From: Dehalococcoidia bacterium
GTDB taxonomy: Bacteria > Chloroflexota > Dehalococcoidia > Lucifugimonadales > UBA3495
Direction of reading: 5' to 3'
Length of the DNA: 37,691 bases
Assembly (NCBI GenBank): GCA_009692925.1
Contig: SHYG01000015.1
Location: forward strand, 1-37,691
Of the stretch, positions 1 to 37,691 are shown piece by piece. Position numbers and translations under genes: made by a program. Under the pieces are notes generated by a model. The model was given only the letters and a program-made list of their open reading frames with translations. It had not been told where the DNA came from and searched no databases. Each line of letters opens with the position of its first letter. Position 1 is the stretch's first letter.

Positions 1-5
1 GGGCC

Positions 6-512
6 ATGGTCGGCGTCAAGGGCGAGGTGGTGGAGGCCTGGGGCGTGGTGGACGCCGAGTACCTGCGCCGCTTCAGCCAAGCCGTCATGGATCCCGACCC
101 CCGCTACTGGGACCAGGAGTTCGCCGAGACCACGCCCTATGGCGAGATTATCACGCCGCCCATCATGGTGAGCTACATGGCCAGCCGCATCCGCCCTGAC
201 GCGGAGGACCCCATCACCAGGGCCTTTGAGGAAGACCCCATGTCCGACGGCATTGGCCGCGTCCACCGCCACGGTGAGCTGCCCCGGGTGCCTACCAAGC
301 TGGTGCGGGTGCTCAACGCCGGCAACGAGTTGGAGATTTTCAAGTACCCCAGCATCGGCGACAAGGTGTACTTCCAGCACAGCTACTCGGACATCCGCGA
401 AAGGGTGGGCCGGGACGGCAACCCCTTCCTGATAATTACACGGGAGACCCGCTACTGGAACCAGAAGGACGAGACCCTGTGCATCACCCGGGCCTCGACT
501 ATACGGCGCTAG
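6..512 (+). CDS. MaoC-like/FAS1-like dehydratase, N-terminal hot-dog half (true start may lie upstream of the window)
   Basis: 168-aa ORF; FSQAVMDPDPRYWDQEFAETTPYGEIITPP resembles MaoC_dehydrat_N; followed directly by a second MaoC-like ORF. Confidence 0.75.
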   Translation: MVGVKGEVVEAWGVVDAEYLRRFSQAVMDPDPRYWDQEFAETTPYGEIITPPIMVSYMASRIRPDAEDPITRAFEEDPMSDGIGRVHRHGELPRVPTKLVRVLNAGNELEIFKYPSIGDKVYFQHSYSDIRERVGRDGNPFLIITRETRYWNQKDETLCITRASTIRR

Positions 513-523
513 AGGTGACTGCC

Positions 524-1084
524 ATGACCATGCCGTTGGACGACCTGCTGAAGCTCTCCGCGGAGGAGATACTCACCCACAACGAGAAGCCCTCCGCCGC
601 TCAGCTCCGGCACAAATCCCAGACCTACTTCCAAGACATATACGAGGGCATGGAGCTGCCCAAGTACATGTACAAGCCTACGCCCACGCACCTGTTCCGG
701 TGGAGCGCGGCCATTGAGAACTTCCACCGAATCCACTATGACCTGGACTTCGGCCTGAACCACGACAAGAATCCCAGCATCCTGGTCCACGGCTCCTGGA
801 AGCAGAGCGTGGTGCCCCAGTACCTCAAGGACTTCACCCTGCCCCACGGCTGGCCCTGGAAGGCGCGGTTTGAGCACCGGGCCATGCTGGTGCCGGGGGA
901 TATCCTCATCATGTGGGGCAAGGTCACCGGCAAGCAGCAGCGGGATGGCATGGGAATGGTGGAGCTGGAGATTGGCATGAAGACCCAGGACGGCATCGAG
1001 AGCATGCCCGGCACCGCCACCGTAGTGCTCCCCCTGCGCGGTGGGCGGGCCATACCATACCCCTTCGTGCCCCCAGCAGAGTAG
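524..1084 (+). CDS. MaoC-like dehydratase, second hot-dog subunit
   Basis: ORF in the 479..1084 frame; ATG at 524 just after the upstream stop; HRIHYDLDFG and LVHGSW motifs typical of hot-dog hydratases. Confidence 0.75.
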   Translation: MTMPLDDLLKLSAEEILTHNEKPSAAQLRHKSQTYFQDIYEGMELPKYMYKPTPTHLFRWSAAIENFHRIHYDLDFGLNHDKNPSILVHGSWKQSVVPQYLKDFTLPHGWPWKARFEHRAMLVPGDILIMWGKVTGKQQRDGMGMVELEIGMKTQDGIESMPGTATVVLPLRGGRAIPYPFVPPAE

Positions 1085-1101
1085 GGACTGGTCTCACGGC
1101 T

Positions 1102-1178
1102 CACCGCAGAGGCGCAGAGAACGCTGAGATTATGGTCCTAGAAATGAAATCTCTGAGTACTCCGCGCTCTCTGCGGTG
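1102..1178. repeat. Imperfect inverted repeat, CACCGCAGAG family, copy A
   Basis: CACCGCAGAGGCGCAGAGAACGCTGAGATT ... AATCTCTGAGTACTCCGCGCTCTCTGCGGTG. Confidence 0.85.
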
Positions 1179-1200
1179 AAACAACGTACTGAGGTATAAA

Positions 1201-1470
1201 ATGGCCCGATTCATCGCCATACATAACGTGCCCGGCATTACCGAAGCCGACTTCCGCGACAAGCTGGATGCGGTGCGCAAGTGGCGCCCCGACCGGCGCA
1301 CCACCATCCTCAAGGTCTACGGCGACCTGAAGAGCGGCCGCCTGGTGTCGGAGTGCGAGGCCGAGGAGCAGGCCCACTTTGAAGACTGGATCAAGATGGT
1401 GGGCTGGCCTGCCGAGTCGGTGCACCGGGTGAACCTGATCTGCCAGGTGGGCAACATCTGGGAGGTGTAG
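1201..1470 (+). CDS. Small uncharacterised protein (89 aa)
   Basis: ATG at 1201 preceded by GAGGTATAAA; intact ORF in a gene-sized gap. Confidence 0.6.
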   Translation: MARFIAIHNVPGITEADFRDKLDAVRKWRPDRRTTILKVYGDLKSGRLVSECEAEEQAHFEDWIKMVGWPAESVHRVNLICQVGNIWEV

Positions 1471-1498
1471 GCCTATCTATTGACACCACGGCTCCACC

Positions 1499-1526
1499 GT
1501 AGGGGCGCACAGCTGTGCGCCCCTAC
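1499..1526. repeat. Perfect 28-bp palindrome, GTAGGGGC...GCCCCTAC family
   Basis: GTAGGGGCGCACAGCTGTGCGCCCCTAC, between convergent genes. Confidence 0.9.
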
Positions 1527-1535
1527 GCCTTGCCC

Positions 1536-2501
1536 CTACGGCGATGTACCACCCAGCCGCAGCTCCTGCCAGCGGGCGCTGATGTGGGCCCCCAGCAACA
1601 GTATCGTGGCCGACAGGTAAATCCAGGCCAGCAGCACTATGGCTGAGGTCAGCGGGCCATAGATCCGATCGTACACCGCCAGGTCCCGCAGGTACCAAAC
1701 AAACAACCCCTTGCCAATCTCCAGGAGCATCGCCGCCACCGCTGCGCCCGGCCACACGTGGCGCCAGCAGGCCTTGGGGGAGGGCACAAACCGGTAGATT
1801 AGCAGGAACACCAGGAAGCTGGCCGCCCAGGGCAACCCCCGGCGGGCGACCTCGCCCAGGGCCAGCAACAGCCACCGGCCCGGCAGGTCCGGGACACCCT
1901 GGACCAAAAGCTCCACCAGGGCGCTGGCCCAGGTAGTGGCCAGAAACAGGCCGGCCACCGCCAGGGCCAGGCCCCAGCGCAGCGGCATGGCCAGGTAAGA
2001 AGGACGGGGTTGAGTCACCCCCCAGGCCTCGTTCACCAACCGACCAATGGCCCCAAAGAGCATATTGGCGGTACCCACCAGGCCGGCCGTCGCCCCCAGG
2101 GCCAGCACGCCCCGCTGGCGCACCACTTCATCCAGATTGAGCTGGACCGATTGGGCGGAGCCCGGCAGGTGGCCCGTCACCAGCTCCAGGAACCTTTGCT
2201 GCGCATCCTGGGAGTGGTTCAGGACTATGCCCAGCACCGCCAGGGTCCCCAGCAGCAGGGGAAACAGCGCAAACAGCGCGTAAAAGGCCACCCCAGCCGC
2301 CATCTGCGCCGAGTCTCCCTTGACCATCCCCCGGGAGACTTGCCAGGCCAGCACGGCGATTTGAGACCGCCCCAGGCGAGACTGCGCCAGCGGGGCCAGG
2401 GCCCGCTCCATACGCTGCCGCCACCGGCGGGGTTCCGCCAGCACGCGGGCAATCCCCTGCCGTGCGTGGGCAAACAGGGTTCGCAGCCAGTCTGTTAACA
2501 T
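1536..2501 (-). CDS. YihY/virulence factor BrkB family membrane protein
   Basis: Hydrophobic ORF with AAGVAFYALFALFPLLLGTLAVLG and GAAVAAMLLEIGKGLFVWYL...YGPLTSAIVLLAWIYLSATILLLGAHISA; ATG at 2501 overlaps the upstream stop (TGATG). Confidence 0.85.
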   Translation of the reverse strand: MLTDWLRTLFAHARQGIARVLAEPRRWRQRMERALAPLAQSRLGRSQIAVLAWQVSRGMVKGDSAQMAAGVAFYALFALFPLLLGTLAVLGIVLNHSQDAQQRFLELVTGHLPGSAQSVQLNLDEVVRQRGVLALGATAGLVGTANMLFGAIGRLVNEAWGVTQPRPSYLAMPLRWGLALAVAGLFLATTWASALVELLVQGVPDLPGRWLLLALGEVARRGLPWAASFLVFLLIYRFVPSPKACWRHVWPGAAVAAMLLEIGKGLFVWYLRDLAVYDRIYGPLTSAIVLLAWIYLSATILLLGAHISARWQELRLGGTSP

Positions 2502-3025
2502 CAGCCTTGCGCGCTCCCCAGGAGTGTGCCTGCGGGCAGCACTCTGCCCCAAGCTCTGAGCGGCCAGCAGCGAAACCACACGCGCCCCAGGACTAGCTCC
2601 CGGCTGACCGGGCCAAAGGCGCGGCTGTCCTGACTATCGGCGCGGCTATCCCCCAGCACAAACCACTCGCCGGGCCCTGCCATCCACTCCCTGGGGTGCC
2701 GGTTCACCGGGCAAGGCGGGCCATCCAGGTAAGGCTCGGCCAGGGGCAGGTCATTGACGCAGACTGCATCGTCGCCCAGGCGAAGGTGCTCGCCGGGCAG
2801 GCCGATGACCCGCTTGATGATGACGCTGCCTGGCTCCAGAGGGTGGCGCAGCACCACTATCTCACCGCGCTCTGGCGGGGCATTCGCTGCCCTTATTCGG
2901 CGGGCCAACACCTGCTGCCCGTGGCGCAGGGTAGGACACATGCTATCACCCTCCACCCGGAAGCGGGCGGAGGACAGCAAACATCCCAACACATGGCACA
3001 TTTCGGCAAGTGAAAGTCGCCCCAT
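2501..3025 (-). CDS. Signal peptidase I (S26 family)
   Basis: GDSMCPTL (catalytic Ser), GSVIIKRVIGLPGE (catalytic Lys), FVLGDSRADSQDSRAFGPV box. Confidence 0.9.
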   Translation of the reverse strand: MGRLSLAEMCHVLGCLLSSARFRVEGDSMCPTLRHGQQVLARRIRAANAPPERGEIVVLRHPLEPGSVIIKRVIGLPGEHLRLGDDAVCVNDLPLAEPYLDGPPCPVNRHPREWMAGPGEWFVLGDSRADSQDSRAFGPVSRELVLGRVWFRCWPLRAWGRVLPAGTLLGSAQG

Positions 3026-3144
3026 GGGAGTATTGTAACCCGTCGCTGGACTCCCCTGCTCCACTGCCCTATAATCGGGGCCGCGCAATCCAAGCTAGCA
3101 AGCTGCTAGTCCCCGGCAGGGACCGGGGCTTCAGGAGATTGAAC

Positions 3145-4188
3145 ATGGCCAGCACCAACGACGTCGTGCGAGTAGGTCTAATCGGCGCGGGCCGCAACAC
3201 CCGGGAGCGCCACATCCCCGGCTTCCAGAAGCAGAAGGGTGTGGAAATTGTGGCGGTCGCTAACCGCTCCCAGGAGTCCGGGCGGCGCGTGGCCGACCAG
3301 TTCAATATCCCCCAGGTCTACGACGACTGGCATCAGCTAGTGGAAGACCCCGGCATTGACGCCGTGTGCATCGGCACCTGGCCGTACATGCACCGCACCC
3401 TGGCCGTGGCCGCCCTGGAGCATGGCAAGCACGTGCTGTGCGAGGCCCGCATGGCCGCCAGCGCCAAGGAGGCCCACGAGATGCTGGCCGCCTCCCGCAT
3501 GCACCCGGAGCTGACCGCCCAGATTGTGCCGGCGCCCACCACCTTCAAGGTGGACCGGCTGCTGATGCAGCTCATCAGCGACGGCTACCTGGGCGACACG
3601 CTGGCAGTGGAGGTGCAGGTGCTGGGCAGCGAGTTCGTGGACACTACCAGCCCCATGCACTGGCGTCAGGACCGCTACCTCAGCGGCTACAACATCCTGA
3701 ACATGGGCATCTGGTACGAGTCCATGATCCGCTGGGTGGGCCAGGCCACCAAGGTGATGGCCATGACCCGGGTTAACGTGCCCTTCCGGCTGGACGAGGC
3801 CGGCAACCAGGTGGGCGTGACCGTCCCCGACCATGCGGACATCCTGTGCCAGTTGCCCAACGGCGCCCAGGCCCACATGCGGTTCAGCGCCGTCACCGGG
3901 CTGTCGGCGGGCACCGAGGTGTGGCTGTACGGCACCCAGGGCACCCTGCGAGTGGACGGGCGGTTCAACGTCTTTGGCGGCAAGCGGGGCGACCAGAAGC
4001 TGTCGGAGATCCCCAACCCGGCGACGCAGCAGTACGGCTGGCGGGTGGAAGAGGAGTTTGTCAACGCCGTCCGCGGCCGGGAGCCGGTGACCCGCACCCC
4101 CTTCCACGTGGGGGTCCACTACATGGAGTGGACTGAGGCAGTGACCCGCAGCGCCCAGTCGGGGCAAGCCATCTCCCTGCCGCTGTAG
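3145..4188 (+). CDS. Gfo/Idh/MocA family oxidoreductase
   Basis: VGLIGAGRNTRERHIPGF Rossmann motif; ALEHGKHVLCEARMA (EKP-like box). Confidence 0.9.
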   Translation: MASTNDVVRVGLIGAGRNTRERHIPGFQKQKGVEIVAVANRSQESGRRVADQFNIPQVYDDWHQLVEDPGIDAVCIGTWPYMHRTLAVAALEHGKHVLCEARMAASAKEAHEMLAASRMHPELTAQIVPAPTTFKVDRLLMQLISDGYLGDTLAVEVQVLGSEFVDTTSPMHWRQDRYLSGYNILNMGIWYESMIRWVGQATKVMAMTRVNVPFRLDEAGNQVGVTVPDHADILCQLPNGAQAHMRFSAVTGLSAGTEVWLYGTQGTLRVDGRFNVFGGKRGDQKLSEIPNPATQQYGWRVEEEFVNAVRGREPVTRTPFHVGVHYMEWTEAVTRSAQSGQAISLPL

Positions 4189-4197
4189 ACGTGTCCT

Positions 4198-4271
4198 CCT
4201 CTCCCTCGATGGGAGAGGATTAAGGTGAGGGGAATCACCCTCACCCCAACCCTCTCCCATCGAGGGAGAGG
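4198..4271. repeat. Long inverted repeat with perfect 21-bp arms
   Basis: CCTCTCCCTCGATGGGAGAGG (4198-4218) is the exact reverse complement of CCTCTCCCATCGAGGGAGAGG (4251-4271). Confidence 0.9.
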
Positions 4272-4282
4272 GCGCAGGGAGC

Positions 4283-5482
4283 TTGTTAGTGGTTATTCCA
4301 ACCCCCCCGGGAGGCATCTTCCCGGTGCAGCGACTGCGCCAGGCTGTGGCCCAGGGCCTGATCCACTCGGAAAAGTCCCCCATTCCCAACGCCAGCTTCC
4401 AGCCCGCCAGCCTGGACCTGCGCCTGGGCGAGAAGGCCTACCGCCTGCGGTGCAGCTTCCTGCCGGACACCCGGCGGGTGGAGGACAAGCTCCCAGACCT
4501 GCTAATGGGGGAGATTGACCTGCGCGACGGCGCGGTGCTGGAGAGCAACCGCCCGTACCTGATCCCCCTGCTGGAGGAGCTGCGCCTGCCCCCAGACCTG
4601 CGGGCCAAGGCCAACCCGCGCAGCTCCACCGGCAGGCTGGACGTTTTCACCCGCGTCATTACCGACTACAGCCACCAGTTCGACGAGATTAAGGCTGGCT
4701 ACCAGGGCAAGCTATACCTGGAGGTGGTGCCCCGATCCTTCACCATCAAGGTGCGGACCGGACTTTCCCTGAACCAGTTGCGACTCTTTCGCAACGACCC
4801 GCGGTGCTCCGACCAGGAGACGCTGGAGTACCACGCTAGCCGCGCCCCGGTGCTCTACGCAGGCGGCAAGCCGGTGCCGACCCGCCGGTTGCTGCTGGCC
4901 GACGGGCTGTTTCTCAGCATTGACCTGGCCGGGGGCCGTAGTCCTTCACCCGCAGGACGCAGCCGGCGGCCCAGAACCGTGGGCTACCGGGCCAAGAAGA
5001 ACAGCCAGTTCATTGATCTTTCCAAGGTGGCCGAGTACCACGCGATGGATTTTTGGGAGCCCGTGCAGGCGGAGCGAGGCAACCGCCTGGTGCTGGAGCC
5101 TGAGGAGTTCTACCTGCTGCTCTCCGCCGAGAGCGTGAGCATCCCCCCGGAGTTTGCGGCGGAGATGGTGGCCTACGAGCCTACCAGCGGCGAGTTGCGC
5201 ACCCACTACGCCGGCTTCTTCGATCCCGGCTTCGGCTACGACCCCCAGGGCCGCCTCACCGGCACTCGCGCGGTGATGGAGGTGCGCGCCCACGACGTGC
5301 CCTTCATGATTGAGCACGGGCAGAAGGTGTGCAAGCTGGGGTTTGAGCGGATGCTGGAGCCTCCCGACATCCTGTACGGCCCGGCCATCGGCTCGGCCTA
5401 CCAGCAGCAGGCGCTCACCCTGAGCAAGCACTTCTTGTCGCCAGACAAGGCCCAGCTGAGCCTGCTTCAGCGCAAACCGTAA
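4283..5482 (+). CDS. dcd: 2'-deoxycytidine 5'-triphosphate deaminase, long form
   Basis: PASLDLRLGEKAYR, KANPRSSTGRLDVFTRVITDY and YQGKLYLEVVPRSFTIKVRTGLSLNQLR motifs of the dCTP deaminase/dUTPase fold; start codon uncertain (TTG/GTG). Confidence 0.85.
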   Translation: MLVVIPTPPGGIFPVQRLRQAVAQGLIHSEKSPIPNASFQPASLDLRLGEKAYRLRCSFLPDTRRVEDKLPDLLMGEIDLRDGAVLESNRPYLIPLLEELRLPPDLRAKANPRSSTGRLDVFTRVITDYSHQFDEIKAGYQGKLYLEVVPRSFTIKVRTGLSLNQLRLFRNDPRCSDQETLEYHASRAPVLYAGGKPVPTRRLLLADGLFLSIDLAGGRSPSPAGRSRRPRTVGYRAKKNSQFIDLSKVAEYHAMDFWEPVQAERGNRLVLEPEEFYLLLSAESVSIPPEFAAEMVAYEPTSGELRTHYAGFFDPGFGYDPQGRLTGTRAVMEVRAHDVPFMIEHGQKVCKLGFERMLEPPDILYGPAIGSAYQQQALTLSKHFLSPDKAQLSLLQRKP

Positions 5483-5531
5483 GGAGGTTCCTGGATACCA
5501 AACTCCGGGATGACTCATAGTCAGGCAACCG

Positions 5532-6965
5532 CTACGCGTCGCTGGAGCGGCTGCGGGGAGACCGGGCCGGCGCCGGCGCCGCGGCCTCGCTGTTCCGGCG
5601 CTGGTCCAGGTAGTTGGGCGCGGCGATGGGCTCCCAGTCCACCAGGGTGTTGTCCGCCAGCCGGGAGGCAATGCGCGGCTTGGCCTTTTCCAGCTCCTCA
5701 ATGCTAAATGGAGACGTGATGATGGTGGGCAGCCGCACCTCGTGGCGGTGCAGGATGATCTGGCCCAGTTTCTCCTCGGCCCAGGGGGTGCTCTTCTCCG
5801 CGCCCAGGTCGTCCAGGACGAGCAGAGGTGCGGTCTTCACCTGCTCAAACAGCTCGTCGTAGCCGATGGGGTTGTCAGGGCGGAAGGTGGCCCGCAGGTG
5901 GTCCAGCAGGTCCGGGACCCGGACGAAGAACACCGGAGTGCCCCGGCGCAGCTGTTCCACTGCCGCGGCCACTGCCAGGTGGGTCTTGCCGCACCCGTAG
6001 TCCCCGGTGAACAGCAGCCAGCCCTCCGGGTGGGCGGCGAAGGTCTGGGCGGCCTTCTTGACCCGCTCCAGGGACTCGCGGATGGCGCGGCCGGCCTTGG
6101 GCCCGCCCCGGAGGTTGAAGCTCTCGAAGGTCATGCGCTGCCGCATCTCCGCGGGCACCTCGCCGATGCGCCGCGCCAGCCGGTGCTGGACTGTGCCCAG
6201 ATGCACCACCCGGCAGAGGCCGTCGGTGGCTTCCAAGCGGGCGCGCAAGCCTTCCTCCAGCCGGTCCAGGGATCCCCGCACGGTGACCAACGTGGGCAGC
6301 GCCGCGTTGAACCGGTGGTTGAACACCTGGAACAGCTTCTCCTGCGCCCAGGGAGTGGCGCTGAGGCTGGTCAGGTCGTCCAGCACCAGCACCGGCGCGT
6401 TACGCACCTGGTCGAACAGCTCGTCGTAGGGCACCTCGCTGTCGGGGGCGTAGGCCGCCCGCAGGTGATCCAGCAGGTCGGCGGCCGCGATGAAGAAGGC
6501 GGTCTGCCCCCGCTCGATGCAGCGGTTGGCGATGGCCGCCGCCAGGTGGGTCTTGCCGGAACCGCTGGGGCCGGTGAGCACCAGCCAGCCCACGGGGTTT
6601 TCCGCGAACTCTCTAGCCGCCGTCAGGGCGTGGGCAAACAACCGCTGGCTGTCGGGGTCGGCCAGGGGGCCCTGGGGGTTGGTGTCCTCCAGGGTGATGC
6701 GCGCCAAAACCCCCAGGTTGCTGTATCGGCGCAGCGCGGCGGCGCGGGCAGCGGGGTCGTTGGCTGGATGACAACGGCAGGGAAAGGCTTGGCCGAAGTC
6801 GGGATGGTCCACCGGCACCCGCTTGCCGACCCAGCCCCTGCCGTGGCAGTAGACGCAGACCGGTCTTTCAGGCTCCCTGGTCGGCCGAGATGCCCCATCG
6901 CCGTTGGTAGTCTTTGAGGTGCTTCTGATAGTTATCTGGCGGAGAATGTCTCCCAAGCTCTCCAT
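5532..6965 (-). CDS. DnaC/DnaI-type helicase loader with two tandem AAA+ domains and N-terminal Zn-finger-like Cys motif
   Basis: Walker A twice (GPSGSGKTH, GDYGCGKTH), Walker B twice (VLVLDDL, LLVLDDL), CVYCHGRGWVG...FPCRCHP; ATG at 6965 (MESLGDILRQI). Confidence 0.9.
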   Translation of the reverse strand: MESLGDILRQITIRSTSKTTNGDGASRPTREPERPVCVYCHGRGWVGKRVPVDHPDFGQAFPCRCHPANDPAARAAALRRYSNLGVLARITLEDTNPQGPLADPDSQRLFAHALTAAREFAENPVGWLVLTGPSGSGKTHLAAAIANRCIERGQTAFFIAAADLLDHLRAAYAPDSEVPYDELFDQVRNAPVLVLDDLTSLSATPWAQEKLFQVFNHRFNAALPTLVTVRGSLDRLEEGLRARLEATDGLCRVVHLGTVQHRLARRIGEVPAEMRQRMTFESFNLRGGPKAGRAIRESLERVKKAAQTFAAHPEGWLLFTGDYGCGKTHLAVAAAVEQLRRGTPVFFVRVPDLLDHLRATFRPDNPIGYDELFEQVKTAPLLVLDDLGAEKSTPWAEEKLGQIILHRHEVRLPTIITSPFSIEELEKAKPRIASRLADNTLVDWEPIAAPNYLDQRRNSEAAAPAPARSPRSRSSDA

Positions 6966-7623
6966 GGTCTTTCCCCTCGGCGTCCCAGCGCCGCAGTATC
7001 GCTTCAATGTAGGCCAGGTTCCGGGCGTTGCGCGCCACCGCAATGTCAAAGGCCTCGGCGATCCAGCCCGCTGGGTACTCCTCTTCCACCGCCGTCAACT
7101 GGCCGGCGACGAGGGGCCCGATGGTGCCGATGTTGTCCTCGTAGAGGGCGAATATGTTGGGCCGCACCGCCGCCGGCGGCTCCGCTCCGCTGGCGCGGGA
7201 CTTGACCTCCGGCTGGAAGTCCGCCGAGACCTTCATCCCCTGCTGGGCCAGAGCCTCCCGGTCCTCCTGAGTGTTGAGCAGGAAACACTCATCGTGGGCA
7301 TTCGCCGCCGGGAACTGGCTAACCCCAGCAGGACAGTACAGGAACACCTGGTGCTGCACCGCCAGGGCCAGTCCCCGCAGGATCTGCTGCTCCGGAGAGG
7401 CCTCGCCGCCCGCCAAACCCCGCAGCAGCACCGGGTCGCTCAGGAACTCCTGGAGGCAGACCGGGCGGAAGGCGCCCTTTTTGAGGTTCCGCAGCCACAC
7501 GCCCCGCAGGACTACCTTAAGCTCGGCTAAGTCCTGAATCTGCTCCAGCAGCAGGCCGAACAGGGGGTCGGGCAGCGCGGTGGCCCGGGTGCCCCGGACG
7601 AAGCCGGTGAACTGCATTATCAT
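6868..7623 (-). CDS. DnaD-domain replication initiation protein
   Basis: C-terminal NIFALYEDNIGTIGPLVAGQLTAVEEEYPAGWIAEAFDIAVARNARNLAYIEAILRRW matches the DnaB/DnaD C-terminal domain pattern; ATGA overlap with dnaB. Confidence 0.85.
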   Translation of the reverse strand: MIMQFTGFVRGTRATALPDPLFGLLLEQIQDLAELKVVLRGVWLRNLKKGAFRPVCLQEFLSDPVLLRGLAGGEASPEQQILRGLALAVQHQVFLYCPAGVSQFPAANAHDECFLLNTQEDREALAQQGMKVSADFQPEVKSRASGAEPPAAVRPNIFALYEDNIGTIGPLVAGQLTAVEEEYPAGWIAEAFDIAVARNARNLAYIEAILRRWDAEGKDHGELGRHSPPDNYQKHLKDYQRRWGISADQGA

Positions 7624-9038
7624 TCTCTCGCAAAATTCGGCTCGCGGTTCTCTTGTCCGTCTCGCAGCGCTTCAAGATAGTTCTTGTCCAAAGCCTCGAA
7701 CCGCACCAGGTTATCTCTGAAGTACAGCTTCAAGCTCCCGGTGGGGCCGTGGCGGTGCTTGGCCAGGATGATCTCCGCAACGTTCTTGGGGTACGGACGA
7801 TCGGGAAAGTGCCCAGGCCACTCCTCTTCGGTGTAGTAAACGTCCTCCCTGAAGATGAACATCACCACGTCGGCGTCCTGCTCAATGCTGCCGCTGTCCC
7901 GCAGGTCGGAGAGCTGGGGCCGGTGGCCGGTCCGGTTCTCCACCACGCGGCTGAGCTGAGAGCAGGACAGGACCGCGGTGTTGAGGTCCTTGGCCATGAG
8001 TTTCAGGGAGCGGGAGATTTCGGTCAGCTCCTGTACCCGGTTTTCGCCCCCACGGCCACGGCTGTTGCCCTGGATGAGCTGGAGGTAGTCCACCACCAGC
8101 AGGTCCAGCCCATGCTCCAGGGAGAGGCGGCGGGCCTTGCTACGCATCTCCACCATGCCTTGGAAGGACGAGTCGTCAATGTAGATGGGCAAGTCGGAGA
8201 GGCGGCCAATGGAATGAGTAACCCGTTGCCGCTCAGCCTCATTGATGAGGTCCAGGCGCAGGTGATGGGCGTCCACCTCAGCATCGGCGGCCAGAATGCG
8301 CAGGGCCAGCTGCTTCGCGCTCATCTCCAGGCTGAACACGCCCACGGCGGCACCGCTCTTGGCGGCGTTGACCGAGATGTTCAGGGCCAGGGCGCTCTTG
8401 CCCCGGCCGGGCCCGGCGCCCAGGATTAGCAGGTCGGAGCGCTGCAAGCCGCCCAGCAAATCGTCCAGGTCGGAGTAACCCGACTGAAGCGGAATGTCGC
8501 CGGCGGCCTGGGCTTCGGTGAGTGCGGCCTGCTCCTGCAGGAACTGGTCGAAAACCTGGCGCAGGGGGACAAAGTCGCGCTCCCGCTGGCCGGAGCGCAC
8601 CTGGAACAGCGTGTCCTCCGCCCGCCGCAGGGTGACCTCAATGTCCTGGGAATCCTCGTAGCCGATGGCGGAGATGCGGGAGGCGGCTTCAATGAGCCGC
8701 CGCATGGTGGCGGTGCGGGAAATGACCTGGGCGTAGTGTTCGGCGTGGGCCGCCGCGGGAGTGATGGCCACCAAATGGCTTAGGTAGGCCATGCCGCCCA
8801 CCGCATCCAGGTGGCCGTCGCGGCCCAGCTCCCGGGCCACAGTTACCTGGTCAATGCCCTCGCTGCGCTGAAACAGGTTCACGCAGGCTGCAAAGCACAG
8901 TCGGTTTTTTTCGCGGTAGAAGTCGTCGGGCTTAATCAGCGCGGCGACCCGGAGGACCGAGTCGCCGTCGATGAGCAGTGCGCCGACTACCGCCTCCTCC
9001 GCCTCGATGTCGTGGGGCAGGAGCTTCTCAGCGTACAT
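7620..9038 (-). CDS. dnaB: Replicative DNA helicase DnaB
   Basis: LPHDIEAEEAVVGALLIDGD N-terminus; GAGPGRGKSALALNIS Walker A; LLVVDYLQLIQG; LSDLRDSGSIEQDADVVMFIFRED. Confidence 0.97.
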   Translation of the reverse strand: MYAEKLLPHDIEAEEAVVGALLIDGDSVLRVAALIKPDDFYREKNRLCFAACVNLFQRSEGIDQVTVARELGRDGHLDAVGGMAYLSHLVAITPAAAHAEHYAQVISRTATMRRLIEAASRISAIGYEDSQDIEVTLRRAEDTLFQVRSGQRERDFVPLRQVFDQFLQEQAALTEAQAAGDIPLQSGYSDLDDLLGGLQRSDLLILGAGPGRGKSALALNISVNAAKSGAAVGVFSLEMSAKQLALRILAADAEVDAHHLRLDLINEAERQRVTHSIGRLSDLPIYIDDSSFQGMVEMRSKARRLSLEHGLDLLVVDYLQLIQGNSRGRGGENRVQELTEISRSLKLMAKDLNTAVLSCSQLSRVVENRTGHRPQLSDLRDSGSIEQDADVVMFIFREDVYYTEEEWPGHFPDRPYPKNVAEIILAKHRHGPTGSLKLYFRDNLVRFEALDKNYLEALRDGQENREPNFARE

Positions 9039-9110
9039 CTAAAGCCTGCCTGCCAGGCGCACGGCTATCCCCTGCTCGTGGTAGCCGGGGTGAAACGCTG
9101 CGCGCATGGC

Positions 9111-9560
9111 TCACTCTTCGGTTTCGGCCTTGATGTGGATGGATGCGGTGATGTCCCCGGACAGCCGCAGCACCACGTCGTACTCGCCGGGCTCGCGGAT
9201 GGGATCCATGTCCTCCACCAGCCGCCGCTCAATAGTGCGGCCCAAGTTGGCGCTGAGCAGCTCGGCGATGCGGACGGAGGTGATGGCGCCGTAATACCGG
9301 CCCGCGGGGGTGACCCGGGCGGACACGCTAACGCTGGTCTTATCGATAAGCTGGGCCAGCTCCTGAATCACCTGGGTTTCCTGAATCCGTCGCACATCGC
9401 CGGCGGCGGAAAGCTTGCGCACCCGCTTCAGCACCTCGGGGGTGGCCATGGCCGCCAAACCCTTGGGGATTAGGTAGTTGCGGGCGTAGCCGTCGGCCAC
9501 CCGCTTGACCTCGCCGGCGTGGGCCTGGTTATGCACATCCTGGATAAATACAACTTCCAT
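9111..9560 (-). CDS. rplI: 50S ribosomal protein L9
   Basis: MEVVFIQDVHNQAHAGEVKRVADGYARNYLIPKGLA is the L9 N-terminal signature. Confidence 0.97.
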   Translation of the reverse strand: MEVVFIQDVHNQAHAGEVKRVADGYARNYLIPKGLAAMATPEVLKRVRKLSAAGDVRRIQETQVIQELAQLIDKTSVSVSARVTPAGRYYGAITSVRIAELLSANLGRTIERRLVEDMDPIREPGEYDVVLRLSGDITASIHIKAETEE

Positions 9561-9679
9561 AGCTACGACCTCTCTACTGGCTTGCAATTCCGGCCCGCCG
9601 GGGGTGTTTACCCACGCATTATAGCGGACTTCCGGGGCTCCTGAAAGGGTAGTGGGGACTTTCGATTATGGTCCGGACT

Positions 9680-9777
9680 GTAGGGGCGCACCTATGTGTG
9701 CGCCCCCGGGACAGACCTTCCACCCGTGGGCAGACACCCTTCGGCGCGGCTCAGGGCAGGCTCCGGTCTGCCTCTAC
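9680..9777. repeat. Composite GTAGGGGC-family element (two sub-hairpins)
   Basis: GTAGGGGCGCACctatGTGTGCGCCCCC ... GGGCAGACA ... GGTCTGCCTCTAC. Confidence 0.75.
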
Positions 9778-9899
9778 ACTCGGGGGCAATCGAACAACCC
9801 GTGCAACAAACCCCTTGACAAGCTGCTAGCTGCAAGCTAACTTGGGCCTAGCGTAATTGGGCGGATATCTAAGCCCCCAGAGCAGTTTGGAGCAGTTAA

Positions 9900-10286
9900 A
9901 TGCCAAAATACAGCTACGACCACATCCACCTGCGCAGCAAGAACCCCATGGGCATGGCCCAGTACTTTCGCAAGATGTTTGACGCCAAGATTGTGGAGTC
10001 GGTCCAGTCCGACGGCCAGCCGCGCATTGACCTGGACATCAACGGCCTGGCGGTGTTCATCGCCCGGGTGGCCCCGGAAGTGAATATGCCCGCCAGCCCG
10101 GCGACCCCGCACCTGGGTCTGGACCACTTCGGCTTCCGGGTGGACAACCTGGACGAGGCGGTGGCGGACCTGAAGCGCCGGGGCGCGGAGTTCGCGGTGG
10201 AGCCGTACAACATCCGGCCGGGGGTGCGAATCGCCTTTGTGCGGGCGCCCGACGACGTGCGCATCGAACTGCTGGAGCGCAAGTAG
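9900..10286 (+). CDS. VOC/glyoxalase family protein
   Basis: YDHIHLRSKNPMGMAQYFRKMFDAK ... LGLDHFGFRVDNLDEAVADLKRRGAEF ... VRIELLERK. Confidence 0.9.
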   Translation: MPKYSYDHIHLRSKNPMGMAQYFRKMFDAKIVESVQSDGQPRIDLDINGLAVFIARVAPEVNMPASPATPHLGLDHFGFRVDNLDEAVADLKRRGAEFAVEPYNIRPGVRIAFVRAPDDVRIELLERK

Positions 10287-10319
10287 CCGTAAGTGGCCGT
10301 AAACAGCAAGGACCGGCAA

Positions 10320-11108
10320 ATGCCTGACTACCTCCTGCTGGAGCGCCAGCCCCCCGTTGCGACCATCACCATCAACCGGCCAGGCCAGCGCAACGCCATC
10401 AGCTTTGCCATGTGGGGCGAGCTGGCCGGGATGCTGCGGGCCCTGGACGCCGACGCGGAGGTCCGCGCCATTGTGATTACCGGCGCCGGCGGCGCGGCTT
10501 TCTCAGCCGGCGCCGACATCCGGGACTTTTCCCAGTACCGCAGCGATTCCACCAAGGGCCGCGCCTACAACGACGCCGTCAACGGCCTGCTGACCACTCT
10601 CCACGAACTGGAAACGCCCACCATCTCCATGATCCAGGGCTTCTGCGTGGGCGGCGGCTGCGAGCTGGCGGTGGCCACCGACCTGCGCGTCGCCGCCACG
10701 GGGAGCCGCTTGGGCATCCCGGTGGCCCGGTTGGGGATCACCATTGGGCATCAGGAGATGCAGGGGTTGCTCAACCTGGTAGGCCGGGGAAACGCCCTGT
10801 ACATCCTGCTGTCGGGCCGGCTGCTGGACGCGGAGGAGGCCCTGCGCATTGGCCTGGTCAATCAGGTGACGCCCGCCGGGGAACTGCGAGAGCACACCTA
10901 CCAACTGGCCCAGGAGATTGCATCTTTGGCGCCCCTGTCCCACGCGGTGAACAAGCGCACTCTGAACCAGGTGCAGGCCAAGCCCTCCCTGGCGTCGCTG
11001 ACCGCCGAGGAGGCAGACTTGCCCCTGACCCAGTTTGACACTGCAGATTACCAGGAGGGCTGGCGGGCCTTCCTGGAAAAGCGCCGCCCCCGATTTGTGG
11101 GGCGGTAG
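10320..11108 (+). CDS. Enoyl-CoA hydratase/isomerase (crotonase) family
   Basis: ATITINRPGQRNAIS, GAAFSAGADIRDF and QGFCVGGGCELAVATDLRVAATGSRLGIP crotonase motifs. Confidence 0.93.
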   Translation: MPDYLLLERQPPVATITINRPGQRNAISFAMWGELAGMLRALDADAEVRAIVITGAGGAAFSAGADIRDFSQYRSDSTKGRAYNDAVNGLLTTLHELETPTISMIQGFCVGGGCELAVATDLRVAATGSRLGIPVARLGITIGHQEMQGLLNLVGRGNALYILLSGRLLDAEEALRIGLVNQVTPAGELREHTYQLAQEIASLAPLSHAVNKRTLNQVQAKPSLASLTAEEADLPLTQFDTADYQEGWRAFLEKRRPRFVGR

Positions 11109-11120
11109 GCAAGTACAATC

Positions 11121-11199
11121 ACCACAGACCACACGGAGATCACTGAGATAGTCGGCGACGAATCTTAAAATTCTCTGTGTCCTCTGTGCTCTCTGTGGT
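11121..11199. repeat. CACCGCAGAG-family inverted repeat, copy B
   Basis: ACCACAGACCACACGGAGATCACTGAGA ... TTCTCTGTGTCCTCTGTGCTCTCTGTGGT immediately upstream of tlyA. Confidence 0.75.
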
Positions 11200-11213
11200 A
11201 AAAAGGGAACTAG

Positions 11214-11963
11214 ATGACCAAACCGCGCCGGGCCGCGAAACGCCGCGCCGACCTGCTGCTAGCGGAGCGCGGGCTGGCGGAGAGCCGGGAGCAGGCCCAG
11301 GCGCTGATTATGGCCGGGCTGGTGTACACCCCCGCCGGGCTGGTGGCCAAGCCAGGCACGCCCCTGGCTGAGTCCACGCCCCTGGATGTCCGGGGCCGGC
11401 TGCCCTACGTGGGCCGTGGGGGCGTGAAGCTGGCCCATGCCCTGGATAGCTTTGGACTGGATGTGGCGGTGCTGACCGCCCTGGATGTTGGCGCCTCCAC
11501 CGGCGGCTTCACCGACTGCCTGCTGCAGCGGGGCGCCCGCCGAGTCTACGCGGTGGACGTGGGCCACGGCCAGCTCAGCTACAAGCTGCGGGAAGACCCC
11601 AGGGTGGTAGTCATGGAGAAGCTCAACGCCCGCTACCCCTTCCCTTTGCCTGAATCTGTGGATATAGTGACCGTGGACGTGTCCTTCATCTCTTTGGCCC
11701 TGGTGCTGCCCCCGGCGATGGAGCATTTGAAGCCCAAAGGCCAGGTTGTAGCCCTGGTGAAGCCCCAATTTGAGGCAGCGGCCCAGGACGTGGGCCGGGG
11801 CGGGATTATCAAAGACCCCAAGGTACACGCCCAGGTGCTGGGCAGAATGATTATCTGGGCGGTAGAACACAAGCTGCGGGTGCGCAACCTGTGCCCCTCG
11901 CCTATCCTGGGGGATGCGGGCAACCAGGAGTTCTTCCTACTGTTGCAAAAAGGAGGCGGTTGA
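11214..11963 (+). CDS. tlyA: TlyA family rRNA (cytidine-2'-O)-methyltransferase/hemolysin
   Basis: N-terminal S4-like RADLLLAERGLAESREQAQALIMAGLV; TALDVGASTGGFTDCLLQRGA; VDVSFISL. Confidence 0.93.
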   Translation: MTKPRRAAKRRADLLLAERGLAESREQAQALIMAGLVYTPAGLVAKPGTPLAESTPLDVRGRLPYVGRGGVKLAHALDSFGLDVAVLTALDVGASTGGFTDCLLQRGARRVYAVDVGHGQLSYKLREDPRVVVMEKLNARYPFPLPESVDIVTVDVSFISLALVLPPAMEHLKPKGQVVALVKPQFEAAAQDVGRGGIIKDPKVHAQVLGRMIIWAVEHKLRVRNLCPSPILGDAGNQEFFLLLQKGGG

Positions 11964-11967
11964 GCTG

Positions 11968-12444
11968 ATGGAAGTGATTGAGTTGGCCGGGCTGCTGACA
12001 GCCCGCAACGAGACGGTTTCGGTGGCGGAAGCCTGCACCTGCGGGCTAGTGGGCTACTTGCTGGGCACCGTAGCGGGGGCGTCCAAGTACTTCCCCGGAG
12101 GGGTCATTGCCTACACCGGCGGACTGAAGCAGAGCATTCTCGGCGTCAGCGACGACGACTACCACACTTACGGCAGCGTCAGCCGGGAGGTGGCCATCGG
12201 CATGGCCCGCGGCGTCCGGGAGCTGACTGGCAGCGACTACGCCATCTCTACCACCGGCGTCACCGGGCCAGGCCCTGGCCACTCGGGCCTGCCCGCTGGC
12301 ACCTTTTTCATTGGCCTGTCGGTGAAGGATGGGACCGACTCGGCCATTGAGATCGAGATTCAGGGCGGCGATCGCGACAGCAACAAGCGGGGCGCTGCCC
12401 AGGCCGCGCTGGACCTTCTGGGCCGCTACCTGAAAAGCATCTGA
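11968..12444 (+). CDS. CinA C-terminal (PncC-like nicotinamide-nucleotide amidohydrolase) family protein
   Basis: VSVAEACTCGLVG...GASKYFPGGVIAYTGGLKQSILGV...TTGVTGPGPGHSGLPAGTFFIGL. Confidence 0.88.
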   Translation: MEVIELAGLLTARNETVSVAEACTCGLVGYLLGTVAGASKYFPGGVIAYTGGLKQSILGVSDDDYHTYGSVSREVAIGMARGVRELTGSDYAISTTGVTGPGPGHSGLPAGTFFIGLSVKDGTDSAIEIEIQGGDRDSNKRGAAQAALDLLGRYLKSI

Positions 12445-12457
12445 ACCTGGCCGAAAA

Positions 12458-12530
12458 TTCACCGCTGAGCACGCAGAGACCGCTGAGATGGACGACGTAA
12501 TGTAGGATTCTCAACGCTCTCTATGGTTAA
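12458..12530. repeat. CACCGCAGAG-family inverted repeat, copy C (degenerate)
   Basis: TTCACCGCTGAGCACGCAGAGACCGCTGAGAT ... GATTCTCAACGCTCTCTATGGTTAAA. Confidence 0.7.
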
Positions 12531-12542
12531 ACAGAGGTACAA

Positions 12543-13376
12543 ATGCAGATAACGCCGCACGTCTACAGCACCCACATCATGGAAGACCCCAACACCTTCG
12601 GGGCGATGCACCCCGGCGGCACCCAGATCTACTTTGTGGGCGACCCCAAAGACCACATGGTGGTGGTGGATACCGGCGAGCCGTACCGCGCCTGGACGCG
12701 GCAGATCATGGACTACTACGGCGAGCTGGGGCGGCCTCGCATCTCCGCCATCCTGATTACCCACAGCCACGGCGACCACATTGGCGGCGCGGACCGGCTC
12801 CAGGAGGCCATGAACTGCCCGGTGCGCTGCCACCCCAAGCTGGAGTCCCGGCTGACCGAAAGGCTGGGTCCGGGCGTGGTGGTGAAACTGCGCTCCGACG
12901 AGGTGGTGCCCGCCGGCGGCGGAGTGGGCTTGCGGGCGCTCTTCACCCCCGGCCACGAGGACGACCACATTGCCTACTACCTGGCGGCGGACGGTGTGCT
13001 GTTCAGCGGGGACACCATCCTGGGCAACTCCACCGGCACGGTGCGCAATTTGAAGCAGTACATGTCCTCCCTGGAGCTGATGGCCAAGCAGCGACCCGCC
13101 ATTATCTGCCCCGGCCACGGCCAGGTGGTGCAGAACGGCGCCGAGCGCGTCCAGTACTACATCACGCATCGCCAGGGGCGGGAGAAGCAGGTGCTGGCGG
13201 CCCTGGCCAGCGGCGCCAGCACGGTGTCGGAGATTGTGTCTCAAGTGTACCCCCGAGATTTGGCGGCGAACCTGCACGAGGCGGCGTCGCGCAACGTGCG
13301 CACCCACCTGGACAAGCTGGTGGAGGAAGGCCGCGCAGTGGAGCGCGCCGCCAGCTACGGCCCCGCGGGCGGGTAG
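12543..13376 (+). CDS. MBL-fold metallo-hydrolase (LACTB2-like)
   Basis: ITHSHGDHIGGADRL (HxHxDH), LFTPGHEDDHIAYYL, LFSGDTILG, ICPGHG. Confidence 0.93.
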   Translation: MQITPHVYSTHIMEDPNTFGAMHPGGTQIYFVGDPKDHMVVVDTGEPYRAWTRQIMDYYGELGRPRISAILITHSHGDHIGGADRLQEAMNCPVRCHPKLESRLTERLGPGVVVKLRSDEVVPAGGGVGLRALFTPGHEDDHIAYYLAADGVLFSGDTILGNSTGTVRNLKQYMSSLELMAKQRPAIICPGHGQVVQNGAERVQYYITHRQGREKQVLAALASGASTVSEIVSQVYPRDLAANLHEAASRNVRTHLDKLVEEGRAVERAASYGPAGG

Positions 13377-13389
13377 GCGGCGGAGCCCA

Positions 13390-13593
13390 ATGTTCTACCG
13401 CGCTAACTGGGACGGCCACCGGGCCTGCATCGGCTGCGGGCTGGCCCTTATCATCCTGGGACTGGTGCTGCTGCTGCCCATCATCGGCTGGCTTATCAAG
13501 GCCCTGGGGTGGATCGCCATCGTGGCGGGCCTCATCGCCGTGGTGCTGGGAGTCCTGACCTGGGCCTTTAGCTCCCGTAATCAATCCCCCTAG
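13390..13593 (+). CDS. Small hydrophobic membrane protein
   Basis: MFYRANWDGHRACIGCGLALIILGLVLLLPIIGWLIKALGWIAIVAGLIAVVLGVLTWAF; two predicted TM stretches by eye; ATG 13 nt after the upstream stop. Confidence 0.6.
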   Translation: MFYRANWDGHRACIGCGLALIILGLVLLLPIIGWLIKALGWIAIVAGLIAVVLGVLTWAFSSRNQSP

Positions 13594-13634
13594 CTCGCCT
13601 CCCTAGCTCGTGCCGTCCGCCATCCACACCAAAC

Positions 13635-13663
13635 TTGACAACCCCCTGCGTCTGTACCACAAT
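13635..13663 (+). promoter_or_regulatory. Candidate sigma70 promoter of the alpha/beta hydrolase gene
   Basis: TTGACA (13635-13640), 17-nt spacer, CACAAT (13658-13663). Confidence 0.45.
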
Positions 13664-13760
13664 CTAGGGCAATCGCGCCTGCCCCCGTCCATTCCTGTAC
13701 GCGACAGCGATGCGGGGCCGCACCCAACCTGGAAAGACGATTCTAGCTGGGGGGCAATGT

Positions 13761-14558
13761 ATGACAACTACCAAAAATGGCAGAGAGACCACCGTCAGCG
13801 TAGGCACAACCAAGGTGCAGATGTTCACCGGCGGCTCCGGGCCAGCCCTCCTGTTTCTCCACGGCGCCGGCGGCAGCGCCGGCTGGCAGCCCTACCACGA
13901 GGAGCTGTCTCGCCGCTACACGGTCTATGTGCCTTCCCAGCCAGGGTTCAACGGCACGGAACGCCCCGACTGGATCTACACCATTGCCGACGTGGCCCAC
14001 TTTAACCAGCAGATGGTGCAGCAACTCGGCCTGAGCCAGTACATCCTCATGGGCTCATCCATGGGGGGCTGGCTGGCTGCGGAGATGGCCGCCATGTGCC
14101 ACCACAATCTGAAGGCCCTGATTCTGGTGGGCCCCGCGGGCATCAAGCCCCAGAACAGCGACATCGCGGAAATCTTCATGGTGTCGGCCCAAACCCGCCT
14201 CAAGCAACGGTTCTTCGATCCCACCCAGGTGGCCGACTACCAGAAATACTCCCGCCCCCTGTCCCCCGAGGAGCAGCAGGTGGACCACGGCAACCGGGAG
14301 ATGGCCTCCCGCCTCTGCTGGAAGCCCTATCTTTACAACCCAAGCCTGCCCAACTACCTGAAGGGCGTGCCCACCCCAACCCTGGTGGTGTGGGGCAAGC
14401 AGGACGCCATCATCCCCTTGGAGTGCGGCGAGCTGTTCCGGCAGGCGCTGCCCAACGCCACCCTGCGCATCATTGACCGCTGCGGGCATTCCCCAGCGCT
14501 GGAAAAACCCCAGGAGTTCCTTAAAGCGGTGACGGAGTTTTTGGCCCGCGTGAAGTAA
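13761..14558 (+). CDS. Alpha/beta hydrolase
   Basis: LFLHGAGGSAGWQPY; MGSSMGGWLAAEMA nucleophile elbow; RCGHSPALEKPQEF catalytic His. Confidence 0.93.
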   Translation: MTTTKNGRETTVSVGTTKVQMFTGGSGPALLFLHGAGGSAGWQPYHEELSRRYTVYVPSQPGFNGTERPDWIYTIADVAHFNQQMVQQLGLSQYILMGSSMGGWLAAEMAAMCHHNLKALILVGPAGIKPQNSDIAEIFMVSAQTRLKQRFFDPTQVADYQKYSRPLSPEEQQVDHGNREMASRLCWKPYLYNPSLPNYLKGVPTPTLVVWGKQDAIIPLECGELFRQALPNATLRIIDRCGHSPALEKPQEFLKAVTEFLARVK

Positions 14559-14602
14559 CCAGCTTGGCCTGAAGGAACCGGCCTGAAAAAGGAGGAGAGC
14601 AT

Positions 14603-15748
14603 ATGGTGGAAGTCTACTGGTTCTCCGAGCAGCCCTACGGGTTCATCACGGATCAGGATTTGGCGCCCCATGAGTCGGGCCGGATGCACTTTTCCAACAG
14701 CCACTTCGACCCGCTGAAGGCCCACGTCCTGTATGGGAACTACCACGACCAGTACGCCTGGGCCGATCAAAACGGCTTCGATGGCATCATGTCCAACGAG
14801 CACCACAGCGCCTACTGGTGCATGAAGCCCTCCGTGAACATTGACGGCGCCGTCATCGCCAAAGTGACCAAGCGGGCCAAGATCGCGCTGCTGGGCAACG
14901 TCATCGCCCTCAACGACCCGGTGAAGATGGCGGAAGAGCTGGCGATGCTGGACTGCATCTCCGGCGGGCGGCTCATCTCCGGCTTCGTGCGCGGCACCGC
15001 GGTGGAGACCCTCCACGCCGGCATCAGCCCCACGGAGAACCGCGACCGGTTTGAGGAGGCCCACGACCTGATCCTCAAGTGCTGGACTACCCCCGGCCCC
15101 TTCCGCTGGGAGGGCCGCTACTTCCCCCACCGCATGGTTAACCCCTGGGTGACTCCCATCCAGAAGCCCCACCCGCCCATCTGGTTCCCCGGCACCGGCA
15201 GCCCGGAGAGCGTCATCTGGGCGGCACAGCACCAGTACCCCTACATGAACCTGGGGGCGCTGCTGGACCTGACCATCCAGCTCAAGAACATCTACCAGGA
15301 GACGGCCCACGAGATGGGCTACGAGCCGGGCCCAGAGCACTTTGGCTACCTGATGCGGGTGTTCTGCGCCGACACCGACGAGAAGGCCTACGAGATCGGC
15401 AAGACCTTCCTGTGGACTCAGGCCCACCGCCAGCGCGGCCCCGTGGAGTTCAACGACCCGCCGGGCTACCAGTCCCGAGAAGCCCTGCGCATCAAGATGA
15501 CCCGGCCCATGCTGGGCACGGGAACTATCGGGCGGCAAATGACCTACGACGACCTGCAGGCCGCCTACAACATCGTGGTGGGCAGCCCCGAGACGATAAT
15601 CAAGAAGCTGCGCCACGTGCGCAAGGAGCTTAACCCCGGCTACATCTTGATCTACGGCAACGAGGGCAACATGCCCCATGAGGACGTGATGCGCTCCGTG
15701 GAGCTGATCGGAACTAAAGTGATCCCCGCCATCAAAGAAGACATATAG
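14603..15748 (+). CDS. LLM class flavin-dependent oxidoreductase (luciferase-like)
   Basis: NEHHSAYW, LLGNVIALNDPVKMAEELAMLDCISGGRLISGFVRG, GSPETIIKKL. Confidence 0.93.
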   Translation: MVEVYWFSEQPYGFITDQDLAPHESGRMHFSNSHFDPLKAHVLYGNYHDQYAWADQNGFDGIMSNEHHSAYWCMKPSVNIDGAVIAKVTKRAKIALLGNVIALNDPVKMAEELAMLDCISGGRLISGFVRGTAVETLHAGISPTENRDRFEEAHDLILKCWTTPGPFRWEGRYFPHRMVNPWVTPIQKPHPPIWFPGTGSPESVIWAAQHQYPYMNLGALLDLTIQLKNIYQETAHEMGYEPGPEHFGYLMRVFCADTDEKAYEIGKTFLWTQAHRQRGPVEFNDPPGYQSREALRIKMTRPMLGTGTIGRQMTYDDLQAAYNIVVGSPETIIKKLRHVRKELNPGYILIYGNEGNMPHEDVMRSVELIGTKVIPAIKEDI

Positions 15749-15767
15749 CACCGCACGCCGCAGTGGA

Positions 15768-15796
15768 GTAGGGGCGGGTTTGAAACCCGCCCCTAC
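15768..15796. repeat. Perfect 29-bp palindrome, GTAGGGGC family
   Basis: GTAGGGGCGGGTTT-G-AAACCCGCCCCTAC. Confidence 0.92.
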
Positions 15797-15871
15797 GATT
15801 TTGCGCGCATTTTGCGCGGTGCCTTACCCAGCTTGTAGGGGGTCAAGCTGTATGGTATCCTTTACCAACGT

Positions 15872-15948
15872 CGGGGCGTAGCGCAGCCCGGTAGCGCACC
15901 TGCATGGGGTGCAGGGGGTCGCCGGTTCAAATCCGGCCGCCCCGACCA
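15872..15948 (+). tRNA. tRNA-Pro (anticodon GGG), CCA encoded
   Basis: Acceptor CGGGGCG/CGCCCCG; anticodon arm CCTGC-ATGGGGT-GCAGG; T arm GCCGG-TTCAAAT-CCGGC; A-CCA end. Confidence 0.95.
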
Positions 15949-15980
15949 TTACCCCTAATTCAAATATGGAACCATAGCTG

Positions 15981-16012
15981 GAGGCCACCACGCAGGTGGC
16001 CTCTTTCTTTTT
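15981..16012 (+). terminator. Rho-independent terminator after tRNA-Pro
   Basis: GAGGCCACC-acgca-GGTGGCCTC followed by TTTCTTTTT. Confidence 0.9.
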
Positions 16013-16154
16013 GAAAGCCGCTAATCCGACCCCCTCCCTCCACATTGGCCCTGCAGCGGCCTTCCGCTACCGATGCTTGCCTGCCGACCGCCGCTGCGGC
16101 AGGAGCCAAATCACCGAGGCGTGCTTAAATATCTAACTCGGTTGGGCAGCATTT

Positions 16155-16213
16155 GAGACGAAAATCCCCCCAACCCCCCTTTGCGAAAGGGGGGTTGGGG
16201 GGATTTTCGTCTC
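16155..16213. repeat. Perfect 59-bp palindrome, AAATCCCCCC family
   Basis: GAGACGAAAATCCCCCCAACCCCCCTTT-GCG-AAAGGGGGGTTGGGGGGATTTTCGTCTC. Confidence 0.95.
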
Positions 16214-16373
16214 GGCCAAGGTTAAGGCAACTATGCAAGGGTCGTTAGTACGATTAAGATCGTTAAGTGCCTGGTGGCGGGGGCAACCCGAAATGGCTAG
16301 AATGTCCCGTAAATGCAGCCCCAAGCGGTCCAGGTGATTCGCGAATCATCCCTGGGCTCAAGGGAGGAAAGCA

Positions 16374-17633
16374 ATGGCTTCGCAAGGAGTCCTTCAGGGT
16401 ATTAGAGTGCTGACGCTGGAACAGGTTCACGCCCTTCCCTGGGGCACCGCTTTTTTAGCTGATCTGGGCGCTCAGGTGATCCGCATCGAAAGCGTAGACC
16501 ATCTCCAGGACCGCAAGTCGGGTCCGTTTGTGGACGGCAAGCCCGGGAAGGAGTGGTGGAACGAGGGCGGCAACTTGGTGTATTTCGGCACGCGCAATAA
16601 GCAGAGCCTCTGTCTGGAGGTAAACAGTCCCAAGGGAAGGGAGGTTTTCCTTCGGCTGGCGAAACACTGCGACGTGGTGACCGATAACTTTCGTCCCGGC
16701 ACAATGGAGCGTCTTGGCTTCGACCACCCCAGCCTGGCCCGGATAAACCCTCGAATCATTACTCTGAGCGGCACTGCCTACGGCTACACCGGTCCCTGGA
16801 GGAGGGCTGGCTCCCGCGCCCGTACCGTCGACGCGGCCTGCGGCCTGTCCTCCCTCACGGGCTATGAGGGTGGACCCTCGATGCGCGCCAGCAACAACTA
16901 TATGGACCACTCCGTAGGCAACAACGTGGCCTATGCCCTCCTGTTGGCCATTTATTCCAGAAAGAAGACGGGCAAGGGGATGCGAATTGACCTGACCATG
17001 CAGGAGACCGGCGTGTCCTGCATTGGCCCCGCAATTCTGGAAGCCCAGCGGGGCATCAAGCGCTCCCGCCTGGGCTGTGGCCACCTGTGGAAGTCGCCGC
17101 ATAACGTCTACCCCTGCCGGGGCAATGACCGTTGGATTGCCATCGCCATCTCTGACGATGCCGAGTGGCTGGCATTGAAGCAGGAGATGGAGGAACCCTC
17201 TTGGGCAGCAGACTCCCGGTTGGACTCGGCCTTGGGGCGCTGGCAACACCGGCGCGAGCTGGACGATCACCTGGCAACCTGGACGGCCACTCAGGACGAC
17301 CAGGTTCTAATGCGGCGTCTGCAAGACCGCGGGGTCCCCGCTGGTTCAGCGCTGACCGCCAAGGATTTGGTGGGTGATCCCCATTTGCAAGCCAGGGGGT
17401 TCCTGCAGGAGTATGACAACCCTGGGTGTCCTCAGGTAGGTCGCCGGGTATATGCGGGGCGCCCCTTCCGTACTCCAGAACTCCCCATGGCCATTCGCGA
17501 CTCCGCCACGCTGGGGGAGCACAACCACCAGGTTCTGCGGGAGGTTGGCGGACTGTCGGAGGACGAGATCGAAGAGCTGGCTAGGGAAGCCGTGATATCA
17601 ACCAGACCTGGGGCTGAAGAGCGCGCGCCTTAA
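16374..17633 (+). CDS. CaiB/BaiF CoA-transferase family III (Asp at predicted catalytic position)
   Basis: GTAFLADLGAQVIRIESVDHLQDR; NFRPGTMERLGFDHPSL; TLSGTAYGYTGPW; MDHSVGNNVAYALLLAIYSRKKTGKGMRIDLTMQE. Confidence 0.93.
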   Translation: MASQGVLQGIRVLTLEQVHALPWGTAFLADLGAQVIRIESVDHLQDRKSGPFVDGKPGKEWWNEGGNLVYFGTRNKQSLCLEVNSPKGREVFLRLAKHCDVVTDNFRPGTMERLGFDHPSLARINPRIITLSGTAYGYTGPWRRAGSRARTVDAACGLSSLTGYEGGPSMRASNNYMDHSVGNNVAYALLLAIYSRKKTGKGMRIDLTMQETGVSCIGPAILEAQRGIKRSRLGCGHLWKSPHNVYPCRGNDRWIAIAISDDAEWLALKQEMEEPSWAADSRLDSALGRWQHRRELDDHLATWTATQDDQVLMRRLQDRGVPAGSALTAKDLVGDPHLQARGFLQEYDNPGCPQVGRRVYAGRPFRTPELPMAIRDSATLGEHNHQVLREVGGLSEDEIEELAREAVISTRPGAEERAP

Positions 17634-17654
17634 CCAATACTTGCGGAGGGGTCC

Positions 17655-18863
17655 ATGCCGGGAATACTGTCCGGGGTGAGGGTACTGGAACTTACCAACG
17701 CGCCGTCAGGGGCGTTTTGCGCCAAGCTGCTGGCGGATCAAGGCGCCGACACGATCAAGGTTGAGCCCCCCGGCTGGGGTGACCAGGCCCGGCACGAACC
17801 TCCCTTCATGGGTGGCGAACCCCACTTCGACCGAAGCTCCGCCTTCCTGGCGTTTAACACCAACAAGCGGGGCATCACCCTGGACGCCGGACAGACAGCG
17901 GGCCGAGAGTTGCTTGGCCGGCTGGTGAAGGGGGCGCAGGTGGTGATTGAGAGCTATCCCCCCGGACACCTGAACGGTCTGGGCCTTGGCTACGAAGCTC
18001 AGAAAGAGATTAACCCATCGGTAATCCTGCTATCCATCACCTACTTCGGACAGACCGGGCCTTACTCGGGTTATCGGGGCGACGATCTGGTGGCCCAGGC
18101 GATGGGAGGGTATCTCTACGCAGTTACGGGCTCCGCCGACCGCCCGCCAATGGGCACGGCGCTGCAACAGATGGAGATCACCGCGGCGCGTAACGGGGCC
18201 ATCGCGATTATGGCGGCCCTGCTCCAACGGGAAGAAACGGGCGCGGGCGCGCACATCGATCTTTCGGTGATGGAAGCGGTGGTGGCCACGCCCTCGGGGC
18301 TGATTCATCCCTACAGCTTCACCGGACGCAGCCCGCGCCGGGGTGGCGGTGATCACAACGTGATGGACGGCATGCACATGCCGACGCGGGACGGCGAAGT
18401 GACGCTGACCACCGCGGGCACCGGCGGCCGGCCAATGGAGGTGTGGGCCGAGCTGTTGGCGCAGCCGGACCTCCTCGACTCAAAGTTTACCACCCGGCAA
18501 TCCCGGCTGGAGAATTGGGAGGAGTTGCGCAGCTTGGTGGCCCCCAAGCTGGCCCAGTGGGACAACTTGGACCTGATGAAAGAAACCATGGCCCGGGGTT
18601 TGGTAATTGGGTTGGTTCAGAGCCCGGAGCAGGTGGTTAACTCTCCTCACCTGGCCGAGAGAGAATACTTTGTTCAGTTGGAGCATCCGGAAGTTGGCCC
18701 ACTGAAATACCCTGGTTCTGGCTTCCTGATTGACGGCATGAACCCGATGCAAACAACTAGGGCGGCGCCGCGGTTGGGAGAGCACAACGCCGAGGTCTTT
18801 TGTGGTGATCTGGGCTTGTCCATGGCAGAGTTAGGCTTGCTGCGCGCCGCCAGGGTTATCTGA
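17655..18863 (+). CDS. CaiB/BaiF CoA-transferase family III (Glu at predicted catalytic position)
   Basis: GAFCAKLLADQGADTIKVEPPGWGDQAR; ITYFGQTGPYSGYRGDDLVAQAMGGYLY; EITAARNGAIAIMAALLQREETGAGAHIDLSVMEA. Confidence 0.93.
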   Translation: MPGILSGVRVLELTNAPSGAFCAKLLADQGADTIKVEPPGWGDQARHEPPFMGGEPHFDRSSAFLAFNTNKRGITLDAGQTAGRELLGRLVKGAQVVIESYPPGHLNGLGLGYEAQKEINPSVILLSITYFGQTGPYSGYRGDDLVAQAMGGYLYAVTGSADRPPMGTALQQMEITAARNGAIAIMAALLQREETGAGAHIDLSVMEAVVATPSGLIHPYSFTGRSPRRGGGDHNVMDGMHMPTRDGEVTLTTAGTGGRPMEVWAELLAQPDLLDSKFTTRQSRLENWEELRSLVAPKLAQWDNLDLMKETMARGLVIGLVQSPEQVVNSPHLAEREYFVQLEHPEVGPLKYPGSGFLIDGMNPMQTTRAAPRLGEHNAEVFCGDLGLSMAELGLLRAARVI

Positions 18864-19456
18864 TGCAAGCCTATCTGTCGGTGCTGCGGGACCGGAATAC
18901 CGGCGTGGCGGAATTCCGCCGCAACTCCGACCAGTTGGCGAGGCGCCTGGCGGCGGAAACCTTGGTAAAGCTGCCCACTGTCCGCAGGGAGTCCGAAACT
19001 CCCCCAGGGGATGCTGCCGTCCCAGCCCCACCCGGCGATGTTATGGTGGTGGTGATCTTGCGGGCTGCGCTGGCCCTCCTGGGATCGTTCATGGAGGCCA
19101 TTCCCGGTTTGCCGGTGGGCTTCATCGGCATTGAGCGCGATGAGCTGACCGCCCGCCCCCACTCCTACTACCAGAAATTTCCGAGGGTCTTGCCCGGCCG
19201 CGCCATTCTCCTGGACCCGATGTTGGCAACAGGAGGCAGCGCTGGGCTGGCAGTGGCCACCCTGCGCCAGCTGGGCTACGCACCGGAGTCCATCTACTTC
19301 ACCGGGGTAATCGCCGCCCAGGAGGGTTTCCGCGCTTTGTCCCAGTTGATACCACCGTCCCACATCACGGCGGCGGCCATCGACCCGGCTTTGGACCATC
19401 AGAAGTGCATTGTGCCCGGCCTGGGGGACTATGGAGACCGGTATTTCGGGACGTAG
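18863..19456 (+). CDS. upp: Uracil phosphoribosyltransferase-like
   Basis: MVVVILRAALALLGSFMEAIPG, LLDPMLATGGSAGLAVATL, C-terminal PGLGDYGDRYFGT. Confidence 0.9.
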   Translation: MQAYLSVLRDRNTGVAEFRRNSDQLARRLAAETLVKLPTVRRESETPPGDAAVPAPPGDVMVVVILRAALALLGSFMEAIPGLPVGFIGIERDELTARPHSYYQKFPRVLPGRAILLDPMLATGGSAGLAVATLRQLGYAPESIYFTGVIAAQEGFRALSQLIPPSHITAAAIDPALDHQKCIVPGLGDYGDRYFGT

Positions 19457-19521
19457 GCTGGATGCATGTAGCCCTACGGAGTCCCTTCAAGTCTGAACAG
19501 TTATTCTGACTCGCACCGGTA

Positions 19522-19548
19522 GCTGACCCCCAGGCAATGCTGTATAAT
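19522..19548 (+). promoter_or_regulatory. Candidate promoter with perfect -10 TATAAT
   Basis: CTGACC about 15 nt upstream of TATAAT (19543-19548). Confidence 0.45.
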
Positions 19549-19722
19549 GCGGCCAGCAAGGACTGGAGGGCCTACCAACCCGTGCCCCTGCATAGACAGG
19601 AGCACAGGTGGTTTACAGGCCAGTTTCGTATTTGAATGCAGCCCTTGCATGGGCCCACACACCCACCTTACCCTCCATATGGCCACCAACTTAGAGCCTT
19701 CGCAAGGGAACCGCAACACCAA

Positions 19723-20178
19723 ATGTCAGAAGCGCAACAAACCCAAAGAGAGCAGCCCCTCTACCAGGCCAAGCACCGCGTTCCGGTGAACCTTACGTTT
19801 TTCCTGGCCCTGATCGTGGTCGGTCTGGGGATCTGGAAGGCCGACCCGGTGCTGGTGCTGGCTGGTACCGGCGTAGCCGCCTTCACCTGGTTCGCCAACC
19901 CCAGGCTGTACCGGGTCTATCCCGGCGCGCTGGTGGTGGTGTACGGCTCTCCCCGGGTGCGGGTAATCCCCTTCCAGAAGATCTCCCACCTGGATATGCT
20001 GAAGCTGATGATCGGCGACCGGCTGCGGGTGCGGCTGGTAGACCCGCTGGCCCTGCGCCTCTTTGACCGCCGCCGCCTCATCCTGGAGTTGAAGGACCCC
20101 CAGACCTTCCACGACCAACTCCAGACGGCCCTGGACGAGTTCCGCCGCACCCACCCTGAGACGGGGCCCAGTTCCTGA
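19723..20178 (+). CDS. Membrane-anchored PH-like domain protein (uncharacterised)
   Basis: TM segments near the N-terminus followed by YRVYPGALVVVYGSPRVRVIPFQKISHLDMLKLMIGDRLRVRLVD...LILELKDPQTFHDQLQTAL. Confidence 0.65.
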   Translation: MSEAQQTQREQPLYQAKHRVPVNLTFFLALIVVGLGIWKADPVLVLAGTGVAAFTWFANPRLYRVYPGALVVVYGSPRVRVIPFQKISHLDMLKLMIGDRLRVRLVDPLALRLFDRRRLILELKDPQTFHDQLQTALDEFRRTHPETGPSS

Positions 20179-20198
20179 GCTTTTGTCGAAGGGTGCAG

Positions 20199-20227
20199 GC
20201 TCGTGGTTCGGCAGGCTCACCACGAGC
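20199..20227. repeat. Hairpin repeat with perfect 8-bp stem
   Basis: GCTCGTGG-ttcggcaggctca-CCACGAGC, preceded by CCTGAGCTTTTGTCGAAGGG. Confidence 0.75.
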
Positions 20228-20278
20228 GGCGATTGGCACACATGCTCTAAGAATCTCTGCGGTGAATCCGTCTCCCCC

Positions 20279-21451
20279 TCAGTAAATCACCTGCGCCTCC
20301 ACCAGGGCTTCCACCTCGGGCTGGGACAGGCCCAGCAGCTCCTCAAACACGTAGGTGTTGTGCTCCCCGCGCACCGGCTGGGCCGTCATGTTGCCCCCCG
20401 CCTCGCCATCCAGCCGCCAGGGGGTGGCCGGCAGCTCCTGCATGACGCCGTCCTGCTCCCGGTAGGTCTGGAAGAACCCCCGCTCTCGCAGCTGCGGGTT
20501 GTCCCATAGCTGGTCCACCGAGGAGGAGGCCCCGGCGGGCACCCCAGCCTGCTGGAGCCGCACCATCAACGCCAGGGCGTCGTGGCGGCGCGTGACGGCG
20601 GCCAGGGCGCGGTCCAGGCTGTCCTGGTTCTGCCACCGGCGCAGGGCATCGGCATAACGGGGGTCAGCCGGCAGCTCGGTCAGACCCAAGACTTGGCACA
20701 GGGACTGCCACTGGGCGTCGGTGGCGACGGCGATGCCGATCCACTGATCCTCGCCCTTACACGGGTAGTTGCCGTGGGGCGCATAGGCCGGGTGCTGGTT
20801 GCCCAGGGGCTCCGGCACCCGCCGGTTCATGGAGTAGTCCAGCATCGGCTCGGGCAGCAGCATGGTGGTGGCCTCCGCCATGGACAGGTCAATGTACTGG
20901 CCCTCGCCCGACTGCCAGCAGCGGTGCAGGGCGGCGTTAATCAGAAACACCTCCAGCATCCCCACCACCGGGTCGGTCCAGATGCCCCCGATGTCCGGCG
21001 CGTGGCCGGGGTAGCCTTGCAGGGCGCTCCACCCGGTGAAGCACTGGATCAGGGTGCCGTAAGCCACCTGCTTCATGTCCGGGCCCGAATGTCCCAAACC
21101 GGCGGAGGACAGCATGATGATCTCCGGCTTCACCCGGCGCAGCTCCGGGTACCCCAGCCCCAGCCGCTCGATGACTCCGGGGGCAAAGTTCTCGATGACC
21201 ACGTCGCTGAGGCCGATGACGCGCTGGGCCAGCTCGATGCCCCTGGCGTGGGAAAGGTTGAGAGTGATGCTCTTCTTGGACTGGTTGATGAAGCGGCTGA
21301 TGCTGCGCTCCCGGTAGGGGTCCGGGCGGCGCTCGCTTTCGATGCGGATGACCTCCGCGCCCATCATACCCAGGTAGCGGGTGCAGGTGGGGCCGGCAAT
21401 CTGCCAGCTAAAGTCGGCGATGCGCACGCCTTCTAGGGGCAGGCGGTCCAT
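20279..21451 (-). CDS. CaiB/BaiF CoA-transferase family III
   Basis: MDRLPLEGVRIADFSWQIAGPTCTRYLGMMGAEVIRIES; NFAPGVIERLGLGYPEL; TDPVVGMLEVFLINAALHRCWQSGEGQYIDLSMAE. Confidence 0.94.
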   Translation of the reverse strand: MDRLPLEGVRIADFSWQIAGPTCTRYLGMMGAEVIRIESERRPDPYRERSISRFINQSKKSITLNLSHARGIELAQRVIGLSDVVIENFAPGVIERLGLGYPELRRVKPEIIMLSSAGLGHSGPDMKQVAYGTLIQCFTGWSALQGYPGHAPDIGGIWTDPVVGMLEVFLINAALHRCWQSGEGQYIDLSMAEATTMLLPEPMLDYSMNRRVPEPLGNQHPAYAPHGNYPCKGEDQWIGIAVATDAQWQSLCQVLGLTELPADPRYADALRRWQNQDSLDRALAAVTRRHDALALMVRLQQAGVPAGASSSVDQLWDNPQLRERGFFQTYREQDGVMQELPATPWRLDGEAGGNMTAQPVRGEHNTYVFEELLGLSQPEVEALVEAQVIY

Positions 21452-21498
21452 AGCACTAACCTCTCCGATTCAGTGTAGCGGCGGCAATAGCTCGTCCT

Positions 21499-22824
21499 TC
21501 AGCGGAAGGACCTACCAATGTGGCGAACGTCCTTATAAGCGAAAAACGCATACGACCCCAAGGCCAGGCTGATGGCCCCCAGCACCGTCACGGTCAGATT
21601 CGCCGATGTGAACTGGGTCATTGCCCCCACCAGCATGCTGGCGAAGGGGGTGAAGCCGTGATCCAAGTGGTAGATCGCCATCACCCGGCCCCGCAGGCCG
21701 TCGGCGATGTTCATCTGCAGCGAGGTGTTGTTGTTAATCTGGAAGGCGATGCGGAATAGGCCCAGGAAGAACATGGCGGCCAGGGACACGGGCAGCCAGT
21801 GGGAGACGCCCAGGACAATGGCCGTGCAGGACAGCAGCAGCAGGGCCACCATCCCCACCTGCCCTTTCTGGAAAACTCTGCCAAAGGTGGCAAAACACGC
21901 GGTGCCCAGGATACCGCCCACACCCATGGCCAGCACCAGGAAGCCATACACCTTGGGCCCATGTCCCAACACCTTGACAGCGATAACCGGCATGATCCCA
22001 ATGACCGGCGCCACCAGAAACGCGGGAATGTAGCTGAGCAGCAACAGGTGAAAAAGCAGGGGCTCTGAAGCCACGTAGGTGAAGCCCTGCTTCAGGTTCG
22101 ACTTGACAGAAGACTTGATGGCGGTAATCTCTTCCCGATAGGGGAGCTTGATGGGGACTATGGCCAGGGCCATCAGCACATACAACACGCCCTCGATGGC
22201 GAAGTTAATCTCCGGGCCCAGCCAGGCGATGAGCACCCCACCCACGCCCGGCCCGATCACCCGGGCCACATTACCGGCCACCGAGTTCAGGGCAATGGCG
22301 TTAAACAGGTCCTGGCGGGGCACCGTGTTGGCTACCATGGCCTGGCGGACCGGCTGGATGACAGCATGGAGTGCCCCGCCGATGATTGTAAATATTAAGG
22401 CGTAAGCTACGCCGGCGCTCCCGGTAATGTAGCCCTGCTGCACGGCCAGGGCGAACACGAATACTACCGCCGCCAGAATGGACTGCACTATGATGACCAT
22501 CTTGCGCCGGTTCAGCCGGTCCGCGAAGACCCCGGCCAGAGGTCCAATAAACAGGAAGGGCAGCGAGCGCGCGCCTCCCGCAACGCCCACCAAGAAAGGC
22601 GATCCGGAAATTTGCCAGACCACCCAAGGGACGGTAATCTGCTCAAACCAACTGGCGGAGGCATTGAACAGGTTGCTTACCCAGAGGAACAGGAAGTCCC
22701 GATGGCGCAGGGAAGAGAAGGTCTGAAACCGGTCCGATGACCTGCGACCGTCGCCAGCGGCAACCGGGGGGGATCCCTGTCCCGCTCCGGGCGGAGACGC
22801 CGCAGGGCGGTGTACATGAGACAT
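21499..22824 (-). CDS. MFS transporter (EntS/MFS_3-like)
   Basis: SSLRHRDFLFLWVSNLFNASASWFEQITVPWVVWQI; GPLAGVFADRLNRRKMVI; about 12 hydrophobic stretches. Confidence 0.92.
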   Translation of the reverse strand: MSHVHRPAASPPGAGQGSPPVAAGDGRRSSDRFQTFSSLRHRDFLFLWVSNLFNASASWFEQITVPWVVWQISGSPFLVGVAGGARSLPFLFIGPLAGVFADRLNRRKMVIIVQSILAAVVFVFALAVQQGYITGSAGVAYALIFTIIGGALHAVIQPVRQAMVANTVPRQDLFNAIALNSVAGNVARVIGPGVGGVLIAWLGPEINFAIEGVLYVLMALAIVPIKLPYREEITAIKSSVKSNLKQGFTYVASEPLLFHLLLLSYIPAFLVAPVIGIMPVIAVKVLGHGPKVYGFLVLAMGVGGILGTACFATFGRVFQKGQVGMVALLLLSCTAIVLGVSHWLPVSLAAMFFLGLFRIAFQINNNTSLQMNIADGLRGRVMAIYHLDHGFTPFASMLVGAMTQFTSANLTVTVLGAISLALGSYAFFAYKDVRHIGRSFR

Positions 22825-22912
22825 CTCAGCCCCTGCCCTTTGAAGCGGTAGGAGCGTGGTGCGAGACGCAGGATGGGGGCAAGTTTCGGTGGATGTTCAT
22901 TTTCAGGCGCCT

Positions 22913-23542
22913 CTAGTCCCCCGGCCGGTACAGGTACACTGGGCGGGTCAGCTCAAAGACGTGGTCGGTGTGGCAGTACATGTTGCCCGCCAGCCGTCCC
23001 ACGGGGCGCAGCTTCTGGTGGTCGATGTGGTGCCCGCTGATGATGTCGTCCCGGATGTGCAGCAGCACGATCTCGCCGATGACCAGGCCGTTCTGGCGGC
23101 GTCCCTCCCCGATGTTGACCACCTGGTTCAACCGGCACTCCATGTTCACCGGCGATTCGGCCACCCGCGGCGGCCGCACCAGGTCGGAGGGCGCCGGCGT
23201 CAGGCCCGCCACGCCAAACTCGCTGACCTCCGTGTGGTACTCGGCGGCGGTCTGGTTCATGGCCTCGGCGATGTCGTCCACCACCAGGTTGACCACAAAC
23301 TCCCCGGTCTCCTCAATGTGGGCCAGGGTGTCCTTGCGCTTGTCCGGCCAGCCGGGGGCGTAGCGGGAGCAGGAGAAGGCCAGGGTGGGCGGGTCGCTGC
23401 ACACGGCGTTGAAGAAGGAGAAGGGCGAGAGGTTGACCTGCCCCGATGCGGACATGGTGGAGACAAAGGCGATGGGCCGGGGCACTACCACGCCGGTGAG
23501 CACCCGGTTGAACCCCTCAAAGTGGCGCGGGTCTATCTTCAA
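22913..23542 (-). CDS. Flavin reductase-like, FMN-binding split barrel protein
   Basis: VVVPRPIAFVSTMSASGQVNLSPFSFFNAVCSDPPTLAFSC; TGEFVVNLV. Confidence 0.92.
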   Translation of the reverse strand: MKIDPRHFEGFNRVLTGVVVPRPIAFVSTMSASGQVNLSPFSFFNAVCSDPPTLAFSCSRYAPGWPDKRKDTLAHIEETGEFVVNLVVDDIAEAMNQTAAEYHTEVSEFGVAGLTPAPSDLVRPPRVAESPVNMECRLNQVVNIGEGRRQNGLVIGEIVLLHIRDDIISGHHIDHQKLRPVGRLAGNMYCHTDHVFELTRPVYLYRPGD

Positions 23543-23561
23543 ATCAGTCCCTCCAAGTATT

Positions 23562-23672
23562 TCACCGCAGAGACGCAGAGACGCAGAGAACGCAGAGTTT
23601 TTAAGAACCTTTTATAAAGCTCTCCGCGCCCTCGGAGCCGGCCCTGAGCTTGCCGAATGGGTCTCTGCGGTT
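23562..23672. repeat. CACCGCAGAG-family inverted repeat, copy D, with a nested second-family fragment
   Basis: TTCACCGCAGAGACGCAGAGACGCAGAGAACGCAGAG ... GGAGCCGGCCCTGAGCTTGCCGAATGG ... TCTCTGCGGTT. Confidence 0.75.
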
Positions 23673-23685
23673 ATCGTAATCAGGC

Positions 23686-24906
23686 TCAAATCACGTTCAG
23701 GGTACGCAGCGACACCAGCTGGTCCTGGGTCAGCCCCAAGCCCTTAGCGCCCAGCACCGCGGCATTGTCCTGGCCCAGCAGGGGCGCCGGAGTCAGCTCC
23801 AGCTTCTGTCCAGACCCCAGTTGGATGGGCCAGCCAGGATAGCGAAGCGGCCCGGCGGCGGGATGGCCCACTTCCACGAAGAACTCCCGCGCCCGGAATT
23901 GCGCCGACTCAAACAGGTCGGCGGCGGTGTTCAAGGGAAATGACGGTATGCGATGCCCCTGGGCCAGGCGGTAGACATCCTCCTTGTTCTGCCCGCCGGT
24001 CCAGGCCGCCAGCCGGGGCTCCAACTCGTCCCAGTGGGCCAAACGGCTCTCCCGAGTGGCGAACTTGGGGTCGCTGGCCCACTCCGGGCTGCCCATCATC
24101 TCGACACAGCGCTCCCACTGGTCCTGCTGGCGGGGCGAGAGGCCCACGAACCCGTCGCGGCAGGGCAGCAAGGCCAGCAGCGATTGACGGCCCGCCACGT
24201 CCTTGTGCCGCCCCTTGGGAGGCTTCCCTAAGGAGAACTCGGCCAGGGTGGTCTGAGGCAGCAGGGCCAGCGCCTCCATGCCCGACACATCCACGTGGCT
24301 GCCCAAGCCGGTGAGCCGCCGCCGGTTCAGCGCCAGCACAGACGCCGTGGCCCCCGCCAGCCCAGCCACAAACTCGGCCTGGCGGGCGGCCAACTGCAGC
24401 GGCGGCTGCTTGGCCAGGTCATCCACCGGGCCAGGGTGCTCCCTGGAGTGGCCCGCCAGGTTGGACAGTATCAGGTTGCTGGCCTGCCAGTTAGCCCAGG
24501 GGCCGGTCTGGCCGAAGGGCGTGATGGAGGTTACTACCAGCCGGGAGTTGGCGGCGCGGAAGGCAGCGTAGTCCAGCCCCAGACTGGGCAAGTACGCGGG
24601 CGGGAAGCTCTCAATGAGCATATCCGCGCCCTGGGCGAGCTGGACCAGCAGGCCCCGGCCCGACGCCGACTCCAGATTAAGCGTGACGCCCAGCTTGTTG
24701 GTGTTCAGGGCCAGGAACAGGCCGCTGCGCTCCGGGTCGGGCGCGTCGCCGGGGAAGGGGCCGTCCTGCCGCGACGAGTCGCCCGCCGGCGGCTCCACCT
24801 TCACCACCTGGGCGCCCAGGTCGGCAAACAGCTTCGCGCAGAAAGGCCCGCTAATGCCCTGGCCCAGGTCCAGGACTTTCAAGCCGCCGAAGAGGTTGAA
24901 GGGCAT
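23686..24906 (-). CDS. CaiB/BaiF CoA-transferase family III (Glu at predicted catalytic position)
   Basis: LKVLDLGQGISGPFCAKLFADLGAQVVKVEPPAGDSSR; TSITPFGQTGPWANW; EFVAGLAGATASVLALNRRRLTGLGSHVDVSGME. Confidence 0.93.
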   Translation of the reverse strand: MPFNLFGGLKVLDLGQGISGPFCAKLFADLGAQVVKVEPPAGDSSRQDGPFPGDAPDPERSGLFLALNTNKLGVTLNLESASGRGLLVQLAQGADMLIESFPPAYLPSLGLDYAAFRAANSRLVVTSITPFGQTGPWANWQASNLILSNLAGHSREHPGPVDDLAKQPPLQLAARQAEFVAGLAGATASVLALNRRRLTGLGSHVDVSGMEALALLPQTTLAEFSLGKPPKGRHKDVAGRQSLLALLPCRDGFVGLSPRQQDQWERCVEMMGSPEWASDPKFATRESRLAHWDELEPRLAAWTGGQNKEDVYRLAQGHRIPSFPLNTAADLFESAQFRAREFFVEVGHPAAGPLRYPGWPIQLGSGQKLELTPAPLLGQDNAAVLGAKGLGLTQDQLVSLRTLNVI

Positions 24907-25139
24907 GAGCTACCTGCTCCCGGCAGGGCGGCTGCTTGCCTTGGTTAAGCCCAAGGAAGCGGCGCCCCGCAATTTCCCTGAGTTATATACTCATATCCAG
25001 CGGCTGGCAAGGGGCGGGCCGCCGCCTTTGACATTCGCCCTGGGCGCTGCTATCTTGAAGGTCGATTTTGCTGATAGGAGTGACCCCCTCTGTATCTCCC
25101 CCTCAACGAGGGGGAGAGGGGTTCGAGAGAGCAGACATC

Positions 25140-25646
25140 ATGAACTGGGCCGAGATTATCGTAGACTCGCTGAAGAAGTGGAACACCTCCCTGATTGCCT
25201 ACGTGCCGGACATCTCCATCAGCCAGGTCACCCGCCTGATTGAGGCCGACCCCTACTTCCACCTGGTGTCCGCCACCAGGGAGGAGGAGGCCATCGGCAT
25301 CGCCGCGGGGGCCTACGCCGTGGGGCGCAACTCCGCGGTGTTCATGCAGTCCAGCGGCTTCGGCAACAGCATCAACGCCATCGCCAGTATGTGCATACCG
25401 TACCGGATACCCATACCTATGTTCATCAACCTGCGGGGCGGCCCCGGCGAGTTTAACATCGCCCAGGTGCCCATGGGGCGCAGCACCCGCCCCATTCTGG
25501 ACCTGCTGGGACTGGTGCACTTCACCCTGGACGACGACTACAAGATGGACAGGATTGTGGACGGGGCGATGAAGCTCTGCCACGCTAACCGCCAGCCGGT
25601 GGCCATCTGCCTGACCCAACTGCTGCACGGAGGCAAACTTGCTTAG
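25140..25646 (+). CDS. TPP-dependent decarboxylase alpha subunit (sulfopyruvate/phosphonopyruvate decarboxylase ComD-like)
   Basis: VSATREEEAIGIAAGAYAVGRNSAVFMQSSGFGNSINAIAS; PYR-domain-sized polypeptide. Confidence 0.85.
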   Translation: MNWAEIIVDSLKKWNTSLIAYVPDISISQVTRLIEADPYFHLVSATREEEAIGIAAGAYAVGRNSAVFMQSSGFGNSINAIASMCIPYRIPIPMFINLRGGPGEFNIAQVPMGRSTRPILDLLGLVHFTLDDDYKMDRIVDGAMKLCHANRQPVAICLTQLLHGGKLA

Positions 25647-26196
25647 GTTTGAAGCCACCCAGATGATCTTGCGCCACATCGGCGACCGGCCCATCGTCGC
25701 CAACCTGGGGCCCACCACCGACGAGCTGTGGCACGCCGGGCACCGGGATCGCAACTTTTACACCTACGGCAACATGGGGCTGTGCTCGTCTCTCGCCCTG
25801 GGCATGGCCCTGTCCACCCCGGAGAAGGTGGTCTCCCTGGATGGCGACGGCTCCCTGCTGATGAACCTGGGGGCCATCGCCACCATTGGGCGGGAGCAGC
25901 CCAAGAACCTGGTGGTGGTGGTGTGGGACAACGAGCAATGGGGCCAGACGGGGCACCAGACCAGCCACACGGGCTGCGGGACTGATCTAGAGAAAGTGGC
26001 CCAGAGCTGCAGCATCAGCCACACCGCCACGGTGCGGGACCTGGAGACCCTGGAGTCGGTGTTCCAGCAGGCGCTGGAGGAAGACGGGCCCTGGTTCATC
26101 GTGGCCAAGATTGACGAGGCGGGGTACATGCCCGTGTCGCCCATTGAGCCGGAGATGACCCTGTACCGGTTCAGGAACTCGTTCCTCAAGCAGTAG
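25639..26196 (+). CDS. TPP-dependent decarboxylase beta subunit (ComE-like), TTG start
   Basis: VSLDGDGSLLMNLGAIATIGREQPKNLVVVVWDNEQWG (GDG-N TPP motif); 8-nt overlap with the alpha subunit. Confidence 0.87.
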   Translation: MLRFEATQMILRHIGDRPIVANLGPTTDELWHAGHRDRNFYTYGNMGLCSSLALGMALSTPEKVVSLDGDGSLLMNLGAIATIGREQPKNLVVVVWDNEQWGQTGHQTSHTGCGTDLEKVAQSCSISHTATVRDLETLESVFQQALEEDGPWFIVAKIDEAGYMPVSPIEPEMTLYRFRNSFLKQ

Positions 26197-26245
26197 GGGC
26201 GCACCTATGTGTGCGCCCTGGGCAGACACGCAGGTCTGCCCCTAC
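26193..26245. repeat. GTAGGGGC-family double-hairpin element overlapping the stop codon of the upstream CDS
   Basis: GTAGGGGCGCACctatGTGTGCGCCCtGGGCAGACacgcagGTCTGCCCCTAC. Confidence 0.9.
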
Positions 26246-26269
26246 GAGATACCAGTGCACCTTAAAACA

Positions 26270-26298
26270 GTAGGGGCGGGTTTGAAACCCGCCCCTAC
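26270..26298. repeat. Perfect 29-bp palindrome, GTAGGGGC family
   Basis: GTAGGGGCGGGTTT-G-AAACCCGCCCCTAC, identical to 15768..15796. Confidence 0.92.
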
Positions 26299-26328
26299 GT
26301 TGTTGCCAGGGTTGGTAAATCCAGGGGT

Positions 26329-27144
26329 TTAGCGGCGGCGGGCTCCGCCAGCAGCGGCAGGCGCGGCGGCCTTCAGGTTCTTGTCGAACCAACCCACGGT
26401 GCGGGTCCAGGCGTCGTCAGCGGATGCCTTGTGGTAGCTGGGGCGCTCGTCGCAGTTGAAGCCGTGGTTGGCCTGGGCGTAGCTCTTGAAGTCGTAGGTG
26501 ACCTTGTTCTTCTTGAGCTCGGCCTCAATCTTGGCCATGTCTGCGGGACTGGGGTTCGCGTCCAGGCCGCCAAAGTTGCCCATCACGGGAATCTTGATCT
26601 TGCTGGTCAGCTCGATGGGGGCCTTGTTGCCCTCGCCGAAGGGAACCAGACATCGCCCGGGATAGTAGGCCACCGCGGCGCTGAGGCCCGGAACCGTGGC
26701 GGCGGCCAGGTAGGCGATGCGCCCGCCCACGCAGAAGCCCACGATGCCAATCTTCTGACCCTGAGTGCGCGGGTACATTACCTGCAGGTAGTCCACCGTG
26801 TACTTGAGGTCGGTGATGATCTCGTCATCCTTGAGGGCGGCCATGTACTTGGTGCGGGCGGGAACATCGGCCTCGCCGTAACCCAGCTTGGGGTTGGGAT
26901 GCTCCCGGTGGAACATGGCCGGAGCCACCGCCACGTAGCCCGCCTGGGCAAACCTGTCGCAGACCTTCTCAATGTGCCGGTTGACCCCGAAGGCCTCCTG
27001 CACCACGATGATGGCGGGCCATGAGGTCCCGGCGGTGGGCAGGGGATGACTCACGTAGGCGTCCATGTGCTGGCCCTGGTAGCCGTGCGCGTCTTCGAGT
27101 TTGTTGTCCCCGGGGAACATGATGAGCTCCCAGAATGATGGCAT
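26329..27144 (-). CDS. Dienelactone hydrolase family protein
   Basis: PAIIVVQEAFGVNRHIEKVCDRFAQAGYVAVAPAMF; IGIVGFCVGGRIAYLAA (Cys nucleophile elbow); YAQANHGFNCDERPSYH. Confidence 0.93.
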   Translation of the reverse strand: MPSFWELIMFPGDNKLEDAHGYQGQHMDAYVSHPLPTAGTSWPAIIVVQEAFGVNRHIEKVCDRFAQAGYVAVAPAMFHREHPNPKLGYGEADVPARTKYMAALKDDEIITDLKYTVDYLQVMYPRTQGQKIGIVGFCVGGRIAYLAAATVPGLSAAVAYYPGRCLVPFGEGNKAPIELTSKIKIPVMGNFGGLDANPSPADMAKIEAELKKNKVTYDFKSYAQANHGFNCDERPSYHKASADDAWTRTVGWFDKNLKAAAPAAAGGARRR

Positions 27145-27329
27145 AACCTTCCTCCTCCTTTTGAAAGCCAGTTGAACCTGACCCGCCACCGGCGGACTGG
27201 CCCGATTGTACCATGTGGCAAAGGCCGGAGCAACACGTACCTACTGTCCGCCGGTCGCAGCGGCCCGGCCCCGAGGGCGTCGTATGCTATACTGACCTGC
27301 ATAAACGTATCTGAGAGCAGTGAAGAACC

Positions 27330-28409
27330 GTGCTAACATCCCTCCTTGGCATGAACACCGCAGAGCTGAGCGTCCTGGCCCAGCAGGCCGGGGAGTCCGC
27401 CTACCGGGGGCAGCAGATCGCCCGGTGGATCTATCGCCGCGGCGCCCGCTCGATAAGCGATATGACCGACCTCTCCAAGCCCCTGCGGGCGCGCCTGGAG
27501 GAGCAACATCAGGTGGGCCGCAGCCGGGTGGCTGCCCAGCAGCGCAGCCGCGACGGCACGGTGAAGTTTCTGCTGGCCCTGACTGACGAGGGCGGAGGCA
27601 TGGTCCAGACGGTGGAGACGGTGGGCCTGCCCTACGCCCACTACCTGTCCTGCTGCGTGTCCACCCAGGTGGGGTGCCCGGTGCGCTGTGCCTTCTGCGC
27701 CACCGGAGCCAGCGGCTACACCCGCAACCTCACCGCCGGGGAGATTGTGGACCAGCTGCTGACGGTGCAGGACACTGCGACCGGGAACCCGCCCCCCCTG
27801 GACCGGGTGAGCCACGTGGTGTTCATGGGCATGGGCGAACCCTTGATGAATTACGACGCCACCGTGCAGGCGGTGCGGCTGCTGAACACCGAGGTGGGCA
27901 TCGGCATGCGGCACCTGACGGTGAGCACCGTGGGCTACGTGCCCGGCATCCGGCGGCTGGCCCAGGAGCGGATGCAGATAACGCTGGCGGTGTCGCTGCA
28001 CGCGCCCAACGACCAACTGCGCCAGCAGCTTATCCCCACCATGACCCGTTGGAGCCTGGACGAGATTCTGGACGCCTGCAAGGCCTACTTCAAGAGCACC
28101 GGGCGGCGGCTGACCTTTGAGTACTGCCTGCTGGCCGGGGTTAACGACGGCGTGCGGCAGGCGCGGGAGCTGGGCCACCGGCTGCGGGGGCTGAACTGCC
28201 ACGTGAACCTGATCCCCTACAACCCGGTGGGCAAGCTGGGTTTCGGCGCGCCCGCGATCTTGCGGGTGAACGCCTTCCGCGAGGTGCTGGAGCAGATGGG
28301 CATAGTAGTGACCCAGCGGGCGCAGAAAGGCTCGGACATTGACGCCGCCTGCGGGCAGTTGCGGAGAAGGGATGCGGCGGAGCGGGTGGGGGCCACGTCG
28401 CCAAGCTGA
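27330..28409 (+). CDS. rlmN: 23S rRNA (adenine(2503)-C(2))-methyltransferase
   Basis: Radical SAM CAFCATGASGYTRNLTAGEIVDQ; VVFMGMGEPLMNYD; CHVNLIPYNPV; DIDAACGQL; probable GTG start. Confidence 0.96.
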   Translation: MLTSLLGMNTAELSVLAQQAGESAYRGQQIARWIYRRGARSISDMTDLSKPLRARLEEQHQVGRSRVAAQQRSRDGTVKFLLALTDEGGGMVQTVETVGLPYAHYLSCCVSTQVGCPVRCAFCATGASGYTRNLTAGEIVDQLLTVQDTATGNPPPLDRVSHVVFMGMGEPLMNYDATVQAVRLLNTEVGIGMRHLTVSTVGYVPGIRRLAQERMQITLAVSLHAPNDQLRQQLIPTMTRWSLDEILDACKAYFKSTGRRLTFEYCLLAGVNDGVRQARELGHRLRGLNCHVNLIPYNPVGKLGFGAPAILRVNAFREVLEQMGIVVTQRAQKGSDIDAACGQLRRRDAAERVGATSPS

Positions 28410-28430
28410 CAGGCCTCTGTGGAGTGCGGG

Positions 28431-28727
28431 ATGGACCATCCGATTTATCAAGTGACGTCAGTGGAAATAGTGGCTTCCCACACCCTGCGAGTGGGGTTTG
28501 ACGACGGAACTTTCCAGGTGATTGACTTCCGGCCCGTGCTGAAGGGCGAGCTGTATGGGGCACTACGGGATTTGTCCCTGTTCAACGGTGTGCGAATTGA
28601 CCCTGAGGTGCACACCCTGCCCTGGCCCAACGGCGCAGATTTTGACCCGGCAACTCTGCACGACTGGCCTGAGCACCTGGAAGAAATGAAGACGCTGGCA
28701 CAACGCTGGGCCAAGACCGCCACCTGA
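28431..28727 (+). CDS. DUF2442-type protein
   Basis: TSVEIVASHTLRVGFDDGTFQVIDFRPVLKGELYGALRDLSLFNGVRIDPEVHTLPWPNGADFDPATLHDW. Confidence 0.85.
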   Translation: MDHPIYQVTSVEIVASHTLRVGFDDGTFQVIDFRPVLKGELYGALRDLSLFNGVRIDPEVHTLPWPNGADFDPATLHDWPEHLEEMKTLAQRWAKTAT

Positions 28728-28824
28728 TCTTCCGTGTTTGCTTCATGTCCTGCTCCTTCGTTTGCCTCATTTTAGGAGCGGGACTCTCTCTTAGCCACCT
28801 GTACAGATTTTGGGGACCACCTCA
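28728..28824 (-). mobile_element. Probable truncated IS3-family left end (TIR plus first codons of orfA)
   Basis: On the minus strand: TGAGGTGGTCCCCAAAATCTGTACA ... then ATGAAGCAAACACGGAAG (MKQTRK); no further transposase follows. Confidence 0.5.
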
Positions 28825-29144
28825 CTGATCAGAACGTCGCGCTCGTTCAGGTAGATCTTGGCGTGCAGGTACTCGGCGCCTCGCACAGCAACTCCATGTT
28901 GCTGCAACCAGTTAGCATCCTCGATTTTGCCCCAATCTGGCTTTCCATCTTTACATCGCACAATGGCTGTGACTTTGACACGCTTTTTCACTGCTAGGTC
29001 AAGAGCGTTTTCAACATGACGCCAGTCCCTAATGTTGATATAGGGAGTAACGATGATCACGTACTTCGAGGCATCTTGAACGATGTTGATAATCTGCGAG
29101 GCGATTTCATCGTCCACGAACACAGTCTTCAGCGACTCAGCCAT
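28791..29144 (-). pseudogene. PLD-like (HKD) nuclease-domain protein, C-terminally truncated
   Basis: YVIIVTPYINIRDW...HAKIYLNERDVLIS, then an unrelated EVVPKICTGG*; the expected residues after the HxK motif are missing. Confidence 0.6.
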
Positions 29145-29194
29145 AGCTGCCTCCTGACCTCAACAGCGTAAAGGATTGACAGTTTCACTTCCCC

Positions 29195-30226
29195 TCATCC
29201 CCCCGACATAACCTCCCCCACCGCCCGTGTGACCAGGTTGGCCGTCAGGGGCACTTTGTAGCCGTTGTCCGCCATGGGCCGGGGGTTGGGCAGGGCCAGG
29301 CTCCCAGCATGGGCCGCATCAACATCAGCCACTTGCTGGCCTCGCAGGTACTCCTCCACCGGTCGCGCCCGGTAGGGCACTGGGGCCACACCGCCCAAGC
29401 ACACCCTGGCCTGACGGATGGTGTCCCCCTCCAATGCTACGGCGACCGCCACGCTCACCAGGGCAAAGTCCCCCGTCTCCCTCTCCCGCGCCTTCAGGTA
29501 CAGGCTGCGCACCGGGACGGAAATCCCCCCTACCCCCCTTTGCAAAGGGGGGCCAAGGGGGATTTCGTCTTGTCCCGGCAGCAGCACTCGCGTCACCAGC
29601 TCACCCGGCTCCAAACCGTTCTCCCGCAGCAGGTCCTGGCCGGGGCCAATGAAGAACTCGCCGATGGGCATGGTGCGCGTCCCCCTTGGTCCGGCAATCT
29701 CCACCCTGGCATCGAACACCGACAGCGCCACCGCCGTGTCCGAGGGGTGCACGATGTAGCAGCGGTCGCCGCCAGTGACGCACAGGTACTTGCTGACCCC
29801 CGCCAGGGCGTAGCAACGGTCGCCACCCTTCTTCAGGCACACGGTCTGGGGGTGGCGGTAGTACCAGCAGCGCGGCCGCTGGGCCAGGTTGCCCCCCAAA
29901 GTGCCCACGTTGCGGATCTGCGGCGTGGCCAACTCCTCCGCCGCCTGGGCCAGGGCGGTGTAGCAGGCGCGGATGGCCGGGTGTTGGGCCAGCTCGGCGA
30001 TGGTGGTCATGGCGCCCAGCTCCAGGCCGCCGCCGGTCTCGCGAATGCCGCGCAGCCCAGGGATGCCCGCCAGGCTCACCAGCCGCCGGGGCGCGGCCAC
30101 GCCCTCCTTGATCTCGCTGAGCAGATCGCTGCCCCCGGCGATGAGCTGCGTCTCGCCAGGCTGCGCCGCCAGCAGCGCCACCGCCTCGTCCAGGGACTTG
30201 GGCTCGATGTACTGAAAAGGCTGCAA
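29195..30226 (-). CDS. Molybdenum hydroxylase FAD-binding subunit (CoxM/XDH-M), possibly with a [4Fe-4S]-type Cys motif
   Basis: PKSLDEAVALLAAQPGETQLIAGGSDLLSEIKEG; ATPQIRNVGTLGGNLAQRPRCWYYRHPQTVCLKKGGDRCYALAGVSKYLC. Confidence 0.94.
   Translation of the reverse strand: MQPFQYIEPKSLDEAVALLAAQPGETQLIAGGSDLLSEIKEGVAAPRRLVSLAGIPGLRGIRETGGGLELGAMTTIAELAQHPAIRACYTALAQAAEELATPQIRNVGTLGGNLAQRPRCWYYRHPQTVCLKKGGDRCYALAGVSKYLCVTGGDRCYIVHPSDTAVALSVFDARVEIAGPRGTRTMPIGEFFIGPGQDLLRENGLEPGELVTRVLLPGQDEIPLGPPLQRGVGGISVPVRSLYLKARERETGDFALVSVAVAVALEGDTIRQARVCLGGVAPVPYRARPVEEYLRGQQVADVDAAHAGSLALPNPRPMADNGYKVPLTANLVTRAVGEVMSGG
29520..29566. repeat. AAATCCCCCC-family palindrome located inside a CDS
   Basis: GAAATCCCCCCTACCCCCCTTTGCAAAGGGGGGCCAAGGGGGATTTC; outer CCGGGAC/GTCCCGG arms at 29512-29518 and 29572-29578. 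Confidence 0.93.
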
Positions 30227-30242
30227 GAAAACCTCGCTTGTA

Positions 30243-30340
30243 GCTGTCAGCTTTCAGCTTTCAGCCGTCAGCAATCAACCCCCCGCCCCGGTTGCTTCGG
30301 GTGGTGGGTGGGCTGACCGCTGATCGCTGAAGGCTGAGAG
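30243..30340. repeat. Heptad-structured inverted repeat (N3-TCAGC-like units)
   Basis: GCTGTCAGCTTTCAGCTTTCAGCCGTCAGC ... GCTGACCGCTGATCGCTGAAGGCTGAGAG; about 24/29 arm complementarity by hand. Confidence 0.8.
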
Positions 30341-32594
30341 CCTCTAATACTCGCTGGGGAGTAATCGGCAGGCGGGTGAACCGCACGCCGATGGCGTCGT
30401 AGATGGCGTTGGCGATGGCTGGGGCCACCCCCACGGCGGGCACCTCGCCAAGAGCCTTGGCCCCCAGGGGCCCAATGGGGTCCACCACATCGGCAAAGAT
30501 TATCTGGATGTCAGGGTAGTCCAGGATGGTGGGGCACTTGTGCTCCAAATAGCTGCCGTTGAGGGTGATGCCGGTGGGCCCGTCGGTGACCAGCTCCTCG
30601 GACAGGGCAAAGCCCAGCATCTGGGAGATGCCTCCCTCTACCTGGTTCAGGGCCAAACGCGGGTTCAGGATGCGCCCCGAGTCGTGGGCCGCCACGTAGC
30701 GCAGCACCCTGACCTGGCCGGTGCCGGTGTCCACCTCCACCTGGGCGAAGTGGGCGCCGAAGGAGTTGATGATGTGGTTGGGACTGCCGGGGTTCACGGA
30801 AGCGCTGGCGGATAAGACGTCGCTAGCCGCCCGGCGCACCACCTCCGCCAGGGACATGCGCCGCGCCGGGTCGCCCTTGACGTAAACCGCGCCTCCCGAC
30901 AGCTCCAGGTTGTCCACCGGCGCCTCCAGCCCGTCGGCAGCCAGCTCCAGGAGCTGCCCCCGCAGCGAGGTGGCGGCCTGCACCACCGCGGTGCCGGTGG
31001 AGAAGGTGGCAGTGGAGCCTGCGGTGATGGGTGCGTTGGGCGTGGTCGCGGAGTCAGCAAAGATGAGGCGGATGTCCCGGCTGTCCAAACCTAGCCCCTG
31101 GGCAGCCATCTGGGCCAGCACCGTGGTGGCGCCCTCTCCCACGTCCATGAGGCCGCACACCAGGCTGATGACGCCCGACCGGTCTATGCGCACCTCGGCG
31201 GCAGAGGCGAACCCCGGCCCGCCGCGGTAGATCATCATGCTCATGCCCCGGCCTCGCTTCTTGGCCGGGTCGGCGGGCTGCTCCGCGGGCTCGCCCCAGC
31301 CGAAGGCTTGCGCGCCCAATCGCAGGCACTGGTCCAGGCCGTTGCTGGAGAAAGGCACTCCGCCTTCCAGAGGCTGGCTGTCAATATTCTGGCCCGGCGG
31401 TGTGGTGCGACGCCCCGGCTGGCCTTCCGCCCGCACCTGGTTCTTCAGGCGGAACTCCAGAGGGTCAATGCCAAGGGCCTCGGCGGCGCGGTCCATCAGG
31501 GTTTCCAGGGCGAAGTGCCCCTGGGGCGCGCCCAGGGCTCGATACGACCCGCCCGTGGGCCGGTTGGTGTAGACCAGATAGGCCTCATACTTGGAGTTGG
31601 CGCAGTGGTAGAGGTACAGCGACCCCTGGCCCAATCGCCGCGCCACGCCGGGGCCGGAGGCCAGGTAGGCCCCTTTGTTCAGGGTTGCGATGGTGTGGAT
31701 GGCGGTGATGCTGCCGTCCCGCTTGAACCCCGCCTTGATGCGGATGCGCGCAGCGTGGCGGGTGCGTCCGGCCACGAACTCGTCCTGCCGGGAGTACTCC
31801 AGGCGCACCGGCCTACCTGCCCGCTGGGCCAGCACCGCCGCCAGCGCTCCCAGACGCGACTCGTCCTTGTTGCCGAAGCCCGCACCCAGGTAGGGGCCCA
31901 CCACTCGCACCTTGGCCGGCGGGATGCCCAGGGCCTCCGCCAGCGTCGCCCGGTCCACGTGAACACCCCGGCTGGACTTCCACACGGTGAGGGAGTCGCC
32001 CTCCCAGGCGGCCAGCGCCGCCCGCGGCTCCAGGGCGGTGGCCGAGTGCACCGGGATGAAATACTCCTCCTCCAGCACCAGTTCCGCCTGGGCAAAACCC
32101 TCGGCCACGCTGCCCCGCTCCAGGGACAGGGGCTTGCCGCCGACCAGATTGCCTCCGGGGTTGCCTTCGGGGTGAATGACGATGGCGCCGGGCTTCAGAG
32201 CATCCTCAGGCTCCAGGACGAAGGGGAGCGCCTGGTACTCCACCTCCAGCAGGGACAGGGCCTGGCGGGCGATGTCCAAGTCGGCGGCGGCGACGGCGGC
32301 CACCTCGTCGCCCACGAAGCGCACCCTGCGATCCAGGATGGCCAAATCCGGCGCCACCTTGCCAGGCGGGACATCGAAGGGGGTGACGATGGCGTACACT
32401 CCGGGCAACCTAGCCGCCGCCTGAGTGTCAACGCTCAAGATGTTGGCGTGAGGATGAGGGCTGCGCAGCACCAGGGCGTGAAGCATCCCCGGCAGCTTCA
32501 AGTCGGCGGTGTACTTGGCCTGGCCGGTGAGCTTGTCCCGCAGGTCGGTGCGAATTACGCTCTGGCCGGTGGCGGCGGTAGTGGATGAGGTCAT
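30261..32594 (-). CDS. Molybdenum hydroxylase large (molybdopterin-binding) subunit
   Basis: LTGQAKYTADLKLPGMLHALVLRSPHPHANI; GAGFGNKDES; GGSYRALGAPQGHFALE; GPLGAKALGEVPAVGVAPAIANAIYDAIGVR. Confidence 0.95.
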   Translation of the reverse strand: MTSSTTAATGQSVIRTDLRDKLTGQAKYTADLKLPGMLHALVLRSPHPHANILSVDTQAAARLPGVYAIVTPFDVPPGKVAPDLAILDRRVRFVGDEVAAVAAADLDIARQALSLLEVEYQALPFVLEPEDALKPGAIVIHPEGNPGGNLVGGKPLSLERGSVAEGFAQAELVLEEEYFIPVHSATALEPRAALAAWEGDSLTVWKSSRGVHVDRATLAEALGIPPAKVRVVGPYLGAGFGNKDESRLGALAAVLAQRAGRPVRLEYSRQDEFVAGRTRHAARIRIKAGFKRDGSITAIHTIATLNKGAYLASGPGVARRLGQGSLYLYHCANSKYEAYLVYTNRPTGGSYRALGAPQGHFALETLMDRAAEALGIDPLEFRLKNQVRAEGQPGRRTTPPGQNIDSQPLEGGVPFSSNGLDQCLRLGAQAFGWGEPAEQPADPAKKRGRGMSMMIYRGGPGFASAAEVRIDRSGVISLVCGLMDVGEGATTVLAQMAAQGLGLDSRDIRLIFADSATTPNAPITAGSTATFSTGTAVVQAATSLRGQLLELAADGLEAPVDNLELSGGAVYVKGDPARRMSLAEVVRRAASDVLSASASVNPGSPNHIINSFGAHFAQVEVDTGTGQVRVLRYVAAHDSGRILNPRLALNQVEGGISQMLGFALSEELVTDGPTGITLNGSYLEHKCPTILDYPDIQIIFADVVDPIGPLGAKALGEVPAVGVAPAIANAIYDAIGVRFTRLPITPQRVLEALSLQRSAVSPPTTRSNRGGGLIADG

Positions 32595-32625
32595 GGGTGC
32601 TGGCCTCCTATGGGCTGCTGGGCTT

Positions 32626-33271
32626 CTACCCCTGGAAGGTCATCTTGCGGAAGATCTCCCGCGTGGCATGCACGTCCCGCAGGCAGTACTGGCAGATTTC
32701 ATCCAGCCGCCCGGCTAGATAATAGTCGTGCACCTGGCTGCCGTCCATGCCCCCTTGGGGGAGGCCACCCCCAGGGCGCGGGCCAGGGTGTCCAAGCGAA
32801 TGTGGTCGCGGTTGTCCCACTGGAGCCACTCGCACATCACGTCGTAGATGTGGTCGCTGCGGTAGCGGGCAAAGGACGGCGTGTTGGTGGGCTTGACGCC
32901 GTGGATGATAGACCGCTGCATCAGGAACTTCAGGTCGAAGTCCATGATGTTGAAGCCAACGAACTGGCCCACGTCGCGGGACAGCTCCCAAAAGTCCTGG
33001 AGCAGGGCAGGCTCTTCGCCGCTGAGGACTCCCTGGGTAAGCTGGCTGGGGGTCTCCTTGACGTAGCCAACGCAGAAAACCCGGCCCCAGTGGCCCTCCA
33101 GGGAGGTTTGCGGTACTTCTCCTCCACCAGGGCGGGCTTCTTCTCCTCCCGCCACTTCTGGATAGTCTCCAGCTTGGTGAGGTTGCCCGGCGGGGCGATG
33201 CCCTCGGCGATGGCCTCCTTCAGCTACTCGGGGCCGGGCAGGGTCTCAATGTCCAGGAACAGGCGGATCAT
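32626..33271 (-). pseudogene. Predicted 3'-5' exonuclease (PolB exonuclease-like, DEDD family), frameshifted, with an in-frame stop
   Basis: FLDIETLPGPE*; VGFNIMDFDLKFLMQRS; YCLRDVHATREIF spread over different frames. Confidence 0.85.
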
Positions 33272-33301
33272 GGGCGGCCTCCCGAAAGAGTTAAAACCAA
33301 C

Positions 33302-33330
33302 GTAGGGGCAGGTTTAAAACCTGCCCCTAC
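33302..33330. repeat. Perfect 29-bp palindrome, GTAGGGGC family, with compensatory changes
   Basis: GTAGGGGCAGGTTT-A-AAACCTGCCCCTAC. Confidence 0.92.
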
Positions 33331-33361
33331 AGTTACTCGGATACCAGGCGCCACGCGGGGC

Positions 33362-34390
33362 CTAGAGGATGTGGTACATCAGCAGGTGGTCGCGCATCGC
33401 GTCGTTGGCGAAGTCGTTCTCCACGTTGCGCAGCACCGAGTGGATGTGGTTGGCGCCGTTCTGCCGGTTGTCATACTCCACCACAAAGTTGCCGCCGTGC
33501 AGGCGGTAGTAGTGGGGCTTGAACTTCTCGGCGGGGCCGCCCCAGGCGAAGTGAATCTTGTCCATCCCGCCCTGCTTCAGTTCGTCCATCTTTTCCGAAG
33601 CCAGGTCGGGGCGCAACGCGGTCACGTACTCAGTGCATAGGGCCATGAGCATCTCTTTCTGAGTGCCGGACATGCGAGCGGAGGGCAGGCCCTGCTCCTT
33701 GGGAAGGGAAGCCCGGGCGGCGTTGAAGGTCAGGATATCCGCGGGCGCCTCATCGAAAATAAGCGCCTTAGACTTCTGGCCGGCGTCCAGGCTGTTCATC
33801 AGCTCCAGGGCGATGTCCTGCCTGGCGCCCAGGATGCGCAGGCCCTGCTTGGGGCCCTTGCGAACCTCCGCCGGGTTGGCGCCGAAGAAGAAGGGGGTCG
33901 CCGAGACTACCCGCTCGTTCCAGATGGTGTAGTGCAGGGAGACGTGGTGGCCCTCCACGCGCCAGCCCCAGGGGTCTTGGCCGGCCGGGTCGCCGAAGAT
34001 AGTCCAGGAGTACAGCAGCGGGTCTCGGTCCCAGGTGATGTGACCCTGCTCCTTCTCCAAGGGGCCCAGAATGCCCTCATGCTCCATGATGGCGTTGGCC
34101 TTCTGGTTGGCGTCGGCGCTAAGGCCGGTGGCCATGAGAGCCTTGGCGGCCTGGCGCTGCTTGGCGTCCATGTCCTTGATGCGCAGCCCGTGGCGGTTCA
34201 TGGGCGGGTAGTACCAGAAGATGCGCTCGCCGTCGTAGAAGCTGAAGGTAGCCTTGGCCTTCTGCTCGGGCTTCAGGGAGGCCAGGAACTTGGTGGCGGC
34301 ATCCCGCATCTCCGCGGCTGCCTTGGGGTGGCCGTGCTGGTAGTCGTGCTTGTGGGGGTGCTCGTGTTCTGCCGTTGGCCGGGTAGTCAT
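33362..34390 (-). CDS. DUF3500-type protein with His-rich N-terminus
   Basis: FLASLKPEQKAKATFSFYDGERIFWYYPPMNRHGLRIKDM ... HIHSVLRNVENDFANDAMRDHLLMYH; intact 342-aa ORF. Confidence 0.85.
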   Translation of the reverse strand: MTTRPTAEHEHPHKHDYQHGHPKAAAEMRDAATKFLASLKPEQKAKATFSFYDGERIFWYYPPMNRHGLRIKDMDAKQRQAAKALMATGLSADANQKANAIMEHEGILGPLEKEQGHITWDRDPLLYSWTIFGDPAGQDPWGWRVEGHHVSLHYTIWNERVVSATPFFFGANPAEVRKGPKQGLRILGARQDIALELMNSLDAGQKSKALIFDEAPADILTFNAARASLPKEQGLPSARMSGTQKEMLMALCTEYVTALRPDLASEKMDELKQGGMDKIHFAWGGPAEKFKPHYYRLHGGNFVVEYDNRQNGANHIHSVLRNVENDFANDAMRDHLLMYHIL

Positions 34391-34487
34391 TGGTGTCTCC
34401 TCCTAAACAAACGAAAAACTAGCGAATAACCATACTAGGGCCTAGTGGCCCCATTGGCTTGGAGTTTAGTCTTCCCAGCTAGCCGTG

Positions 34488-34982
34488 TCAACGGGCGGCG
34501 TCCCGCATGGCCCGCATAGATTGAATGATTCTGCCGTAGGCGTTGCATCGGCACAGGTTGCCCGCCAGCGCCTGACGTATCTCGTCGTCGCTGGGATGGG
34601 GATTATCGTCCAGCAGCGCCCGGGCGGACATCACAAAACCGGGAGTGCAGTAGCCGCACTGGGCGCCGTCGTTGTCCAAGAAGGCCTGCTGCACGGGGTC
34701 CAGGATGTTGCTCTCTCCCAATCCCTCCACCGTCACCACGGGGCGGTGGCCCACCTGCAGGGCCAGCACCTGGCAGGAATAGACCGGCCGGCTCGCCAGC
34801 AGCACGGTGCAGGCGCCGCACTCGCCCCGGTCGCAGCCGCGCTTGGCGCCGGTGAGGTCCAGCTGCTCCCGCAGCACGTCCAGCAGGCTCCAGTGGTGGC
34901 GCACCGTCAGGCGATGAACTCGGCCGTTGACCTCCAGGGCGATGGTGGCGGTGGTTGCGGCAGCGGGGACGGCATCTGGCAT
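34488..34982 (-). CDS. Molybdenum hydroxylase [2Fe-2S] small subunit
   Basis: GAKRGCDRGECGACTVLLASRPVYSC and QCGYCTPGFVMSARALL...NLCRCNAYGRII. Confidence 0.96.
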   Translation of the reverse strand: MPDAVPAAATTATIALEVNGRVHRLTVRHHWSLLDVLREQLDLTGAKRGCDRGECGACTVLLASRPVYSCQVLALQVGHRPVVTVEGLGESNILDPVQQAFLDNDGAQCGYCTPGFVMSARALLDDNPHPSDDEIRQALAGNLCRCNAYGRIIQSMRAMRDAAR

Positions 34983-35056
34983 GGGGAGACTCTCCGCGGG
35001 CAGGCTGTTGCCGCTATATTAGCTGCGGTGGTGGGATTCGGCAAGGCGTTGAAGGG

Positions 35057-35101
35057 AAATCCCCCCAACCCCCCTTTGTGAAAGGGGGGTTGGGGGGATT
35101 T
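35057..35101. repeat. AAATCCCCCC-family perfect palindrome
   Basis: AAATCCCCCCAACCCCCCTTT-GTG-AAAGGGGGGTTGGGGGGATTT. Confidence 0.93.
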
Positions 35102-35117
35102 TAAGAAGCGCTGATGG

Positions 35118-35879
35118 CTACATCGACGAGATAAACAAATAGCTGGTAATCTGGCGCAACCGGTCGGTGAAGATGACGATGCCCAGGGCGATGAGCAGCA
35201 CCCCCGACACTTGGCTGGTGTACTGAAACAGCCGCCGTTTTGACCGTACGAAGCCCAGGGCGCCCTGGGAAAATAGCCCCATGGCCAGGAAGGGCACCAT
35301 CATGCCGAAAGAGAAGGCCAGCAGCAGGGTAGCTGCCCGCAGGGTGGAGCCGCTGGCGCCGGCCAAGGCCAAAATGCCGCCCAGGATGGGGCCCACGCAG
35401 GGACTCCAGCCCACGGCCAGGGTGGAGCCGACGATAAAGGAGCCCACGTAGCGCACGTTCTGGCCGGGCAGGATTCCGTTGATGCCCCGGGCGCGCTGCA
35501 ATGCCGGGAGCTTCAGCGCCCCCAGGCTGACCAGGCCGAAGGTGATCATCAGCACGCCGCCGATGCGCGACAGCCACATCTGGGAGCCCTCCAGCCCGGA
35601 GGTGAGGGCGCCCACCGCCGCGCCCAGCAGCACGAACACCACGGTGAATCCCAGGACAAAGCAGATGGTGTTAAAGAACAGCGCCAACCGGTGGGGCTTG
35701 GCCTGCACTACCGCCGGGGCGTTGCCCGTCGCGCTGGCGACGCTAGCCACGCTGGCAGTACTGCCGCCGCTAAGCCCAGCCAGATAGGTGAGGAAGATAG
35801 GCACCAGCGCCAGGGTGCAGGGCGACACAAAGGAGAGAAACCCCGCAGCGAAAGACGCCAGCAACGCTAAATCAGCCAT
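35118..35879 (-). CDS. CcdA-type cytochrome c biogenesis/thiol-disulfide transmembrane protein
   Basis: FAAGFLSFVSPCTLALVPIFLTYLAG and STLAVGWSPCVGPILGGILALA (paired PC motifs). Confidence 0.94.
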   Translation of the reverse strand: MADLALLASFAAGFLSFVSPCTLALVPIFLTYLAGLSGGSTASVASVASATGNAPAVVQAKPHRLALFFNTICFVLGFTVVFVLLGAAVGALTSGLEGSQMWLSRIGGVLMITFGLVSLGALKLPALQRARGINGILPGQNVRYVGSFIVGSTLAVGWSPCVGPILGGILALAGASGSTLRAATLLLAFSFGMMVPFLAMGLFSQGALGFVRSKRRLFQYTSQVSGVLLIALGIVIFTDRLRQITSYLFISSM

Positions 35880-35937
35880 GAAACCCAGACCTCCTTACGC
35901 TCCCCAATAGTGCCTCCCGACATATGGAAGACAAGCC

Positions 35938-37188
35938 TTACGGCCCTTCACTGTAGATGCCAAAGGTGAAGGCGAAGAGGCCAAAGTTGTCCGAGGTGGA
36001 GCTCATCTCCAGCCGCTGCCGGGGGAAGTAGCTGGGGTGGTCCACAATCTGGTAAAGGCGGGAGCCAGTTACCATAACGTAGCTCTCGCCATCCGGCCCG
36101 ATGGTCACGTCGCGCCCCTTGTTCGCCTGGGTCAAATACTTGCCGCCCACGGTGACCCGCACTCGATAGGGAGCGTCATCATCGGCGGTGAGCACCGCGT
36201 TAACGCTCTTGGCGGAGTAGACCAGGGCCAGATAATCCGGATATCCCTCTGTCTTCTGCGCGTGGCGCACGCTTTCCGGCCCGATGAACCAAGGCCCCTG
36301 GAAGTAAAGCTGATGGGGCGAAAGCTCCTGGGGTATGACGAAGGCCGCCACCTTGTCGGTATTCTCATAATACGAGTCCCGCTGGCCCACGTAGCCGCCG
36401 CGACCCAGGAAGGAGTCTCCGCGGTTGCGCTCATAGCCGGCGTAGGTCTCGCGGGTAATCTCGCCGTTGCGGGTGGTCAGGTAGACGGGGTCCACCGGCT
36501 GGTCCGACGGCAGGGCCAGGGGGTCGTCAGAGAGGTCGGCCCCCGCCTCCACCAGCAGTTCGCGGATCTTCTTCTCGGTGGCGGCGTACTCCCCCTCGCC
36601 AAAGTGGGTGTACCTCACCACTCCATCCTGGTCCACCAGGTACTTGGCGGGCCAATAGCGGTTGGAATAGTTCTCCCAGGTCGTAAAGTCGTTGTCCAGG
36701 GCTACCGGCCACAGAATGCCGTTGTCGCGGGTGGCCCGCACAACATTGTCCAGGTCCTTCTCAAACTCAAACTCAGGGGTATGCACACCCAGGATTACCA
36801 GGCCATCGTCGGCGTAGCGGGCGTGCCACAGCTTGAGATACGGGAAGGTGCGGATACAGTTGACGCAGGTGTAGGTCCAGAAGTCCACCAGCACCACCTG
36901 ACCGCGCAGTGCCTGGATGGTCAGCGGCTGGCTGTTAATCCAGGCGGAGATACCCTCAACCTGCGCCGCCTGGGGCCCCGAGGCGGGCTTGCGTCCGGAA
37001 CGAGGCGTAGCGAGCGATGGGGCCAGCGGATCGGCGCCTTGGCCTTGGGGGCCGGGGACCACCACCGGAGCGCCGGCGACGTCGGTGCTGGCCTTGCCGG
37101 ATTGCCAGGGCCGCTCAATCGCCAGAATGGTTCCCACAATGACCGCCAGGGCCACGGCCAGGGGCAGATAGGGACGGAGTCGTCGCAT
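35938..37188 (-). CDS. DipZ/TlpA-like thioredoxin-domain protein with C-terminal extension
   Basis: GQVVLVDFWTYTCVNCIRTFPYLKLWHARYADDGLVILGVHTPEFEFEKDLDNV; N-terminal signal anchor. Confidence 0.92.
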   Translation of the reverse strand: MRRLRPYLPLAVALAVIVGTILAIERPWQSGKASTDVAGAPVVVPGPQGQGADPLAPSLATPRSGRKPASGPQAAQVEGISAWINSQPLTIQALRGQVVLVDFWTYTCVNCIRTFPYLKLWHARYADDGLVILGVHTPEFEFEKDLDNVVRATRDNGILWPVALDNDFTTWENYSNRYWPAKYLVDQDGVVRYTHFGEGEYAATEKKIRELLVEAGADLSDDPLALPSDQPVDPVYLTTRNGEITRETYAGYERNRGDSFLGRGGYVGQRDSYYENTDKVAAFVIPQELSPHQLYFQGPWFIGPESVRHAQKTEGYPDYLALVYSAKSVNAVLTADDDAPYRVRVTVGGKYLTQANKGRDVTIGPDGESYVMVTGSRLYQIVDHPSYFPRQRLEMSSTSDNFGLFAFTFGIYSEGP

Positions 37189-37217
37189 TGCCTTCTCCCA
37201 ACAGCGTGTTCGCTTAG

Positions 37218-37316
37218 CAGGATGCTGAAAAACCCCGATTTTGCGAAAAATGGACGGACTCTCAGATACGAAAATTGGGAGGATTTCGGGCCGTCGACCC
37301 CTTTTTCAGCACCCTG
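37218..37316. mobile_element. MITE-like element, 15-bp TIRs (14/15), flanked by TTAG direct repeats
   Basis: TTAG|CAGGATGCTGAAAAA ... TTTTTCAGCACCCTG|TTAG; no transposase inside. Confidence 0.7.
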
Positions 37317-37387
37317 TTAGTAGATAATACGCTGGGCGGGCCTGGTCGGATGCAGAATAGCCGCGCCAGCTACTAACGAGTCTCGAA

Positions 37388-37416
37388 TTGACCTGCGAGT
37401 ACCGGTGTGGGATAAT
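37388..37416 (+). promoter_or_regulatory. Sigma70-type promoter for tmRNA
   Basis: TTGACC (37388-37393), 17-nt spacer, GATAAT (37411-37416), about 10 nt before the tmRNA 5' end. Confidence 0.7.
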
Positions 37417-37426
37417 TATAAGGTAT

Positions 37427-37691
37427 GGGGACGCGTGGGTTCGACAGGAGCGTTCTCTGGCGAATTGCAGGCCGAGGCGGCTACTGAACTCGTTAAACCG
37501 GTGGCAAACAATAAACGGCGATCGTGAATTCGCACTAGCGGCCTAAGGGCTGCTACGTCTGCCCCTTGTCCCTCCCGGAGACGAGGGAGCAGGCGCCATA
37601 AGTCCGGGATGCGGCCGTGCCAACGCCGATAAAGCGCGGTCAAAGAAAAATCGGCTGGCCTTGGGGTGATTCCGCCGGTGGAAGTTCCCTG
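37427..37691 (+). ncRNA. ssrA: tmRNA (SsrA), 3' end beyond the window; deduced tag GDREFALAA
   Basis: 5' GGGGACGCGTGGGTTCGACAGG; tag frame GGC GAT CGT GAA TTC GCA CTA GCG GCC TAA at 37517-37546. Confidence 0.92.

Follow-up and report, generated by a model that had tools for sequence, protein, structure and literature searches.

The best-known palindromes that form part of protein-coding genes are those of Rickettsia and Wolbachia. The Rickettsia palindromic elements (RPEs) were reported by Ogata et al. (2000, Science 290:347, as cited in PMC10969869 and PMC3733652), and the Wolbachia palindromic elements (WPEs) are named in PMC3733652. GTAG- and CGTC-tagged REPs, including intragenic copies, were described by Di Nocera et al. 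(2013, PMC3733652) as short, mostly intergenic palindromes, some of which lie within DNA repair and tRNA synthetase genes; two Xanthomonas recB genes were hit at about the same site. The CGTC-tagged REPs, which lack a dedicated transposase, have an unpaired tag at one end, an 8-9 bp stem, a 4-5 nt loop and a CCA tail (PMC3733652). Bacterial MITEs with intragenic copies include the RU elements (PMC2759123; reviewed in PMC10969869).

A palindromic element was located within a gene for a CoxM/HcrB-like FAD-binding subunit (Table 1) in the window, which is the whole 37,691-nucleotide stretch of DNA analysed and corresponds to contig C73 of a 91% complete genome (G000; 2.07 Mb, 101 contigs). The minus-strand open reading frame is uninterrupted over 343 amino acids, and the Pfam domains FAD_binding_5 and CO_deh_flav_C, expected of this subunit class, flank the insert, in agreement with the preliminary description of an otherwise intact CoxM-like frame. 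The arms, the 47-bp core and their position as given there are base-exact in the window sequence, and the two similar copies elsewhere in the window (16162-16207 and 35057-35102; 83-98% alike by ungapped comparison) are intergenic, as had been claimed. Folded as single-stranded DNA, the in-gene copy reached -25.7 kcal/mol, whereas shuffled versions averaged -14.0 (z -4.7) and 0 of 200 of them were equally stable; the copy at 16.2 kb had a folding z of -11. A Cys-rich loop in the same protein (residues 120-156, with C120, C130, C138, C149 and C156) resembles the iron-sulfur loop of 4-hydroxybenzoyl-CoA reductase beta and fits an HcrB/aldehyde-oxidase-type subunit better than CoxM proper.

Table 1. 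Positions of the palindromes, host gene and related features in the window
Feature	Position	Strand	Remarks
CoxM/HcrB-like FAD-binding subunit gene, insertion host	29195..30226	-	PF00941 and PF03450
Palindromic element in FAD-subunit gene	29512..29578	-	outer arms CCGGGAC (29512-29518) and GTCCCGG (29572-29578)
47-bp core hairpin GAAATCCCCC...GGGGGATTTC	29520..29566	-	sequence match, folding
Codons of 21-aa repeat-derived loop GQDEIPLGPPLQRGVGGISVP, residues 218-238	29513..29575	-	homologue alignment and AF2 model
Empty site A, coxL-like gene (GWGEPAEQPADPAK)	31260..31301	-	in-frame palindrome there in L035
Empty site B, coxL-like gene (RRAASDVLSAS)	30804..30836	-	in-frame palindrome there in L035
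Intergenic full palindrome	16155..16213	.	28-bp arms, 100% complementary; centre of a ~140-bp MITE-like unit (about 16111 to about 16249)
Intergenic core palindrome	35057..35102	.	between coxS-like gene and next gene
GTAG-REP-like palindromes	15767-15804, 26269-26306, 33301-33338; 1496-1523, 9677-9704, 26190-26217		start GTAGGGGC, end GCCCCTAC or similar
Duplicated P-loop ATPase-like segments	5805-6041, 6372-6608		75-77% identical, 567 bp apart, within one 505-aa ORF

The nearest solved chains, 5y6q_B (aldehyde oxidase medium subunit) and 1rm6_B (4-hydroxybenzoyl-CoA reductase beta), are both gapped at the insert when aligned. The distance from GE to YLK is 38 residues in the window protein and 53 in that of L035 (see below), compared with 21-28 in the 16 homologues in which the loop was measurable by one rule. 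The net gain amounts to 16-17 amino acids against most homologues and to 10 against the nearest relatives, which have a longer loop to begin with; the repeat-derived peptide itself is slightly longer than had been noted. In an AlphaFold2 model built from only 10 sequences (mean pLDDT 75.5), residues 226-235 have a pLDDT below 50 and lie between strands 210-217 and 239-247, so that the insert is predicted to form a low-confidence loop between two strands. The view that a repeat-derived peptide occupies a loop is borne out by its absence from homologues, by the model, and by pairs of filled and empty sites in the same operon.

These pairs were found by comparison with L035, a SAR202 cluster MAG (VGZV01000018.1) that is syntenic with the window and has nucleotide identities to it of 77-85% in coxL and 75% in coxM. 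In its coxM a related palindromic insert, longer than that of the window, occupies about the same position, and its coxL contains two in-frame palindromes, NPPNPPLQRRARGNF and NPPNPPLAKGSQGGF (net +36 and +51 bp), both missing from the coxL of the window. Copies in L035 at coxL sites whose counterparts in the window are empty show directly that the element was gained or lost once the two lineages had separated. The stems of both coxL copies have decayed (z -1.2 and -2.8). The in-gene insertion was correctly noted in the preliminary description, but as a single case, whereas the phenomenon is genome-wide and another version is present at about the CoxM site in L035.

The consensus of the element is about 58 bp long (GGGACGGAAATCCCCCCnnnCCCCCCTTTGCAAAGGGGGGnnnGGGGGGATTTCCGTCCC). 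Its sequence GGGACGGAAATCCCCCCAACCCCCCTTTGCAAAGGGGGGTTGGGGGGATTTCCGTCCC is its own reverse complement and is free of stops in all six frames, a property found in 3.9% of base shuffles of the consensus and retained by 26 of 34 full-length cores; the element could therefore enter in either orientation and, with a net length divisible by three, be translated. All three reading frames are used by the in-gene copies, giving peptides of the KSPxAPLYERG, NPPxPPFAKGG and IPPxPPLQRGVGGIS types. Many intergenic copies are embedded centrally in a unit of ~140 bp whose inverted ends (TTACnGAGaCTTGCATAAATATCTAATGCGG... and ...TTAAGAGATTTATGCAAGGGTCTGTAA) match imperfectly; of this unit the in-gene copies represent the central part only. 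A second palindrome family with the core CCCCCCTTACGAAGGGGG was seen elsewhere in the genome (L005, L015, L087), and the window holds other palindromes resembling GTAG-tagged REPs (Table 1).

Searching the genome with the core pattern gave 124 forward matches and 0 in the reversed control. Based on a periodic codon model, 15 of 84 distinct sites, sampled by pattern and including a few of the second family, were called in frame within coding sequence at the final, looser threshold (14 after removal of one false element), the IleRS site falling just below it; none of the 84 had frame-conflicting or opposite-strand coding flanks. The false element, at L066:8789, was a chance match within a ketoacyl synthase and was dropped. 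Overall, genuine genes hold about 15 in-frame copies. Hosts confirmed by Pfam/NCBIfam are IleRS, RecG, MutS2, PurL, TrpF and TrmD, BirA, a GlcE-like oxidase and an SDR (two copies each), a GT4 glycosyltransferase and a DUF2298 membrane protein; a cytidylyltransferase-like protein is also a host. Translation is less sure for an N6-methylase ORF, with a copy near the end of the open frame, and for a UreF ORF (L076:3111-4082), with a copy near its start. The latter also carries, besides this N-terminal palindrome, an unrelated repeat insert, EAGIRRLGDSNVGETSSPNPPIPADG, inside the domain and a variant of it upstream. Bacterial genomes are mostly coding. With about one-sixth of the copies in genes, the element would therefore be strongly depleted there, as expected if selection removes most gene hits. 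Exact-pattern sites in two relatives (G005 and G011) likewise include intergenic copies; in G005 four contexts resemble gene junctions, three with flanks on the same strand in different frames and one with flanks on opposite strands.

The IleRS loop that lies between VFVKFRV and PTYLLAWTTTPWTLPGNT carries a palindrome in five genomes of four genera (G000, G008, G005, G006 and G020) and in none of the 27 other genomes aligned; two g7 genomes have one common version. On a tree made without the insert columns three changes were needed, at least two of them forced by well-supported branches, and a single clade of inserts was rejected (p-AU 0.012). As this was a quick tree and the group tested was named after the data had been seen, the evidence is moderate, and on these alignments the loop appears to have been invaded at least twice. 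The MutS2 palindrome corresponds to a 22-residue gap in the B. subtilis protein and is absent from that site in 24 of 24 relatives sampled. In the same loop the MutS2 proteins of L123 (G016) and L133 (G011) contain unrelated extra peptides. The trmD gene (L097:956-2266, G000:C45) reads through its palindrome, with no stop, into a YbgC/FadM-type acyl-CoA thioesterase. The latter lacks a start ATG at the point where its counterpart in a relative begins MPRSDFKFHT, and in several relatives the two genes are kept apart by a stop. The palindrome is thus predicted to join both genes into a fusion.

Exact-pattern copies were present in 22 of 99 genomes in a sample of relatives, all in the family of the window, and in 6 of 301 genomes drawn across the phylum, the five others being within the same class. 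The number of copies varies from 0 to about 40 among genera, as it does for mobile DNA. No match to the transposase family Y1_Tnp/RAYT (PF01797) was obtained in the 91% complete genome, the control genomes being matched, and no transposase is bracketed by two elements 1.25 kb apart on contig C91. Neither a clean target-site duplication nor a parent IS was established for the element, and blastn of the consensus against plasmids gave no match. A literature search by the letters of the repeat (AAATCCCCC, GGGGGATTT) returned unrelated primers and barcodes only; no published description of this repeat was found in the searchable literature, though one may exist elsewhere.

Very probably, this is a non-autonomous palindromic element that is retained in genes only where the frame and a surface loop tolerate it. 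Palindromes of ~58 bp are dispersed in this SAR202-type Chloroflexota genome and in part of its family, and would have moved by transposition-like copying, with the enzyme supplied from elsewhere. Most copies lie between genes, often centring a longer unit, and some, including that in the FAD-subunit gene, lie in genes and would be translated as a Pro/Gly/Lys-rich peptide. Selection would then keep only frame-preserving insertions in permissive surface loops, the peptide being most likely neutral and a specific function for it unlikely. It is quite unlikely that the in-gene palindromes were instead kept for function, either as mRNA hairpins that slow ribosomes or protect the mRNA or as useful linkers: the still stable stem of the window copy and the repeated filling of one IleRS loop would suit such a role, but the host proteins serve unrelated roles (tRNA synthetase, repair, purine, biotin, tryptophan, membrane protein), the coxL stems of L035 have decayed, and most relatives have no insert at the CoxM, MutS2 and IleRS sites.

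Ancestral insertion with vertical inheritance, the palindromes being homogenised by gene conversion and moving little in recent times, is rather improbable. The same-site palindromes in CoxM (window and L035) and in IleRS, where the g7 genomes have a common version, could partly reflect shared ancestry and not new insertion; against this stand the coxL sites, the rejection of a single IleRS clade and a MutS2 palindrome missing from all sampled relatives. Repeats are a common source of assembly misjoins, and the genome is a draft, yet in over a dozen genes frame and conserved domains run through the insert, and separately assembled genomes have the same insert type at the same loci, making an assembly or binning artefact extremely improbable. 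Beyond the preferred reading of a tolerated non-autonomous element, we tentatively propose that a six-frame-open palindrome might act as an evolutionary loop-builder, re-entering the same loops across genera, able to fuse genes (TrmD-thioesterase), and moved by an enzyme yet to be found, in a Chloroflexota family that is probably free-living.

With in-frame copies in about a dozen other genes, the lineage follows the pattern of selfish DNA entering proteins. Such a dense case in uncultured, probably free-living Chloroflexota, where relatives differ in empty and filled sites and one IleRS loop has been hit repeatedly, would provide a further natural experiment on selfish DNA becoming protein. 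In annotation, NPPNPPFAKGG or PPLQRGVGGIS peptides mark the repeat and not a conserved motif.

The analogy to the Rickettsia elements drawn at the outset applies to how the element behaves (in-frame copies, numerous unrelated host genes, loops) and does not extend to descent, since no RPE architecture was found. Like RPEs, the element is palindromic, dispersed and enzyme-less, is inserted in frame into the ORFs of many unrelated genes and has intergenic copies too; it differs in its Chloroflexota host, its perfect symmetry, its openness in six frames and its length, the in-gene unit being ~58 bp, whereas the first-reported RPEs are given as ~150 bp in PMC10969869. With WPEs it shares the protein-coding palindrome, in another host phylum. 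The intergenic copies recall MITEs in that they often lie within the longer unit, whose terminal inverted repeats are imperfect; in contrast, the in-gene copies are the central palindrome alone, and no parent insertion sequence was found. The ends GACG...CGTC are reminiscent of CGTC-tagged REPs, but here GACG and CGTC pair with each other, closing a hairpin stem longer than 20 bp, and there is no CCA tail. From GTAG-tagged REPs and their RAYTs it differs in having neither a GTAG tag nor a PF01797 match in its own genome. The element is neither an RPE, from which architecture and length set it apart, nor a tagged REP. Since intragenic REPs have been published from free-living bacteria, in tRNA synthetase, repair and recB genes (PMC3733652), the kind of insertion is already known; new here are the repeat family, the host group and the density.
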